Source: Chloroflexota bacterium
GTDB lineage: Bacteria > Chloroflexota > Dormibacteria > Dormibacterales > Dormibacteraceae
Length of the DNA: 64,000 nt
Assembly: GCA_005880915.1 (NCBI GenBank)
Contig: VBIW01000042.1
Coordinates: forward strand, 1-64,000
Direction: 5' to 3'
The notes beneath the pieces are model-generated. The model ran no database searches and was not told where the DNA came from. It worked only from the letters and a program-made list of their open reading frames with translations. A program made the translations under genes and the position numbers. The number at the start of each line of letters is the position of its first letter. Positions within the stretch are counted from its first letter, which is position 1. Of this stretch, positions 1 to 64,000 are shown piece after piece.

Positions 1-164
1 TGAGCGTGGGCAGGAACTACGCCGGCAGCGCCTGTGACGTGCTGGTGACCGACGGCCTACTTCAGTTCTGGGTGGGTAGCGAGCTGCTCAAGACCGTGGC
101 TCGCACGAGCAACGGTTCAGTTCGCAAACTACATGCCGACGGCAATGCGCCGCAGCGGCGATAA
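1..164 (+). CDS. IS481-like transposase, C-terminal fragment
   Basis: The frame opens at the window edge (codons from base 3) and ends at TAA 162-164, giving about 53 residues, so only the C-terminus is visible. It reads SVGRNYAGSACDVLVTDG and ends with VRKLHADGNAPQRR. This small beta-rich tail, with a V-G-R-x-x-A-G start and a basic end, resembles the region after the DDE integrase core of IS481/IS3-type transposases. The catalytic DDE residues lie outside the window, so activity cannot be judged. A 9-base direct repeat (CAACCGAAG at 188-196 and 213-221) follows, but no terminal inverted repeat was recognised. Family assignment is by resemblance only. Confidence 0.55.
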   Translation, partial: SVGRNYAGSACDVLVTDGLLQFWVGSELLKTVARTSNGSVRKLHADGNAPQRR

Positions 165-288
165 ATTTGAGTGGGAGTAAGACAGATCAACCGAAGTAGT
201 TTCACGACACCTCAACCGAAGGTCTATAGGGGCACCACTGTCAATGGTCGATTCAAGGTCCTTGGAACAGGACCCGGCGACGTTGTGG

Positions 289-1536
289 TCATCGGTCAAC
301 TGCGGCCGGTTGGATGCCTCGGGCGCCAAGAACATCGGTCGTCGCCGTCCGGGCACGCGCGGACGAGCTCTCCGGCAGCCGGCCTGCCAGCCACTTGCCA
401 AGTCGGATTCCGGGCAATTCGACCCATCTGTAGACGAGAAGCGCAATGGGCACCACGAGAGCCACCCCGATCCCTTCAGCGAAGCCCGCGCCCAACCACG
501 TCGCGAGCAGCCGGATCGCGCTGAACATGATCAGGGTGTGAAACAGGTAGACGCTGTACGAGCTGCGTCCCAAGGCGAGCAGAAATCGATGCCGTAGGAT
601 CGATCCGGCTTCACCCGCCTGAAGGGCGGCGACGAGTAAGATCGCCGACCCCGCTCCAGCCACCGTTACCTCGGCCCAGTATCCCTGCGGCGCCCATGAG
701 GGAGAGACGTAGTGATAGGAGTAGGCGATGAGTCCTCCGATCACGACTCCGATGCGAATCGGCAAGGGCAGCGTTGCAAACAGCCGAACGACAGCGTGGC
801 GGTGCCGCGCGAGATAGATCCCTCCGAGGAAAAGCAAAATGAAACTTCCCGTATGCAACGAATCCCATCGCAGCAAATAGCCATGACTGTCGGCGATCAT
901 GACGACGCCTGCAACGGGCATCACAAGCTGCCATGGATACCGCAACGCCAGCCACGCCAGGACTGGAAAGATCAGTGATATTCGCATCTCGACCACCAAA
1001 GACCAGACGATCGGATTGACAGCCGATGGATCTTGGACCCCGACCAACGTCAGCTGATTGATCACCGTGGCGATGGATGGCGGTTGACTTCCGACCCCGG
1101 CGAACCAGGCTGAGGTGCCGGGCACAGAGATCGAGCTGGTCAAGACGATCGCCGGCACAGCAAGCAAGGTCGCGAGCGCAAATGCCGGGTACAGGCGAAG
1201 CACGCGACGGATAAGGAACCCGAAGACCGGCACTTCTCGCGAACAGAAAGGAAGTGCAAGCACGAATCCACTCAGTACCAAGAACAGGATCACAGCCTCC
1301 TGACCTGCCCAGAAGGCGTGAAGCGGCGAACGCTTGAGAGGTTCCAGCCATACCGAGTTAGGGTCGCGATCGGCGAAGCCTGGCCACACGATCGCGGCGT
1401 GCCAGAACACCACCGACACGGCCGCGAGACCGCGCAGCGAATCCAGCTGGGGCACGCGTGAGTCGTCGATGGCTCGCGACGTTGCTGTCAGCGCTACATC
1501 ACTCCAGAGCCGTAGCCAGGTGATCCGGCTGGGCAT
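289..1536 (-). CDS. Acyltransferase 3 family membrane protein (OafA/YrhL-like)
   Basis: A 415-residue integral membrane protein. The N-terminal signature PQLDSLRGLAAVSVVFWHA (about residues 29-47) is the family mark: an Arg-Gly motif followed by the first helix with a conserved His. About ten hydrophobic helices follow, including a late YSVYLFHTLIM segment also typical of the family. Family members O-acylate extracytoplasmic glycans or lipids. It is the last gene of a minus-strand run beginning with the FtsE-FtsX fusion. The chosen start overlaps the upstream gene by 43 bases and no Shine-Dalgarno (SD) sequence is evident, so the true start may lie slightly inside. The substrate is unknown; a lipid-linked or cell-wall glycan is likely from context. 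Confidence 0.85.
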   Translation of the reverse strand: MPSRITWLRLWSDVALTATSRAIDDSRVPQLDSLRGLAAVSVVFWHAAIVWPGFADRDPNSVWLEPLKRSPLHAFWAGQEAVILFLVLSGFVLALPFCSREVPVFGFLIRRVLRLYPAFALATLLAVPAIVLTSSISVPGTSAWFAGVGSQPPSIATVINQLTLVGVQDPSAVNPIVWSLVVEMRISLIFPVLAWLALRYPWQLVMPVAGVVMIADSHGYLLRWDSLHTGSFILLFLGGIYLARHRHAVVRLFATLPLPIRIGVVIGGLIAYSYHYVSPSWAPQGYWAEVTVAGAGSAILLVAALQAGEAGSILRHRFLLALGRSSYSVYLFHTLIMFSAIRLLATWLGAGFAEGIGVALVVPIALLVYRWVELPGIRLGKWLAGRLPESSSARARTATTDVLGARGIQPAAVDR

Positions 1537-3140
1537 GCGGAGGCGGGATGCGCAGCGAAGTACGCCAGCGCGGCTGTTTCAGATGTCAGCTCCACCACGC
1601 CGTGGGTTCTGTAGTCGTACACCAGCAGGAGGTCGCTGTACGGGTGGATCGTCTCCGTCTGATACGTAAATGAGTGGAGGCCATCGGAGGCGACCCACAT
1701 TCGATTCGTGGCCACGTCGCCGGTCAAGCTTGCGGATCTGTACTCCATCCTCAGCGCTCCGGTCACGTCCCAAGTTGTCTCGAACACCACGCCCGGCCCG
1801 ACATAGGGGCATACACCATCGATGATCAAAGTGGCGTTGGCGGGCAGGGAGGGCACATCGTTTTTCAACGCGGCAAGCACCGCCGACTGCGTGGTGGAGG
1901 CTTGCTCCCAGTAGGTCGCGAGCACCACATTTGTCATGACGCCGAATCCGACAACCCCGGCCGCCACAACTCCCAGCACCTGCGCACTCAAGGTGGGCCT
2001 GCGGAAACGTCCGGCCACCCAGATCGCGGCACCCGTGATCACTAGAGCCATACCGAACGCGGCGGCAATGTTCACACGGTTGCCCGAGCCGGTCGGGGTC
2101 ATCAGGGCATTGTTATTGGTCAGGAAGATGGCGTAGCCGCCCGCAAAAGTGACGATGCCTGCGACCGCCAAACGGCGTCCTGTGCTGACGGTTCGAGCTG
2201 AGCCGACCACCCACGCGTAGATGAGCGCTCCTGCTGAGGCTCCGGCGATGGCCGCCACCAAAGAGGGATGGTGTGCAAACATCCGGACCGAATTCAGCGG
2301 CAGAGCCAGTCCGAAGTCCCAGCCGTTGATCTTCAGGGCGCCCTCGACCAGGTGAACAAGCCAGCTCAGCTGACCGCTGACGCCACCTCCTCCAAGTCGA
2401 GTCGTGAAGACGGCCTTGGTCACCCCGAGGAGCACTACCAATGCGGGGTTGATGATCCGGATCGCCCACCGCCGCTGAGCAGGAACGTCGACAGCGATCG
2501 GCAGGGCCAGTGCAGCCACGACGAAAAGCGGCAAGAAGACTTCATAGGCGAGTGCGCTCAGGAGCAGAGCTGTCGCCGAAAGGCCAAGCCAGGATCGCCA
2601 ATTCGCGGTCGCCGGGGATCCCGCGCGTCCCAATGCGTAAGCGCTCGCGAAGAAGAAGCACATGCTCACAAGGGCTTGAGCCGCAGACAGCCAGAATCGA
2701 TCAGCTGAATAGCTCGGTAGCGTCACGAAAATCGCGGCCGTCACGAGCGCCTCGACTCTATTGAAGGCAAACCGTCGCAGCGCAAGGTAGGCGAGGATGC
2801 CTCCGATCGCCAGCGCGCCCGCCGCGACCAGCTGGAACGCGAGTGGGTTGGCTCCGAAGAGCTCATAAAGACCAGACAGGTACGCTGCCTGAACAGGACG
2901 CGTCGCGACCTGTCGAATGGTCGCCATGAAAAGGGTGCCGAAGGAATGGTCGTTTCCGACCGCAAGCGCACCCAAGAAAGACCAATCATCACTGTAGAAA
3001 CCGATCCGTCCGACATAGGGAATGGTCGAGATGAGGGCGATGAGCGCAATCACAAGTCCATCTATCGCCTTCGTCGCGTCCAGACCAGCGACGGCGTCCT
3101 TGGCGGTACTGTGCTCTTGCCCAACGAGCTGATCGATCAC
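1494..3140 (-). CDS. GT-C-like polytopic membrane glycosyltransferase, probable
   Basis: A 548-residue protein with about ten to twelve hydrophobic helices and a C-terminal non-membrane domain of roughly 130 residues. After the first helix comes IGFYSDDWSFLG, an Asp-Asp motif in the first extracytoplasmic loop, as in GT-C enzymes that use polyprenyl-phosphate sugars. It overlaps the preceding GT2 gene by 4 bases (3137-3140), so the two are probably translationally coupled. Model from family knowledge: the GT2 makes a polyprenyl-phosphate sugar inside and this protein transfers the sugar outside. The acceptor is unknown. Sequence alone does not prove a glycosyltransferase; it could be another large membrane protein. 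Confidence 0.6.
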   Translation of the reverse strand: MIDQLVGQEHSTAKDAVAGLDATKAIDGLVIALIALISTIPYVGRIGFYSDDWSFLGALAVGNDHSFGTLFMATIRQVATRPVQAAYLSGLYELFGANPLAFQLVAAGALAIGGILAYLALRRFAFNRVEALVTAAIFVTLPSYSADRFWLSAAQALVSMCFFFASAYALGRAGSPATANWRSWLGLSATALLLSALAYEVFLPLFVVAALALPIAVDVPAQRRWAIRIINPALVVLLGVTKAVFTTRLGGGGVSGQLSWLVHLVEGALKINGWDFGLALPLNSVRMFAHHPSLVAAIAGASAGALIYAWVVGSARTVSTGRRLAVAGIVTFAGGYAIFLTNNNALMTPTGSGNRVNIAAAFGMALVITGAAIWVAGRFRRPTLSAQVLGVVAAGVVGFGVMTNVVLATYWEQASTTQSAVLAALKNDVPSLPANATLIIDGVCPYVGPGVVFETTWDVTGALRMEYRSASLTGDVATNRMWVASDGLHSFTYQTETIHPYSDLLLVYDYRTHGVVELTSETAALAYFAAHPASACPAGSPGYGSGVM

Positions 3141-3994
3141 GCGCCCTGATCTACTCCAATCAATGCCGGCTCCGGTTCACGCCGAATCCGGGCCAAGCTG
3201 AGCCTGAGTCGCAGCACGTCACGGAGCATCTCTAGGGAGTGGCGCACCGGTGAGACTCGGGAATCAGGAGAGTTTTCCCATCGCACGGCTACCTCACAGA
3301 CTCGATAGCGCAATCGGACTGCAAGCACCAGGATCTCGACGTCGAAGGCGAAACCATCGATCCGACTGCTGCCAAACAGCTCCCGCGCGATTGGACCCTG
3401 GTAAAGCTTGAAACCGCACTGGGTGTCTTTGATTCCGGGGAGCAGGAGCAGCTGAACGATTCGGTTAAAGGCCCTGCCCATCATCACCCGATATGACGGT
3501 TGGCCCACAGCAATGACGGAGGCGGCTGCCGCCCTCGATGCGATCGCAATGTCGGCGCCTCCCGCGAGCTGAGCCAGAAGCTTGTCGAATTCATCGATCG
3601 GAGTGGAAAGGTCCGCATCTGTCGTGAGCACAATCGCGCCACGGGTGATCATCACCCCGGCAGCCGTCGCACGACCCTTGCCGCGGTTTGACGCCAGGCT
3701 CACGACCTTGACGGCGGCGTTCGCGGCAGCGAAGCCGCGCATCAGATCCAAGGTCGAGTCCCGGCTGCCATCGTCGACGAGGATGACCTCGAAACGGAGG
3801 GATCGCCCTCGGAAATACTCGATCAGTACGTTGACTGTGCGACCGAGGCGACGTTCCTCGTTGAATGCTGGGACAACGATGGAGACGTCGATCGAGTCAC
3901 CCGAGAGCACCGGTTCATTCTCATCGGGACCAGGAGCCGCACCATAGGCACGCACGTAAGTCGCTGTGACACCGACCCACGAGGGTCGGGACAC
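3137..3994 (-). CDS. GT2 glycosyltransferase, dolichyl/polyprenyl-phosphate sugar synthase type
   Basis: A 285-residue GT-A fold glycosyltransferase. DVSIVVPAFNEERRLGRTV is the nucleotide-binding start, EVILVDDGSRDST the first acidic motif and LTTDADLSTP the DxD-type metal site. NRGKGRATAAGV and DTQCGFKLY are typical of dolichyl-phosphate beta-glucosyltransferase-like enzymes that charge a polyprenyl phosphate with a hexose. There is no long membrane segment. The gene lies 27 bases after the M23 peptidase stop and overlaps the next gene by ATGA. The first about 35 residues precede the fold, and a perfect hairpin (3972-3989) lies over the proposed start, so a downstream GTG such as the one near 3954 is possible. 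Confidence 0.8.
   Translation of the reverse strand: MSRPSWVGVTATYVRAYGAAPGPDENEPVLSGDSIDVSIVVPAFNEERRLGRTVNVLIEYFRGRSLRFEVILVDDGSRDSTLDLMRGFAAANAAVKVVSLASNRGKGRATAAGVMITRGAIVLTTDADLSTPIDEFDKLLAQLAGGADIAIASRAAAASVIAVGQPSYRVMMGRAFNRIVQLLLLPGIKDTQCGFKLYQGPIARELFGSSRIDGFAFDVEILVLAVRLRYRVCEVAVRWENSPDSRVSPVRHSLEMLRDVLRLRLSLARIRREPEPALIGVDQGA
3972..3989 (-). other. Hairpin over the GT2 start region
   Basis: A perfect 7-bp stem, CCGACCC / GGGTCGG with loop ACGA, sits between the M23 peptidase stop (4022) and the GT2 body. There is no T-tract after it on the minus strand, so an intrinsic terminator is doubtful. It could lower translation or expression of the downstream glycan genes relative to ftsEX and the peptidase. 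Confidence 0.4.
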
Positions 3995-4021
3995 GCTGTC
4001 ATCGCCGAGCGGCGATCGAGA

Positions 4022-5332
4022 TCAGCCTGACCAGCTCGTCCCTGGCACTGGGAGGTACGGCATCGGATCGACGACCTGGTCGTTGAGCCGGAGCTCGAAA
4101 TGCACATGCGGCCCGGTCGACAATCCGCTCGATCCCTCGAGTCCGATCACCTGGCCCCGCACCACTCGATCGCCGGCGGTTGCGTTCGTCTGCAGCAGAT
4201 GTCCATAAAGCGTTGCGATGCCCCCGCCGTGCGCGATCACGACATAGTTGCCGTAGCCGATCGTGCTGTGTCCGACGGCGACGACGAGCCCATCCGCCGC
4301 CGCCATGACCGGTGTACCGAGCGGTGCGGCGATGTCGACGCCGGTGTGAAAGTGCTTGTAGGGACCAAACGGCGGCTCGAGCAAGACTGTCGATGGCCCG
4401 AAGGGCTGGGTGATCTGGAAAGAGGCCATCGGCCACGCTAGCGCCAGGCCGTTGATGGATTTGCCGACCGGCAGCTGACGGTTCACCAGGGCGAGGCCGG
4501 CCCCCACCTGAGCCTGGCTCCATGCGTTCTCGTATGACCGCTGGATCAGGTCTGCCTCTTGAGCCTCCAGAAGCTGGGCGAGGCTGCTGGTCTCGTCGGG
4601 GGTCACGTTCTGAAGCTTGTTCTTGGCGTCCTGGATCGACCTCACCAGGTCGCTCAGCTGGCTGCTGACGTCGCTCTGCCGGTACATGACGTCCTGCAGC
4701 GAGCTGAGGTTGGCATTGAGCAGGTCGAGCGTGCCGTTTTCGCGGTCGAGGTCAGCCTGGCGGGCCTGGCGGTCCGTCTGGAGCTTGGCGAGGTCCGCCT
4801 CGAGCCTGGCCTGCAGCGCGTGCGCGCGCTGTCCCGCGACCACAGCGTCCGCGGTCGCAATCAGCGCCTCGCGCAAGTTTCCGGACCGAGCGATCAGCAG
4901 CCAGAGGGAGTCGGGCTGCCGGTAGATTGCTCGCGACATGACGCTGAGCTGCTCCTTCTCCACGTCGATCCGTGTCTGGGTGTCTGCGATCTGGGCGTCC
5001 AGCCTGGCGACCTGGTCCTCGAGGTTCGCGATCACCGTCTCTTCCTGGGTGACCTCATAGGTGAGGAGCTGCTCCGTAGCTGCGAACTGATCCAGGGTGG
5101 CGGACAGCTTCTGCTCCGCGTCCAGCGCGCGCGCGATGTCGCCGCCGAGGCGGCTCTCCAGCGTTGCGTACGCCGCCTGGTTGGGGTCGACGGCGGTCGC
5201 CGGGCAGGTGACGCGGCTGCCGGAAGCGCTGGCGGCGCTGGGACAAGGCGATGGAGCGGTGGCTGACGCGGTGGAAACCTGGAGCGCCAGGAAAGCTCCC
5301 AGCAAGGCGGAGGCACCGACCGCACGCTTCAA
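4022..5332 (-). CDS. Secreted M23 peptidase with coiled coil (EnvC/PcsB-like)
   Basis: A 436-residue exported protein. Residues 1-25 form a signal peptide (AVGASALLGAFLALQV). Residues about 50-270 are charged and heptad-like, a long coiled coil with a central NLREALIATADAVVAGQRA segment as in EnvC/PcsB-type proteins. The C-terminal LytM domain carries the zinc motifs HTGVDIAAP and HVHFELR, plus YGHLL, so it looks catalytically intact. It should cleave peptidoglycan cross-bridges outside the membrane. The ATG overlaps the stop of the FtsE-FtsX fusion as ATGA (5329-5332), fitting the known pairing in which FtsEX activates such a hydrolase through its coiled coil. The exact bond cut is not visible. 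Confidence 0.88.
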   Translation of the reverse strand: MKRAVGASALLGAFLALQVSTASATAPSPCPSAASASGSRVTCPATAVDPNQAAYATLESRLGGDIARALDAEQKLSATLDQFAATEQLLTYEVTQEETVIANLEDQVARLDAQIADTQTRIDVEKEQLSVMSRAIYRQPDSLWLLIARSGNLREALIATADAVVAGQRAHALQARLEADLAKLQTDRQARQADLDRENGTLDLLNANLSSLQDVMYRQSDVSSQLSDLVRSIQDAKNKLQNVTPDETSSLAQLLEAQEADLIQRSYENAWSQAQVGAGLALVNRQLPVGKSINGLALAWPMASFQITQPFGPSTVLLEPPFGPYKHFHTGVDIAAPLGTPVMAAADGLVVAVGHSTIGYGNYVVIAHGGGIATLYGHLLQTNATAGDRVVRGQVIGLEGSSGLSTGPHVHFELRLNDQVVDPMPYLPVPGTSWSG

Positions 5333-7239
5333 GCTCGAGCCCTGCGGAAGCCGAGGAGTGCCGTCCCGGTGCCCAGGACGAGGCCGGCTGTGATGATCGC
5401 TGCCACGACGTACTGGACCGCCGTGGCGTCGACTCCGGGAAGCACCTGGAGGTAGACCGCCGTCTCGAAGCGAACTGCGAGCACGTACGCGCCCGCAATG
5501 ATCGCCGCCGCCAACGCTCCCGCCAGCGCGCCTGTCATCAGTCCCTCGATGACAAAAGGCCCGCGAAGCATCCAGCCTCGCGCCCCGAGCAGACGGGTCA
5601 CAGCAACCTCTTGCCGGCGGGACGCCGCGATGCCACGCATCGAGTTCGCGATTACCGCATACGCGATGACGGCGAACAGCAGCAGGATTCCGCCGGCGAC
5701 GCCCCCCGCCACGAGCGCCAAATGGCGCAGCCGCGAGTAGGTGTCGGGATCGTATGACGTCGGGTAAGACGGATCGACCGCGGGGTCAGCCTTCACGGAG
5801 GTCGCCACTGCAGCGACCTCGGTCACCAGACGGACCTTCACGTCGAGGCTGGCGGGAAAGGGGTTGGTCGAGCTCAGGCTCGACAGGTTGTCGAGGCCCG
5901 GACGCCTGTTCGCCTCAGCGAGCGCCTGCTCCGGCGTCACGTAGGCGACCGACGCGACGCGCGAATCGCCGGCCAGCTTCGACTTCAGTCTCGCGATCGC
6001 ATCCGGCGTGGCGTCCGCAGCAAGGTAGACCCGGACGATCGAGGCCTGGCTCGCCTGGTCGGCCACGACGCGTTCGACGGCAATCCCGGCCAGGGCAAGC
6101 GTGCCGCACAGCATGAGCAGCAGGGCGATGGTCCCGATGACGGGCGTGGTGAGCCGGGCGTCCCTGCTCCAGCTGCGCAGCCCGTTGATCAGCACGAGGC
6201 GGTAGCCGTTGGCGCCCAAAGCCAGCGCCCGTCGCCACAGCGGCAGGCGAGGCACGCTCGGCGTCTTGTGAGGCCTTTCGCGCGCCGGAATCAGCAGGCG
6301 CCAGAGCGAAGGCCGGGCCGTCGCGCCGTTGCCGTTGACGTGCCCGGTGCCGTTGACGTGCCCGTTGCCGTTGACGTGCCCGTTGCCGTTGACGTGCCCG
6401 TTGCCGTTGACGTGCCTGCTGCTGGTGCCGTGTCCATTGCTATTGACCGCTGCCTTCCGCGATCCGTTGGTCATCACCTTCGCGCTCGGGAGACGCAGGA
6501 TGCGGCTCGCAGGAAAGGTGTGCCGGTGGGTCGCGACGACGACGGTGGTGCCGTTCGCTGCAGCCTCCTCCAGGAGGTGCGTGACCAAAGAGGCGTTCTC
6601 GTCGTCCATCGCCGACAGCGGCTCGTCGGCAAGGAGCACCCGAGGCTTGGTGGCGAGGGCGCGCGCGATCGCCACCCGCTGGCGCTCACCCGCCGACAGC
6701 TGGTGTGGGTACGCGCGCCGGCGGTGCGCAAGCTTGACGGATTCGAGCGCCTCCATGGCACGCCGCTTGATCTCACGGTTTGGGACTTGCGGATCGCACA
6801 CCTGGAGAGCCAGGACGACGTTCTCGAACGCGTTCAGCCGGGGCAGCAGGCGCTGCTCCTGGAAGATGAAGGCGACGTCACGGCGCAGCTTGCCCAGGCC
6901 GCGCCGCCACCAACGGTGCAGCCCGCGACCGCCGACCCAGAGCTCTCCCGCGTTCGGGCGCAGCTGTCCATGGACCAATCGCAGGAGCGTCGTCTTGCCC
7001 GAACCGCTCGGGCCGGTGACCTCGAAAAGCTCGCCCGGGGCGACGCTGAGGTTGACCCCTTTCAGCACCGCGTTGCGGCCGAAGGACTTCGCTACATCGA
7101 CGAGCTTGATCGCCGGCTCTGCCGCGAGCTCGCCGTTGCTTCCAGGGCGGTGCCTGATCGCCCCGATCTTTTGCGCCTGCACGTCGCTTCGGTCTTTGGA
7201 CATGCGCGCGCGGCCAGTTGTCGCTGGTCGGCTACCCAC
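5329..7239 (-). CDS. ftsEX: FtsE-FtsX fusion protein, ABC-type cell division regulator
   Basis: One 636-residue polypeptide holds both halves of FtsEX. Residues 43-252 are the FtsE ATPase: Walker A GPSGSGKTT (76-84), signature LSAGE (181-185, Ala where LSGGE is usual), Walker B VLLADEP (201-207) and H-loop His near 238. Residues about 255-335 are a linker with VNGNGH repeats. Residues 340-636 are FtsX: a first helix about 364-388, an extracytoplasmic domain to about 510 and three final helices around the RRQEVAVTRLLGA loop. FtsEX uses ATP to switch a peptidoglycan hydrolase at the septum; the coupled gene encodes one. The GTG start at 7239 lies 12 bases after TAATCT; ATG 7203 is an alternative. 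Fusion in one frame is directly seen; function is family knowledge. Confidence 0.88.
   Translation of the reverse strand: MGSRPATTGRARMSKDRSDVQAQKIGAIRHRPGSNGELAAEPAIKLVDVAKSFGRNAVLKGVNLSVAPGELFEVTGPSGSGKTTLLRLVHGQLRPNAGELWVGGRGLHRWWRRGLGKLRRDVAFIFQEQRLLPRLNAFENVVLALQVCDPQVPNREIKRRAMEALESVKLAHRRRAYPHQLSAGERQRVAIARALATKPRVLLADEPLSAMDDENASLVTHLLEEAAANGTTVVVATHRHTFPASRILRLPSAKVMTNGSRKAAVNSNGHGTSSRHVNGNGHVNGNGHVNGNGHVNGTGHVNGNGATARPSLWRLLIPARERPHKTPSVPRLPLWRRALALGANGYRLVLINGLRSWSRDARLTTPVIGTIALLLMLCGTLALAGIAVERVVADQASQASIVRVYLAADATPDAIARLKSKLAGDSRVASVAYVTPEQALAEANRRPGLDNLSSLSSTNPFPASLDVKVRLVTEVAAVATSVKADPAVDPSYPTSYDPDTYSRLRHLALVAGGVAGGILLLFAVIAYAVIANSMRGIAASRRQEVAVTRLLGARGWMLRGPFVIEGLMTGALAGALAAAIIAGAYVLAVRFETAVYLQVLPGVDATAVQYVVAAIITAGLVLGTGTALLGFRRARA
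6326..6416 (-). repeat. 18-base minisatellite coding for VNGNGH repeats
   Basis: The core TTGACGTGCC (plus strand) recurs at 6335, 6353, 6371, 6389 and 6407, exactly 18 bases apart. It is in frame and encodes about five Val-Asn-Gly-Asn-Gly-His units in the linker of the FtsE-FtsX fusion. Gain or loss of a unit would keep the frame and change only linker length. One unit carries a variant (NGTGH). Confidence 0.9.
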
Positions 7240-7251
7240 CCTTCGAGTTCC

Positions 7252-7257
7252 AGATTA
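7252..7257 (-). promoter_or_regulatory. -10 box for ftsEX
   Basis: TAATCT on the minus strand ends 12 bases before the GTG at 7239, predicting a leader of only a few bases. No convincing -35 was found. Confidence 0.4.
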
Positions 7258-7274
7258 GCCCATGCCGGGTTTCA

Positions 7275-7280
7275 TGTAAT
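7275..7280 (+). promoter_or_regulatory. -10 box, leaderless start of the YjbR gene
   Basis: TGTAAT ends 8 bases before ATG 7289, so transcription would start at or next to the start codon. There is no SD sequence before this ATG. Confidence 0.45.
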
Positions 7281-7288
7281 CAGGACTA

Positions 7289-7588
7289 ATGTCCCGTCCT
7301 GTGATCACCCTTGGAGAAGCCCGGGACATTGCCCTGGCTCTTCCAGCGGCGCAGGAGGCGGGTCACTGGGGGAATCCGTCGTTCCGTGTGGGAGGGCGGA
7401 TCTTCGCCACAATGCCCGACTCAGAGCATATGAACGTGATGATCGATCCGTTTGACGTTGAATCGGCCGTGCTCGAGGAGCCGGACGCGTGCAGCGAGCT
7501 TCGCTGGGGCAAGAAGGTGAGCGGCGTGCGGGTGGATCTCAAGCGCGCCTCTCCGGAGTTGCTAGGCGACCTTCTGGAAGCAGCGTAG
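7289..7588 (+). CDS. MmcQ/YjbR family protein
   Basis: A 99-residue protein. The pattern AREIALALPAAQE followed by GHWGNPSFRVGGRIFAT and MNVMIDPFDVE matches the MmcQ/YjbR (DUF419) family, a compact fold with a CyaY-like or double-wing topology whose biochemical role is unsettled; DNA binding has been proposed. The usual length is 100-120 residues, so it looks complete. It stands alone on the plus strand, divergent from ftsEX across a 49-base gap, and is probably leaderless. The neighbours do not suggest a function. Confidence 0.8.
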   Translation: MSRPVITLGEARDIALALPAAQEAGHWGNPSFRVGGRIFATMPDSEHMNVMIDPFDVESAVLEEPDACSELRWGKKVSGVRVDLKRASPELLGDLLEAA

Positions 7589-7620
7589 CGGCGGAGGGCG
7601 CCCCGCCGAGTCGTGGCGGC

Positions 7621-7812
7621 TTACCAGAACTTGCCGCCGCCCAGCAGTAAGTAGAGGATCGGGCCGACGCCCCAGAAGAAGCTGATGATGATCCACAGCA
7701 CCTTCGACACCCCGCCCATGTCCTTGCGGTTGACGATGTCGATCACGCAAAGGACGAAGGCGATGGGGTGGAGGAAGATCGCCAGGAGGACCTCGACCAG
7801 GAACTTGACCAT
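7621..7812 (-). CDS. Small membrane protein with PLDc_N-type domain
   Basis: A 63-residue protein from ATG (7810-7812). It contains two hydrophobic helices, VEVLLAIFLHPIAFVLCVIDI and VLWIIISFFWGVGPILYLLLG, separated by VNRKDMGGVSK. This layout (helix, short basic loop, W-I-I-x-x-F-F-W-G-V-G-P-I-L-Y) matches the phospholipase D-nuclease N-terminal family, found alone in many short bacterial membrane proteins of unknown role. The start lies 5 bases after the stop of the class V aminotransferase on the same strand, so the two are probably co-transcribed. No catalytic residues are present. Confidence 0.75.
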   Translation of the reverse strand: MVKFLVEVLLAIFLHPIAFVLCVIDIVNRKDMGGVSKVLWIIISFFWGVGPILYLLLGGGKFW

Positions 7813-7817
7813 GGGTC

Positions 7818-9224
7818 CTAGTGTTTCACGACCGCGCGCAGCGGGCTCGGAATGCGCGGCCACCCGCCCGCCGGGGCATAAGTTCCGTCGGCGGCCTGCT
7901 CGTACGTGGACTTGATTCTGCCGCGAGCAACCTGAGTGACCGCCTCGAGAAAGCGCTTTAGCTCCGCTTCTGTGTTGTAGGGGGCAAGGCTCGCGCGCAC
8001 AGCTCCTGGCAGAGCCTTGCGCCGGCCCGCCGTCACCTCGCCTTCGACGGCGACCACCTCGTCCTTGCTCATGTGCAGCAGGTGGAAGACGTATGGGTTG
8101 GCGCAGAAGCAACCGTGCCGGACCGCGATGCCCCACTCGTGGCTCAGGGCGGCCGCCACGAGCCCGTGGTGCAGGCCGTCGACGACGAAGCTCGAAAGGG
8201 CCAGTCGCGCGCCCGGCGTCATCGGCTCGATGCGGCCGAGCACGCTGACACCGGGTATGGCGGCAAGCTCAGCATGCATGCGCCGTCCCAGGTGCACCTC
8301 GTACGCGAGCATGTCGTCGAAGCCGAGCTCGAGCATGGTCTCGATCGCCGCGCCCATTGCCACCGCGCCGATCACGTTGGGCGAACCGGCTTCCTCGCGG
8401 TCCGGAAGGTCGGCCCACACCGTGTCGTCCCACGTGACGATGCTGATTGCGCCGCCCCCCATGACCTCAGGCGCACCAGCGAAGAAGTCGCGAGGCGCGA
8501 CCAGCACGCCGGCGCCGTACGGCGCGTACATCTTGTGGCCAGACATGGAAACGAAATCGAGGTGCCCAGGGTCGTCGGCCGGCCGGACATCGATCCGATG
8601 ATGCGGCGCCAGCTGGGCGGCGTCGACCGAGATTCGCGCGCCGTGGCGATGCGCGAGCTCGGCCACTGCGTGGATCGGGGAGACGAAACCAGTCACGTTC
8701 GACGCTCCGCAAAGGGCGACGAGGCCGATGCTCCCGCCGCCCCTCTTCAGCTCATGCTCGATCGCATCGACGTCGATCTCGCCATCGTCTGACAGCCCGA
8801 CCATCACGTGACCGCTGCGATGTCGCCATGGCAAGAGGTCGGCGTGATGCTCCATCTCGGTCACCAGGACCTGCCGGCCGTCGAGTCGTGCCTGCTCTGC
8901 CGCGATGCGATTCAAAGCGTCTGTCGTCCCCTTGACAAAGATGACGACCTGATGCTTGTCGTCGACGCCGAGAAATCTCGCGACCAGCTCCCGGGCGTCC
9001 TCGTAGGCCTCTGTCGACAGGCGCGACTTGTAACCCGTGCCGCGGTGGACGCTCGAGTAGACGTCGGAAAAACCGTTGACCAGGTCGCGCACGCGCTTGA
9101 GGGGCGGCGTGCTTGCGGCGTTGTCGAAGTTGATCCCGGTGACCGTCCCGCCGCCGAACACCGGGACAGGCAGGTCAACCCCGGCGAAGTGCTCGCGCCA
9201 TTGGCCGGCATGGGGAAATTTCAC
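7818..9224 (-). CDS. Class V aminotransferase, cysteine-desulfurase-like (SufS/NifS type)
   Basis: A 468-residue PLP enzyme of the aminotransferase class V family. Visible marks: NFDNAASTPP at the N-terminus, TEMEHHADLLPW, the PLP-ring partner VDAAQ (about 200-204), the Schiff-base lysine in SGHKMYAPYG (Lys231) and a late HGCFCANPY with Cys372/Cys374 near the position of the catalytic cysteine of desulfurases. It could release sulfur from cysteine, but family members also act on other amino acids. No Suf/Isc scaffold gene is adjacent, so a role in Fe-S assembly is not supported by context. The GTG start lies 10 bases after TAGATT (9235-9240), a near-leaderless arrangement. Confidence 0.8.
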   Translation of the reverse strand: MKFPHAGQWREHFAGVDLPVPVFGGGTVTGINFDNAASTPPLKRVRDLVNGFSDVYSSVHRGTGYKSRLSTEAYEDARELVARFLGVDDKHQVVIFVKGTTDALNRIAAEQARLDGRQVLVTEMEHHADLLPWRHRSGHVMVGLSDDGEIDVDAIEHELKRGGGSIGLVALCGASNVTGFVSPIHAVAELAHRHGARISVDAAQLAPHHRIDVRPADDPGHLDFVSMSGHKMYAPYGAGVLVAPRDFFAGAPEVMGGGAISIVTWDDTVWADLPDREEAGSPNVIGAVAMGAAIETMLELGFDDMLAYEVHLGRRMHAELAAIPGVSVLGRIEPMTPGARLALSSFVVDGLHHGLVAAALSHEWGIAVRHGCFCANPYVFHLLHMSKDEVVAVEGEVTAGRRKALPGAVRASLAPYNTEAELKRFLEAVTQVARGRIKSTYEQAADGTYAPAGGWPRIPSPLRAVVKH

Positions 9225-9234
9225 GTTCGCTGCT

Positions 9235-9240
9235 AATCTA
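9235..9240 (-). promoter_or_regulatory. -10 box for the class V aminotransferase
   Basis: TAGATT on the minus strand lies 10 bases before the GTG at 9224. No SD sequence is present, so the transcript probably has almost no leader. Confidence 0.4.
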
Positions 9241-9298
9241 ACGCCCGCACGCCGAAAAGCCAGACTGTAGCTATCGCACTAGCCAGGGCCCTGTCCGT

Positions 9299-9313
9299 TG
9301 TGTTATTGACACC
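9299..9313. promoter_or_regulatory. Candidate operator before the GAF/PucR gene
   Basis: TGTGTTATTGACACC matches 13 of 15 bases of the perfect palindrome TGTGTCATTGACACA found between glnA and amt (14022-14036). It includes TTGACA, which could serve as a -35. Its position just before the regulator gene suggests that the regulator may control itself as well as glnA/amt. This is inference from sequence match only. Confidence 0.5.
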
Positions 9314-9322
9314 AGATCTGGC

Positions 9323-11113
9323 ATGAAGGCAAAACGTAATCTGGGCGGAGTGCACGTGACAGCGGGGGTTTCGGACTCCAGCCTTGCCGCGCGCGAGCTC
9401 AACTTCCTGGTTCGTCTGGCCCAGGCGGCCGCGTCCACGCAACGGCCGGACGAGCTCCTCGAGCTGATCATCCGCGAGACGACCTCAGCCATCGGGGTCG
9501 ACGTGTGCTCGCTCTACCTGCTGACCGGCCGCGAGCTGCTGCTTACCGCGACCAACGGCCTGAACGAGAACATGGTCGGCAAGGTGACGATGCGGGTGGG
9601 TGAGGGGATCACCGGGTGGGTGGCCGACACGCGGCGCGCGGCGGTGGTGCCCGACGTGAGCAAGGAGCCTCACTGGAAGTGGGTCCCGGGCCTCGACGAG
9701 GATCGGTTCCACTCCATGGCCTCGGTGCCCATCGAGTCGGGGCCTCGGCTGATCGGCGTGCTCAACGTGCAGAGCACCGAGCGACGGGAGTTCAACTCGG
9801 GCGACATCGACTTCCTGCGGGCCATCGCGGGTCAGGTGGCCGGCATCCTCGAGCGCAGCGAGCTGCAGCGCCGCACCGAGGTGCAGCTCGCCGAGATCAA
9901 GCTCTCGCACGACATCCACGAGCGTTTCACCAAGCTGTCGCTCGACGGCGCCGGGATTCAAAGCATCCTCGAGGTCATCGGCTCGCTTGCGGGCGGGCGG
10001 GCGGCGCTTTACTCCGCAGACGGCTATCGCGTTCGGGGAGTGGGGGAATCGTCCGATGGCATGCCTCCGCGGATCCATTTCCCGGCCACCGCCGGGACCT
10101 CGGCCCGTGAGGTTCGGATCAACTCGGGCCGGCCGCCGCGTCCGCTGGACGTCGTGCCCGTGCGCGCCGGTGCTGACATGCTCGGCTTCCTGGCGGTGGG
10201 CGTCGATGAAAAGTCCGGCGAGTCCGAGGGCCGCCTTCGGTCCCTAGAACATGGATCGACGGTCCTCGCGCTCGAGCTTTCTAAGGAGCGGGCCACCGCA
10301 GAGGTCGAGCGCCGCCTCCGTGGAGACCTGGTCGAGGAGGTTCTCGCCGGGGCGTTGGAGCCCGACGAGGCGGAGCGCGTGGCCCGCCAGGCCGAACGCC
10401 TTGGTCACCGCCTGCCGCAGCGCGCGTGGGTCGTGGTGCTCGAAGCCGACGACGACAAGACCGAGGCCGCGCTCGCGGCGCGGGGGCAGCAGGACCGCCT
10501 CGACGGCGCGCTCAGCGGCCTCGTGCGGTCTCGGCTGCCGGGGGCCCTGACCCTGGTCCGCTCGTCGTCTGCCGTCTTCCTGGTGCCGGACGAGCTGGCC
10601 CCTGACCTTGCATCGGTCGAAAAGCTTGGCGCGCAGGTCATGGCGGCAGCGGCGCCGGTGATGAAGCCAGGCTCGGCGTCGGTCGGCATCGGCAACCTGG
10701 CGAACGGCGTGAGCGAGCTGGCGCGATCGCACCTCGAGGCGCGCCAGGCGCTGCGGCTGACCCGGCGGGCGGGCGGTCGTGCGCGAGTAGCCTCCTATCG
10801 GTCGTTGGGCGCCTTCCGTCTCCTGCTCGAGGTGCAGAGCCCGGACGCGCTGCGTCGCTTCGTGCACGAGCTGCTTGGGCCGCTGCTCGAGTACGCGCAG
10901 TCGCGCGACACGCCGCTCCTCGAGACGCTCGAGGCGCTCTCCACCTCACGCTGGGTGCGGCGGGCCGCGGCGCGCCACCTGGGCATCCACATCAACTCGA
11001 TGACCTACCGCGTGGAGCGCATCGAGGCCCTGACGGGTCTCCAGCTCGATGACCCGGAAACGCGTGTCGCGATCTCGATCGCGCTGCGAGCCCGCGCGAT
11101 GCTGGGGATGTAG
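9323..11113 (+). CDS. GAF-domain transcription regulator with PucR-type C-terminal HTH
   Basis: A 596-residue cytoplasmic regulator. Residues about 30-180 are a GAF sensor domain (VDVCSLYLLTGRELLLTAT, then VGEGITGWVA and MASVPI, ending GVLNVQS). A middle region about 190-480 is CdaR/PucR-like. The C-terminal HTH_30 motif reads RRAAARHLGIHINSMTYRVE. ATG 9323 or GTG 9356 may be the start; GTG 9356 has an SD-like GGCGGAG five bases upstream and would leave the TGTGTTATTGACACC element in a normal promoter position. PucR-type regulators often control nitrogen or purine catabolism. Proximity to glnA, amt and PII, together with the shared palindrome, suggests a nitrogen-related role; the ligand is unknown. 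Confidence 0.8.
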   Translation: MKAKRNLGGVHVTAGVSDSSLAARELNFLVRLAQAAASTQRPDELLELIIRETTSAIGVDVCSLYLLTGRELLLTATNGLNENMVGKVTMRVGEGITGWVADTRRAAVVPDVSKEPHWKWVPGLDEDRFHSMASVPIESGPRLIGVLNVQSTERREFNSGDIDFLRAIAGQVAGILERSELQRRTEVQLAEIKLSHDIHERFTKLSLDGAGIQSILEVIGSLAGGRAALYSADGYRVRGVGESSDGMPPRIHFPATAGTSAREVRINSGRPPRPLDVVPVRAGADMLGFLAVGVDEKSGESEGRLRSLEHGSTVLALELSKERATAEVERRLRGDLVEEVLAGALEPDEAERVARQAERLGHRLPQRAWVVVLEADDDKTEAALAARGQQDRLDGALSGLVRSRLPGALTLVRSSSAVFLVPDELAPDLASVEKLGAQVMAAAAPVMKPGSASVGIGNLANGVSELARSHLEARQALRLTRRAGGRARVASYRSLGAFRLLLEVQSPDALRRFVHELLGPLLEYAQSRDTPLLETLEALSTSRWVRRAAARHLGIHINSMTYRVERIEALTGLQLDDPETRVAISIALRARAMLGM

Positions 11114-11123
11114 CCGCGATAAC

Positions 11124-11189
11124 GCACCGGTGGACCCAACGAGGCGTAATCCGACTGCAAATTAAGCGCCGCTGGATCCAACGAGGCGT
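11124..11189. repeat. Imperfect 24-base direct repeat pair
   Basis: Bases 11124-11147 and 11166-11189 share the pattern GC-CCG-TGGA-CCAACGAGGCGT, with three mismatches and 42 bases between start points. They lie between the regulator stop and the stop of the SecY-like gene (convergent). No U-rich tail is present, so this is not a clear terminator; the role is unknown. Confidence 0.5.
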
Positions 11190-11204
11190 GTCGATGCTGG
11201 ACAC

Positions 11205-12404
11205 CTACGGCAGCGCGCTCGGCGAGGCCGTGTAGGGCACGACAGGCCGGTATCCCTCGACGGCTCGGATGGAGAGCAGGATCACCGCGACCACGAGCAA
11301 GACCTCCGAGCCGCTGATCGGGATCAGCTCGCCTGCCGCCTGCGTGAGGAGATGATTCGCCACTGGAACAACGGTGGCCAGAAGCGCGAGAAACAGTCCG
11401 CTGATGAGCGCGAGGCGAATGAGATGTGGTCGTAGGTCCAAGCGCACAGGCACAACCAGATCGTCGATCGCGACGACGAAAAGAGCGATGAGAACGATGA
11501 GTGCCACGTAAATTAGAACGAGGGCAACGTTGGGCCGCCCGTTCGGAAAATAGAATTGCCAGCTGGCATAGATCCACTGGACCTGGGCTGGGTACTTCGC
11601 GTAATAGGAGCCGGCCGCGATCGTCGGCAGAGCCAGAACAGTCGCTGCGATCTGAGGCGGCCGGAGCACTCCAGGGATGAGGAACCGAATCTCGGTCGTG
11701 CCGGTGCGCTGCACTGCCAAGACAATTGCCACCGAGCCAACGGTCAGAGCGAGAGTTACGGCTGCCCATATTGCGATCGGTTTGTACAGCGCGTCGAGCG
11801 AAGGCACCGCGGCGAAGTAGCCGGCCAGCCGATGCACCTCTGTGGCGAGCGGGCCGAGCGCGTATAGGATTACCGCGCCGCAGCCGAAACCCAGCCCGAA
11901 CTCGTCGAGCGCGTCGGCCAGGAGGATCATCAGCGCGGTGCCGCCCGACAGCGCGAGACAGACCGCCAGCCGGGCTGACCAGTCCATCGAACCGAAGACC
12001 GGCGGGCTGCCGTATTGGTACAGGACCGTGAATCCATACGCCTGGCCCATTGCGAGACCAAGGGCGAGAACCCGCGTCCACCGCGCCAGCGTGTCGCGTC
12101 CGCGGCGGTTGCGAGCCATGTTGCGGATGCGAGCTGAGACAGCGGGGATCAGGCTCATGAGGATGAGAGCTTCGAGATATGGCCCGATACCTTCATACCC
12201 GACACTCCAGGCGGCGAACGGAATGCTGTTCGGTCCGATCGCGGCGAAGAAGCCAGGGCCATTGCCCAGCTGGTAAAGCTCCGTGGTGATGAACCTCGGA
12301 GTCACATCGGTGACAGGAATCTGCTCGAGGAGACGCCAGATGACGAGGCAGACCACGGTGACCACCAGCGCCCTCTTATCGGCCCGCCACCACAGCCGCA
12401 TCAC
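11205..12404 (-). CDS. Divergent SecY-like membrane protein
   Basis: A 399-residue protein with about ten hydrophobic helices that follow SecY in order. Recognisable pieces: EGIGPYLEALIL (71-82, compare the SecY GIMPYI-type helix 2 region), RWTRVLALGLAMGQAYG (108-124, matching the SecY segment after the first cytosolic loop), GTALMILLADALDEFGLG (155-172, like GTxFLMWLGExITExGIG), IPGVLRPPQIAATVLALP (243-260, like GVIPVIFASS) and a final GSEVLLVVAVILLSIRAVEG (365-384). The loops between helices 6/7 and 8/9, which bind SecA and ribosomes in SecY, are almost absent. It is therefore unlikely to be the housekeeping translocase. It follows the glnA terminator by only about 14 bases, so expression may depend on read-through. 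Function unknown. Confidence 0.65.
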   Translation of the reverse strand: MMRLWWRADKRALVVTVVCLVIWRLLEQIPVTDVTPRFITTELYQLGNGPGFFAAIGPNSIPFAAWSVGYEGIGPYLEALILMSLIPAVSARIRNMARNRRGRDTLARWTRVLALGLAMGQAYGFTVLYQYGSPPVFGSMDWSARLAVCLALSGGTALMILLADALDEFGLGFGCGAVILYALGPLATEVHRLAGYFAAVPSLDALYKPIAIWAAVTLALTVGSVAIVLAVQRTGTTEIRFLIPGVLRPPQIAATVLALPTIAAGSYYAKYPAQVQWIYASWQFYFPNGRPNVALVLIYVALIVLIALFVVAIDDLVVPVRLDLRPHLIRLALISGLFLALLATVVPVANHLLTQAAGELIPISGSEVLLVVAVILLSIRAVEGYRPVVPYTASPSALP

Positions 12405-12415
12405 GGTGATTGAAG

Positions 12416-12456
12416 TCTAAAAACAAGAAAGGGCCCCGGCTTGCGCCGAGGCCCTT
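12416..12456 (-). terminator. Intrinsic terminator of glnA
   Basis: On the minus strand a 12-bp stem (12445-12456 pairing with 12429-12440, one mismatch, 4-base loop) is followed by a T-rich run, TTTCTTGTTTTTAGA. It begins 12 bases after the glnA stop. The next gene, SecY-like, starts about 14 bases beyond. Confidence 0.9.
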
Positions 12457-12468
12457 GGAGCAGGTCGG

Positions 12469-13914
12469 TTAGACGTCCGAGTAGAGCATGAACTCCCACG
12501 GGTGTGGCCGGAGGGCGACGGCGTCGACCTCCTTCTTGCGCTTGTAGTCGATCCAGGTGTCGATCACGTCTTTTGTGAAGACGCCACCCTCGAGCAAGAA
12601 CGTGTGGTCCTTCTCCAGCGCGTCCAGCGACTCGGCCAGCGAGCCGGGCACTGACTTGATCTTCGCCTTTTCCTCACCCTCGAGCTCATAGATGTCCTTG
12701 TCTACCGGTTCTGGCGGCAGGATCTTGTGCTTGATGCCGTCGAGACCTGCCATAAGGCACGCGGAGAACGCGAGGTATGGGTTCGCGGCCGGGTCCGGCG
12801 AGCGGAACTCGACCCGCTTTGTCTTCGGGTTGGTGGAGTACATCGGGATGCGCACGCACGCCGAGCGGTTGCGCTTCGAGTAAACGAGGTTGATCGGCGC
12901 CTCGTAGCCCGGCACGAGCCGGCGGTACGAGTTGGTCGTGGGCGCGCAGATCGCGAGCAGCGCGGGTGCGTGCTTCAACAGACCGCCGATGTAGTAGATG
13001 GCCGTCTGGCTCAGGCCCGCGTAGCCCTTCGGGTCGGCCATCAGGTTCTCGCCATCCTTCCAGAGGCTCTGGTGCACGTGCATCCCGGAGCCGTTGTCCT
13101 GGAACAGGGGCTTGGGCATGAAGGTCGCGACGTAGCCGTGCTGGGCCGCGATGTTCTTGATCACGTACTTGAAGACCATCATCTTGTCGCCCATCTTGGT
13201 CAGCGAGTCGAACCGCATGTCGATCTCAGCCTGGCCGGCGGTTCCGACCTCGTGGTGCTGGACCTCGACGCGGACACCCGCCTCGATGAGCTTGAGCATG
13301 ATCTCGGATCGGAGGTCCTGGAGCTTGTCGGTCGGCGGCACTGGGAAATAACCCTCCTTGTGCCGTGGCCGGAACGCCATGTTCGGCTCGGAGTTCTTGC
13401 CCGAGTTCCAGATGCCTTCGTCGGAGTCTATGAAGTAGTAGCCGCTGTGGGCGTTCTGGTCGAAGCGAAGGGAGTTGAAGAGGTAGAACTCCGCCTCAGG
13501 CCCCCAGTAGCTCACGTCGGCGATGCCGGTGCGGCGCAGGTGCTCCTCAGCTTTCTTGGCGATAAAGCGGGCGTCGCGCGAGTAGGGCTCGCGGCTGATC
13601 GGGTCGATGATGTCGCAGATCAGAAACAGCGTCTTGTGCGACAGGACCGGATCAATGGTCGCCGAATCTGGGTCGGGGATGAGGAGCATGTCGCTCTCAT
13701 TGATGGCCTGGAAGCCTCGAATGCTCGAGCCGTCGAAGCCCAGGCCTTCCTTGAAGCTGTCGACGTCCAGCTCTGTAAGCGGAAGGCTGAAGTGCTGCCA
13801 GGTGCCTGGAAGGTCGATGAACCGGACGTCGACGACCTCGACGCCCTCAGCCTTTGCACGCTCCAGGACCTCGCGCGGGCTGGTCTTGCTACCCGATTTT
13901 GTCTCTACGGCCAT
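12469..13914 (-). CDS. glnA: Glutamine synthetase, type I
   Basis: A 481-residue type I glutamine synthetase that makes glutamine from glutamate, ammonium and ATP. Motifs: [11 protein letters not shown] (substrate/Mg region), GPEAEFYLF (metal-binding Glu), [14 protein letters not shown], the HVHQSLW ATP/metal segment, the [13 protein letters not shown] loop and [25 protein letters not shown] places a Tyr where the adenylylated Tyr of enteric GSI lies, so adenylylation is possible but unproven. The start at ATG 13914 is supported by GGAGGG six bases upstream; an upstream in-frame extension lacks such a site. It is divergent from amt, with a palindrome in between, and has its own terminator. 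Confidence 0.97.
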
Positions 13915-14021
13915 GAACACCCTCCACGAATACGCATTATTTGACGGGCCCCAAGGCGATCGTAGGTAGCCGGCGACTGAACAATCAGGTGAGACCATCA
14001 CAAACAAACCGCCTCGTTTTC

Positions 14022-14036
14022 TGTGTCATTGACACA
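14022..14036. promoter_or_regulatory. Perfect palindrome between glnA and amt, candidate nitrogen operator
   Basis: TGTGTCATTGACACA is a perfect inverted repeat with 7-bp arms around one central base. It lies 108 bases before the glnA start and 169 before the amt start. TTGACA inside it could be the amt -35. A 13/15 match lies before the GAF/PucR gene (9299-9313). It is shorter than, and different from, GlnR/TnrA sites (TGTNA-N7-TNACA). Confidence 0.6.
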
Positions 14037-14204
14037 AAAATCGAGGTTCTAGCAGGTAACAGGGATGGTGTGGACCGCACCAGGCGGCGCGTCCCAATTT
14101 GTCAGGGCCGCACGTGTTTGCGCCCAAACGGGCGCCCCTACGCTGGCCCAGTCAAGCGGTGCGGTGGACTGCCGCTCCCGGGGAAACACAACGGAGGTGC
14201 GTAC

Positions 14205-15707
14205 TTGTCTGCAGCCATGGATTTTCGGAAAGCTATTTTCAGACGCCGACGCGTGTTCGGCATTTCCGCCGCGATCGCCTTGCTCGCCGCGGTGGTGCCG
14301 ATAGCGGTTTTTGCAGACGACACCACCGCTACGTCGGCGGCCGGAGTAGCCGCGGATACGGTCTGGGTGATCGTAGCCGCGTGTTTCGTCATGTTCATGC
14401 AGGCGGGCTTCGCAATGCTCGAGGTCGGCTTCAGCCGCATGAAGAACGTCGGCACAGTGGTGGCGAAGGTCATCACCAATCTCAGCGTGAGCTCGATCGC
14501 CTACTGGGGCGTTGGCTTCGGCCTGGCGTTCGGCGCGGGCGGCGCGTTTGCCTTTATCGGAGGCAGCGGCTTCTTTCCGACGTTCAGCCCCGGTTCGGCG
14601 ATGAACCTGCCGGCGATCGCCGGCAGCACAGCACCTGCCGCGGCGAAGTGGTTCTTTGAATTCGTCTTCTGCGCCGTGTCGCTGGCGATCGTCTGGGGGA
14701 CGATGCTCGAGCGCACGAAGTTCATCGTCTACATCCTGTTCGGAGTACCGTTCGCAGCCTTCATCTATCCACTCATCAGCCACCAGCTGTTTGGTGGCGG
14801 GTATCTCATGGCGACACTCGGCTCGCAGGACTTCGCGGGGTCAACCGTCGTACACCTGACCGGCGCGACAGCCGGGTTGGCCGGCTTGCTCCTGCTGGGC
14901 GCCCGAATCGGCAAATACGAGAAGGGGCGCTCCAATGCAATTCCTGGACACAACATGCCGCTGGCGCAGCTCGGCGTGCTGATCCTCTGGTTCGGGTGGT
15001 TCGGCTTCAACCCTGGTTCGACCCTCAACGCGACGAACCTCCACTTCGCGGACGTTGTCGTGGTCACAAACCTCGCCGCGGCGGGCGGGGCAGTGGCCGC
15101 TTTGATCACCGTCTATCTGATCACCAGAACGATGGACGTCGGAATGATCGGCAACGGCGCCATCGCGGCGCTGGTCGCCATCACCGCGCCGTCAGGCTAC
15201 GTCGAGCCATGGGCCGGCATAGTCATCGGCGCCGTGGCAGGTGTGATTGTCGTGGTCGGAGTTCTCGCGCTCGACAAGGTGCTCGATGACCCGGTGGGTG
15301 CTCTTCCGGCGCACGGAATGGCCGGAATCTGGGGCACTCTCAGCTGCGGCCTGTTCACGACTCCGGCACTCGCGAAGTTCAACGGCGTCGGCCAGGGCGG
15401 CTTGTTCTACACGGGCAGCTTCCACCAGCTAGGCGCCCAGGCGATCGCGGTCGGTGCTTCGTTTGTCACGGTCTTCGTTCTGAGTTATGGGCTCTTCTGG
15501 ATCATCAAGAAGACGGTTGGACTTCGGGTGTCGCCAGCCGAGGAGATGGAAGGCTTGGACATCAGCGAACACGGCATGTGGGGGTATCCCGAGTCGTTTA
15601 TGCCGGTGCCCGGCGGGGTCTATCGCCCAGCGGACACTCCGACGGTGAACCCGCATCCCAACCATGAGCCTGTGCCCGCCAAGCACAAGGAGGTGTCGCA
15701 CGCATGA
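14205..15707 (+). CDS. amt: Ammonium transporter (Amt/MEP/Rh family)
   Basis: A 500-residue Amt protein of about eleven helices. Residues about 1-38 form a signal-like N-terminus (ISAAIALLAAVVPIAVFA). Family motifs follow: MFMQAGFAMLEVGFSRMKN, then DFAGSTVVHLTGATAGLAGL with a pore-type His, PLAQLGVLILWFGWFGFNPG and VGALPAHGMAGIWGTL with the second pore-type His. It conducts ammonium/ammonia inward. TTG 14205 was chosen because GGAGGT lies six bases upstream; ATG 14217 would be nineteen bases from that site. Its stop overlaps the PII start (ATGA at 15704), the standard amt-glnK pairing. A leader of up to about 170 bases includes a CGCCC/GGGCG hairpin (14121-14134). Confidence 0.95.
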   Translation: MSAAMDFRKAIFRRRRVFGISAAIALLAAVVPIAVFADDTTATSAAGVAADTVWVIVAACFVMFMQAGFAMLEVGFSRMKNVGTVVAKVITNLSVSSIAYWGVGFGLAFGAGGAFAFIGGSGFFPTFSPGSAMNLPAIAGSTAPAAAKWFFEFVFCAVSLAIVWGTMLERTKFIVYILFGVPFAAFIYPLISHQLFGGGYLMATLGSQDFAGSTVVHLTGATAGLAGLLLLGARIGKYEKGRSNAIPGHNMPLAQLGVLILWFGWFGFNPGSTLNATNLHFADVVVVTNLAAAGGAVAALITVYLITRTMDVGMIGNGAIAALVAITAPSGYVEPWAGIVIGAVAGVIVVVGVLALDKVLDDPVGALPAHGMAGIWGTLSCGLFTTPALAKFNGVGQGGLFYTGSFHQLGAQAIAVGASFVTVFVLSYGLFWIIKKTVGLRVSPAEEMEGLDISEHGMWGYPESFMPVPGGVYRPADTPTVNPHPNHEPVPAKHKEVSHA

Positions 15708-16105
15708 CGGCGAATGGAAGCGGAAGTGACCTGAAGATGGTCGTCGCGATCATCCGCCACGAACGGCTGCAGGAGGTCCAGGACGTTCTGGACGAGTGCG
15801 GCGTGTCTGGGGTCACTGTGACCGAGGTCAAGGGGTGCGGCGCCCAGCGCGGCTATACCGAGAAATACCGTGGCGCCTCCGTCCATATATCACTTCGACC
15901 GCGACTGAAAGTTGAGGCGGTCATGAAGTCAGAGATCGTCACCACGGTGGTCGACAAGCTTGCGGTGGCCGGGCGGACCGGGAATGGCGAGGTTGGCGAC
16001 GGAAAGATATTCGTGATCGGAGTCGAGGACGCCGTTCGCATTCGCACAGGCGAGCACGGCCCCGAGACGGTCCAACACGCCGAACGCGCCATGTGGGGAC
16101 ACTAG
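15704..16105 (+). CDS. glnK: PII nitrogen regulatory protein (GlnK-type), lacking the uridylylation tyrosine
   Basis: A 133-residue PII protein, expected to be a trimer that binds ATP/ADP and 2-oxoglutarate and plugs the Amt trimer. The conserved framework is intact: VTVTEVKGCG, GYTEKYRGAS, the C-terminal GDGKIFVIGVEDAVRIRTGE. In the T-loop the Tyr equivalent to E. coli Tyr46 is present (Tyr55), but the position of the uridylylated Tyr51 is Val60, so classical uridylylation cannot occur there. The N-terminus has a 10-residue extension and the C-terminus about 14 residues beyond RIRTGE. Coupling to amt supports GlnK over GlnB naming. Confidence 0.93.
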   Translation: MTANGSGSDLKMVVAIIRHERLQEVQDVLDECGVSGVTVTEVKGCGAQRGYTEKYRGASVHISLRPRLKVEAVMKSEIVTTVVDKLAVAGRTGNGEVGDGKIFVIGVEDAVRIRTGEHGPETVQHAERAMWGH

Positions 16106-16106
16106 A

Positions 16107-16139
16107 GATGAGGGAAAACCCCGATGGTTTTCCCTCATC
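16107..16139 (+). terminator. Hairpin terminator after glnK
   Basis: A perfect 14-bp stem (GATGAGGGAAAACC / GGTTTTCCCTCATC, loop CCGAT) begins one base after the PII stop. The T-tract is absent; the strong stem still suggests transcript end formation or 3' protection. Confidence 0.75.
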
Positions 16140-16290
16140 GCGCGTGCGGCTGCGCCGCAGGCGCTGCTCCCATTCCGGTATACGGTTCGGACTTATCTGA
16201 ATAGTTACTCGACACAACGCTTGGCAGGCGAGTAAGGCATAGTCGCGGCCGACGTGAAGTCGGCCGCCAGGGCGATGTACCTACGAAATA
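16140..16290. other. Structured noncoding stretch between glnK and trxA
   Basis: No credible gene. It contains a perfect 9-bp hairpin GCGGCCGAC / GTCGGCCGC (16245-16267, loop GTGAA) and a GC-rich self-complementary segment near 16141-16165. No tRNA cloverleaf or known riboswitch pattern was recognised on either strand. A small RNA is possible but unsupported. Confidence 0.3.
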
Positions 16291-16321
16291 AGAAAGCGGC
16301 TGGGCATTTCACCCAGCCGCT
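16285..16321 (-). terminator. Intrinsic terminator of trxA
   Basis: On the minus strand, AGCGGCTGGG pairs with CCCAGCCGCT (16312-16321 and 16295-16304), followed by TTTCTTATTTCG. It starts 13 bases after the trxA stop. Confidence 0.88.
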
Positions 16322-16333
16322 CAACCCCTCGGA

Positions 16334-16681
16334 CTAGCTCTTGGCGGTCGTCACGTCTGCGCTCTTCTCGATCCATTCGCGGATCGGGGCGGCGCCCCCG
16401 GGGAATCCGACCATCCGGTCTACCAGTTGACCCGCCTTGAAGAGGCCAAGGGTGGGGATGCCCTGGACGCCGTAGCGGATGGCGAGCTCCTGGTTGTTGT
16501 CCACGTCAAGCTTGCCGATCTTGACCTTGCCGGCGAACTCGTCCGCCAGGCGCTCCACGACGGGCGCCATCATGTGGCAGGGCGGGCACCACTCGGCGGT
16601 GAAATCAACGACCACCGGCTCGGCTGAATTGAGCACGTCGGCCTCGAAAGTCGGGGCGTCGAAGTGCTGAAGGTTTTGCAT
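16334..16681 (-). CDS. trxA: Thioredoxin
   Basis: A 115-residue thioredoxin-fold protein. [18 protein letters not shown] carries the redox pair Cys32/Cys35, with a CPPC centre in place of the usual CGPC, and the cis-proline loop is [11 protein letters not shown]. It reduces disulfides in cytoplasmic proteins. The more oxidising or reducing nature of the CPPC variant cannot be told from sequence. The length is typical (105-115). ATG 16681 begins just before MQNLQHF; a GGAGG lies about 13 bases upstream, rather far for a normal SD. It is divergent from the glycosyltransferase at 16821 and has its own terminator. Confidence 0.92.
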
Positions 16682-16743
16682 GTTGAATACAAAGCCCTCC
16701 GACCCTGCCGTATTCCGCGAGCCCCTCCGGCGCTGCCCCATCC

Positions 16744-16807
16744 CCGCCGCAAGCGGCGGTACTTCCCCACTGCGTGGGGAAGAGCCTCCTCCCCACGAGT
16801 GGGGAGG
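16744..16807. repeat. Three consecutive hairpins before the GT2 gene at 16821
   Basis: Three near-perfect inverted repeats stand side by side: 16744-16759 (7-bp arms, CCGCCGC/GCGGCGG), 16762-16782 (9-bp arms, CTTCCCCAC/GTGGGGAAG) and 16788-16807 (9-bp arms, CCTCCCCAC/GTGGGGAGG). The last two are sequence-related and could be copies of one element. They end just before a -10 box and so could act on DNA as protein sites. Confidence 0.7.
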
Positions 16808-16808
16808 A

Positions 16809-16814
16809 CATAAT
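16809..16814 (+). promoter_or_regulatory. -10 box, leaderless start of the GT2 gene
   Basis: CATAAT ends 6 bases before ATG 16821, so the predicted transcript begins at the start codon itself. Confidence 0.5.
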
Positions 16815-16820
16815 CGGGCC

Positions 16821-18356
16821 ATGGCCGTCATCGAGGCACAGCCGCCCGCGCCCGCCTGGCAGCAGGCACTTCGCCAGTTCGGCGCCCGATTTTTCGAGGC
16901 CGGGCCCGGGGCGATCACCTGGATTCTCCTCGCGGCTCCGGCCTGGATTCCGATCGTCTTCAAGTTGCCCGGAGCGATCTTCGTCGCCTGGGCGGTGCTC
17001 GTTTTCGACGCCTACTGGCTTGTCCGAGCGATCACGGTGGTGACCGGCGTGTACGGCACGCAGCTCCGAATGCGCCGGGACATGGGCAAGGACTGGCTGG
17101 CGCTGTGTCGCGACGAGCAGGCTGCGGGCGGGGTCGATCCCCTTCAATTCTTCCACCTTGCCGTCGTGCCGACCTACACCGAGCCCTACCACGTGCTCGA
17201 GCGCACGGTCCAGGCGATCGTCGATTCGAACTACCCCGACGAGCTGAAGCTCGTCGGAATCATCACTCGGGAAACGGACAAGCCGGGTTGGGAGAACGTC
17301 GCGAGGCTCAAGGAGAAGTTCGGGGGCCGAGTTCGAGGGTTCTATCACATCAAAGACCCGCTCGAACCGGGGATCGTCATCGGCAAGTCCGCCGCGATGA
17401 ACTGGGGCGGCAGGTGGATGGTGAGGGTCCTTACAGAAGAGGGCTTCGACATCAGCAAGGTCCTGATCACCGACCTCGATTCCGACTACCGAGTCCATCC
17501 CGAGTACTTCGCGTGGATCAGCTGGCACCATGCGCGCGAGCCCCTGCGCGACTTTGTGATCTGGCAGCCGGTGCCCCTGTTCCACAACAACATCTGGCAA
17601 GTGCCGATGGCGGTGCGCATCATGTCGGCCAGCACATCGCAGTGGCAGATGTTTCTCCACTCGCGTCCGCATCGGCTGGTTGCGTTCTCGAGCTACACCT
17701 GCAGCCTGGACTTCGTGCATAAGGTCGGTTACTGGGACAAGGACGTGATCCCAGAGGACTCGCGGTTCTACTGGAAGGCCTTCTTCACGTTCGGCAAGCG
17801 CTTCTCGGTCAAGTCGGTCTGGCTACCCATCTACGGGGATTCGCCGAACTCACGCGACTACGCCTCGACCCACATGAGCCAGTACAACCAGATCAAGCGG
17901 TGGGCCTGGGGCATCACGGACGTGCCCTATGTGTTGGCCCGGTTCTTCAAGCACCCGGAGATTCCTTTGTGGCTGCGGATCCGTCGGTTCATGAACCTGT
18001 TCCTCAATCACCTGAACTGGATCTTTCTACCGGTCCTGCTTCTGTTCGGTTCCTCAGTTCCGATCTGGGTGAGCGTCGACTTCTCGCTGACCGACCTTGG
18101 CCAGGCGCTGTGGAACGTGTCGGGCGTCCTGCTTGGGATCACCCTGTCCACCGTGCTCTTCTTTCTGTATTTCGAGATCCGGATCCTGCCGCCCAAACCT
18201 GCCAATTGGCCGATGTGGAAGAAGGTCGCGATCTACTTCCAGTACTTTCTTTATCCGATCGTCGGGCTGATCCTCAGCGTCCTTCCGGCGCTGGAGGCCC
18301 ACACCCGATTACTGTTTGGGCGATACCTCGAATATCGGGTTACGGAGAAGGTCTAG
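16821..18356 (+). CDS. Membrane glycosyltransferase, GT2 family (processive type)
   Basis: A 511-residue protein with two helices at the N-terminus (about 25-75), a cytoplasmic GT2 domain and about four helices at the C-terminus. Motifs: [30 protein letters not shown] as the DxD region, PEDSRFYW as the catalytic acid region and QIKRW, the QxxRW motif of cellulose- or hyaluronan-synthase-like enzymes. This suggests synthesis and possibly export of a beta-linked polymer or glycolipid; donor and product are unknown. ATG 16821 follows CATAAT by six bases. It is followed at once by a DinB-like gene. The next genes on the other strand encode the b6f-type complex and are unrelated. Confidence 0.8.
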
Positions 18357-18359
18357 GGA

Positions 18360-18821
18360 TTGGACGAAGACAGCGCGCGGACGGTGGCAAGGACGGTGGC
18401 CGGGCTATACCGCGATGTCCACGACAAGCTGCGAGAACAGGTCCGCGACCTGGACCACGGGACGCTCAACTGGAGGCCGCTGCCAAAAGCCAACTCGATC
18501 GCCGTGCTCGTCACGCACTCGCTGGGTTCGGAGATGGAGATGCTCCGAGCATTGAGGCAGGTTTCGAGCGATCGAGACCGCGATTCCGAGTTCAAGGTCG
18601 AGGCAGAGGCGGCGGACCTGCTCGCGTTGTTGGACCAGGCTGACCGGAACCTCGACGAACACATCAACGCGCTGACCGCGGCGGACCTGACCGAGATGCG
18701 GCCTCGGGGTGACCGACCGCCGCGGCCCGGTATCGAGTGGCTCGTCTCCAACTACGGCCACGCGCGGGAGCACCTGGCTCAGATCGAGCTGACGAAGCAG
18801 ATTTACGACAGCCGCGATTGA
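18360..18821 (+). CDS. DinB-family (DUF664-like) four-helix protein
   Basis: A 153-residue soluble protein read from TTG 18360, three bases after the GT2 stop. The layout LYRDVHDKLREQVRDLDHGTLNWRP, then AVLVTHSLGSEMEM and SNYGHAREHLAQIELTKQ is that of the DinB/YfiT-like superfamily of four-helix bundles. His in the helix-2 LVTHSLGSE motif and His residues in YGHAREH could form a metal site. Some family members are thiol-S-transferases (bacillithiol or mycothiol), others have no known role. The chemistry here is unknown. Co-transcription with the GT2 gene is likely from spacing. Confidence 0.75.
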   Translation: MDEDSARTVARTVAGLYRDVHDKLREQVRDLDHGTLNWRPLPKANSIAVLVTHSLGSEMEMLRALRQVSSDRDRDSEFKVEAEAADLLALLDQADRNLDEHINALTAADLTEMRPRGDRPPRPGIEWLVSNYGHAREHLAQIELTKQIYDSRD

Positions 18822-18830
18822 CCCGGCTGA

Positions 18831-19514
18831 CTAAGCTCCGCAGACCCGGCCGGTGAGCCAGGGCAGGCAGAACCCAGGCCCCGCCAGTGCCCACAGCTCG
18901 AGGGCCGCGATGATGAGGAGAAAGACCACAAAGCCCGTGCCGCTCATGACGTTGCGGCCCGGCACCGGCCACCTCTTCCAGCCGAGGCGCTTGGCCATGC
19001 GAGGACCGGCGATCGCGTCGATGAACGGCCACACGAGGAACACGATGATGACGACCGTCGGGATGACGACGGACATAACAAGCTCCGGCCCGAGCTTGAT
19101 GAACTGGAACAGGAAGAGGAAGTACCAGTCGGGCCTCGGAATGGTCACCGCTCGCGGATCGGCGGAGGCTTCGAGCTGAAGGTTCTTCTGCACGAAGGCC
19201 GCGAGTAGTCCGAGGGTGATCATCATCACGATGATGATCACGGGGTAAGGCCAGAAATGGTCCGGGAAGAAGGGATGCGTATCCTCGTCCGGCATGTCAT
19301 CGGCAAGGTGATGTCCGGCATCGCCCATCAAGATGGGGAACAGGGCAACCCCAACGATCACGGGATAGAGGATGTGGTCCGGGCCAATCGGTAAACGCTT
19401 CCACTCGGGTTCGAGAGTGTGTCCGACGTGGCCGTCGAGCTCGATGATCTGAACTTCTTTCGTCTCGGCGATGGCCGCCCCAGGTCCTTCCTTTTGAATG
19501 TCGTCGTTGCTCAC
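18831..19514 (-). CDS. petD: Cytochrome b/b6f complex subunit IV-like protein
   Basis: A 227-residue protein homologous to the C-terminal half of cytochrome b (subunit IV). It has three main helices, plus a fourth at the very end, and the quinol-site motif PRPDWYFLFLFQFIK, a PDWY variant of PEWY; PDWY forms are associated with menaquinol-type complexes (family knowledge). No CxxCH haem c motif is present, so unlike QcrC of bacilli there is no fused cytochrome c. The ATG overlaps the cytochrome b stop by four bases. It is the last gene of Rieske-b-IV. The substrate is membrane quinol; its electron acceptor is not encoded nearby. The symbol is by homology. Confidence 0.88.
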   Translation of the reverse strand: MSNDDIQKEGPGAAIAETKEVQIIELDGHVGHTLEPEWKRLPIGPDHILYPVIVGVALFPILMGDAGHHLADDMPDEDTHPFFPDHFWPYPVIIIVMMITLGLLAAFVQKNLQLEASADPRAVTIPRPDWYFLFLFQFIKLGPELVMSVVIPTVVIIVFLVWPFIDAIAGPRMAKRLGWKRWPVPGRNVMSGTGFVVFLLIIAALELWALAGPGFCLPWLTGRVCGA

Positions 19515-20206
19515 ATCGGCTCCGAGATGCCGTGCGCGCGGATGAACCGGAAGTGCACGTACATCAAAAGGATGATCAAGGCGGGGAACAGGAATACGTG
19601 CGCGGTGAAGAAAATCTGCAAGGTTGGCGGGCCAACGACCGGACCACCTTGAAGGATCTGTTTGATGAAAGCGCCCAGCTGGGGCGGCGGAGGTGAGCCG
19701 GCGATCTTGATCGTCACCTCGGTGGCGAAATACGCCTTGGTGTCCCAGGGGAGCAGGTAGCCGGTCAGGGCGAAGCCCAGGATGATCAACAGCATGATCG
19801 CGCCCACCATCCAGTTCAGCTCACGAGGCGCGCGATACGAGCCGGTCCAATAGACGCGGGCCATGTGAAGCAAGACCATGAAGATCAGGATGTTGGCGCC
19901 CCAAAAATGGACGCCGCGAATCAGCCAGCCCAAATAAACGCTGTTCTGGATGAACAGAACGCTCGAGTAAGCCTCCGCCGGATTTCCTCTCGCATCTGGG
20001 ACGTAGTAGATGGCAAGCAGGATGCCCGTCACGAGCTGCAAGACGATGATGACGAACACCATCCCGCCGAAGCAGTAGTAGAAGGCGTTGGCGAAGTTCG
20101 GCACGCGCTGATACATCGACTCTTCGATCGCCTTCGTGAAGGGATACCGCTCGTCGAGCCAACGGACGGCGGCGAGCTGGATGTCGCGAGGGTGAGGAAT
20201 CGCCAC
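19511..20206 (-). CDS. petB: Cytochrome b6-type subunit (split cytochrome b, N-terminal half)
   Basis: A 231-residue four-helix cytochrome. Haem ligands are His100/His114 (spacing 14) and His203/His218 (spacing 15); the 14/15 pattern is that of b6f-type proteins, where bc1 has 14/14. Cys45 in FYYCFGG aligns with the Cys of FYCLGG in b6/QcrB that holds the extra haem c_i covalently, so a third haem is expected. Together with the Rieske protein and subunit IV it forms a quinol-oxidising complex in the cytoplasmic membrane. The gene starts three bases after the Rieske stop and overlaps the next gene. Confidence 0.92.
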   Translation of the reverse strand: MAIPHPRDIQLAAVRWLDERYPFTKAIEESMYQRVPNFANAFYYCFGGMVFVIIVLQLVTGILLAIYYVPDARGNPAEAYSSVLFIQNSVYLGWLIRGVHFWGANILIFMVLLHMARVYWTGSYRAPRELNWMVGAIMLLIILGFALTGYLLPWDTKAYFATEVTIKIAGSPPPPQLGAFIKQILQGGPVVGPPTLQIFFTAHVFLFPALIILLMYVHFRFIRAHGISEPM

Positions 20207-20209
20207 GGC

Positions 20210-20746
20210 TCAGAACCCCAAAACGATCCCGTCGACCTGGATCGTCGTTGGGTCGTCACCCTGCTTCCAGGTCAGGTGCGACAGTGGGTAGGCGGCCGGT
20301 CCATTGAGCACCGTGCCGTCGAGGTGGAAGCGCGAACCGTGACAAGGGCAGTCAAAGGTCTTGGCGGCGTCGTTGAGAGCGACCGAGCAGCCGAGGTGTG
20401 AGCAGTTGATCGCCAGCACGGCGACCTTGCCCGCGTTCTTGACCGCGAACCCTCCAAAGGCCAGGTCGCCGGCGGCGTTGTCTCCTCCGCCGTCGGCCAT
20501 GATGAACGCGGTGTTCGGGTTGGTCGGAGCGTTGAACTTCACCGCCTCGCCGTCGTTGAGCTGGGTGATCGGCTTGTCCAGGATGATGCTCACCGGGCCT
20601 TTCTTCTGGCCTTTGGGCGGCGCGGGCCAGAGGTAGACCAGGATCGGCAGTACACCAGCGGCCGTCAGAGAGGTGAGGATGATCGCCATCCACCAGCCAA
20701 GAAACGTCCGGCGGGCGACCAGCCTCGGCGCCGCAGCGTCTGCCAT
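20210..20746 (-). CDS. petC: Rieske iron-sulfur protein
   Basis: A 178-residue Rieske protein. An N-terminal anchor helix (RRTFLGWWMAIILTSLTAAG, about 12-31) is preceded by a twin-Arg-like ARRTFLG, suggesting Tat export. The cluster motifs CSHLGC and CPCHGSRF give two Cys and two His ligands for a 2Fe-2S centre. The protein passes electrons from quinol to an external acceptor. It is the first gene of a three-gene operon with cytochrome b6 and subunit IV. No c1, f or c-type cytochrome gene is adjacent. Start ATG 20746 lies nine bases after TAGAAT (20756-20761). Confidence 0.94.
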   Translation of the reverse strand: MADAAAPRLVARRTFLGWWMAIILTSLTAAGVLPILVYLWPAPPKGQKKGPVSIILDKPITQLNDGEAVKFNAPTNPNTAFIMADGGGDNAAGDLAFGGFAVKNAGKVAVLAINCSHLGCSVALNDAAKTFDCPCHGSRFHLDGTVLNGPAAYPLSHLTWKQGDDPTTIQVDGIVLGF

Positions 20747-20755
20747 CCGGCTCCG

Positions 20756-20761
20756 ATTCTA
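20756..20761 (-). promoter_or_regulatory. -10 box for the Rieske/b6/IV operon
   Basis: TAGAAT on the minus strand overlaps the trpS stop codon (20759-20761) and ends nine bases before the Rieske ATG. The predicted leader is only one to three bases long. Confidence 0.45.
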
Positions 20762-21754
20762 ACCTCGTCGCGAGGGCAAGTAGGGGGGCAGGCCGACCGC
20801 CTCGCGCACCTCCCGCATCGTGGTCCGAGCGATCTCACGCGCCTTTTCGCTGCCCTCGTCGAGGATCGCGTTCACCCGGTCCGGGCTCAGCTCGGAACGC
20901 ACCTCGCGGAACGGCTGGAAGACCTCGATCAAACGCTCGGCGAGCAGCTTCTTCTTGTCGTAGCAGCCGATCTCGGCCTTCCGGCACAGCTCCCAGTAGT
21001 GCTCCCAATCGTCGAAGAAGTACTTGTAGAAGGCGCAGACATTGCACTGGCGCGGATGTCCGGGATCAGTCCTTCGCGGTCGCTTCACGTCCGTGACCAT
21101 GCTCAGAACCTGCTTCCGAATCGTTTCGGGATCATCGGTCACCCCGACGATGTTCCCGACGGTCTTTGACATCCTTTGTTTGCCGTCCGTGCCTTTGATC
21201 AGGTTGGTTTCGGTCATCAGCGCGCGCGGTTCCGGGAAGACGGGCGCGTATGTCCGGTTGAATTTGCGGGCAACCTCACGAACGAGCTCGAGGTGGGCGA
21301 GCTGATCCTTGCCGACCGGCACGCCTACGCCCTTGACTACCAGGATGTCCGCGCCCTGCAGGATGGGGTAGGAGAAGAGGCCCAGGTTGACGTTGTCTGG
21401 GTGCTGCTTCGCCATCTCCTTGAAGGTCGGCACACGCTGCACCCAGCTCAGAGGGGTGACCATCGAGAGCAACAGGGTCAGCTCGGCGACCTCCGGCACC
21501 TTCGACTGGAGGTAAAGAACGCTGCGTTTGGGGTCGATCCCGACGGAGATCAGGTCGGCCGTGAGGTCGAATACTTTGTCCTCCGCTTTGCGACCGTCGG
21601 GCTCGGTCGTCAACGCGTGGTAGTCCGCGACGAAGTAGAAGCATTCGTACTGGTTCTGCAGCTCGACCCAGTTCTTGGCCGCGCCCAGGTAGTTGCCGAG
21701 GTGGAAACGCCCTGTCGGGCGCATTCCGCTGAGGATCCGAATTCGCTCCGCCAT
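20759..21754 (-). CDS. trpS: Tryptophanyl-tRNA synthetase
   Basis: A 331-residue class I synthetase that charges tRNA-Trp. The HIGH-like motif is GRFHLGNYLG and the KMSKS-like motif is KQRMSKTVGN. SGMRPTGRFHLGN at the N-terminus and VGKDQLAHLELVREVA are family segments. Length fits TrpS (325-350). ATG 21754 was preferred to a GTG seven codons upstream (21775) because the extra residues are not conserved in the family; neither has a clear SD. It lies just upstream of the Rieske operon on the same strand, whose promoter sits in its stop codon. Confidence 0.96.
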   Translation of the reverse strand: MAERIRILSGMRPTGRFHLGNYLGAAKNWVELQNQYECFYFVADYHALTTEPDGRKAEDKVFDLTADLISVGIDPKRSVLYLQSKVPEVAELTLLLSMVTPLSWVQRVPTFKEMAKQHPDNVNLGLFSYPILQGADILVVKGVGVPVGKDQLAHLELVREVARKFNRTYAPVFPEPRALMTETNLIKGTDGKQRMSKTVGNIVGVTDDPETIRKQVLSMVTDVKRPRRTDPGHPRQCNVCAFYKYFFDDWEHYWELCRKAEIGCYDKKKLLAERLIEVFQPFREVRSELSPDRVNAILDEGSEKAREIARTTMREVREAVGLPPYLPSRRG

Positions 21755-21830
21755 GGCGAAAGGGAGTCTAACCACGAGTAGTCCGCCCGCGCGCTGCCGG
21801 CCAGAGCCCGAGGATTACGATTGGAGTTAG

Positions 21831-23303
21831 TTGCCAGACAACGATTCACCACAGGTCCCACCGGCGTCGAGCCTGGGCCTCGGTTCGCGGGCGCTCCGCA
21901 ACACGACGATCGTGCTCACCGCGAAGGTCATCGCGCGCCTGATCGCGCTTGTGACCGTCCTCTACATGCTCCGGAAGCTCGGCCAGGTCCAGTACGGCAC
22001 CTTCGCCCTGCTCATCAACCTGACCGCCATCGTCAGCGTCGTCCTCGACCTTGGCTTCAACGTGCTCTTCGTCCGCGAGGGAGCGCGCGAGCACAGCCAG
22101 GTCCAGCGCTACCTGCGAAATGTGATGTCGGTACGCCTCTTCATGTCGGTCATCAGCCTCTTGCTGCTTGCCGCGCTCGTCATTCCCTTCGGCCTCAGCG
22201 GGCTGCTCGTGCCTGGCTTCGTTCTGATGGTGTTGACCTCGTACTCGACGCTGCTGCGCAACGGCCTGTATGCCGTGCAGCAGCTCGGCTACGAGGCCCT
22301 CGCCGTCGTGCTCGAGAGTGCCGTTCTGCTTGGGCTGATTCTTTATGGCGGCTCGACTGGCCAGGGCGTGGCTTATTACGTGTGGGCATATGCGATTCAG
22401 TACGCATTCAGCTGCGTTTACTTCGCCATCGTGCTCGCCGCCAAGCGGATCGCCGTGATCGGCTGGCGGTTCGAGGCGACGCTGATGCGGGAATGGTTCT
22501 GGAAAGGCTTGCCTTTCGCGCTGACCTTCGTGTTGACGATCCTGTATTTCCGGATCGACCAGCCGCTGATCGCGGCGTTCAAGGGATTGGGCCAGGCTGG
22601 CCTCTATGCAGCCGCCTACAAGCCCATCGAATCGCTGCTTTTCGTGCCGATCACCTTCCTGTCGATCGTGTTCCCAGTCCTCTCTATCTACTACCGCGAG
22701 CGCCGGGCTGACCTGCTGGACGCGGTCAGCCGCTTCTACAAGGGCTTGTTGCTGATGGGCTGGCCCGTAAGCGTCGGCATCTTCGTCCTGGCGCACCCCC
22801 TCACGCCGCTGCTCTTGGGGCGTGGTTTCCTCGCTTCGGAGCCGGCGCTGCGGGTTCTGGCGCTCGCCCTCGGCATCGCGTTCGTCAACAACGCGTTCAT
22901 TGGCGCCCTGAACGCCTCCGATCACCAATCTTCATTCACCTGGGCCGCAGGCTGGAGTGTGGTGGCCAACCTGGCGCTGAACCTCGTGCTCATCCCGCTT
23001 TTCGGGTACCAGGGCGCAAGCTGGGCCACGGTGATGACAGAGCTCGTCCTCGGCGTGGCGGGCTGGATCCTGACCTCGCGTTATGTCGGGCGCGTGCCGG
23101 TTGTACAGCTCAGCTGGCGCGTCTTGTTGGCCGGTGTGATCATGGGCGCCGCCATTTACCCGCTCAGCACCCTCGACGGATTCAAAGTCGCAATCCCGAT
23201 CATCGCCGGAGCGGTCGTGTACGCCGCATTCGTGCTGCTTCTGCGTGCCCTCAACAGCGACGAGATAGGTTGGGCGCGTCGCGCCCTGGCGCTCGCGCGC
23301 TGA
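21831..23303 (+). CDS. Polysaccharide flippase (Wzx/MOP superfamily)
   Basis: A 490-residue protein with about 12-14 helices. It starts ALRNTTIVLTAKVIARLIAL and continues LGQVQYGTFALLINLTAIVS, the typical opening of MOP-superfamily oligosaccharide flippases (Wzx/RfbX, PST family). Such proteins flip lipid-linked sugar repeat units outward. TTG 21831 is supported by GGAG seven bases upstream and by TACGAT nine bases before it, a near-leaderless start. The stop overlaps the start of the exonuclease gene (ATGA). With the dTDP-, UDP- and GDP-sugar genes nearby, a role in exopolysaccharide or wall polymer export is likely; it could also move another lipid-linked glycan. Confidence 0.85.
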   Translation: MPDNDSPQVPPASSLGLGSRALRNTTIVLTAKVIARLIALVTVLYMLRKLGQVQYGTFALLINLTAIVSVVLDLGFNVLFVREGAREHSQVQRYLRNVMSVRLFMSVISLLLLAALVIPFGLSGLLVPGFVLMVLTSYSTLLRNGLYAVQQLGYEALAVVLESAVLLGLILYGGSTGQGVAYYVWAYAIQYAFSCVYFAIVLAAKRIAVIGWRFEATLMREWFWKGLPFALTFVLTILYFRIDQPLIAAFKGLGQAGLYAAAYKPIESLLFVPITFLSIVFPVLSIYYRERRADLLDAVSRFYKGLLLMGWPVSVGIFVLAHPLTPLLLGRGFLASEPALRVLALALGIAFVNNAFIGALNASDHQSSFTWAAGWSVVANLALNLVLIPLFGYQGASWATVMTELVLGVAGWILTSRYVGRVPVVQLSWRVLLAGVIMGAAIYPLSTLDGFKVAIPIIAGAVVYAAFVLLLRALNSDEIGWARRALALAR

Positions 23304-24163
23304 TGAGCTCGAAGCCGCTCTATCTCAAGCCTCGCGGGGCGGCCGCCCTCGTGCCCTGGGAGGAAATCGCGGTCGACGCTCCGGAGGTCAGCGGGCAGAC
23401 CCTGCTCGAGGACGCCCAGTTTGTGGCCCTCGACATCGAGACCACCGGGAATGCGCCCTTCCTCGTGCTCGAGATCGGCGCCGAGCGCTTTAGCCTGAGC
23501 GGCCCGCTTTCCTTCTTTGACACGCTCGTCGATTGCCGGGCTCCCATCAACCCATATGCGCGCAAGCGCCACCACATCGACCGCTCGATGCTCATCGGTG
23601 CGCCCGAATTCAAAGACGCGCGCCGCGCCTTCCTTCGCTTTGCCCTCGGCGCGGTCCTCGTCGAGCACAGCCATGACGCATTCGACACCTGGCTCGTCGG
23701 CCGCGGCCTCGAGAGCCCTCTCGAGCACCCGATCATCGACACCACTGCGCTGGCGCGCCTCGTGCTCGACCTTCCCAAAGGCCAGACCCCGGGACTCGCC
23801 AGGCTGGTCACCGAGCTCGGCCTCGACGTCACGCCGGCCCACGCGGCGCTCGATGACGCCCGCGCCACCGCGATGGTCTTCCGCGCCTTGATCGCGCGCG
23901 CCCAAGACACCCTTGGCTGGAAAACAGTCGGCGACGTCCTGGCCGCGCTGCCACGGCCCATGGTCGACCGGACCGCGCCTAGTCGAAGAGCGTCAGCTGC
24001 AAGTCGGGCTCGGGGTGCTCCAGGCCGGACAACCCCACCCCGATCAGGCGCACCGCCCGCGACTCCACGTGCGACTTCTCCAGCGCCGACCGCGCGGCGC
24101 GGAAGATCGTCTCGACGTCGTCGGTCGGGCTCGTCCGGCTCACCTGGCGGCTCACCAGCCTGA
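23303..24163 (+). CDS. DnaQ-like 3'-5' exonuclease (DEDDh)
   Basis: Starts at ATG 23303 in the flippase stop. Exo motifs: FVALDIETTGN (ExoI Asp/Glu), EHSHDAFDTWLV (ExoII Asp) and HAALDDARAT (ExoIII His/Asp), so the DEDDh set is complete. This would trim 3' ends of DNA or RNA, as in DNA polymerase III epsilon-like proteins. Residues to about 225 form the domain; after that comes an Arg/Ser/Pro-rich tail of about 60 residues which lies entirely opposite the 3' end of dinB (23979-24163). The tail has no family look, so the true end could be earlier in related strains, or the overlap may be real. Position beside DNA polymerase IV hints at repair. Confidence 0.75.
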   Translation: MSSKPLYLKPRGAAALVPWEEIAVDAPEVSGQTLLEDAQFVALDIETTGNAPFLVLEIGAERFSLSGPLSFFDTLVDCRAPINPYARKRHHIDRSMLIGAPEFKDARRAFLRFALGAVLVEHSHDAFDTWLVGRGLESPLEHPIIDTTALARLVLDLPKGQTPGLARLVTELGLDVTPAHAALDDARATAMVFRALIARAQDTLGWKTVGDVLAALPRPMVDRTAPSRRASAASRARGAPGRTTPPRSGAPPATPRATSPAPTARRGRSSRRRRSGSSGSPGGSPA

Positions 24164-25124
24164 AGTCGGGAAGCTTCAGCTTCACGTAGACGGTCCGCGC
24201 CCTAACCCCGTCGGTCTTCAGCCGTTCGGTGACTCGATCCGTGAGGTCGCGCAGCGCGGTCTCGAGCTGGCCCCGGTCGCTGACATCGTTCTCGAAAGTG
24301 GTCTCGGCCGATATCGTCTTGGCCGGCCGGCTGCCGTCAACCGGCGACCGATCGCGGCCCTGGGCGAGTCGCTGGAGGACGGCGCCGTTCGTGCCCAGCG
24401 CCTGGACCAGGCGCTGCGTTTCGTAAGCGGCGAGCGCGCCCACGTTGCGCAACCCCATGGCGTGAAGCCTTTCCTCCGTCTTTGGGCCGAGGCCGGGTAT
24501 GACCCCGATGGCCAGCGGAGCCAGGAAGTCGGCCTCGGTGCCTGGGGGGACCAGGACGAGTCCGTCTGGCTTGCGCGTGCCGCTGGCGACCTTGGCCACC
24601 AGCTTGGAGGTGGCGGCGCCCACCGATGCCGTGAGGCCGACCTCGGTGTGAATTTGAAACTTGATCCTACGCGCGACCTCCTCCGCGTTCGAAGTCCCGT
24701 GCCGGGTTCGCGCGGTCACATCGAGGTACGCCTCGTCCAGCGCGACGCCCTCGACGAGCTCGGGCGACGTGAAGCGGCGGAAGATCTGGTGGACCACACG
24801 GCTCGCCTCGCGGTAACGTGCGCCGTCGGGCGCGACCACCGTCAGCTGCGGGCAGACCTGTAAGGCCTCGTGCAGGGGCATCGCCGACCGCACGCCATAC
24901 GTCCGCGCCTCATAGGACGCCCCCATGATCACCGCCCGCCGCGAACGTCCTGCGACCGCGACCGGTATGCCGCGAAGCTTCGGATCGTCGCGCTGGTGGA
25001 CGGAGGTGTAGAAGGCGTCGAGATCGACGTGGAGGATGGTCCTCGGCCAGTTGTCCGGTCTCGCCATCGTGCTGTGCAGCGGCCAGTCTGCCACAACGCC
25101 TTGTGGCCGACCTCCGCTTGACAT
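23979..25124 (-). CDS. dinB: DNA polymerase IV (Y-family)
   Basis: A 381-residue translesion polymerase. Palm motifs HVDLDAFYTSVHQ and ALDEAYLDVT supply the catalytic acidic residues, YEARTYGVRSAMPL is the finger region, and a helix-hairpin-helix IPGLGPKTEERLHAMG follows. The C-terminus QLTLFD is a beta-clamp binding motif (QL-[ST]-LF type). It extends mismatched or damaged primers with low fidelity. Start may be the upstream codon at 25124 or the MARPDNWP Met about 19 codons in, the more usual N-terminus. The 3' end overlaps the exonuclease gene by 185 bases on the opposite strand. Confidence 0.95.
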   Translation of the reverse strand: MSSGGRPQGVVADWPLHSTMARPDNWPRTILHVDLDAFYTSVHQRDDPKLRGIPVAVAGRSRRAVIMGASYEARTYGVRSAMPLHEALQVCPQLTVVAPDGARYREASRVVHQIFRRFTSPELVEGVALDEAYLDVTARTRHGTSNAEEVARRIKFQIHTEVGLTASVGAATSKLVAKVASGTRKPDGLVLVPPGTEADFLAPLAIGVIPGLGPKTEERLHAMGLRNVGALAAYETQRLVQALGTNGAVLQRLAQGRDRSPVDGSRPAKTISAETTFENDVSDRGQLETALRDLTDRVTERLKTDGVRARTVYVKLKLPDFRLVSRQVSRTSPTDDVETIFRAARSALEKSHVESRAVRLIGVGLSGLEHPEPDLQLTLFD

Positions 25125-25140
25125 CTAAAATCCAGGAGGA

Positions 25141-25887
25141 ATGAGGGGAGTCATCCTGGCCGGCGGCACTGGGAGCCGCCTGCACCCCTTGACGCGCATC
25201 ACCAACAAGCACCTGCTCCCGATCTACGACCGCCCGATGATCAACTACGCGATCGAGTCTCTGGTCGGCGCCGGCGTGGTGGAGATCATGCTCGTCACGG
25301 GCGGCACCCACGCGGGGGAGTTCCTTCGCCTGCTCGGCAATGGGCACGAATTTGGCATCGAACGCCTTTTCTACGCCTACCAGGACAAGCCGGGTGGGAT
25401 CGCTGAAGCCCTTGGCCTGGCTGAGAAGTTCGTCGCGGGTGACCGGTGTGTCGTGCTGCTGGGGGACAACATCTTCGAGCGGTCGATCCGCCCTTGTGTC
25501 GACGCTTTTGAGAAGCAGGCGCGCGGCGCTCGAGTCGTTCTTTCCCAGGAATCCAATCGCGAGCATCTGCGCAACCTGGGAGTCGCGCAGTTCGACAGCA
25601 ATCGCCGGATCGAGAGGATCATCGAGAAGTCCGAAAAGCCACCTAGCGACTTCGCCGTCACCGGCGTTTACTTTTATGACTCGACGGTCTGGGAGGTTCT
25701 GCCCGCCCTCAAGCCCTCCGGACGGGGAGAGCTCGAGATCACCGACGTGAACAACTGGTTCCTGGAAAACGGATTGATGGAGTACGACGTGCTCGAAGGC
25801 TTCTGGGGCGATGCGGGGGAGTCGATCCCTGCGTACTATGCGGTCCTTGATTTCGTCCGGGCACACGGAGTGAACAAGCCAACATGA
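25141..25887 (+). CDS. rmlA: Glucose-1-phosphate thymidylyltransferase (RmlA-like)
   Basis: A 248-residue nucleotidyltransferase. MRGVILAGGTGSRLHPLTR is the nucleotide-binding start, with NKHLLPIYDRPMINY, QDKPGGIAEALGLAE and LLGDNIFE as further RmlA motifs. It joins dTTP and glucose 1-phosphate to dTDP-glucose. At 248 residues it is the short form without the C-terminal extra domain of classical RmlA (about 290), a variant common in actinobacteria and archaea. AGGAGGA directly before ATG is a strong SD, with TAAAAT just upstream. It overlaps the epimerase-like gene by four bases. Specificity for glucose is by family resemblance. Confidence 0.88.
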   Translation: MRGVILAGGTGSRLHPLTRITNKHLLPIYDRPMINYAIESLVGAGVVEIMLVTGGTHAGEFLRLLGNGHEFGIERLFYAYQDKPGGIAEALGLAEKFVAGDRCVVLLGDNIFERSIRPCVDAFEKQARGARVVLSQESNREHLRNLGVAQFDSNRRIERIIEKSEKPPSDFAVTGVYFYDSTVWEVLPALKPSGRGELEITDVNNWFLENGLMEYDVLEGFWGDAGESIPAYYAVLDFVRAHGVNKPT

Positions 25888-26333
25888 CAATCGAGGGCGT
25901 GGTCTTGAAAGAGCTGACCACTCATTCCGACGAGCGCGGCTTTTTCCGCGAGGTGATTCGAGAGACCGACGAGTTCTTCGATCATTTCGGCCAGTGGAGC
26001 CACTCCTTGATGTATCCGGGCACGGCGAAGGCGTGGCATATCCACCAGCGTCAGACCGACTGGTGGTACGTCATGGGCGCACTCAAAGTGGCCCTGTATG
26101 ACACGCGCGAAAGCTCGCCGACCAAAGGGCAGCTCATGGAGTTCCTGATGGGCGACCGGCAGTCGGTGTGCCTGAAGATTCCGCCCGGCGTGGCGCACGG
26201 CTGTCGCGCTCTCGAGCTCAGTCACATCCTCTACATCACCTCTCACGTTTACGCGCCCGAGGATGAAGGCCGGATACCCCATGACGACCCGACGATCGGC
26301 TACGACTGGACGGCGGGACCAACTATCAAGTGA
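25884..26333 (+). CDS. dTDP-sugar 3,5-epimerase-like cupin (RmlC family)
   Basis: A 149-residue cupin. SDERGFFREV matches the RmlC N-terminus, and AWHIHQRQTDWWYVMGA and IPPGVAHGCRALE hold the His residues of the cupin site. RmlC epimerises C3 and C5 of dTDP-4-keto-6-deoxyglucose. This protein is about 35 residues shorter than classical RmlC and the usual LRGLHYQ has become AWHIHQR, so it may be a 3-epimerase, a ketoisomerase or a related sugar cupin. Starts and stops overlap both neighbours by four bases (rmlA and rmlB), so it certainly belongs to the dTDP-sugar pathway. Confidence 0.78.
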   Translation: MTIEGVVLKELTTHSDERGFFREVIRETDEFFDHFGQWSHSLMYPGTAKAWHIHQRQTDWWYVMGALKVALYDTRESSPTKGQLMEFLMGDRQSVCLKIPPGVAHGCRALELSHILYITSHVYAPEDEGRIPHDDPTIGYDWTAGPTIK

Positions 26334-27349
26334 CGCGCTCGCTGGGGCGGCTGTTGGTTGCAGGGGCCGCAGGTTTCATCGGTTCGAACTTCGTTCGCCA
26401 CGTCCGCCGGACGCGCCCTGACGTTGCCATCACGGTGCTCGACAAGCTGACCTACGCGGGCAACCTGGCCAACCTCGCCGAGTTTGAAGGCCAGCCGGGC
26501 TACCGCTTTGTGCACGGGGACATCTGCGACGCCGATCTCGTCAACACGCTGGCCGGTCAGTCGGATGCAATCGTCAACTTCGCCGCCGAGACGCATGTCG
26601 ACCGTTCCCTGATGGACCCCTTCGCTTTCATAGAGACGGACGTTCGTGGCACCGCGGTGCTGTGCGAGGCGGCGCGCAGATATGGACACGAGGTCTTTCT
26701 GCTCGTCAGCACCGACGAGGTCTACGGGGACGTGAGCGAAGGTCGCTCTCGAGAAGAAGATCCACTCCGTCCCCGCAGTCCCTACTCCGCGAGCAAGGCC
26801 GGGGGCGAGCACATCGCACGCGCTTACGCAGAGAGCTTCGGGCTGCCGCTGTTGGTGACGCGAGGCTCGAACAACTACGGCCCATACCAATATCCCGAGA
26901 AGCTGATCCCAGTCTTGATCACCAACGCGATCGATGACATGCGGCTGCCGCTGTACAACGACGGCTCGGCGGTCAGGGACTACGTTTACGTCGAGGACCA
27001 CTGCCGGGCCATCGACCACGTGCTGCACGAAGCGCCGGTGGGCGGCGTGTACAACGTCGGGACGGGAATGGAGACCAATGGCCTGCACGTCGCAGAAGCG
27101 GTGCTCGACATCATCGGCAAGCCTCGAAGCCTGATCGAGTTCGTCGCCGACCGGCCGGGGCACGACTACCGCTACGCGGTGGACATCGGGCGCATCACCG
27201 CGCTGGGCTGGGAAGCGCAGGTCGCCTTCGCTGAGGGTCTCGAGCGCACGGTCCGCTGGTACCGGGAGCACGAGGAGTGGTGGCGCCCGCTCAAGTCCGG
27301 CGAGTACTGGGAGTACTACAAGCGCAACTACCGGCCCCTCGTCATCTAG
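26330..27349 (+). CDS. rmlB: dTDP-glucose 4,6-dehydratase
   Basis: A 339-residue extended SDR. GAAGFIGSNFVRHVRR binds NAD, NFAAETHVDRSL is the family loop, STDEVYGDV and PYSASKAGGEH give the Tyr-xxx-Lys catalytic pair with Asp/Glu of the dehydratase, and RGSNNYGPYQYPEKLIP is specific for RmlB. It forms dTDP-4-keto-6-deoxyglucose. GTG start overlaps the upstream stop (26330-26333). The stop overlaps the convergent gene by eight bases. No rmlD is in the window, so the final sugar need not be rhamnose. Confidence 0.94.
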   Translation: MTRSLGRLLVAGAAGFIGSNFVRHVRRTRPDVAITVLDKLTYAGNLANLAEFEGQPGYRFVHGDICDADLVNTLAGQSDAIVNFAAETHVDRSLMDPFAFIETDVRGTAVLCEAARRYGHEVFLLVSTDEVYGDVSEGRSREEDPLRPRSPYSASKAGGEHIARAYAESFGLPLLVTRGSNNYGPYQYPEKLIPVLITNAIDDMRLPLYNDGSAVRDYVYVEDHCRAIDHVLHEAPVGGVYNVGTGMETNGLHVAEAVLDIIGKPRSLIEFVADRPGHDYRYAVDIGRITALGWEAQVAFAEGLERTVRWYREHEEWWRPLKSGEYWEYYKRNYRPLVI

Positions 27350-28076
27350 GCCGTCTGGCTCGCCGCACCACAAGCGCGGCCGAGACGACGATAGAACCGG
27401 CAAGGACCGCGAGAAGCGCCACGTTGTAGCCGTGTGAGAGGGTCGTGTCGCCCTCCGGCCACTGCGATGGCGGAATGCTGTAGGGCGGCGCGGCGTCGTA
27501 CTGGCGCCTCGCCTGGCCCGACGCGGAGTCGGCGAGGTCGTCAGCCGGTGAGTCCACCCCGACCAGGAAGAAGTCGTTGCCCTTGACGAACGAGATCACG
27601 TCCGCGTAGTCGGGTCCGGTGGCGTCGGCGAGATGCCAGCCGTAGTAAGGATCGATACCGCTCATCGATATGGCGCGTACGTAATGGGAGCTGGCTTTAT
27701 CGCTAGCAGCTGATTCGGTCAGCCAACGTCGTGCTCCCTCGCCGCCTGCGAACGCAACGACGAGCTCGAGGAGGAGGTGGTTGGACGGCTTCTGGATCCA
27801 GCTGTGCGCGTAACCGGACACGAAACCGTCGCGCCTCAAGCTCGCGTCGGCCGCAGACGTATCGGCGGGGGAGAGAAAGCCGACGTATTCCTGGAGGTCG
27901 AAGGCGCCATGAATCGGAATTGCCGTCGTGGTGTCATCGGCATAGCCAGTCGCGGCCGGACTTGCGATCACGGTGTTGAGCGATGGCGAGGGGCTTGGCG
28001 ATGCGGCGGACGCAACCGGTCCGGCGACCATCGTGAGCAGAAAAACTGCGGTTAAGGCGCGACCGGCGCGCGTCAC
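27342..28076 (-). CDS. Secreted, C-terminally anchored protein of unknown function (paralog A)
   Basis: A 244-residue protein: signal peptide (RALTAVFLLTMVAGPVASA), a Pro/Ser-rich PSPSPSLN stretch, an extracytoplasmic domain of about 150 residues, then one C-terminal helix (VALLAVLAGSIVVSAALVV) ending in basic VRRARRPR. Segments SGIDPYYGWHLADATG and FVKGNDFFLVGVDSP are shared with the upstream neighbour, so the two are tandem paralogs about 250 residues long in common. The start is six bases after the neighbour's stop, and both follow a GT2 gene, suggesting a role in surface glycan or wall assembly. No known domain recognised. Confidence 0.8.
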   Translation of the reverse strand: MTRAGRALTAVFLLTMVAGPVASAASPSPSPSLNTVIASPAATGYADDTTTAIPIHGAFDLQEYVGFLSPADTSAADASLRRDGFVSGYAHSWIQKPSNHLLLELVVAFAGGEGARRWLTESAASDKASSHYVRAISMSGIDPYYGWHLADATGPDYADVISFVKGNDFFLVGVDSPADDLADSASGQARRQYDAAPPYSIPPSQWPEGDTTLSHGYNVALLAVLAGSIVVSAALVVRRARRPR

Positions 28077-28082
28077 GCTATT

Positions 28083-29132
28083 TCAGCTGCTGGGCGGTTG
28101 AGGCCACTCCGCGGACGGCTTCGTCTCCGGTGGCTGCCCCGCCTGGGGCACCGGACGCCACGTCCGGCCATCCCACCACAGCGTCCCGTCGCTCGAGCGC
28201 TGCGCCGTCGGTGGCGCTTCCTGGGCAGCGTCCTTCCAGCCCTGTCCGTCCCACCAGTAGTTGCCGTCCGGCGACATCTGGATGTTGCTGCCAGGCATTC
28301 CGGCCGCGCCCGCCGCCCAGGATCCAGCGCCCCCACTCATGTCGGGCGTCGCGGCTACAGCACCGGCCATCATGGGGGCAGGTCCGCGGCGCCTCAAAGC
28401 CAGGAAGGCTACGAGCGCGACGACGACGACAATGAACGCGATCGCGATGCCGAGAGCTGCCACCGGGAAGCTCGAGGCCGTGTTGCTGACGGCGTTTTCT
28501 GGCCATTGCGAGGATGGAATCGTGCTTGCGGGCGCGGCTTCGTACTGTGTTTTGGCCTGCTGAGCGGCCAGCGTCAGGACGTCGTCCTTGGCCGAGGCGA
28601 GGATGACAAAAAAGATGTCGTTGCCCTTGGCGAAGACGAACAGGTCGCCCACCGTGTTGCTCGATGACTCGGCGAAGTGCGCGCCGTAGTAAGGGTCGAT
28701 GCCGCTGACAGTGTCGGCGTGTTTATAGCTCGGGTCGGCCTTGTCCGAAGCTTCCAGCGCGGTGAGCGCCTTCTTTGCGCCTGCTCCACCTTTGAAAGCC
28801 ATCACCGCCTCGACCATCGCATGGCCGGCGCTGGATGAAGCCCACGTCTTGCCATAGCCGTCCAGGAAGCCGTCCCTGTTGAGCGTGGCCTCCGTCTCGG
28901 CCGCGCTTGTGCCGCTGGTCCCGTTCGAGGTCGCCCAGTCGTGTGAAGTGAACTTGCCGTGCAGCTGCCCGGTTGTCAGTTCAGCGAAGTCCGAGCCCGG
29001 CGGCTTGGCGAGGACGCTGTCCAACGCCGGGGAAGGGCTCGGTGTGGCGGCTGCCGCGTTCAGCGGCCACAGCATCAGTGCCGCGAACGCAGCGATCGTA
29101 AGCGTGTAAATCCGGAGTTGCACGCGGCCCAT
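28083..29132 (-). CDS. Secreted, membrane-anchored protein with WWDG repeats (paralog B)
   Basis: A 349-residue protein from ATG 29132, one base after the GT2 stop. It has a signal peptide (TIAAFAALMLWPLNAAA), ATPSPSPAL linker, an outer domain with SGIDPYYGAHFAESSS and FAKGNDIFFVILAS shared with paralog A, then a helix (VAALGIAIAFIVVVVALVAF) and a cytoplasmic tail. The tail holds two copies of a short motif, SPDGNYWWDGQGW and SSDGTLWWDGRTW, resembling DUF2510-type repeats common in actinobacterial membrane proteins. Paralog A lacks this tail. The operon with sugar-nucleotide and glycosyltransferase genes suggests an envelope role; no activity can be assigned. Confidence 0.8.
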   Translation of the reverse strand: MGRVQLRIYTLTIAAFAALMLWPLNAAAATPSPSPALDSVLAKPPGSDFAELTTGQLHGKFTSHDWATSNGTSGTSAAETEATLNRDGFLDGYGKTWASSSAGHAMVEAVMAFKGGAGAKKALTALEASDKADPSYKHADTVSGIDPYYGAHFAESSSNTVGDLFVFAKGNDIFFVILASAKDDVLTLAAQQAKTQYEAAPASTIPSSQWPENAVSNTASSFPVAALGIAIAFIVVVVALVAFLALRRRGPAPMMAGAVAATPDMSGGAGSWAAGAAGMPGSNIQMSPDGNYWWDGQGWKDAAQEAPPTAQRSSDGTLWWDGRTWRPVPQAGQPPETKPSAEWPQPPSS

Positions 29133-29133
29133 C

Positions 29134-29892
29134 TTATCGGTTGGCACCGAATCTTCCCCCCATCCCACGCCAGTACCAATGCAGATAACGCGGGAGCCAC
29201 TCCAAGAGCTTGAACCGGCTCTGGCCTTCGGTGCGGTCGCGCCAGGTGGTGGGCACCTCGGCCACCCGCAAGCCAAGGCGGTACGCCTTCACGGTCAGCT
29301 CGAGGCCTAGCTCGAAGCCACCCCGCGACTCGATGGTGACCTGGTTCAGAAGGCGCTTCGAGTAGAGGCGGAAGTTGCTCGTCGCGTCGTGGATGGGCAG
29401 GCCGCCGAGCCAGTGGAGCGACAGCCCGGCCGTTCGCGACATCGTTCGTTTGAGCAGCGGGCCGCCGACCTGATGGCCACCACGCATGTAGCGCGACCCG
29501 GCGACGACGTCGGCGCCGGCTCGAGCGAGCTCGACCATTGGATCGATGTCGTCCGGGTCGTCAGAGCCATCACCCATTGTGATCAACACGTATGGGGCGC
29601 GCGCAGCGCGCAAGCCCGACTTCATTGCGTTGAGCGCGCCGCGGCCGAGTGTGTTCTTGTGGAGGCGCAGCTCTGGCAGCTCCGCCTGCAGACGCCTGAC
29701 CACCGGCACCGTCGTGTCTTCGTCGAAGTCATGGACCACGAGGACTTCGAGAGGCCTGACCTTGCAGCGCTCGACGACGCCGCGGAGGGTCGGCACCACG
29801 TTCTCGCCCTCGTTGTACACGGGGATCACCACGCTGAGCGAGGGAGTCTCGTCCGTCAAATCCTTCCGGCTTCGATCTCTTCGCGAATCCAT
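29134..29892 (-). CDS. GT2 glycosyltransferase, DPM1/polyprenyl-phosphate mannosyltransferase-like
   Basis: A 252-residue soluble GT-A enzyme. SVVIPVYNEGENVVPTL opens the nucleotide-binding fold, VLVVHDFDEDTT is the first acidic motif, ITMGDGSDDPDDI the second, and RGGFELGLELTVKA the acceptor region of polyprenyl-phosphate sugar synthases. The first motif has HDFDED where VDDGSxD is usual, a recognised subfamily variant. ATG 29892 has GAGGTG five bases upstream but overlaps the epimerase gene by 37 bases; a TTG inside the epimerase stop is another candidate. It probably charges a polyprenyl phosphate for membrane glycosylation. Confidence 0.85.
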   Translation of the reverse strand: MDSRRDRSRKDLTDETPSLSVVIPVYNEGENVVPTLRGVVERCKVRPLEVLVVHDFDEDTTVPVVRRLQAELPELRLHKNTLGRGALNAMKSGLRAARAPYVLITMGDGSDDPDDIDPMVELARAGADVVAGSRYMRGGHQVGGPLLKRTMSRTAGLSLHWLGGLPIHDATSNFRLYSKRLLNQVTIESRGGFELGLELTVKAYRLGLRVAEVPTTWRDRTEGQSRFKLLEWLPRYLHWYWRGMGGRFGANR

Positions 29893-30878
29893 GGGATCAC
29901 CTCGTCCAGCACATCCTCGAGGGAGGTCGTGGCCTCGAAGCCCAGCACCTCGCGGGCCTTGCCCACGTCCGGCACCCGCATCTGAACGTCGTGCTCGTAC
30001 GGGGGGTCGGAGACAAGTCGAAGCGGTTTGTCCGGGCCGTGGACTTTGCGCCAGATGACCTCCGCCAGCTCGCGGACGGTGGTCTTGCGAGCTGTCGAGA
30101 GGTTGAAGTCCTCATTGAGCGCGCGCTCTGACTCCATCGCCAGGCGGATGCCTCTCGCCAGGTCGCCCCCGTAGGTGTAGTGCCGCACCTGGCTGCCGTC
30201 ACCGAGGATGTGGAGTGGGTCCTGGCCCTTGAGCACCTTCTGAACGAGGTCTGGCACGACGTGGCTCATGGCGAGCTTCACGTTTCCGCTCATCACGTCA
30301 TGGTCGCGCAAGGCGCGTCGTTCTCCAATGCCGACGCAGTTGAACGGTCGAACGATCGTGTAGGGCAGGCCGTACTGCTCATGCGCGCCGCGCGCGAAGT
30401 ATTCCGTGGCGAGCTTTTGAAAGCCGTAGGTGGATCGTGGCGGTGGACTCGAAGCCTGGGCTCCTTCGGGTGTCGGAAAGATCGACGCCGACTCGAACAC
30501 CATGCTGCTCGAGAGAACGGTGATCTTTTGCAGACGCCCGAGCCGAAACGAATTGATCGCGGCGTCGAAAGTGGCCGCGCAGATTCGCTCGTTCTCGGCG
30601 AGCAGGTCATACGCGAACTCGTGGAAATAGGAGATGCCACCAATCATCGCCGCGCCGGCGACGACGTGGTCGCATTCGACCGCGAGCTCGGTCAGGAGCT
30701 CCGCGTCTTTGGCGTCGCCTTCGACCAGGCGGTAGCGCGAGTCGTTGTCAAACGTGCGCCGCACCGGGCCGTACTTGCTGAAGTTGTCGACGCCGACAAC
30801 CTCGTGGCCGGCATGGATCAGCTCGGCGACGAGGTACCCGCAGATGAAGCCGGCAGCGCCGGTGACTAAAACTTTCAG
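29856..30878 (-). CDS. NAD-dependent sugar epimerase/dehydratase (SDR), probable CTG start
   Basis: The frame carries a complete extended SDR: the Rossmann motif GAAGFICGYL near the N-terminus, AGAAMIGGISYFHE, SSSMVFES, YGFQKLATEYF (catalytic Tyr-xxx-Lys) and RPFNCVGIGE. The Rossmann motif lies upstream of the first usual start codon (GTG 30764), so a start there would give a protein without a cofactor site. The only position in frame that restores it and matches gene spacing is CTG 30876-30878, overlapping the upstream stop as CTGA; length is then 340 residues, normal for the family. Function: NAD(P)-dependent epimerisation or dehydration of a nucleotide sugar; the substrate is unknown but the preceding gene makes an oxidised sugar nucleotide. 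Confidence 0.8.
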   Translation of the reverse strand: MKVLVTGAAGFICGYLVAELIHAGHEVVGVDNFSKYGPVRRTFDNDSRYRLVEGDAKDAELLTELAVECDHVVAGAAMIGGISYFHEFAYDLLAENERICAATFDAAINSFRLGRLQKITVLSSSMVFESASIFPTPEGAQASSPPPRSTYGFQKLATEYFARGAHEQYGLPYTIVRPFNCVGIGERRALRDHDVMSGNVKLAMSHVVPDLVQKVLKGQDPLHILGDGSQVRHYTYGGDLARGIRLAMESERALNEDFNLSTARKTTVRELAEVIWRKVHGPDKPLRLVSDPPYEHDVQMRVPDVGKAREVLGFEATTSLEDVLDEVIPWIREEIEAGRI

Positions 30879-32065
30879 AGTCTGATTGGGCCCGTGACGC
30901 CCCAGATGTCGACCACCTCGCGGCCGTCCAGCTCGAGCCCCCGGTAGGCGCGGTGGGGGGCCCCGACGACCAGCACGTCAGAGTCCCGCAGCACCTTGTC
31001 GAGCGGCTCGAAGGTCGGGTCGGGAACGTACGGGTCGGTGCAGATGACCTTCGCGCCCTTGAACTGGGCCAGCTTGCGCAGCTTGTAGCTGAGCGAGGCG
31101 CGGGCGTCGTCCGACTCGCCTTTGAACGCCATGCCGAGGATGCCCACAGTTCGACCCAGCAGCGGACTGCGCGAGTTGAGGGTGTCCACGATGTATCCGG
31201 GTAACCCTTCGTTGACCTGCATCGCCGCCTGGCCCATGGGGAAATGGTCGGGCGTGAAGGCCGAGAGCTGCATGGTGTCCTTCAGCAGGCACGGCCCCGC
31301 GGCAAAACCCGGGCCGGGAAGATCGGCGGCGCGGGGATAGTCCTGCCGGATTGCGTTGAGCACCCGGTTGTAGTCGAGGCCCGAGCGGCTGACGATCTGG
31401 AAGAACTGGTTGGCGATCGCGAACTTCATGTACCGCCATGTGTTGGTCAGGAGCTTGGCGAGCTCCGCCTCCAGCGGAGTCGTCTGGATGACAGAGCCGA
31501 CACCCAGCCGCTCGAACAGCTCCCGGGCCCGGACGAATGCGACGTCTGAGGTGACACCGACCAGCTGCGGCAGTGTCCTCAGCTCTTCGAGCGCATGGCC
31601 CTCTGCGATACGTTCCGGGCAGAACGCGACGTCGGCCTCGACGCCCGCCTCCCGAAGGCGCCGTTCGACCGCCTCGCTGGTGCCAGGGAAGACGGTCGAG
31701 CGCAGGACGACCAGGGAACCAGGCTGCAGGTGCGGTGTCAGCTCGTCGACGACGTTGTCGAAGATTCGAACCGATGGGTTCATGAACTCGTCGATCGGCG
31801 TGCCGATGACGAGGATCACCGTCCTTGTGCGCTTCAGCATCGCGGGGTCAGGCGAGAGCTCGAGGCGGCCGGTCGGCAGCAGTTTGGCCAGCAGCTCCTC
31901 GGCGCCGGTTTCCTTGAAAGGCACCTTGCCTCCCTTGACCTGATCGATCTTCGCTCGATCGATGTCGTTGATCCCGACGCGGTAGCCGCAGTCCGCCAGC
32001 GACAGGGCAAGCGGGAGGCCGACGTGGCCGCACCCGCCGACGATTACGAGGTCCAGGTCATTCAT
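30875..32065 (-). CDS. UDP-sugar dehydrogenase (UDP-glucose/UDP-ManNAc dehydrogenase family)
   Basis: A 396-residue member of the UDP-glucose/GDP-mannose dehydrogenase family. VIVGGCGHVGLPLALSLAD binds NAD; STVFPGTSE is the middle motif; GPCLLKDTMQ carries the catalytic Cys; GMAFKGESDDARASLS is the C-terminal family motif. The CLLKD form (in place of CFPKD) and its overall divergence from the Ugd at 33212 suggest another substrate, for example UDP-ManNAc or UDP-GlcNAc. The start ATG 32065 has CATAAT nine bases upstream. It heads a minus-strand operon of five genes (dehydrogenase, epimerase, GT2 and two secreted paralogs). Confidence 0.87.
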   Translation of the reverse strand: MNDLDLVIVGGCGHVGLPLALSLADCGYRVGINDIDRAKIDQVKGGKVPFKETGAEELLAKLLPTGRLELSPDPAMLKRTRTVILVIGTPIDEFMNPSVRIFDNVVDELTPHLQPGSLVVLRSTVFPGTSEAVERRLREAGVEADVAFCPERIAEGHALEELRTLPQLVGVTSDVAFVRARELFERLGVGSVIQTTPLEAELAKLLTNTWRYMKFAIANQFFQIVSRSGLDYNRVLNAIRQDYPRAADLPGPGFAAGPCLLKDTMQLSAFTPDHFPMGQAAMQVNEGLPGYIVDTLNSRSPLLGRTVGILGMAFKGESDDARASLSYKLRKLAQFKGAKVICTDPYVPDPTFEPLDKVLRDSDVLVVGAPHRAYRGLELDGREVVDIWGVTGPIRL

Positions 32066-32092
32066 GGCCGCCAAATTATGATTCCTGTGCTC
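32066..32092. promoter_or_regulatory. Shared divergent promoter with overlapping -10 boxes
   Basis: The 27 bases between two divergent start codons contain TATGAT (plus, 32077-32082; 10 bases before ATG 32093) and CATAAT (minus, 32075-32080; 9 bases before ATG 32065). Both -10 boxes use the same base pairs, so the two transcription starts should exclude each other. The -35 regions would fall inside the opposite gene. Confidence 0.5.
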
Positions 32093-33202
32093 ATGAACCA
32101 ACTTCGGAAGGGCGCTGGTGGCCCGTCCGTGTTGCTGGACATGAGGCCTTTGCAGGGACCAGGCGGCCGCCGCGGCGTGGGCGCGTACGCCCGGGGGCTG
32201 CTCAAGGGGCTCATCGAGGCGGGCTTCGACTCTCACCTGACCTTGCTGCTCGACGTTGCGTTCGACGCGCCGGCCCTGCCTCTCGGGGAATACAAGCTGG
32301 TCGGCAGCAGGCGCCGAAGTCATGGCCAGCTTGCTGCCTACGAAGACGCCGTGGTCCTTGCCCAGGACCTCGAGCGGATCGGCCCTGATGTCTACCACGC
32401 CATCGATTTCCACCTGCCCGGCCGGAGCCCCTGCCGGCTCGTGGTGACGCTGCACGACCTGATTCCCTGGGCTTGGGGAGGGCCGCGCATGCGCGGCGAG
32501 CGGCTTCGCTACTGGCTCGGTCGCCGCCTGGTCAAGCGGGCCGACCGGGTCATCGCGGTCTCCAACGCGACCGCGGAGGACGCGATTCGACTTCGAGTCG
32601 CCTCTCGGCATCGAATGCAGGTCATCCCCGAGGCCGCGGACCCGATATTTGAGCCGCGCGAGGGGGCACAACATCGGGTCAGAGAGCAGTGGGGCTTAGA
32701 GGCTCCCTACCTGCTGTTTGTCGGAGCCCTGGACGCGCGTAAGGATCCGGCGGGTCTCCTCGTGGCGTGGGAAGCTGCCCGACGCGCGCATCCTGGGCTC
32801 GAGCTTGTGCTCGCCGGCGAGCCCGGCAAGCAGGCGCCCCCGAGCATGCCGGGAGCGGTCAGGGTCGGCAGGGTGGACGGCGAGGTGCTGGCCGACCTGT
32901 ACACCGCCGCCGCATGCCTCGTTTTTCCGAGCCGCTACGAGGGATTCGGGCTGCCGTGCCTGGAGGCTATGGCGTGCGGGTGCCCGGTTGCGGCGTACCG
33001 AAATTCGAGCCTTCCGGAGGTGGTGGACGAGGCGGGAGTGCTCGTTGCCGACGGCGACCCAGAGGCGCTTGGCGCCGCGGCCGCAGCCATGATCGGCGAG
33101 CGAGACCGCTGGCGCCGCGCCGGAATCCAGCGCGCCAGGAGGTTCAGTTGGGCCAAGGCTGCCGCCGAGACGATCTCGGTCTATGAATCTGTGCTGAGAT
33201 AA
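32093..33202 (+). CDS. GT4 family glycosyltransferase
   Basis: A 369-residue retaining glycosyltransferase of the GT-B fold. The N-half contains LLDMRPLQGPGGRRGVGAYA, the acceptor-side Gly-rich loop. The C-half has LLFVGALDARKDPAGLLVAW and PSRYEGFGLPCLEAMACG, the GT4 donor-binding motif with its Glu pair, and NSSLPEVVDEAGVLV. It transfers a sugar from a UDP- or GDP-donor. ATG 32093 is supported by TATGAT ten bases before; ATG 32078 lies within that box and is less likely. The next gene, ugd, starts ten bases after the stop with its own -10 box across it. Acceptor and donor are unknown. Confidence 0.85.
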   Translation: MNQLRKGAGGPSVLLDMRPLQGPGGRRGVGAYARGLLKGLIEAGFDSHLTLLLDVAFDAPALPLGEYKLVGSRRRSHGQLAAYEDAVVLAQDLERIGPDVYHAIDFHLPGRSPCRLVVTLHDLIPWAWGGPRMRGERLRYWLGRRLVKRADRVIAVSNATAEDAIRLRVASRHRMQVIPEAADPIFEPREGAQHRVREQWGLEAPYLLFVGALDARKDPAGLLVAWEAARRAHPGLELVLAGEPGKQAPPSMPGAVRVGRVDGEVLADLYTAAACLVFPSRYEGFGLPCLEAMACGCPVAAYRNSSLPEVVDEAGVLVADGDPEALGAAAAAMIGERDRWRRAGIQRARRFSWAKAAAETISVYESVLR

Positions 33203-33203
33203 T
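33198..33203 (+). promoter_or_regulatory. -10 box for ugd
   Basis: GATAAT overlaps the stop codon of the GT4 gene and ends eight bases before TTG 33212, a leaderless arrangement. It may allow ugd to be made independently of the GT4 gene. Confidence 0.4.
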
Positions 33204-33211
33204 CGGCCGGG

Positions 33212-35860
33212 TTGAGCAAGGTCGCAGTCATCGGCGCGGGTTACGTGGGGCTGACCACCGCCGCATGTCTCGCGGACCTCGGCAACGATGTCAGGGTCGT
33301 GGACGTCGACCAGCACAAGATCGCGCAGCTCCAGCGCGGCAAGATGCCTTTCTATGAACCAGGCCTGGCCGAGCTGGTCGAACGCAACACAAAAGCCGGC
33401 CGGCTTCACTTCAGCACCTCATACGTCGACGCCGTGCCCGGTGCCGAGTACGCGATCATCGCCGTGAGCACGCCCGAGGGCGAGGGTGGCGAGGCGGATC
33501 TCTCCTACGTCGAGGCCGCAGCCAGCTCCATCGCCGACGCGATGGACGGGCCGCTGGTGGTCGTGAACAAGTCCACCGTCCCGCCGTTGACCGGTGACAT
33601 GGTTTCTCGGGTACTTCAGAAAATCAATAGCCGCCAGCCGGCCGCCGTCGTATCCAACCCTGAGTTTCTGCGCGAGGGCTCCGCCATCCAGGACTTCATG
33701 CATCCCGACAGGGTCGTGGTCGGGAGCCACGATCGCGAAGCGGCCGAGAAGGTGGCGAAGCTCTACGCCCCGCTCGATGCACCCGTCCTTATCACGCCAA
33801 ACATCTACACAGCGGAGATGGTGAAATACGCCTCCAACGCTTTCCTGGCGACTCGCATCTCATTCATCAACGAGATCGCGCGGATAAGCGAGCGCGTCGG
33901 CGCGGACGCGAAGCTGGTCGCGGAGGGCATGGGTCTCGACAAGCGGATCGGGCCAAGCTTCCTCGACGCCGGGATTGGCTATGGCGGGAGCTGCCTCCTG
34001 GGACACGAGACGGTCCTCGTTCGAGGTGGCGATGCCGTGCGGCTGATTCCGCTCTCCCAGGTCTTTACTGAATTCAGCGCTATCGAAGACCTCGAAGTCC
34101 TGGCGTGGGTCCCCGAGACGAGATCGGTCGAGTACTTGCCGGTCCGCACCGCGACCGTGCGGCCGTATGAGGGCGAGATCATCGAAGTGCGGACGAAGAT
34201 GGGGCGACGGGTTCTATGCACGCCTGACCACCCATTCGCTACTCGCAAAGGCGTGAAGCTAGCCGATCAGCTTGGCCCCGGCGACTGGGTTCCGATCGCG
34301 ACGCGAGCGCCATCGGCGGCGGCGCCGATCACCGAATTCAACCTGCTGGATGGTTTGACCCACGTCAACTTGACGCGCGCGGATGTGATTGTCAGACCTG
34401 CAAATGAAGTCCTCGCGGGCGTGACGCCACGGTCGCTGAAGCCGGCGCTGGCCATTGGCCGCGCCCACAACGTTTTGCGTGCGGGAGCAATGCGCCTCAC
34501 GGAGCTGGACGCGCTGGGTCTGGCCCTTGACCGTTCGACGCTCAAGACCGCAAGAAACGGCACGGAGGTGCCTGTGCGCCTGCAGGCCGACGAAGCGTTC
34601 TGGCGAATCGTCGGTCTCTATCTGGCCGAAGGCCACTGCACAAGAGACGGAAGCCGCGAGCGGATGCAGTGGTCCTTCAACCACACGGGCGAGGAGGATC
34701 TCATCGAAGAGGTGCGCAGCTTTTGGGCACGGCACGGAGTGAAGGCCGACGTTCGGCACAACCTGACTGCGACTTCCGTTGTGGTTTCATCTCGCGTGCT
34801 CGCCGGGTTCTGGCTTGGGGTCTTGAACTTGGGGAGGAACTGCAACGACGCGCGTGTGCCGGATTCCATCTGGGCCCAGCCGCTCGAGCACAAGCGTGCG
34901 CTTCTGTCCGGATACTGGCAGGGCGACGGCAGCTGGAGCCTCATCAACGGCGGACCCAGCGTGATTCTCGAGTGCGGAACGACGAGCCCAATGCTGGCCG
35001 ACGGGTTGCTGCGCCTCCTGGCCGATGTAGGAGTAGTGGCGTCGATGCGCGTGGGTCGGACAGCCAAGTCCACCCGCGACACCTACTGGATCCGGTGCTC
35101 TGGCGCCGATCAAGTCGAGAACCTCCTCGAGCTCGTGCCGGAGACCGATCGTGAGTCGATCGTTGCTTCGATCACAAAAGAAAAAAAGCGGATCGCCCCA
35201 ACCGGCTACCGAAGAGAGGGCGAGAACACTGCATGGGTGCGCGTGGTGGACGTAAAGCGCCGGCCTTTCGCCGGGCCCGTGTACTCCCTCGAGGTGCCAG
35301 GTGCTCACACGTTCGTGACAACGGGTTCTCTCGTGACGCACAACTGCTTTCCGAAGGACGTCGCGGCGCTCGCTGCCGTCGCCGAGGGGTTCGATTATCA
35401 CCCTGAGCTCCTGCATGCGGTCATGGACATCAACCGCGACCAGCGCATGCTCGTCATCGACAAATTGCGCGCATGTCTCGATGAGCTCCCAGGGTGCGTC
35501 ATCGGCCTGCTCGGTCTGGCGTTCAAGCCCAACACCGACGACATGCGCGAGGCGCCGAGCGTTGATATTGCAAAAGTCCTGCTCGCGGCGGGCGCCGAGG
35601 TTCGCGCTTACGACCCGGCGGCGATGGAAAGGTCCAAGATGCTGCTGCCGGGCGTGGAGCATGTGAAGGACGCGTACGCGGTGGCCGCCGGCGCCGACGC
35701 GCTGGTCGTGGTCACAGAATGGAATGAGTTCAGGCAGCTCGACATGGCGCGCCTGAAGCAGCTGATGCGCCGGCCGGTGATCGTGGATGGTCGGAACATC
35801 TATGACCCTGCTGTGATGAAGAACCTGGGTTTCACCTATCGCGGCATTGGCCGCGAGTAG
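33212..35860 (+). CDS. ugd: UDP-glucose 6-dehydrogenase precursor containing an intein
   Basis: An 882-residue precursor: 260 residues of N-extein, a 451-residue intein (residues 261-711) and 171 residues of C-extein. The spliced enzyme would be 431 residues, normal for UDP-glucose dehydrogenase. N-extein: [19 protein letters not shown] (NAD site), [20 protein letters not shown] and [11 protein letters not shown]. The active-site motif GYGGSCFPKD is split exactly before its catalytic Cys: GYGGS, then intein, then CFPKDV, so the intein must leave for the enzyme to work. C-extein has [16 protein letters not shown]. It makes UDP-glucuronate from UDP-glucose with two NAD. The next gene decarboxylates this product. 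TTG start is inferred. Confidence 0.95.
33992..35344 (+). other. Intein with LAGLIDADG homing endonuclease in Ugd
   Basis: The insert is 1353 bases, in frame. Splicing block A begins at Cys261 ([13 protein letters not shown]), block B has TPDHPF (Thr337, His340), block F/G reads [15 protein letters not shown] and ends LVTHN, with Cys712 as the first residue of the C-extein. All catalytic residues (Cys1, block B Thr/His, penultimate His, terminal Asn, Cys+1) are present. Two dodecapeptides, VGLYLAEGH (467-475) and [11 protein letters not shown] (564-574), mark a LAGLIDADG endonuclease that could be active; the acidic residues Glu473 and Asp572 are in place. Inteins in UDP-glucose dehydrogenase are known from Methanocaldococcus (recalled, not checked). 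Confidence 0.95.
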
Positions 35861-36800
35861 CTCGGCCCGGCCGAGGGCGGTTGTCTCGGGCGGCGCCGGG
35901 TTCATCGGTTCCCACCTGTGCGCGGCGCTGCTCGAACGAGACATGCGCGTCCTCGCCCTCGACAACTTCATCACTGGATCGCCCCAGAACCTCGAGCCCT
36001 TGCAAGGCAACCCGGAATTCGAGTTTCGCCAGGCCGACGTCAATCATGGTGTGTTCATCGGAGGCGACGTGCGCTACGTCCTGCATTTCGCGTCGCCTGC
36101 GTCGCCTCCGCAGTACGACGCCAACCCGATCCACACCCTGAAGGTCGGGACCATCGGGACGATGAACATGCTCGGCCTGGCGCGGGCGAAGAACGCGACA
36201 TTTCTCCTGGCCTCCACGTCCGAGGTGTATGGAGACCCATTGGTCCATCCCCAACCGGAGTCCTACTGGGGCAACGTCAACCCCATCGGACCACGTGGCT
36301 GTTACGACGAGGCCAAGCGGTGCGCCGAGGCATACGCGATGGCCTATCGACGGATGCATCAAGTGGACACGCGCATCATCCGCATCTTCAACACGCACGG
36401 CCCGCGGATGCAGGTCCAGGATGGCCGCGCCGTCCCGAACTTCATGGCCCAGGCGATTCGCGGTGAGCCGCTCACCGTCTACGGCGACGGCTCGCAGACG
36501 CGAAGCCTGTGCTACGTCTCAGACCTGGTTCGTGGGGTGATCGCAGCGCTCGAGCGAGGCGACGAGCAGCCGGTCAACCTCGGTAACCCGGAGGAGGTCA
36601 CTGTGCTCGAGCTCGCGGAGACGATCATCCGCCTCGCGGGCTCGAAAAGCAGGATCGACCATCGTGAGCTGCCGGTCGACGACCCCAAGCAGCGGCGTCC
36701 CGACATCACGCGAGCGCGCAAGCTCCTTGGGTGGCAGCCTGAGGTGGGTCTCGAGGACGGACTCCGCCGAACCCTTGAATACTTCCGGTCGGTGCTGTGA
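35847..36800 (+). CDS. uxs: UDP-glucuronate decarboxylase (UDP-xylose synthase)
   Basis: A 317-residue extended [20 protein letters not shown] binds [14 protein letters not shown] is the typical UXS loop, and [20 protein letters not shown] followed by [14 protein letters not shown] (catalytic Tyr and Lys) is nearly diagnostic for this family. It decarboxylates UDP-glucuronate to UDP-xylose, using the product of Ugd. The start TTG 35847 overlaps the ugd end by 14 bases, so the pair is coupled. UDP-xylose or the 4-keto intermediate would serve a surface polymer. Distinction from plain SDR dehydratases rests on these motifs. Confidence 0.92.
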
Positions 36801-36828
36801 CCTGGAAGTCACCCCGTGGACGCCATCC

Positions 36829-38638
<1,810 letters not shown>

Positions 38639-38651
38639 CCTAAAGGGCGCG

Positions 38652-39530
38652 ATGTTTGGACCCGCTCGGCGCACCTGGGTGCTGGGCGGAGGCGGCGCGC
38701 GGGGCGCCGCGCAGGTTGGCGTGCTGCAAGCGCTCTTCGAGGCGGGAGTCGAGGCGCCGGCCGCCATCGTCGGCACGAGCGTCGGCGCTCTGAACGGCGC
38801 CTCTATCGCCGCTTATCCGTCGCTGGCTGGAACCATGATGCTGCGAGAGGTCTGGTTGTCTCGCCAGGCGGCGGCCGTCTTCGAGGCTCACCCCTTGGGC
38901 GTGATCGTCTCGGGTCTTCGCCGCGATCGGCTGAGCCTGATGCCCCAGCGGAACGTCAGGCGCCTGATCGATCGGGCCGAAGGCCTGACTGGCATGGCGA
39001 CCTTCGAGCAGCTGCGGGTGCCGCTGGCGGTCGTGGCGACAGACATGAACGCAGGCAGGCCGGCCGTTTTTCGCTCCGGCGCGCTGACGCCGGCACTGCT
39101 CGCCTCGACGGCGATCCCCGGACTGTTTCCGTCGGTCCGGATCAACGATCGGGAGCACCTCGACGGAGGAGTGGTCGACAACACGCCGATGAACACCGCG
39201 GTCGACGACGGCGCGAAGGACGTCCTTGCGATCAGCTTGATGGGCGGCGGCGAATACGAGCAAGCGCCCAACAGCCTGCCCGAGCTGATCGCCCGGACGC
39301 TGCAGCTTTCGCTGCACCACCAGATGCTGAGCGATTACGAAAGGCTGCGGCAGCGCGCCCGCATCGTCGTCATCTGCCCGATCACCGCGCCGACGGCGAC
39401 CTGGGTGATGAAGCGCGAGCACGTCGAGGCGGTGATGGAGTCGGCGCGCGCCTCGACAGCGAAGCTGCTTCACGATCGGGGCTCGAAGCTGTTCCGTCAC
39501 TCTGGGATCCACTACGTTGACCTGAGCTAG
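38652..39530 (+). CDS. Patatin-like phospholipase (RssA/NTE type)
   Basis: A 292-residue patatin-fold protein. [17 protein letters not shown] is the oxyanion hole, GTSVGALNG the nucleophile elbow (Ser in GxSxG) and DGGVVDNTP the catalytic Asp; the Ser-Asp dyad is complete. Such enzymes hydrolyse phospholipids or lysophospholipids at the membrane. There is no signal peptide. It lies 13 bases after ahcY and before metK, an odd place for a lipase; co-transcription with the methyl cycle is likely, but its role there is unknown. Confidence 0.88.
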
Positions 39531-39630
39531 GATTCGGTCGTCCCAGAGGGAAAACCCTGGCGCTTGGGGGCGCTCGCACGCGGTCGGGCATCCTTGCCGG
39601 CGCGGGAGATTCGAAGGAGGACTACCTGTA
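39531..39630 (+). other. Unexplained leader of metK
   Basis: A 100-base gap, longer than most here. TAGGAT covers the end of the patatin gene. The leader can form a hairpin near CCAGAGGG-AAAA-CCCTGG (39544-39561) and other GC-rich stems (GGCGCTTGGGGGCGC). AAGGAGGA gives a strong ribosome site before GTG 39631. No match to known SAM or SAH riboswitch cores was recognised; a regulatory leader remains possible. Confidence 0.35.
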
Positions 39631-40770
39631 GTGCCGTCACTGTTCACGTCCGAGTCCGTCACCGAAGGCCACCCGGACAAGCTGGCCGACCAGATCTCCG
39701 ACGCCATCCTCGACGCGATCCTGGCCAAGGATCCGCTCGCTCGAGTCGCGTGCGAGGCGATCGTCACGACCGGCCTCGCCATCGTCGTGGGGGAGATCAC
39801 GACCGACTGCTACGTCGACATACCTCGCATCGTGCGCCAGACCGTGCGTGAGGTTGGCTACACGCGCGCGAAGTACGGTTTCGACGCCGAGACCTGCGGC
39901 ATCGTGACCAGCATCGACGAGCAGTCGCCGGACATCGCGCAGGGCGTCGATGTCGGCGGCGCGGGAGACTCCGGGATGATGTTTGGCTTTGCCTGCGACG
40001 AGACCCCGGAGCTGATGCCGCTTCCGATCATGCTGGCGCACCGCCTCGCCCGCAAGCTCGCGGAGGTGAGGCGCAACAAGACGCTCAACTACCTCAGGCC
40101 GGACGGCAAAGTGCAGGTCACGGTCAGGTATGGCGACGACGGCAGGCCGGAAGGGGTTGAAAACATCGTGCTTTCGGCTCAGCACCATGACGAGGTCGAC
40201 CCCGCCCACCTGCGTTCGGACATCGCGGAGCACGTCATCGACGCCGTCATCCCGGCCGAGCTGCGGAACGGGTCGGTGCGCTCGTTCATCAATCCGACCG
40301 GGAGGTTCGTCGTCGGCGGGCCGGTGGCCGACGCAGGCCTCACAGGCCGCAAGATCATGGTCGATACATACGGGGGCTACGCGCGACACGGAGGCGGCTG
40401 CTTCTCGGGCAAGGATCCGACGAAGGTCGACCGCGCCGGCGCTTACGGGGCGAGGCATGTCGCCAAGAACATCGTCGCCGCAGGACTCGCCAGCCGCTGC
40501 GAGGTCCAGGTCTCCTATGCGATCGGCGTGGTGAAGCCCGTGGCGGTACGGATCGAGACTTTCGGCACTGGAAAAGTCCCCGACAGCGCGATCGCCGCCG
40601 CCGTGACTCGATTGTTCGACCTCAGCCCGCTTGGCATCATCAAGGAGCTCAACCTCAGACGGCCTCTCTTTCGACAGACAGCGGTGTACGGGCATTTCGG
40701 ACGCACGGACATCGACGCGCCCTGGGAATCGACCATGCGTGCCAAGGAGCTGGCGGAAGAGGCGCGGTGA
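39631..40770 (+). CDS. metK: S-adenosylmethionine synthetase
   Basis: A 379-residue enzyme making SAM from methionine and [23 protein letters not shown] is the ATP/methionine signature, [18 protein letters not shown] the hexapeptide-type motif (usual GAGDQG, here GAGDSG) and [19 protein letters not shown] the P-loop-like phosphate site. Length and order are typical. GTG start after a strong AAGGAGGA. The stop overlaps the ManC gene by four bases. It supplies SAM for the cell; ahcY and apt two to three genes upstream clean up the by-products. Confidence 0.96.
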
Positions 40771-41828
40771 CCACCACAGTTGCAGTGATCCCGGCGGGAG
40801 GGGCCGGCACGCGGCTGTGGCCGCGGTCGCGACGCTCGACTCCCAAGCATGCGCTCCCGCTGGGTGGTGGCGGCCGCGCTCTTCTACGCGATACATACGA
40901 CCGGGTGCACGGGCTTGCCGCCGAGGTCTACGTGGTCACGGAGCTGGGGCAGCGCGAGATCATCCAGGCTGTTCTGCCCGAAATCGACGACGGGCACCTC
41001 ATCGTCGAGCCGGTAGCTCGCGGCACGACGAATGCATACGGACTCGCGGCGATGACGGTCGAGGAGCGTCATCCCGACGCGGTCATGGTTGCGATGGCAT
41101 CCGACCATGTGGTCCGCGGGCGGGCGGCGGTGACGAAAGCTGTCCGAGCTGCTTTGCGCGCTGCTGAACGCACCAACAGCATCGTCCTGTTCGGGCTGAA
41201 GCCGGCGTTTGCGTCGACCGGTCTCGGCTATATCCATGCGCCGCGGCGTGGACCTGCCGGAACCCGTCGCGTCGAGAGCTTCACCGAGAAGCCGGACCTG
41301 CGCACGGCCACCCGCTTTCTGAAGTCAGGCGGCTACTACTGGAACCTCGCCTGGTTCGCGTGGCGAGTCGATGTCTTTCTCGAGGAGCTGGCTCGCCACG
41401 CGCCCCGCCATTACGCCGGCTTGCGCAAGGTGATGAATGCACGCCGGGCGCGCGACGAGGCGGCCGCCGGCGAGCTTTATCGCAAGCTGCCTGTAGAGGT
41501 CATCGACCGCAGCGTGCTCGAAAAGACCGACCGCCTGCTGCTGGTCCCGGCCGATTTCGATTGGGCCGACATCGGCAACTGGTCCGAGCTCGGCGACCGC
41601 GTCCACGCCGACGCTCATGGCAACTCGGTCGAGGGTGAGGCCGTCCTGGTCGATACCACGGGAAGCCTGGTTTTCGGCGACCGCCGGCTGGTCGCTGCCA
41701 TCGGGGTCAAGGACATGATCATCGTCGACACCGAGGACGCACTGCTCGTGGTTCCACGCTCCCGGGCGCAGGACGTGCGCAAGGTCGTCGACGCGCTCAA
41801 GCGAGCACGCAAAAATCGTTACCTTTAG
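40767..41828 (+). CDS. manC: Mannose-1-phosphate guanylyltransferase
   Basis: A 353-residue nucleotidyltransferase. [17 protein letters not shown] is the GTP site (GGxGxRLWPLS type), STPKHALPL the sugar site, [29 protein letters not shown] and [12 protein letters not shown] are further family marks. It makes GDP-mannose from GTP and mannose 1-phosphate. It is the short, single-domain type; the cupin half found in bifunctional ManC/AlgA is a separate gene at 43258. GTG start overlaps metK by four bases. Confidence 0.92.
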
Positions 41829-41831
41829 GCA

Positions 41832-43274
41832 GTGAAACCGACCCAGATAAGGTTTGGCACCGATGGCTGGCGCGGTGTGATTGCCGACGATTTCACGTTC
41901 GGCAACGTGCGTCGAGTAGCGCAAGGCACCGCCCAGTACATGAAGTCGCGGTCCAACGATCCGCTGGCCATCGTCGGCTATGACTGCAGGTTTGCATCGG
42001 AGGATTTCGCGCACGCGGTGGCCGAAGTATTCGCCAGCAACGCCATCCGGACGCTGGTGTTCGACCGTCCGTCGCCGACCCAGGTCGCATCGTGGACCGT
42101 GATCGACCGCAAAGCCACGGGCGGCGCTGTGATCACAGCCAGCCACAACCCGTATCAGTTCAACGGCTTCAAGTACAAGACGGAGACGGGCAGCGCGGTC
42201 CCGTCCGAGGTCATCGCCGAGCTCGAGCGCAACATCGACGCGCTCGACGAGGTCCCTGCCCCGGACCACATGGTGGCGCACGGCATGGTGTCTCCCTACG
42301 ACCCTCGCCAGGCCTACTATGCGCAGATTGCGCGGATGGTCGACATTGACGCGATCAAGGACGCGGGTCTGCGCATCGTCCACGAGTGCATGTATGGGTC
42401 GGGCTACGGCTACATCGGCGAGATGATCGGTGGGGGGCGGACCAACGTCACCGAGCTGCACAACCAGCGCAACCCCCTCTTCGGCGGCATCAACCCCGAA
42501 CCGATTCCGCCCAACATCGACTCGACCATCTCGTTCATGAAGGTCGGCGGCCAGGATCTTTGCATCTGCACTGACGGCGACGCGGACCGCGTTGGGATCA
42601 TCGATGAGACCGGTCGATTCATCAACCAGCTACAGGTCTTCGCCCTGCTGATGCTCTACCTCTTCGAGGCGCGAGGCCTGCGTGGGCCGGTCGTCAAGAC
42701 CGTGAACATGACGGCGATGGTCGACAAGCTCGGGGCGGAGTTCGGCGAGCGCGTGTATGAGGTGCCGGTCGGGTTCAAGTTCGTGGCCCCCAAGATGATG
42801 GAGACCAACGCGTTATTGGGGGGCGAGGAGTCTGGTGGCTTCGCGGTTCGAGGCCACATCCCGGAGCGCGATGGAATCCTGATCGGCCTGCTGTTCGCCG
42901 ACATGATGGTCAAGTCAGGCAAGTCGATCTCTCAGCTCCTGGCCGCGCTCGAGCAGCGGGTCGGGCCGCACGCGTATGCGCGCCACGACATCCACCTCGT
43001 CCGGGAGACCTATGACACGGACCGGAAGCGGATTCTCGATACGCTGGAGAAGAACGAGCCGCAGGAGATCGCCGGTGTCGCCGTGCAGCGAGTGCGCTCC
43101 GACGACGGGTTCAAGTTCTACCTTGCCGACGGCAGCTGGGTCCTTCTCCGCGCGAGTGGCACCGAAGCGCTGATCCGGATCTACGCCGAGGCTTCCGACA
43201 GCGGTGCGGTCGAGGCGAGGCTTCAGGCATTGGAAGACATCGTCGGAATTAGGCAACATGCCGGAGCGTCCTGA
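41832..43274 (+). CDS. Phosphoglucomutase/phosphomannomutase
   Basis: A 480-residue alpha-D-phosphohexomutase. RFGTDGWRGVIADDF is the N-terminal motif, TASHNPYQFNGFK the phosphoserine loop (catalytic Ser), DGDADRVGI the metal loop, GGEESGGFA the sugar-binding loop and RASGTEALIRIYAE the phosphate-binding loop. It interconverts hexose 6- and 1-phosphates. Neighbour manC points to mannose; the GxESGG loop suits glucose as well as mannose, so dual use is possible. GTG start three bases after manC. The stop overlaps the cupin gene by 17 bases. Confidence 0.93.
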   Translation: MKPTQIRFGTDGWRGVIADDFTFGNVRRVAQGTAQYMKSRSNDPLAIVGYDCRFASEDFAHAVAEVFASNAIRTLVFDRPSPTQVASWTVIDRKATGGAVITASHNPYQFNGFKYKTETGSAVPSEVIAELERNIDALDEVPAPDHMVAHGMVSPYDPRQAYYAQIARMVDIDAIKDAGLRIVHECMYGSGYGYIGEMIGGGRTNVTELHNQRNPLFGGINPEPIPPNIDSTISFMKVGGQDLCICTDGDADRVGIIDETGRFINQLQVFALLMLYLFEARGLRGPVVKTVNMTAMVDKLGAEFGERVYEVPVGFKFVAPKMMETNALLGGEESGGFAVRGHIPERDGILIGLLFADMMVKSGKSISQLLAALEQRVGPHAYARHDIHLVRETYDTDRKRILDTLEKNEPQEIAGVAVQRVRSDDGFKFYLADGSWVLLRASGTEALIRIYAEASDSGAVEARLQALEDIVGIRQHAGAS

Positions 43275-43632
43275 CTTCGGTCGAGTCGACAGCAGCAAGG
43301 TCGAGAAACCCTGGGGGTACGAGCTTCGCTGGGCCATCACCGACCACTACGCGGCCAAGATCCTCCACGTGAACCGGGGCGAGGCGCTTTCGCTGCAGTA
43401 CCACGAGCATAAGGACGAGTATCAGTACGTGATCAAGGGGGTTGTCGACGTCGAGATCGGAGGGTCGGACGGCGCGCTGACGACTCGCCGGATGGCGGTG
43501 GGCGACACCCTTCACATCACACCGGGGACCCGCCACCGCCTTACCGCGGTGGAAGACACCGACATCATCGAGGTGTCCACCCCGGAGATCGATGACGTCG
43601 TTCGTTTAGAAGATCGGTACGGCCGTGTTTAG
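43258..43632 (+). CDS. Mannose-6-phosphate isomerase type II-like cupin
   Basis: A 124-residue single cupin. VEKPWGYELRWAITDHY, then LHVNRGEALSLQYHEHKDEY and MAVGDTLHITPGTRHRLTA give the cupin metal ligands (two His and a Glu) plus the third His. It matches the C-terminal part of bifunctional mannose-1-phosphate guanylyltransferase/mannose-6-phosphate isomerases, so it likely converts fructose 6-phosphate to mannose 6-phosphate, the first step toward GDP-mannose. ATG 43258 overlaps the mutase stop. Some single cupins of this sort have other sugar substrates. Confidence 0.85.
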   Translation: MPERPDFGRVDSSKVEKPWGYELRWAITDHYAAKILHVNRGEALSLQYHEHKDEYQYVIKGVVDVEIGGSDGALTTRRMAVGDTLHITPGTRHRLTAVEDTDIIEVSTPEIDDVVRLEDRYGRV

Positions 43633-43647
43633 AATTCCAGGCTCGAG

Positions 43648-44472
43648 ATGAAGCTCCCGCCGCTCCTTACGGAAAAGGTCGTCCAGGCTGACTCGGCGGC
43701 CAGGTCGGAACGTGACCGAAGCTTTCTGATCTTCGCTGGGGTCGTGCTGATGGCGATCGCGCTCGGGTTCAAGTCCGAGCTCCTTGGCCCGGGCCAGGTC
43801 TGGGCGCTTGCGCTGGGCCTCGTGGTTATCGCCGCGCCCGCCCTGCTCGGCTACCTCCGCGGGACCGAAGAGTTCCCCCGCATTGAGCACTACATCCCGG
43901 TGGCCCTTGGCGCGACCACCCTGGCAGGACTCTCGCTCCTGGTCCCGGAGCTCTGGAAGTACCTGGTCCTGACGCTGGTCTTCGGCGCCGGGTTCATCAT
44001 CGCCGCAAGGCTGGATTACCTGCGCCTGCGCGAAGAGGAGAAGCGCGGGCATCTCGTACTTCAGGAGACGATCCTTGTCCTGGTCCTCGCGGGCGCCTAC
44101 CTGGTGATTGTGACCCTGCCCTTCAATCCGATCCTCCGGCTGCTCTGGATCTTCACGATCACGTTTCTTGCTTCGTATCGAAGCCTCCGGATAAATGGAG
44201 TCGCGATCGCGCCGCGGCGCGCATTCATCTTTGCTCTGTTCGTGGGGCAGGTTGTCACGTTTCTGGCGTGGGCGATCACCGCGTTGTCGCTCTACCTGGT
44301 CGTGAATGAGGGCACGTTCGCGGTGATGCTCCTCTTCGCGTGGTACATCAACCGCGGTTTGGTCCGCCACACGGTGGAGGACAGCTTCACGAGGAACGTG
44401 GTGCTGGAATACGGCGCCTTTGCTGTCGTCCTGATCTACCTCTTCGTCTCGAGCTACCAACCAGGCCGCTGA
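43648..44472 (+). CDS. Polytopic membrane protein of unknown function
   Basis: A 274-residue protein with about eight hydrophobic helices and few polar loops. Visible: FLIFAGVVLMAIALGF, ALALGLVVIAAPALLGYL, TLVFGAGFIIAARLDYLRLREEE, ETILVLVLAGAYLVIVTLPFNP and FAVVLIYLFVSSYQPGR at the end. A conserved-looking basic stretch follows helix four (LRLREEEKRG). No family was recognised. It lies 15 bases after the GDP-mannose cupin and closes the plus-strand run, so a part in glycan export is possible but not shown. Confidence 0.7.
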   Translation: MKLPPLLTEKVVQADSAARSERDRSFLIFAGVVLMAIALGFKSELLGPGQVWALALGLVVIAAPALLGYLRGTEEFPRIEHYIPVALGATTLAGLSLLVPELWKYLVLTLVFGAGFIIAARLDYLRLREEEKRGHLVLQETILVLVLAGAYLVIVTLPFNPILRLLWIFTITFLASYRSLRINGVAIAPRRAFIFALFVGQVVTFLAWAITALSLYLVVNEGTFAVMLLFAWYINRGLVRHTVEDSFTRNVVLEYGAFAVVLIYLFVSSYQPGR

Positions 44473-44475
44473 TCC

Positions 44476-44540
44476 GCGCGTTAGGCGCCAAACGCGCCCA
44501 TCGCCTTGGTCCGACATCCGCGTTAGGCGCCAAACGCGCC
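44476..44540. repeat. Pair of near-palindromic repeats (copies 1 and 2)
   Basis: Two copies of GCGTTAGGCGCCAAACGC (44478-44495 and 44520-44537), each inside a longer near-palindrome, fill the gap between the convergent membrane-protein and livF stops. One arm base differs from perfect symmetry (A versus T). The same unit, reversed, occurs twice at 56860-56922. They may act as bidirectional terminators or protein sites. Confidence 0.85.
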
Positions 44541-44543
44541 CAC

Positions 44544-45254
44544 TTACATGCCGAGGTAGGCCTTCTGGACTTCCTCTGATGCGAGCAGCTCCTGTCCGGA
44601 TCCTTGTTGGACGACGACCCCGGTCTCCAGCACGTAAGCGCGGTTGGCGACGTCGAGTGCCTTGTTCGCGTTCTGCTCGACCAGCAGGACGGTTGTGCCC
44701 TGCGCGTTGATCTCGCGGACAATGCTGAAGATCGTCTCGATCAGGATCGGGGCCAGGCCTAGCGACGGCTCGTCCAGCATCATCAGCTTCGGCCGCGCCA
44801 TCAGGGCCCGACCCATGGCCAGCATCTGCTGTTCGCCGCCAGATAGGGTGCCCGCAATCTGGGTACGCCTTTCGTGGAGGCGAGGGAACAGCTTGAAGAC
44901 GCGATCCATGTCGGAGGTGATCCCGGGCCGGTCGTTGCGTGTGTATGCACCCATGAAGAGGTTGTCGATCACTTTCATTCGCGGGAAGAGCCGCCTGCCC
45001 TCGGGTGACTGCGAGATCCCCAGCTCGACGATGGTGGACGGCCCAGTTCGCGTGATGTCGCGGCCGTCAAAGCGGACACTGCCTGACTGAGGATGCATGA
45101 GGCCCGATATCGTGCGCAGAGTCGTGGTCTTACCGGCTCCGTTAGACCCGATGAGCGCAACGACCTCGCCCTTCTCGACCCTGATCGACACGCCGCGCAG
45201 CGCCTGGATGCGCCCGTAAAAAGCGTCGACCCCTTCTAGCTCGAGGAGTGCCAT
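44544..45254 (-). CDS. livF: Branched-chain amino-acid ABC transporter ATPase LivF
   Basis: A 236-residue ABC ATPase. Walker A GSNGAGKTTT, Q-loop region ISQSPEGRRLFPRM, signature LSGGEQQMLAMGRAL and Walker B LMMLDEPSLGLAP are complete. The YGRIQALRGVSI opening and the EGRRLFPRM segment are typical for LivF. It pairs with LivG to power import of branched-chain or related amino acids through LivH/LivM. It is six bases after livG and the last gene of the operon. Substrate range is that of the family; aromatic amino acids, amides or urea are alternatives. Confidence 0.92.
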   Translation of the reverse strand: MALLELEGVDAFYGRIQALRGVSIRVEKGEVVALIGSNGAGKTTTLRTISGLMHPQSGSVRFDGRDITRTGPSTIVELGISQSPEGRRLFPRMKVIDNLFMGAYTRNDRPGITSDMDRVFKLFPRLHERRTQIAGTLSGGEQQMLAMGRALMARPKLMMLDEPSLGLAPILIETIFSIVREINAQGTTVLLVEQNANKALDVANRAYVLETGVVVQQGSGQELLASEEVQKAYLGM

Positions 45255-45260
45255 CAGTGG

Positions 45261-46037
45261 CTAGGCCGACTTGCCCAGATAGGCTTCGATGACCTTCACG
45301 TCCTTGCGGACTTCTTCGGGAGGGCCCTCGGCGATCTTCTCGCCGTGGTCGAGAACCACTATGCGCTCCGAGATCCCCATCACGACCTTCATGTCGTGCT
45401 CGATCAAGAAGACAGTGATCCCGCGGCCCACGACCTTCTTGACGAGCTGCATCAGCTCCACCTTCTCCTGCGGGGTGAAGCCGGCGGCCGGCTCGTCGAG
45501 CAGGAGCAATTTCGGATCGGTGGCCAGCGCCCGCGCGATCTCCAGCCGGCGCTGCTGGCCGTAGGGAAGATTGCGGGCGTACTGGTTCGCCTGCTTCGCG
45601 ATGCCGACGAAGCGCAGTAGCTCCATCGCCTCATCGGTGACCCGCTCCTCCTCGCGCCGCTCGCGGGGCAGCTTGAACAGCGAGTCCCAGATCTTGGCGT
45701 GCATCCGGACGTGGCGGCCGACCCGCACGTTGTCGAGGCAGGTCATGTAATCAAAGAGCCGGATGTTCTGGAAGGTCCGCGCAATGCCAAGTCTCGCGAC
45801 CTGGTGCGGCTTGAAGCCGGTGATGTCTTTGCCGTCGAACACCACTCGGCCCGCCGTGGGTTGGAACAGGCCCGTCACGTTGTTGAACAGCGTGGTCTTG
45901 CCTGCGCCGTTCGGTCCGATCAGCGCGAACACCTCGCCGCGCTTGATGTGCAGGCTCACATTGTCGACCGCAACCAGGCCGCCGAAGCGCTTGGTGAGGT
46001 TGGTCAGCTCGAGGACGTTCTCGGTGGGATCAGGCAC
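45261..46037 (-). CDS. livG: Branched-chain amino-acid ABC transporter ATPase LivG
   Basis: A 258-residue ABC ATPase. Walker A GPNGAGKTTLFNNVTG, the signature position LPYGQQRRLEIARALA (LSYGQ-like, typical for LivG) and Walker B LLLLDEPAAGFTP. NIRLFDYMTCLDNVRVG is the LivG-specific region, and a C-terminal EAYLGKSA follows the regulatory tail. The ATP-hydrolysing partner of LivF. It overlaps the livM end by eight bases. Confidence 0.93.
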   Translation of the reverse strand: MPDPTENVLELTNLTKRFGGLVAVDNVSLHIKRGEVFALIGPNGAGKTTLFNNVTGLFQPTAGRVVFDGKDITGFKPHQVARLGIARTFQNIRLFDYMTCLDNVRVGRHVRMHAKIWDSLFKLPRERREEERVTDEAMELLRFVGIAKQANQYARNLPYGQQRRLEIARALATDPKLLLLDEPAAGFTPQEKVELMQLVKKVVGRGITVFLIEHDMKVVMGISERIVVLDHGEKIAEGPPEEVRKDVKVIEAYLGKSA

Positions 46038-47313
46038 GCGCGCCCTCCTCGACCGCAGACGCTTCTTCCTGAACCGCCGCGTGCTTCAGCTCCTGCTCGC
46101 GAACGCGGCTCGGGAACAGGCCCTGCGGGCGCAGCAGCATGATCAGGACGAGGATCAAGCCGAAGATCAGGAACTGCAGCCGCTGTACCTCGGCATAGAG
46201 CCCGGGCCAGTCGCCATGCTGCGCGTTGAGCGAGCCAAGCCCGACAGCATTGGCGATCGACTCGGAGTTGGACGCCAGCGACGGCAGCAGGGTGTTCAGG
46301 ACGAAGTAGATGACCAGCGCGCCCACTATGACGCCGGTGATGTTGCCCATCCCGCCGAGCACCACCATCACCAGGACCGTGATCGAAACGATGAACAGGA
46401 AGTCGTCGGGGCTGACCAGGGAGAAGATGGCTCCGTAGTAGGCGCCGGCGAATCCGCTGAACGATGCACCGATCGCGAACGCGAGAAGCTTGGTCGTCAC
46501 GGTATTGATGCCCATGGCTGCGGCTGCCACCTCGTCTTCGCGAATGGCCATCCACGCTCGGCCCAATCGCGAGCGGTAGAGGTTGTTCACCAGGATGACG
46601 GCGACGATGATCATGATCACGACCAGGACGTAAAACGCGACCGGGTCGAAGCTGAAGTTGAAGCAGGGTACGAAGTGGCTTTGATCGAGAGGATTGCGGC
46701 AGGTCGAGTTCTGAATGACCGAGACGCTGTCCGCACCGGCCCAGGGCCCGGTGATCCAGGCTGGAAGCCACGGCTGGTCGATGCCGCCGATGGCGTTGAT
46801 GCCGCCCGTCCATTGCGGAAGGTTGTAAGAGAGCACCGGCACGATCTCCCCGAACCCAAGAGTGACGATCGCCAGGTAGTCGCCTCGAAGCCGGAGAGTG
46901 GGGAACCCGAGCAGCACGCCGAAGCCGGCCGCGACGAACATGCCGATGAACAACATGATCCAGAACGGGAGATGGAAGTTGTGGTGAAGGGGTGACGAGC
47001 CCAGCTGCGCCGAAGCAAACAGCGCATACGTGTACGCGCCGATGGCGAAGAAGGCCGCGTAGCCAAGGTCGAGAAGGCCGGCAAAGCCGACCACGACGTT
47101 GAGGCCGATGGCGAGCAGGACCCAGGTGCCGGCGTGGGCCGCTTGCGCGATGTAGGCGGTGCTCCCTCCCGAGGCGTACAGGGTGGCGAGCGGGAAGACC
47201 AGGGCGCCGAGCAGCAGGACGCCGTAGATCGCCTGGTCTCGATCGCGGATGCGCTCCCGAAGATGCAATCGGGTCATGATCGAGCGTCGCTTGGCTGGCG
47301 TCGGTTGGCTCAT
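46030..47313 (-). CDS. livM: Branched-chain amino-acid ABC transporter permease LivM
   Basis: A 427-residue permease with about nine to ten helices. IGLNVVVGFAGLLDLGYAAFFAIGAY is the family core motif, and RLGRAWMAIREDEVAAAAMG the EAA-like loop that contacts the ATPases. An extended region (about 200-235) includes INAIGGIDQPW and NSTCRNPLDQS, an extracytoplasmic insert with Cys residues. It overlaps livH by four bases. Start ATG 47313 gives a cytoplasmic N-terminus of about 30 residues; another Met twelve codons in is possible. Confidence 0.92.
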   Translation of the reverse strand: MSQPTPAKRRSIMTRLHLRERIRDRDQAIYGVLLLGALVFPLATLYASGGSTAYIAQAAHAGTWVLLAIGLNVVVGFAGLLDLGYAAFFAIGAYTYALFASAQLGSSPLHHNFHLPFWIMLFIGMFVAAGFGVLLGFPTLRLRGDYLAIVTLGFGEIVPVLSYNLPQWTGGINAIGGIDQPWLPAWITGPWAGADSVSVIQNSTCRNPLDQSHFVPCFNFSFDPVAFYVLVVIMIIVAVILVNNLYRSRLGRAWMAIREDEVAAAAMGINTVTTKLLAFAIGASFSGFAGAYYGAIFSLVSPDDFLFIVSITVLVMVVLGGMGNITGVIVGALVIYFVLNTLLPSLASNSESIANAVGLGSLNAQHGDWPGLYAEVQRLQFLIFGLILVLIMLLRPQGLFPSRVREQELKHAAVQEEASAVEEGARA

Positions 47314-48305
47314 TTCTCGGGAACTCGCATGCCAAGCAGGCCTGTCGGCCTGAACACGAGCACAAGGATCAGGATGCCAAAGATCATGACCTCAGTCCAC
47401 TTCGAGCCGATGTAGGAGTCGCTGTAAGCCGCGATCAGTCCGATCAGAAGCCCGCCGATGGCCGCGCCCGGGATGTTGCCGATGCCGCCGAAAACGGCCG
47501 ACGTGAACGCGACCAGGCCGGTCCGAAAACCGAGGTTGTAAAAGAGGTTGTTGAAATAAAGGCCCCAGATCATCCCGCCAGCTCCGGCCAGGAGCGCGCC
47601 GATGAAGAAGGTGGCGGCGATCGTCCGGTTGATGTCGATCCCCATGAGTTGCGCGGCATCGCGGTCCTGCGCGGTGGCACGCATGGCCTTGCCGAGCTTG
47701 GTCCGGTTGATGAAGATGGCCAGCAGCGAGACGAGGATCACCGTGGTCACGACGACGAATACGTCTTTGAATGTGAAGAACACCCCGCCGATCGTCGTCT
47801 GGAAGGCAGGTCCGTGCGGGAGTAAGTCAGGAAAGTGAACTGAAGCCGGTCCATGCCAGACGAACATGATTCCCTCGAGGATGAAAGACATCCCAATCGC
47901 GGTGATGAGAGGGGCAAGGCGTGGTGCGTTGCGCAGCGGCCGGTACGCGACGCGTTCGATGGTGATGTTGATGCCGCCCATGATCAGCATCACCACCGGG
48001 AACACCAGGAGTAGGGCGATCAGGTTGACCGTGCTGAAGTTCGTCTCGTCGATGGCGAAAAAGCCGAGGACCGCAGCTGCTATATAGGCGCCCAACGTGA
48101 ACACGTCGCCGTGGGCGAAGTTGATGAGCTCGATGATGCCGTAGACCATCGTGTAGCCGAGCGCCACCAGGGCATACATGGCGCCGTCCGCAAGACCGAA
48201 GATGGTTATCTGGATGAAGGCGGTCGGGTGAATCACCGCCTGAGCAGCGAGGAGGACGATTCCGGTGCCGGCGATGATGTAGAACCCGTAGTCGGGGAGG
48301 CTCAT
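47310..48305 (-). CDS. livH: Branched-chain amino-acid ABC transporter permease LivH
   Basis: A 331-residue permease with about nine helices. LADGAMYALVALGYTMVYGI and NFAHGDVFTLGAYIAA are the LivH core motifs, RTKLGKAMRATAQDRDAAQLMGID is the cytoplasmic coupling loop, and AVFGGIGNIPGAAIGGLLIG closes the core. It forms the membrane path with LivM. The start follows a strong terminator hairpin (48397-48425) after the binding-protein gene, so permease synthesis should be lower than that of the binding protein. A small hairpin AGAGAC/GTCTCT (48319-48334) precedes the start. Confidence 0.93.
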   Translation of the reverse strand: MSLPDYGFYIIAGTGIVLLAAQAVIHPTAFIQITIFGLADGAMYALVALGYTMVYGIIELINFAHGDVFTLGAYIAAAVLGFFAIDETNFSTVNLIALLLVFPVVMLIMGGINITIERVAYRPLRNAPRLAPLITAIGMSFILEGIMFVWHGPASVHFPDLLPHGPAFQTTIGGVFFTFKDVFVVVTTVILVSLLAIFINRTKLGKAMRATAQDRDAAQLMGIDINRTIAATFFIGALLAGAGGMIWGLYFNNLFYNLGFRTGLVAFTSAVFGGIGNIPGAAIGGLLIGLIAAYSDSYIGSKWTEVMIFGILILVLVFRPTGLLGMRVPEK

Positions 48306-48396
48306 CCCGCCCAGGGCGAGAGACCGAAGTCTCTTCAGAGCTGAGGCGCCGCTGCCAACAGTGCCCGCGTCCAGTGCCGCCTCCTTGAGCTAAAGG

Positions 48397-48425
48397 ACGA
48401 GGAGGCCCGGAATGGGCCTCCTCGT
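48397..48425 (-). terminator. Terminator between livK-type gene and livH
   Basis: A perfect 12-bp stem ACGAGGAGGCCC / GGGCCTCCTCGT with a 5-base loop begins 19 bases after the binding-protein stop. After it, on the minus strand, comes CCTTTAGC, a weak T-run, so partial read-through into livHMGF is likely. Confidence 0.8.
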
Positions 48426-48444
48426 GGATTTTGGCTAAAGACTA

Positions 48445-49728
48445 CTAGCTGGCCTTGGCGAAGTCGAACTGTGTCTTCCAGACAAAGCAAAGCTTTGCCT
48501 GCGCCTTGCCGCAGACGCCCGTGGAGTTGGCTGGGTCGGTGACGCTCTGGACCGTGTAGATGGACACGATCTTGAGGCTGGTGTCACCGTTGGCGTCGAA
48601 GTCGTACGTGCCGATCACGCCGACGAATCCCTTGGTCTTGGCCATCTCGGAGCGGACCTGGTCACGGGTCGGCATGCTGCCGTTCGCGTCGTTGATGGCG
48701 CGGCCGATGGCAGCCATCACCGCGTTGGCTGCGTCGTACGCCTGCATGGTGTAGCCGCCGAAGTCGTTCGCGCCGGTGAACTGCTTGCGGAACGCGTCGA
48801 TGGTGGACTTGGCCCCGGGGACCTGAGTCGCGTCCGCGCCGGCCGAGGTGGCGCTGACGCCGACCTCGTTGCCAGACGCCTGGTCGATGCAGTCCGTGGT
48901 CTCAATGCCGTCACCGCCCCCGAATGGGACGTCCCAGCCGAGGTCCTTCATCTGCTTGCGCGGGATGCAGATGTTCTGGTCGTCGGTGCCGCCAACGTAG
49001 ACGCCCGCTGCGCCGGCGTTCTTGAAGTTGAGCAGGATCGACTTCCAGTCGCTTGTGGTGGCCTTCTGGTACTCGGAGTGCTTGGTCGTTCCGCCAAGCT
49101 TCTTGAACTCCGCCTCAAAGGCGCCTGCGATGCCGACGCCGAACACGGTGCTGTCGTCGAGGATGCCGATGCTCTTGACGTTGAGCTGCTTGTACATGTA
49201 GTCGGCCATCGCCGGGCCCTGGTAGTCGTCGGTCGTGACGACGCGCCAGTAGTTGTTGGCGTTGCCCGATCGGAGGTCCTGCGGGTGATACGAGCAGCCA
49301 GCGATGTCCTTCGTGAGACACGGGTTGGTGTTGGACGGGCTGACCATGAGGAAGTGCTGTGGCGCCGCGATCGGGATCTCGGCCTTTGCCACAGCGGAGT
49401 TGTACGGGCCGATCATGCCCAGGAACTTGCTGTCGCCCACCATGGTCTGGACGTTTTCGACCCCGGCGTCGGCGGAGTAAGCGCCCTGCCGGCAGTCGTC
49501 GAAGCTCTGGTACGAGATGGTGTAGCCGTTTACGCCGCCGGCAGCATTTTTCTGGTCGACTGCGAACTTGACGCCGTTCGCGGTCGACTGGCCGCCGGTC
49601 GTACAGACTGGGAGGTCGGAGCCGATCTTGATCGTGCCCTTGCTCCCGCCACCACCGCTGTTTCCGCCGCAGGCGACGGCGACCAAGATCGCCACTGTGA
49701 GGACTACGAGTCCCCTAGCTCGAACCAT
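48445..49728 (-). CDS. livK: Branched-chain amino-acid-binding lipoprotein
   Basis: A 427-residue periplasmic-binding-protein-like lipoprotein. Signal and lipobox: VVLTVAILVAVACGGN, lipid-anchored Cys20, then a Gly/Ser-rich spacer. The two-lobe type I domain starts GTIKIGSDLPVCTTGGQ and includes GMIGPYNSAVAKAEIPIAA, VFGVGIAGAFEAEFKKLGG and YDAANAVMAAIG. Cys pairs (for example CTT, NPCLTKD, AGCSY, CIPRK and CIDQA) suggest disulfides. It captures the amino acid outside the membrane for LivHMGF. ATG 49728 has AGGGGG about six bases upstream. It heads the operon and is followed by a terminator. Confidence 0.9.
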   Translation of the reverse strand: MVRARGLVVLTVAILVAVACGGNSGGGGSKGTIKIGSDLPVCTTGGQSTANGVKFAVDQKNAAGGVNGYTISYQSFDDCRQGAYSADAGVENVQTMVGDSKFLGMIGPYNSAVAKAEIPIAAPQHFLMVSPSNTNPCLTKDIAGCSYHPQDLRSGNANNYWRVVTTDDYQGPAMADYMYKQLNVKSIGILDDSTVFGVGIAGAFEAEFKKLGGTTKHSEYQKATTSDWKSILLNFKNAGAAGVYVGGTDDQNICIPRKQMKDLGWDVPFGGGDGIETTDCIDQASGNEVGVSATSAGADATQVPGAKSTIDAFRKQFTGANDFGGYTMQAYDAANAVMAAIGRAINDANGSMPTRDQVRSEMAKTKGFVGVIGTYDFDANGDTSLKIVSIYTVQSVTDPANSTGVCGKAQAKLCFVWKTQFDFAKAS

Positions 49729-49885
49729 ATGGTTCCCCCTTGTGCTTGTTGGGAGGCCAGCGCAAAACCACACCGGACGCCTCCCATCACTTGCCGCCCT
49801 CTTCCCAACTCGAGTCGGGGCGAGAGTGCGCCGGCGGCGAGTGCGGCCACATGGGATGGCCGAACTGCTACTCCGAGGCACACTA

Positions 49886-49911
49886 TTGACTTGCGGGGCC
49901 TCTGAAGTCAA
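49886..49911. promoter_or_regulatory. Inverted repeat upstream of livK, candidate operator/promoter
   Basis: TTGACTT and AAGTCAA form a perfect inverted repeat with a 12-base spacer. Read on the minus strand, TTGACT is a possible -35 with CAATAG about 17 bases on as -10, ahead of livK by about 155 bases. Regulation of the liv operon by a dimeric repressor/activator here is inference. Confidence 0.45.
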
Positions 49912-49935
49912 GTCGAAGTTAAGGCGCCGGAACGT

Positions 49936-51243
49936 TCAGTACGGAAGACGGGCGCTGTAATCGACCTTTCCGGCCAACTTCCACGGCGTCCGGGGATCGG
50001 AGCCGCCCGACTCGAAGATCGAGATCACACGGTTGGTCGTGTCGCCGAAGGCGTCGAAGCCGATGTTGCCGGTCAGCCCGGCCAAGCCCGAGATCTGGGC
50101 CAGGTCTTTGGTCACCTTAGCCCTGTCCGGCGCCTTGCCCCCAGAGTCCCGCACGGCGCGGTCGAGGGCCGCATACAGGACCGCGGTCGCGTCGTAGGCG
50201 ACGATCGTGTACGGACCGAAGTCAGATGTGTTCCCAAAAGCCGCCTTGAAGTCGTGGATCATGGACCTGGCGCCCGGCAGTGAGGTGGCATCGATGATCG
50301 GCACCGTGGCGAAGATGCCGCCGCTGTTCCCTGCCGCCGATCTGATGCAGGCCGGGTCCTGGGCGATGCCGTCACCGCCGAGGAACGGTGTTGCCTCGCC
50401 GACCCCGAACTGTGCGCTCATCTCGGCCCTGATGTTGCAGCCGCCCATCCGGCTCGGGCCGCCGTAGTAGATCGCCTGTGCGTTTGCCTCCTTCATGCTC
50501 CGGAGGAAGGCCGTCGCGTCGGGGTTCTTCGGATCGAGGTCAAGGTGGCCCAACACGGTGCCGCCCAGGCTTGCCAGCCGCGCGCTGAATGCGTCGACGA
50601 GCCCCTGTCCATAGGCCTCGTGGTCAGAGATAGCGCCTGCACGGAGGACGTGGAGCATGTTGAACGCGTAGTCGGCCGCCGCTGCGCCCTGGAGGTCGTC
50701 GGGCACGGAAAGCCGGAAGAAGTTGTTGACGTGGGCGGGTCTGAGATCCGAGGCCGGAGGGAGGCCGGCCATCTTGCAGCCGATCTCCGTCCGCGCAGGG
50801 TTGAGCCTGGCCGGCATGAAGACGTCTCGGGTAAGGCAGGGGCTGCTCGTGGCCGGGCTGATCATCGCCAGCCCCGCCTCATTGGCGATCGGAATCTCCT
50901 TACGCGCGACGCCCGCGTCGAACGGCCCGATCATCGCGACCAGGCTCGAGTCGGCCAGGAAGCCCCGCACGTTCGAGGCCCCGCGAGCCGGATTGGGAAA
51001 ACCGCCGCCGGCGTCGTCAGCGACCGTCAGGTCGACGCCGAATCCGTCTAGCATCGGGTGGGTCTGGACGAAGAACCGGATGCCGTTGAGCGCCGGCAGG
51101 GCCGCGCGGGCCTCGTTTCCGGTCGTGGGCAGGTCGACGCCGATGTGGATCGTCTTCGCCGGCGGCGACATGGACGTCGCGCCCATGCAGGCGCTTGCCA
51201 GGACCACCAAGAGGAGGGTCCCCAGCGAGACAAGCCTGCTCAC
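49936..51243 (-). CDS. Second branched-chain amino-acid-binding-like lipoprotein
   Basis: A 435-residue lipoprotein paralogous to the LivK-type protein. Signal and lipobox: LLLVVLASACMG with Cys19. The domain opens KTIHIGVDLPTTGNEARAAL and has MIGPFDAGVARKEIPIANE, matching MIGPYNSAVAKAEIPIA of its neighbour, and YDATAVLYAALD. Overall it is clearly diverged. It has no permease genes of its own, so it may feed the adjacent LivHMGF with another ligand or act as a sensor. GTG 51243 is chosen because the signal peptide begins there; no SD is visible. It lies upstream of livK on the same strand, with the livK promoter region between. Confidence 0.85.
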   Translation of the reverse strand: MSRLVSLGTLLLVVLASACMGATSMSPPAKTIHIGVDLPTTGNEARAALPALNGIRFFVQTHPMLDGFGVDLTVADDAGGGFPNPARGASNVRGFLADSSLVAMIGPFDAGVARKEIPIANEAGLAMISPATSSPCLTRDVFMPARLNPARTEIGCKMAGLPPASDLRPAHVNNFFRLSVPDDLQGAAAADYAFNMLHVLRAGAISDHEAYGQGLVDAFSARLASLGGTVLGHLDLDPKNPDATAFLRSMKEANAQAIYYGGPSRMGGCNIRAEMSAQFGVGEATPFLGGDGIAQDPACIRSAAGNSGGIFATVPIIDATSLPGARSMIHDFKAAFGNTSDFGPYTIVAYDATAVLYAALDRAVRDSGGKAPDRAKVTKDLAQISGLAGLTGNIGFDAFGDTTNRVISIFESGGSDPRTPWKLAGKVDYSARLPY

Positions 51244-51573
51244 GCAGAGAGGATGACACCCGCTGCGCGCCTCCACACCTCCATGGAGTGTCCGGTCTCC
51301 GGATGTCCGAACGTCCTCGCGGCCTAGACGGCCGGGCGCCATCCCACCCCACGAAATCTCCGATTTCGCGGGGACCCCGGGGGCGCTGAAGCCTGCGTCG
51401 CCTTCTGCGCGCGCTCGGTCACGCATCTACGCGATGCGCTCCCTCACGTGCTCGGCGGCTCCTTGGCTCCGGCCGTCGATGCCGCGAGCCTGTTTCGGAC
51501 CCCGGAGCCCAGACACTCCTATACTCAGCATCCTTCTAGCCCTTCTCTCTCTCGGCCATTGGAGCGCGCCTCT
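51244..51573. other. 330-base gap with several hairpins between divergent genes
   Basis: No credible gene. It holds an 11-bp stem with one mismatch (51347-51357 with 51363-51373, CGAAAT/ATTTCG core), a 6-bp stem CGCATC/GATGCG (51422-51438), CGGCC/GGCCG near 51320-51334 and TATACT at 51520-51525, a good -10 for the TPR gene 50 bases downstream. A small RNA or operator array is possible but not shown. Confidence 0.4.
51520..51525 (+). promoter_or_regulatory. -10 box for the TPR gene
   Basis: TATACT with a weak -35-like TTTCGG about 21 bases earlier. A transcript from here would have a leader of about 40 bases before GTG 51574, unlike the leaderless genes. Confidence 0.4.
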
Positions 51574-52443
51574 GTGAAGACTGAAACCAGCGAACACCTC
51601 AAACCCCGCTCGCAATACGCGGATGATGCCGTCCAGCTTGCGATCGCGGGCAAATGGGACGAGGCGGTCAAGCTCAACAAATTCATCATCGAGAACTTCG
51701 GCGCCGACGAGGAAACGCAGAACCGCCTCGGCAAGGCGCTTTCCGAGCTCGGCAAGCTGAAAGAGGCAAAGGCCTCCTACGAGGTGGCGCTGAAGATCAA
51801 CCCGATGAACTCGATCGCCAAGAAGAACGCGGCGCGCATCAACGCGCTGCTGCACCAGAAAGAAGGCCTCAAGGTTGGTGGGACTCGTGTCGACCTGAAC
51901 CTCTTCGTCGAGGAGATGGGGAAGACCGTGATCACCACGGTCGATTCGCCGCCCAACGCGGACATCTGCTCCAAGGTTGCCGCCGGTGACGTGGCTGAAT
52001 TGAAGGTCGACGGGGACGCTCTGCTCGCTGAAACTTCGCGCGGGGTCAAGCTCGGAATGCTCGAAGCGAAGCTGGCTCGGCGTTTGATCAAGTTCATGCG
52101 GGGTGGCAATCGTTACCAGGCGGGCGTGACTTCATGTGACGGCAACACCGTGAAGCTGATCGTCCGCGAGACATACCAGGACCCGCACTTCGCAGGCAAG
52201 CCGAGCTTCCCGATGCGCCGCAAGCGCGAGGTGGAGTTTCGCCCCTATACCAAGGAAAGCCTCCTCAGTCGCAGCGCGCAAGTCTTCTCCGAGGACGAGG
52301 AAGAGGAAGAGACGCTGGTCGAAACGCCTGCCACCGACGACATGGAAGAAGGCATGCACGCAGTGGAGGAGGAAGGCGAGGCCCTCGACTTCTCAGAAGA
52401 TGCCGACGGCGACGCCGAGGAAGAGGATGAAGACGAAAGCTGA
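51574..52443 (+). CDS. TPR protein with unknown C-terminal domain and acidic tail
   Basis: A 289-residue soluble protein. Residues about 12-85 hold two tetratricopeptide-like repeats (AIAGKWDEAVKLNKFIIEN, LGKALSELGKLKEAKASYE, then ALKINPMNSIAKKNAARI). Residues about 95-215 form a mixed alpha/beta domain with DVAELKVDGDALL and RRLIKFMRGGNRYQAG, of unknown type. The tail from about 235 is almost all Glu/Asp (EDEEEEET, then EEDEDES). TPR units usually bind partner proteins; an acidic tail can bind basic proteins or nucleic-acid-binding proteins. GTG 51574 is preferred; TTG 51559 is another candidate. The neighbour hisZ starts 62 bases on and may be separate. Confidence 0.75.
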   Translation: MKTETSEHLKPRSQYADDAVQLAIAGKWDEAVKLNKFIIENFGADEETQNRLGKALSELGKLKEAKASYEVALKINPMNSIAKKNAARINALLHQKEGLKVGGTRVDLNLFVEEMGKTVITTVDSPPNADICSKVAAGDVAELKVDGDALLAETSRGVKLGMLEAKLARRLIKFMRGGNRYQAGVTSCDGNTVKLIVRETYQDPHFAGKPSFPMRRKREVEFRPYTKESLLSRSAQVFSEDEEEEETLVETPATDDMEEGMHAVEEEGEALDFSEDADGDAEEEDEDES

Positions 52444-52505
52444 GACGGTAGCGGCCGCGGCCCGGAGGTCTCTTCACCGAGGCTCTACCCGCTAGCCGTC
52501 CCTCG

Positions 52506-53774
52506 GTGACCCCCCAGCTGGGCGGCGTGCCCGGTTTCCGTGACCTCCTTCCCCTCGAGGCCGAGATCCTCCGCGAGGCCCAGGAGTCGTTGCTCGCCGA
52601 GATGCGCCGCTGGGGCTACCGCCATGTGATCACCCCGCTGGTCGAGAACATGGACGTCCTGGACCTCGGTCTGGGTGTCGAGCAGCGGCGGCGCCTCTTC
52701 AAGTTCGCCGACGGCCGCGGCGACATGGTGGCGCTGGTCGGCGAGCGGACGGTGCCGGTGGCCCGCCTCGTCGCCGGCAAGCTGCGCTCCGCGGCGCTTC
52801 CATTGAGGCTCTGCTACGCGGGCCCCGTCCTCTCCACGGACGAAGGCCGCTTCCAGCAGCGCCGCGAGACGTACCAGGTCGGTGCGGAGCTGGTCGGCGC
52901 GTCGGGCCCCGTCGCGGATGCCGAGGTGATCGCGCTCGCGGCCCGGTGCATGGAGGCGACCGGCATCCGGCGCTATCAGATCGACGTCGGCCACGCCGAA
53001 TTCTTCCACGGGATCATGGACGCAGTCCGCCTGCCCGATGAGGTGAAGGCCGGCGTCCGCGCCGCGCTCGCGGCCCGCGACTTCGTCACCCTGGAATCGC
53101 TTCTCGAAGGGACGCCGCTGAAGTCCGCCGAGCATGAGCTGCTGCTGCGCTTTCCGGCCCTGCGCGGCGGACGGGAGATCCTCGACGCGGCCGGAGGGCT
53201 CGTCCGCAACCGCCGCTCCGAGGCCGCGCTGGCGGAGCTCGCCCAGGTGCGCGACCTGCTGGTCTCGCATGGCATCGGCGACGTGGTCAACCTGGACCTC
53301 GGCGCAATCCGCGATTTCGACTACTACACGGGGGTGATCTTCGAGGGTTACGGGCCTGATTTCGGACGGCCGGTCGCCCAGGGTGGCCGCTACGACGCAC
53401 TGCTGGCGCGGTTCGGGCGTCCGGCACCAGCGACCGGTTTCATGATCCAGCTCGACCTGGTCTCGGAGATGCTCACGCGCGCGTCGCGTCCGCCCGCACT
53501 GAAGCCTGTGGATGCCGCGCTCGCGTGGACGGCGCCGGGATTGAACACCGCGCTTCGTCTCGGGTCGACTCTCCGCCTCTTTGGCATGCGGGCAGTCGTG
53601 GACACAGAATCCCGCACGCAGACCGAGGCGAAGCAGTGGTGGCGCGCGGTTGGCGCGGCGAACCTGGTCTACTGCCGGACCGACGCCGAGGTCTCATGGT
53701 CCTCGCCAGGCCGGCGGTCGAGGAACCTGCCGCCGGAGCAGGTCGCGGCGCGTCTCGCCGGAGGCGGTGCATGA
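52506..53774 (+). CDS. hisZ: ATP phosphoribosyltransferase regulatory subunit
   Basis: A 422-residue HisRS-like protein without tRNA-charging use. PGFRDLLPLEAEILREAQ is the class II N-terminus, and ERTVPVARLVAGKL and RRETYQVGAELVG are motif 2-like; DYYTGVIFEGYGPDFGRPVAQGGRYD is the typical HisZ histidine-site segment. It activates the short HisG and senses histidine. GTG 52506 opens the his operon; it overlaps hisG by four bases. The C-terminal anticodon-binding part of true HisRS is reduced, as expected. Confidence 0.93.
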   Translation: MTPQLGGVPGFRDLLPLEAEILREAQESLLAEMRRWGYRHVITPLVENMDVLDLGLGVEQRRRLFKFADGRGDMVALVGERTVPVARLVAGKLRSAALPLRLCYAGPVLSTDEGRFQQRRETYQVGAELVGASGPVADAEVIALAARCMEATGIRRYQIDVGHAEFFHGIMDAVRLPDEVKAGVRAALAARDFVTLESLLEGTPLKSAEHELLLRFPALRGGREILDAAGGLVRNRRSEAALAELAQVRDLLVSHGIGDVVNLDLGAIRDFDYYTGVIFEGYGPDFGRPVAQGGRYDALLARFGRPAPATGFMIQLDLVSEMLTRASRPPALKPVDAALAWTAPGLNTALRLGSTLRLFGMRAVVDTESRTQTEAKQWWRAVGAANLVYCRTDAEVSWSSPGRRSRNLPPEQVAARLAGGGA

Positions 53775-54421
53775 CGCGAGACGGGACGGTTTCCATTGCC
53801 ATCCCGACCGGCGTGCTCACCACCGGCGCCCTCGGATTGCTCACTAAGTCTGGCCTCACGCGAATGAGCGCCGAGGAGCTTGGCCGGCGACTCCTGGTCG
53901 ATCAGTCGAATGTTCGCGTGATCCTGGTCAGGCCCGCGGATGTGCCCGCTTACGTTGACCACGGGGCAGCCGACCTCGGGATCGTCGGCAAGGACATCCT
54001 CTGGGAATCACCCGGAGCGCATTACGAGCTGGTGGACCTGCGTTTCGGTGACTGCCGGCTCGTCCTAGCCGTGCCGAGCGCGTCAAAGCTCAATGGGCCC
54101 GAGACCTGGCCCCCAATGCTGCGAATCGCAACCAAGTACCCCCGCACGACATCCGCGTGGTTCGAGGCCCGCGGCCAGGCGGTCGAGGTGGTGAGGCTGC
54201 ACGGCTCGGTGGAGCTTGCTCCGCAGGTAGGGCTTGTCGACGGCATCGTCGACCTCACGGCGACGGGCCGGACGTTGCGCGAGAACCGGCTCCGCATCGC
54301 GGCGGAGCTGGGCGCCTCCACAGCTCGCCTGATCGCGAACCAGGCGAGCCTCAAGACGCGGACCGCTGCGGTGCAGTCGGTGGTGTCGAGGTTGAGGGAG
54401 GCTTCTGGCCTTGACCGTTAA
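53771..54421 (+). CDS. hisG: ATP phosphoribosyltransferase, short form
   Basis: A 216-residue catalytic subunit that joins ATP and PRPP, the first step of histidine synthesis. VSIAIPTGVL opens the first lobe, ADLGIVGKDILWE the central motif and DGIVDLTATGRTLRENRL the PRPP loop (E/D-TGxTLxxN). At 216 residues it lacks the C-terminal regulatory domain, so it needs HisZ, encoded directly before. ATG 53771 overlaps the hisZ stop as ATGA. The stop overlaps hisD by eleven bases. Confidence 0.96.
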   Translation: MTRDGTVSIAIPTGVLTTGALGLLTKSGLTRMSAEELGRRLLVDQSNVRVILVRPADVPAYVDHGAADLGIVGKDILWESPGAHYELVDLRFGDCRLVLAVPSASKLNGPETWPPMLRIATKYPRTTSAWFEARGQAVEVVRLHGSVELAPQVGLVDGIVDLTATGRTLRENRLRIAAELGASTARLIANQASLKTRTAAVQSVVSRLREASGLDR

Positions 54422-55682
54422 GAGGTTCGACGTTGGCTCCTGGCTGGACTCGCCGCTGTCCCGGAGGCGCATGGACCTGTCGCAGTTCGCCGGCGAGCGG
54501 GCAACGGTGGCCGAGATCTGCGCCCGCGTCCTGGCCGAGGGCGACGAGGCGCTGCGCGAGCTCGGCAAGCGGTTCGACGGATGGGCGCCGGAGACCGGCG
54601 ATTCGTTCGAAGTGCCGCGGCGCGAGCTGCCAGCCGCGGCGGAGCGATTGCCGGCGGCGGACCGCGCCGCGCTCGAGTTCGCGGCGCGGCGCATTCGCGA
54701 TTTTCACGAGCGCCAGGTCGAGACAGCGTCGGTGGGGTCGCCGGGGCTCAAGCTGCTGACGCGACCAGTCCGCCGCGCGGGCGTTTACGCGCCGGGCGGC
54801 CGGGCCGCCTACCCGTCCACAGTGCTGATGACCGTCATCCCCGCGCGGGTGGCGAAGGTCGAGGAGGTCGTGCTGGCCACGCCGCCGCGGCCGGACGGCA
54901 GCGTGCCGACGGCCATCCTCGCGGCCGCGCACGTCGCCGGCGTGGATGCGGTCTATCGGATCGGCGGAGCCCAGGCGATCGCCGCGCTCGCGTACGGCAC
55001 GGCGAGCATTCCGCGCGTCGATGTAGTCGCCGGTCCGGGCAACATCTACGTCACTCTGGCCAAGAAAGAGGTGTTCGGCTCGGTCGGCGTAGATGGCATC
55101 GCAGGTCCGACGGAGCTCGTCGTGGTGGCGGACGGCGCTGCACGCCCGGATTTCGTCGCCGCCGATCTCGCCGCCCAGCTGGAGCACGATCCCCTGGCTT
55201 GGGGCGTGCTGGTCACGGACTCTGCCCAGCTCGCCGATCGCGTCGAAGAAGAGCTCGAGAGCCTGCTCAGGGGACTGGAGCGGGCGGAGATCATCCGCCG
55301 GGCGAACTGCTGCCTGGTCGTGGCGGACGACATGGAGCAGGCGATCCACGTCGCCGACGACTTCGCGCCGGAGCACCTGCTGATCGTCGCCGCCGACGCC
55401 GACCGTCTCGCGGCACAGGTGCACAACGCCGGAGCCGTCTTCGTCGGGCCCTATGCCACCGTCCCTCTGGGCGACTACGCAGCAGGCCCGAATCACACGC
55501 TGCCAACGTCGGGCGCGGCCCGGTTTTCGTCCCCGCTCGGCGTCCACACATTCCTGAAGCGAATGAGCGTCTTGAGCCTCAACCGCGGCGACCTGGAGAC
55601 GCTCCGCGAGGCGAGCGTCCGGCTCGCGGAGATGGAGGGCCTGGGCGCGCACGCTCACGCAATAGAGGTGCGACTTGAGTAG
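54411..55682 (+). CDS. hisD: Histidinol dehydrogenase
   Basis: A 423-residue zinc- and NAD-dependent enzyme for the last two oxidations to histidine. RRAGVYAPGGRAAYPSTVLM is the NAD-side motif, RIGGAQAIAALAYGTASIP, VAGPGNIYVTLAKKEVFG and GPTELVVVADGAARPDFVAADLAAQLEHD carry the substrate and zinc residues (Gln, His), and APEHLLIVAAD the catalytic Glu/His. TTG 54411 inside hisG. The order G-D-B is usual; hisC, normally next, is missing from this operon. Confidence 0.97.
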   Translation: MTVKRFDVGSWLDSPLSRRRMDLSQFAGERATVAEICARVLAEGDEALRELGKRFDGWAPETGDSFEVPRRELPAAAERLPAADRAALEFAARRIRDFHERQVETASVGSPGLKLLTRPVRRAGVYAPGGRAAYPSTVLMTVIPARVAKVEEVVLATPPRPDGSVPTAILAAAHVAGVDAVYRIGGAQAIAALAYGTASIPRVDVVAGPGNIYVTLAKKEVFGSVGVDGIAGPTELVVVADGAARPDFVAADLAAQLEHDPLAWGVLVTDSAQLADRVEEELESLLRGLERAEIIRRANCCLVVADDMEQAIHVADDFAPEHLLIVAADADRLAAQVHNAGAVFVGPYATVPLGDYAAGPNHTLPTSGAARFSSPLGVHTFLKRMSVLSLNRGDLETLREASVRLAEMEGLGAHAHAIEVRLE

Positions 55683-56262
55683 TAGGAAAGGCCAGGTGAC
55701 CAGGAAGAGCAAGGAGACTCAGCTAAAGGCGAGAGTCGACCTCGACGGGCGCGGGCGCACTGACGTGTCGACCGGCCTTCCCTTCCTCGATCACATGTTG
55801 GAGCAGGTCGCGCGCTACGGAAGTTTCGACCTGAAGCTCAGCGGGGCGGGCGACCTGCACGTGGACCCTCATCACCTGGTCGAGGACGTGGGCATCGTCA
55901 TGGGCCAGGCGCTCTCACAGGCGCTGGGCGACCGCGATGGCATCGCACGTTTCGCGTCGGCGTACGCGCCGCTCGATGAATCGCTGGCGCGTGTCGTGAT
56001 CGATCTGGGCCGCAGGCCCTTCCTCTCCTACAACGTGCCTTTGCGCGGCCGCATCGGCACAGTCGAGGCCGAGGTGCTCGACGAGTTCTGGAAAGCCCTG
56101 TCGATCCACCTCGGAGCGACGATTCACGTCGACCTGATCCGGGGTCGCAACCGGCACCACATCGCGGAGGCCACGTTCAAGGCGCTGGGCCTGGCATTGC
56201 GGGACGCCATCGCGCCCGGCGGCCGGGCTGGGGTTCCGTCATCGAAGGGCCTGCTGGGTTGA
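55675..56262 (+). CDS. hisB: Imidazoleglycerol-phosphate dehydratase
   Basis: A 195-residue manganese enzyme. TGLPFLDHMLEQVARYG and LHVDPHHLVEDVGIVMGQA, RGRNRHHIAEATFKALGLAL supply the His/Glu metal ligands of both sites. It is the stand-alone dehydratase without a histidinol-phosphatase half. TTG 55675 overlaps hisD; GTG 55696, with AGGAAAGG just upstream, is an alternative start that would remove seven residues. A histidinol-phosphate phosphatase is not encoded in the operon. Confidence 0.95.
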   Translation: MSSRKGQVTRKSKETQLKARVDLDGRGRTDVSTGLPFLDHMLEQVARYGSFDLKLSGAGDLHVDPHHLVEDVGIVMGQALSQALGDRDGIARFASAYAPLDESLARVVIDLGRRPFLSYNVPLRGRIGTVEAEVLDEFWKALSIHLGATIHVDLIRGRNRHHIAEATFKALGLALRDAIAPGGRAGVPSSKGLLG

Positions 56263-56852
56263 TCGCGATCGTCGACTACGGCGTCGGCAACATCCGCTCC
56301 GTGGAGCGCGCGCTCGTCCACGTCGGTGCGGAGGCGCGCTTGACCGCCGATGCGGCCGAGCTGAAGCACGCTGATGGCATCGTCCTGCCCGGTGTCGGGG
56401 CGTTTGCGCCCGCGCTCGCCAAGCTGTCCGAACACGGCCTGGGTCGCGCGGTCGTGGACCTGGCGCGGCGGGGCAAGCCGGTGCTCGGCGTGTGCCTCGG
56501 CTATCAACTCATGTTCGAGTCGTCGTCGGAGCGTGGACTTCACGAAGGCCTCGGCCTGCTGCCCGGCCGCGTGGTCGAGGTCAGCAACAGCGAGCGCCTG
56601 CCGGTGATCGGTTGGTGCCGCACGACGCAGACCGCGCCTTCGCCGCTCTGGGAGGGCATCGCAGACCATTCCTATTTCTATTTCGTGCACTCGTTCACGC
56701 CTGACGCGGCAAGCGGTGCCATCGGCTGTTCCGACCACTCGCCGGCGGCGGCCGCCGCCAAGGAAAACGTGATGGGGACGCAGTTTCACCCCGAGAAGAG
56801 CGGCGCCGACGGCCTGCGTATATACGCGAATTTTCTCGCCCTGTGCGGGTGA
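56259..56852 (+). CDS. hisH: Imidazole glycerol phosphate synthase, glutamine amidotransferase subunit
   Basis: A 197-residue class I amidotransferase. IAIVDYGVGNIRSVERAL opens the domain; GVCLGYQLMFE holds the nucleophile Cys79; GTQFHPEKSG holds the catalytic His and Glu. It releases ammonia from glutamine for HisF. TTG start overlaps the hisB stop (TTGA). It is separated from hisF by 88 bases containing a pair of near-palindromic repeats, an unusual break inside the operon because HisH and HisF act as one complex. Confidence 0.95.
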   Translation: MIAIVDYGVGNIRSVERALVHVGAEARLTADAAELKHADGIVLPGVGAFAPALAKLSEHGLGRAVVDLARRGKPVLGVCLGYQLMFESSSERGLHEGLGLLPGRVVEVSNSERLPVIGWCRTTQTAPSPLWEGIADHSYFYFVHSFTPDAASGAIGCSDHSPAAAAAKENVMGTQFHPEKSGADGLRIYANFLALCG

Positions 56853-56859
56853 ATTCGGT

Positions 56860-56922
56860 GCGTTTGGCGCCTAACGCGCCCCTTGCATCGGGGCCTTGCG
56901 CGCGTTTGGCGCCTAACGCGCC
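56860..56922. repeat. Pair of near-palindromic repeats (copies 3 and 4)
   Basis: GCGTTTGGCGCCTAACGC occurs at 56860-56877 and again at 56901-56918, the reverse complement of the units at 44478 and 44520. Longer flanks GCGC match too. They fill the hisH-hisF gap. A stem of 8 bp could form in RNA; there is no T-tract. Confidence 0.85.
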
Positions 56923-56940
56923 TGTCACGTGGCGAGCCTG

Positions 56941-57698
<758 letters not shown>

Positions 57699-57702
<4 letters not shown>

Positions 57703-58001
57703 GTCCCGATTTCTCGAAAGGCGTGGTGCCGGCGGTGGTGCAGAACGCAGAGACCGGCAAGGTCCTGATGGTCGCGTACATGGACGAGGAGTCGTGGAAG
57801 AAGACGCGCGAGACGGGACAGGCGTGGTTTCACTCCCGCGAGCGCGGACTTTGGGAGAAGGGGGCCACCTCGGGCAACACCATGGAGGTCCTCGAAGTCC
57901 GACTCGACTGCGATCTCGACACGGTGCTGCTGCGGGTAAAGCCGGCCGGCCCGGCGTGCCACACAGGCGCCGAGTCGTGCTTCTTCAACTCGGCGGACTG
58001 A
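57699..58001 (+). CDS. hisI: Phosphoribosyl-AMP cyclohydrolase
   Basis: A 100-residue zinc enzyme of the third histidine step. [35 protein letters not shown] and [14 protein letters not shown], then [14 protein letters not shown] hold the Cys/Asp metal ligands. It is the monofunctional form without a HisE part. GTG 57699 overlaps the hisF stop (GTGA). It ends the his operon; the arg operon promoter starts three bases after its stop. Confidence 0.95.
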
Positions 58002-58003
58002 CC

Positions 58004-58035
58004 GCATGTTTATGCAGTTCACTGTATACTCATGC
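58004..58035. promoter_or_regulatory. ARG-box-like dyad over the argC promoter
   Basis: A 32-base imperfect dyad reads GCATG--TAT-CAGT, a 2-base centre, then ACTG-ATA--CATGC. It lies over the -10 box TATACT (58025-58030), with GTG 58040 nine bases further. Halves resemble TGCATA/TATGCA-type ArgR boxes. ArgR is encoded in the same operon, so self-repression by arginine is the natural model; binding is inferred. Confidence 0.55.
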
Positions 58036-58039
58036 GCTC

Positions 58040-59038
58040 GTGGCGACAAAGGTCAGGGTAGGGGTGGCCGGCGCAAACGGGTACGCGGGCATGACCGCTG
58101 TCCACCTGCTCGCGCGGCATCCGGGCGTGGAGCTGGCACAGCTCACCTCGCGCTCGTTCGCCGGTAAGCCCTACTCCGAGGTCTTTCCGCTCCTCGACCT
58201 GGCAGGCGAGTTCCTGGCCGAGCCTGCGCCCGATGGCCTCGATGTGATCTTCAGCTGCCTTCCGCACAACGTCGGGGCGGCGAAGGTCGGGGCATGGCTG
58301 GATTCCGGCATTCGCGTCATCGACATGAGCGCCGACTTCCGGCTGCACGACCAGTCGCTGTACCCAAAGTGGTACCGGCAGCCCCATCCCGCTCCGTCCC
58401 TGCTCGAGAAGGCGGTCTTCGGGCTTCCTGAGCTGCACGCGGCCGAGCTCGCTAAGGCTCAGCTCGTCGCGGTCCCAGGCTGCTATTCGACGGCTTCCAT
58501 CCTCGCCCTCGCACCCGCGGTCTCGGCGGGACTCGTCGGGTCGGATATCGTGGTCGACGCCAAGTCGGGCGTGAGCGGCGCCGGCCGGTCCGTCGGCCTT
58601 GGAACGCAGTTCAGCGAGGTGAACGAATCACTTCATGCGTACGCGATCGATGGGCACCGCCATCTGCCTGAGATCGTCCAGGAACTGAACGGTGCGACAG
58701 TCACGTTCGTGCCTCACCTCGTGCCGATGACGCGCGGCATTCTTGCCACCTGCTACTTCGACCTCAAAGGCTCGCCGGCTGAGCTCGAGGACGCTTATCG
58801 AGAGTTCTACGCCGGCCAGCCGTTCACGAAGGTGGTCGACAAGAGCCCGGCGACCAAGCTCGCGAGCCACTCCAACCTCTGCCTGGTCAACGTCGCGGCA
58901 CAGGGCCGCAAGGCGGTGGTGACGGCGGCTCTGGACAACCTGGTCAAGGGCGCGTCGGGCCAGGGCCTCGAGTGCTTCAACATCGCGTTCGGCTTCGACC
59001 GCACGACGGCGCTGGTGAGCCCGGTTCAATGGCCGTGA
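58040..59038 (+). CDS. argC: N-acetyl-gamma-glutamyl-phosphate reductase
   Basis: A 332-residue NADPH enzyme of arginine synthesis. [19 protein letters not shown] is the cofactor site, [17 protein letters not shown] holds the catalytic Cys148, and [12 protein letters not shown] and [12 protein letters not shown] are substrate motifs. GTG 58040 lies nine bases after TATACT, so the message is nearly leaderless; the frame further upstream has no conserved part. It overlaps argJ by ten bases and opens the arg operon C-J-B-D-R-G-H. Confidence 0.95.
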
Positions 59039-60246
59039 CGTACGCCCGAGGGTTTCGGGCCGGCACCGCCGCTTGTGGGATCAAGGCCTTCACCGCCGGC
59101 GCCTCGGCGATCCCCAGCGGCCAGAAGGACGACCTGTGCGTCATCCACTCCGCCTATCCCTGCGACACGGGCGGGGTGTTCACCACCAACAAGGTCAAGT
59201 CCGCCTCGGTGGTCATCGACCAGCTGCACCTCCAGCGCAACCGCGTGCAGGCTCTCACGATCAACTCCGGCAACGCGAACGCGTGCACTGGAGCCCAGGG
59301 TTTTCGCGACGCCCTGCTGATGGCGAAGCTATCCGCGGACCGGCTCGACCTCGACCCTGACCAGGTCCTGGTCAGTTCGACCGGTGTGATCGGCCGCTTT
59401 CTGCCCATGGGCGCGATCAAGTCGGGGATCGCCGAGGCGTGCGGCAAGCTGAGCGATGCCAAGGGCGTCGACGCCGCCCGCGCGATCATGACCACCGACA
59501 CGGTGCCGAAGACGGCGCAGCTCGACGTCGAGATCGGCGGGGCCAGGGTGCGGGTCGGCGGAATGTGCAAGGGCTCGGGGATGATCCACCCCAACATGGC
59601 GACCATGCTGGCCTACATCACGACCGATGCGGCGGTCGAACCCGGCTTGATGTCGACGTTCGTCAAGTCCATCGCCGACCGGAGCTTCAACCAGGTCACG
59701 GTCGACGGTGACAGCTCGACCAACGACAGCTTCCTGGTCCTTGCGAACGGGGCGGCAGGCAACGAGCCGATCAAGGCGGGAAGCGCCGAAGCCGAAGAGC
59801 TAAGGGCGGCGATGGAGCAGGTCGCCCGGGATCTTTCGCGCGCGATCGCAAGGGACGGTGAGGGCGCGACCAAGCTGATCACGGTCAAAGTCGAAGACGC
59901 CCTCTCCGACAATGACGCCCGCACGGCAGCTCGGGCCGTCGCCTCCTCGAGCCTGGTCAAGACAGCAGTCCACGGCGGCGATCCGAACTGGGGCCGCATC
60001 GTGTGCGCGCTCGGCTACAGTGGCGCCGAGCTTGCGCTCGACCGTCTGCACCTGACCGTCGGCGGACTTGTCGTGTTCGAGCGCGGAGCTGGAGTCGACG
60101 TCGACCTGGGGGCTGTCCGGCGGGCCTTTGAGCAGTCGGAAATTGAGATCGTGGCCACGCTCGGCCTCGGCAAGGGAAGGGCCGAGTCCTGGGGCTGCGA
60201 CCTATCGGAGGAGTACGTGCGAATCAACGCGGACTACACGACATGA
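59029..60246 (+). CDS. argJ: Glutamate N-acetyltransferase/amino-acid acetyltransferase
   Basis: A 405-residue self-cleaving enzyme that recycles the acetyl group from N-acetylornithine to glutamate. CKGSGMIHPNMATMLAYITT contains the conserved Ala-Thr cleavage site (the usual MIAPNMATML, here MIHPNMATML), NSGNANACTG is in the substrate region, and TVDGDSSTNDSF and VHGGDPNWGRI belong to the beta chain. Whether it is mono- or bifunctional (also making N-acetylglutamate from acetyl-CoA) is not visible; no argA gene is in the window. ATG 59029 in the argC end. Confidence 0.95.
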   Translation: MAVTYARGFRAGTAACGIKAFTAGASAIPSGQKDDLCVIHSAYPCDTGGVFTTNKVKSASVVIDQLHLQRNRVQALTINSGNANACTGAQGFRDALLMAKLSADRLDLDPDQVLVSSTGVIGRFLPMGAIKSGIAEACGKLSDAKGVDAARAIMTTDTVPKTAQLDVEIGGARVRVGGMCKGSGMIHPNMATMLAYITTDAAVEPGLMSTFVKSIADRSFNQVTVDGDSSTNDSFLVLANGAAGNEPIKAGSAEAEELRAAMEQVARDLSRAIARDGEGATKLITVKVEDALSDNDARTAARAVASSSLVKTAVHGGDPNWGRIVCALGYSGAELALDRLHLTVGGLVVFERGAGVDVDLGAVRRAFEQSEIEIVATLGLGKGRAESWGCDLSEEYVRINADYTT

Positions 60247-61079
60247 CGTTGACCGTGGAGGAGCGCGCCAAGGTCCTCGTCGAGGCGCTGCCTTACATCA
60301 AGCGTTTCCACGGCCAGATCGTCGTGATCAAGGTCGGGGGAAACGCGATCGACCATGCCCGCGACGAGACGCTGCTAGACGTCGTGCTTCTGCGCTACGT
60401 CGGCATGCAGCCGGTCTTGATTCACGGCGGTGGGCCCGAGATCAGCGCGATGAGTGAGCGACTCGGCCTCAAGCCCGAGTTCCGCAACGGCCTGCGGGTC
60501 ACGGACGAGAGGACGATGGAGGTCGCGAAGATGGTGCTGACCGGCAAGGTCGGTCCGGACCTGGTCGCGGCGATTCACCGGCTCGGTGGTCAGGCCGTCG
60601 GCATGAGCGGCGAGGACGGGCCGACGATCATTGCCGAACCGCTCGACGAGTCGATGGGATTCGTCGGCAAGGTGACCCAGGTCAACAAGGAGCCCATCAC
60701 CGCCCTGCTCTCGCGCGGCTACATCCCGGTCATCGCATCGATCGGCCTTGGCTATGACGGCCACGCGTACAACATCAACGCCGACACCGTCGCCGCAGAG
60801 ATCGCGGTTGCGCTCAAGGCGGCCAAGGTGATCCTCCTCACGGACGTGCCTGGTGTTCAGGGCGTGGACGGTCAGGTGGTCGCCGTCCTGTCGAAGGAGG
60901 ACGCCCGTCAGCGCATCGAGAAAGGCGAGGTGACCGGAGGGATGATTCCCAAGCTCGAGGCGTGCCTCCGCGCGCTCGACGGCGTGCCCCTCGCACATAT
61001 CGTCGACGGGCGCACCAAGCACGCGCTGCTCCTCGAGCTGTTCACCGAGGCGGGGATCGGCACCATGGTCACGCCTTGA
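60243..61079 (+). CDS. argB: Acetylglutamate kinase
   Basis: A 278-residue amino acid kinase. VIKVGGNAIDHARDETLLDV is the ATP side (Lys and Gly-Gly), LIHGGGPEISAMSERLG the substrate loop, FRNGLRVTDERTMEVAKMVL the substrate pocket and LLTDVPGVQGVDGQVV the nucleotide end. It phosphorylates N-acetylglutamate. The N-terminal helix LTVEERAKVLVEALPYI resembles the mobile helix of arginine-sensitive (hexameric) kinases, so feedback by arginine is likely. ATG overlaps the argJ stop. Confidence 0.96.
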   Translation: MTLTVEERAKVLVEALPYIKRFHGQIVVIKVGGNAIDHARDETLLDVVLLRYVGMQPVLIHGGGPEISAMSERLGLKPEFRNGLRVTDERTMEVAKMVLTGKVGPDLVAAIHRLGGQAVGMSGEDGPTIIAEPLDESMGFVGKVTQVNKEPITALLSRGYIPVIASIGLGYDGHAYNINADTVAAEIAVALKAAKVILLTDVPGVQGVDGQVVAVLSKEDARQRIEKGEVTGGMIPKLEACLRALDGVPLAHIVDGRTKHALLLELFTEAGIGTMVTP

Positions 61080-61084
61080 GATCG

Positions 61085-62245
61085 ATGGCAACCACCTCCG
61101 AGCTCGCGGACCGTTACCTGATGCAGACCGGACGCCGGCTGCCCGTAACGTTCGTGCGCGGTCGGGGCTGCGTGGTCTACGACGATGCAGGTCGTGAATA
61201 CCTCGACCTGGTCGCCGGCATTGCGGTCAACCTTCTCGGCCACGCACACCCCGACGTGGTCGCAGCGGTCAGCAAGCAGGCCGGCGAGCTGATCCATACG
61301 TCCAACCTTTACTTCACTCAGCCGCAGGTCGAGCTGGCTCAGCGCCTCGTCGAGCTCTCGTTTCCGTCGCGGGTCTTTTTCTGCAATTCAGGCGCCGAGG
61401 CCAACGAGGCGGCGATCAAGCTCGCGCGTAAGTGGGGCGCGAAGAATCGCGATGGTGCCTTCGAGATCATCACCACCACAGGCTCGTTTCACGGCCGGAC
61501 GCTGGCGACGGTGACGGCAGGCGGGCAGCACAAGTACTCCGATCCGTTCAAGCCGCTGCCTGGCGGTTTCGTCCACGTCCGCTACAACGACTTCGATGCC
61601 ATCGAGTCGGCGACGACGCAGAGAACGGTCGCCGTGATGCTCGAGCCCGTGATGGGTGAGATCGGCATCATCCCTGCAGCGCCTGGCTACCTCCAGCGCG
61701 TCCGCGAGTGGTGCGACGAGAAGAACCTGCTCCTGATCCTCGATGAGGTGCAGACAGGCCTGGGCCGGACTGGCCGCTGGTTCGCCCACCAGCACGCCGG
61801 CATCACACCGGACGTCATGACTCTGGCCAAGGGCCTGGGAGGTGGGATTCCGATCGGCGCGTGCCTGGCCAACCCGCGGGCCGACGTGTTCGAGCCGGGC
61901 GACCATGGCTCGACGTTTGGCGGCAACCCGCTCGCATGCGCCGCCGCGTCCACGGTGCTGCATGTGATCGAGCGGGACGCGCTGGTCGGCCACGCGGCCG
62001 AGATGGGCGAGCTCCTGCACAGCTCAATCCAGGACCTCGGAGCGAAAGAGGTGCGTGGCCTGGGCTTGATGCAAGCGTTCGAGTTCGAAGAAGCGAAGGC
62101 AAAGCCGTTCCAGCAGTCATGCCTGGAGGCGGGCCTGATCGTCAACGCCGTGGACGACCACACGGTGCGCCTGGTCCCGCCATTGATCCTCACCGCCACA
62201 GAGATCGAGCGCGCGCACGGGGTCTTGGCAAAGGTGGCCAGGTGA
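61085..62245 (+). CDS. argD: Acetylornithine aminotransferase
   Basis: A 386-residue PLP class III aminotransferase. FFCNSGAEANEAAIKLARKW binds cofactor phosphate, GSFHGRTLATVTAGGQ the substrate, LLILDEVQTGLGRTG the PLP Asp and TLAKGLGGGIPIGA the Schiff-base Lys. It makes N-acetylornithine. ATG 61085 is five bases after argB, with a weak ribosome site. The stop overlaps the argR GTG. It may also act in lysine synthesis, as ArgD does in many bacteria. Confidence 0.96.
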   Translation: MATTSELADRYLMQTGRRLPVTFVRGRGCVVYDDAGREYLDLVAGIAVNLLGHAHPDVVAAVSKQAGELIHTSNLYFTQPQVELAQRLVELSFPSRVFFCNSGAEANEAAIKLARKWGAKNRDGAFEIITTTGSFHGRTLATVTAGGQHKYSDPFKPLPGGFVHVRYNDFDAIESATTQRTVAVMLEPVMGEIGIIPAAPGYLQRVREWCDEKNLLLILDEVQTGLGRTGRWFAHQHAGITPDVMTLAKGLGGGIPIGACLANPRADVFEPGDHGSTFGGNPLACAAASTVLHVIERDALVGHAAEMGELLHSSIQDLGAKEVRGLGLMQAFEFEEAKAKPFQQSCLEAGLIVNAVDDHTVRLVPPLILTATEIERAHGVLAKVAR

Positions 62246-62649
62246 CGACGACCAAGGCGGAGCGGCACAGCGCAATCCTCGAGCTCGTCAATCGCGGCTC
62301 GGCGCACACACAGCAGGACATTGCTGCGGCGCTCGCGCGGCGCGGAATGCGCATCACCCAGGCGACCATCTCGCGCGACATCCAGGAGCTCGGCCTTGTG
62401 AGATCGGGCAGCGGCTATCGAAGCTCGGCGGCGCTGGTGCGCGAGCTCGTGCTTTCGGTTGAGATCGTCGAGCCGATAGCCGTCATCAGAACTCCGCCTG
62501 GGACCGCCAACCTCGTCGCCCGCCGCATCGACGAAGCCGGTCTTCCCGGGATTGCCGGCACGGTGGCCGGGGACGACACCATCATCGCCGTGCTGCGCAA
62601 GCCCGCCGCCGGCCGCGCGCTCAAGCAGCTCCTTGGCAATGCCTTCTAA
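62242..62649 (+). CDS. argR: Arginine repressor
   Basis: A 135-residue ArgR. N-terminal winged helix: AERHSAILELVNRGSAHTQQ, DIAAALARRGMRITQATISR with the recognition helix. C-terminal oligomer and arginine-binding domain: PPGTANLVARRIDEAG and GTVAGDDTIIAVLRKP (the GT-GDDT motif). With arginine it forms hexamers and binds ARG boxes; the dyad before argC is the obvious target. It lies within the operon, so it should regulate itself. GTG overlaps the argD stop and its end overlaps argG. Confidence 0.96.
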   Translation: MTTTKAERHSAILELVNRGSAHTQQDIAAALARRGMRITQATISRDIQELGLVRSGSGYRSSAALVRELVLSVEIVEPIAVIRTPPGTANLVARRIDEAGLPGIAGTVAGDDTIIAVLRKPAAGRALKQLLGNAF

Positions 62650-63904
62650 AAAGCTCGTCAACGCCAAGAAGCTTGTCCTGGCCTACTCGGGGGGGCTCGA
62701 CACCTCGGTCGCCATCCGATGGCTCAAAGACCAGGGTTGGGACGTGATCGCGTTCACGGTCGACCTGGGCGAGAAGAAAGACCTCGATGCGATCCAGGCG
62801 CGCGCGCTGAAGACCGGCGCGTCCGCCGCCTACGTGGCCGACGGCCGGCTCCCTTTCCTCCAGCTCTTCGTGTGGCCGTCGCTCCAGGCCGGAGCGGTAT
62901 ATGAAAAGGAATACCCGCTCGCGACCGCGCTGGGCCGGCCGCTGATCGCAGCGATGATGATCGAGGTGGCGCGTCGCGAAGGCGCGCAAGCCGTTGCGCA
63001 TGGCTGCACGGGCAAGGGCAACGACCAGGTCCGCTTCGACGTGGCAACCGCGGCGCTGGCGCCAGACCTGCAGGTCGTCGCGCCAGTGCGCGAGTGGGGG
63101 ATGAACCGCGACGACGAGATCGAGTACGCGACCGAGCATGGGATCGAGGTCCCGGCGACGGTGCGCTCTCCTTACTCGACGGACGAGAACTTGTGGGGCC
63201 GCTCAATCGAAGCCGGCGTGCTCGAAGATCCGTGGGCGGAGCCGCCGAAGGACGTCTACGCATGGACCCGCGACGCGCGCCAGTGTCCTGACGAGCCGAC
63301 CTACGTCGAGGTTACTTTCAAGGAAGGCGTCCCGGTCGCGCTCGACGGGAAGCCAACGACGGCGCTCGATCTCGTGACCGCGCTGAACAAGGTGGGTGGG
63401 GAGAACGGCGTCGGCCGGATCGACCACTTGGAGAACAGGCTCATCGGCATCAAGTCGCGCGAGATCTACGAGGCGCCCGCCGCGGTCCTTTTGCTCCAGG
63501 CCCACCAGGCGCTCGAGGACATCACGCTGCCCAAGGAGGTCGCGAGGTTCAAAGACCTCGTCGCGCAGCAGTGGGCGCAGATGGTCTACGACGGCCTGTG
63601 GTTCAGCCCGCTCCGCGACGCCCTGTACGCCTTCGTCGCCGAGACCCAGCGTCATGTCACGGGCGACGTGCGGATGAAGCTCTACAAAGGCTCCTCCCAG
63701 GTTGTGGGACGCAAGGCCCCGGAGCAGCTCTATCAGCTCTCACTCGCAACCTATGGCAAAGGCGACGAGTTCGACCAGTCCGCCGCCGCGGGCTTCATCA
63801 AGCTGTGGGGCATGGGGGTGCGCACTTCGGCGCGCGTCCAGGGCCGGCTCCACGCGCGCGACTTCGGCAAGCTTCTGGGCGACGCGAAGAGGCTGACGCC
63901 ATAG
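62639..63904 (+). CDS. argG: Argininosuccinate synthase
   Basis: A 421-residue enzyme joining citrulline and aspartate with ATP. LAYSGGLDTSVAIRWLKDQG is the PP-loop (SGGLDTS), AVAHGCTGKGNDQVRF the aspartate/citrulline motif, and SPYSTDENLWGRSIEAG the third family motif. Length is typical (400-445). ATG 62639 overlaps the argR end by eleven bases. No argF is in the window although citrulline synthesis is needed, so ornithine carbamoyltransferase is elsewhere. Confidence 0.96.
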   Translation: MPSKKLVNAKKLVLAYSGGLDTSVAIRWLKDQGWDVIAFTVDLGEKKDLDAIQARALKTGASAAYVADGRLPFLQLFVWPSLQAGAVYEKEYPLATALGRPLIAAMMIEVARREGAQAVAHGCTGKGNDQVRFDVATAALAPDLQVVAPVREWGMNRDDEIEYATEHGIEVPATVRSPYSTDENLWGRSIEAGVLEDPWAEPPKDVYAWTRDARQCPDEPTYVEVTFKEGVPVALDGKPTTALDLVTALNKVGGENGVGRIDHLENRLIGIKSREIYEAPAAVLLLQAHQALEDITLPKEVARFKDLVAQQWAQMVYDGLWFSPLRDALYAFVAETQRHVTGDVRMKLYKGSSQVVGRKAPEQLYQLSLATYGKGDEFDQSAAAGFIKLWGMGVRTSARVQGRLHARDFGKLLGDAKRLTP

Positions 63905-64000
63905 CGAACACAACCCGCAAGTTGTGGGGCGGTGCGTTCCGCCGCGGCTTGCTGCCCGAGCTCGAGCGATTCTCGTCCTCCCTGGCGATCGACTACGAGC
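63901..64000 (+). CDS. argH: Argininosuccinate lyase, N-terminal fragment cut by window end
   Basis: About 33 residues are visible: after the argG stop the frame reads NTTRKLWGGAFRRGLLPE and LERFSSSLAIDYE, the usual ArgH N-terminus (LWGGRF, then F-S-S-S-x-x-x-D). No ATG, GTG or TTG precedes the conserved LWGG; the frame has ATA at 63901, overlapping the argG stop as ATAG, or TTG 63922 at the Leu of LWGG. TTG would give MWGGAF, which is short but tolerable. Start is thus unsettled. The enzyme splits argininosuccinate into arginine and fumarate. Confidence 0.85.
   Translation, partial: MANTTRKLWGGAFRRGLLPELERFSSSLAIDYE

Follow-up and report, generated by a model that had tools for sequence, protein, structure and literature searches.

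A SecY paralog with shortened cytosolic loops beside glnA in a Chloroflexota bacterium

What is a gene that resembles secY doing beside glnA? We analyzed a 64,000-nucleotide stretch of a Chloroflexota genome (hereafter, the window), in which a reading frame at 11205..12404 on the reverse strand encodes a protein of 399 amino acids, from a GTG start at 12404 (or an ATG at 12401) to a TAG stop at 11205. The original prediction was of a degenerate SecY-like protein that has a new job, possibly tied to nitrogen supply. We considered the call in light of Pfam, structure prediction with fold searches, and dN/dS. Elsewhere in the window, FtsE and FtsX are fused in a frame of 636 amino acids (5329-7239, reverse strand), with a repetitive NGHVNG linker and with ABC_tran, FtsX_ECD, and FtsX domains.

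First, the protein does belong with SecY. In a Pfam search, SecY (PF00344) was the only family that matched (E = 4e-18, 66.2 bits; the gathering score is 32.2 bits). The TIGR00967 model for SecY gave 71.8 bits, which is under its equivalog cutoff of 253.6. These two matches indicate a likeness to SecY far beyond chance. The PF00344 cutoff is also passed by five of the six other orthologs; the sixth, a copy from genome G009 with a deletion, scores 28.3 bits, below the cutoff. A profile built from all seven orthologs matched SecYs in the PDB (from E. coli, Thermus, and others), with E values down to 2e-19. Judged by its sequence, then, the frame encodes a genuine SecY-family protein, as had been recognized.

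Second, the housekeeping secY is a different gene. A canonical copy (444 amino acids, 332 bits) is found in this genome on a separate contig (C69:17049-18275), between genes that read as rplO and adk, while the window's gene adjoins glnA instead. The glnA-side gene is a paralog. Genome-wide, we detected a single SecA, a single SecE, and a single YidC, all on contigs other than the paralog's, which agrees with the original statement that no SecA, SecE, or accessory Sec gene lies nearby; no second SecA was detected in the genome. Nor is the paralog an accessory SecY2: the SecY2 models gave 21.3 bits for it and 28.1 bits for the best ortholog, against cutoffs of 250-353, and no SecA2 was detected. 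Its predicted distinctness from SecA2/SecY2 systems therefore holds. Thus, the paralog belongs to the SecY superfamily but is neither a housekeeping SecY nor a SecY2. A broader search of genome contigs returned just one canonical SecY, and a search of viral contigs returned none. Our literature searches, whose coverage left out most subscription journals, found no description of a SecY paralog without these loops. We also considered contamination (8.6% for this bin), but the flanking genes are 82-95% identical to those of relatives in the genus and family and are in the same order, so we rejected it.

In SecY, the universal protein-export channel, the cytosolic loops are considered the interface to its engines; these docking loops also bind ribosomes. 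The loops between helices 6 and 7 and between helices 8 and 9 had been described as nearly gone, and both are indeed shortened. Loop 6/7 (C4) is a stub of 12 residues (residues 233-244; 11673..11708, reverse strand); it spans 12-23 residues in the seven paralogs, as compared to 30-33 in 48 canonical SecYs. Loop 8/9 (C5; residues 310-329; 11418..11477, reverse strand) has 20 residues in all seven paralogs versus 40 in all 48 canonical SecYs, and its IPGxRPGxxT motif is deleted. The C-terminal tail (residues 386-399; 11208..11249, reverse strand) has been replaced, with loss of the canonical RxYxGFI. There is also a one-residue insertion at the start of TM7, R248 (codon at 11661..11663, reverse strand; GVLRPP versus GVI-P); the seven orthologs all have this arginine, and none of the 48 canonical SecYs has any residue at that point.

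The rest of the protein has changed unevenly. Of 89 sites that hardly vary among canonical SecYs, 30 are retained in the paralogs (mostly glycines, prolines, and residues of the hydrophobic core), 11 are retained in part, 38 are replaced, and 10 are deleted, and 8 of the 10 deleted positions belong to the IPGxRPG of loop 8/9. When the paralogs are compared with canonical SecY from their own family, identity peaks in TM7 (0.52), TM3 (0.51), and TM2 (0.41), and little of it is left in TM1 (0.29), TM10 (0.22), TM5 (0.15), and the tail (0.02); for comparison, canonical SecYs across the phylum show 0.60 in TM1, 0.63 in TM10, and 0.49 in TM5. Conservation is also low (0.20) in TM8, another of the gate helices. 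About 36 positions, including R248, W23, W213, and H327, do not vary among the six full-length paralogs, yet have the same residue in under 10% of canonical sequences. The final motif, GSEVLLVV, is the counterpart of the canonical GGTAILIVV, and we take its change from isoleucine to leucine to be at a pore-ring position. Another position that, if we have the E. coli numbering right, is a hydrophobic pore-ring site in canonical SecYs is glutamine in four of five orthologs from the genus.

The predicted structure is also SecY-like. An AF2 model of the paralog (pLDDT 78, pTM 0.80), made from 55 sequences that included canonical SecYs, has ten long helices, and turns of just four residues connect TM6 to TM7 and TM8 to TM9. 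With this model, all 29 Foldseek matches down to E = 0.064 were SecY, Sec61, or Ssh1. Compared with solved structures, it shows the ten-helix topology of SecY; SecY and Sec61 proteins also head the VIA-align ranking, in which the best match was 8ya3_Y (Z = 30.6, rmsd 3.0 over 351 residues). When AF2 was given only the seven paralogs, pLDDT was 40. Because canonical SecYs were in the alignment, the model supports the ten-helix SecY fold but is not an independent proof of it.

If the paralog has shed so much, is it still a functional gene? Among 61 near genomes, we found orthologs in five from the same genus (G000, G007, G008, G009, and G016) and in two from another genus of the family (G026 and G035); G006 and G013 have C-terminal fragments of the gene where a contig ends. 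When 110 genomes from the class and 400 from the phylum were scanned, the glnA-linked type was found in no other family. (Four genomes from one other family of the phylum, G219, G296, G342, and G401, each have two full-length SecY-like open frames of 449-604 amino acids.) Identity to the window's copy is 40-62% across the orthologs, as against 82-95% for the glnA and regulator genes on either side. Six are full length with intact frames. In the seventh, from G009 (L037:1943-3055), about 33 residues around TM5 are missing in frame; this could be real or an assembly error, and a sequencing error is possible because the canonical secY of that genome is also frame-broken (contig C42).

By the Nei-Gojobori method, dN/dS is 0.22-0.33 among the four closest copies in the genus (the window, G007, G008, and G016) and 0.29 between the two copies from the other genus, as compared to 0.02-0.14 for glnA and the regulator. 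For distant pairs it reaches 0.79, with synonymous sites near saturation, but it is below 1 in every pair, and frames are intact at synonymous distances near or above 1. We therefore rejected a pseudogene. In the same pairs, the dN of the paralog exceeds that of the genes on either side by a factor of about 3-20. The values for close pairs imply that selection is relaxed but present: the paralog is constrained, though much less than its neighbors. The original description of the protein as degenerate needs correcting in that relatives show a conserved gene, one that has not merely degenerated. On a tree of the regulator, the carriers are scattered, so that 5-6 changes between presence and absence are needed, and such repeated loss means that the paralog is dispensable.

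In a tree of SecY proteins, the paralogs group together in a single clade, which branches from within the canonical SecYs of their own family. The gene is best explained as a secY copy that arose by duplication and was then remodelled. In another family, there is a second SecY-like gene in two genomes, G038 and G102 (L042:7580-8761 and L199:10083-11465); the two copies are 71% identical to each other and lie beside pgpH, ybeY, and dgkA. In the G038 copy, too, the loop 8/9 motif and the tail are missing and TM7 has an extra residue at the position of the insertion; this copy scores 102 bits with a profile of the paralogs versus 72 bits with a canonical profile. The tree groups this pair with the window's type (support 99/98), and descent from their own family's SecY was rejected (p-AU 0.002), with the caveat of long branches. 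These genes are probably a second branch of the loop-less SecY; we say only probably because long branches could mimic the grouping. The loss of the same loop and tail in the two putative branches would be either shared or convergent. A neighbor of 750 amino acids in this second family, which we considered as a type III glutamine synthetase, is instead a 7TMR-HD protein.

What does the paralog do? Since the docking loops are lost, purifying selection is kept, and the protein is not SecY2, a changed job, as originally proposed, is likely. Most likely, it is a SecY derivative that acts without docking to SecA or ribosomes, as an insertase or chaperone or as an accessory to Sec; we infer its insertion activity, partners, and substrates. 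Without the docking platform, canonical engagement by SecA or ribosomes is not expected, and given that the core is retained along with gate helices 2, 3, and 7, the simplest use would be as an engine-free insertase or chaperone, or else as an accessory protomer beside SecYEG. Our leading reading, to which we give a probability of roughly 0.4, is a membrane insertase or chaperone that works without SecA or direct ribosome docking. A duplicated secY would have kept its ten-helix core, best in the lateral-gate helices, and shed loops 6/7 and 8/9 and the C-terminal tail. Short or weakly hydrophobic segments might then enter and exit via the lateral gate with no engine, and the paralog perhaps borrows the cell's only SecE or works beside SecYEG or YidC. 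The homology to SecY and the predicted fold favor this reading, as do the shortened loops in every ortholog, the retained core sites, the low dN/dS in close pairs, the paralog-specific invariant positions, the single SecA, SecE, and YidC, and the same losses in the probable second branch. On the other hand, the gene is dispensable and evolves quickly, G009 lacks residues near TM5, TM8 is poorly conserved, the presumed pore ring often has glutamine, and the modelled fold is not independent. A broader form of the claim, that a SecY lineage without SecA or ribosome docking forms an autonomous, gate-driven insertase or chaperone, kept by two or more families within a single bacterial class and acting as a natural SecY in the manner of YidC, is doubtful.

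A rival reading is a subunit that conducts no substrate itself, such as a second protomer or a regulator for SecYEG, SecE, or YidC. Just one SecE was detected in the genome, the docking loops and tail are lost, and the invariant W23, W213, and H327 could form an interface. Helices 1, 5, 6, and 10, which line the SecE side in SecYEG structures, are strongly diverged, however, and we rate an accessory subunit as unlikely. Just as unlikely, in our judgment, is a dispensable duplicate under weak selection that is en route to loss and has little specific function. That would account for the scattered presence of the gene, its fast evolution, the deletion in G009, and the many relatives in which the site is empty; in the nearest relative, G012 (98% identity in the regulator), what follows the regulator does not match the paralog as far as the contig runs. 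But a decaying gene would not be expected to have 36 lineage-specific invariant positions, dN/dS is below 1 in all pairs, frames are intact despite large synonymous distances, and the same loops are lost in the probable second branch. The retained core and gate would fit a second functional translocon that SecA or ribosomes still serve via other contacts, but this is quite improbable: the loop 8/9 motif, loop 6/7, and the tail are gone in all orthologs, and no second SecA was detected.

This leaves the neighborhood. The upstream neighbor, rather than a demonstrated partner, is glnA, which encodes a type I glutamine synthetase (12469..14007, reverse strand; TIGR00653, 668 bits); it is divergent from amt and a P-II gene (12469-16105), in an ordinary nitrogen assimilation cluster. 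Downstream and convergent is a regulator with GAF and PucR-type HTH domains (9323..11113, forward strand), which flanks the site in carriers and noncarriers alike. Between glnA and the paralog there is a terminator for glnA, a G+C-rich hairpin followed by a T run (12429..12456, reverse strand), and then a -10-like box, TAGACT (12414..12419, reverse strand), 9 bases before the GTG. TTAGACT is found 8-9 bases ahead of the start codon in all five complete orthologs from the genus and is absent from the empty sites that we compared. The comparison suggests that the box acts as a promoter, so the paralog probably has its own promoter and a leaderless transcript. In G035, the spacer between glnA and the paralog (L035:8844-9207) is about 350 bp and is filled with repeated GGGGACGGCCGGAGT units.

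Proximity to glnA is conserved in carriers: all five complete orthologs from the genus and both from the other genus are directly downstream of glnA, and the regulator adjoins the paralog in every carrier, with glnA on the opposite side where the contig is long enough. A partnership is not supported, however. In about 20 relatives, glnA lies beside the same regulator and the gap is empty (about 50-200 bp, as in G001, G004, G011, and G029) or holds other genes, such as one that reads as a methyltransferase or is aminotransferase-like. The gap is a variable spot with differing cargo genes or none (L093, L095, L096, L098, L099, and L101). Carriers share the glnA neighborhood because the gene occupies one chromosomal site, and the proximity looks positional or incidental. 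The originally suggested tie to nitrogen supply, here taken as a channel that functions together with glnA, amt, and P-II, is the least credible reading, given the empty or otherwise filled sites, the terminator with a separate -10-like box, and the probable second branch beside dgkA.

How does the paralog compare to known systems? With canonical SecY (TIGR00967; PF00344), it shares the ten-helix fold, the motifs of TM2-TM3 and TM7, the position of the plug region, and the membrane core. It differs in that loops 6/7 and 8/9 are short, the tail is replaced, and TM7 has the one-residue insertion, and also in its patchy presence and its location outside the ribosomal protein operon; across the orthologs, identity to the canonical copy of the same genome is 24-32%. 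Genomes of streptococci and staphylococci also have a second, diverged SecY, the accessory SecY2 (TIGR02920, PRK12417). SecY2 activates SecA2 (PMC5076819), whereas the paralog is without docking loops. Yeast Ssh1, a paralog of Sec61, is likewise a paralogous translocon channel of the same fold (Foldseek rank 29), but Ssh1 docks on ribosomes (2ww9 is a complex with the ribosome), and the window's protein lacks the docking loops. The window's gene also shows that not all SecY paralogs are of the SecA2/SecY2 type; the others are likely to be annotated plainly as SecY. With the YidC/Oxa1 insertases, the paralog would share its proposed mode of working, insertion without SecA. Unlike them, it has all ten helices of the SecY fold; a separate YidC is encoded in the genome, and the Pfam search of the paralog gave no match to 60KD_IMP, only SecY. 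SecY and YidC have been proposed to share an ancestor (PMC8675477), and a loop-less SecY bears on this proposal. A natural SecY without cytosolic loops that is under selection would also test what a bare ten-helix core is able to do, and it offers a natural construct for structural work.
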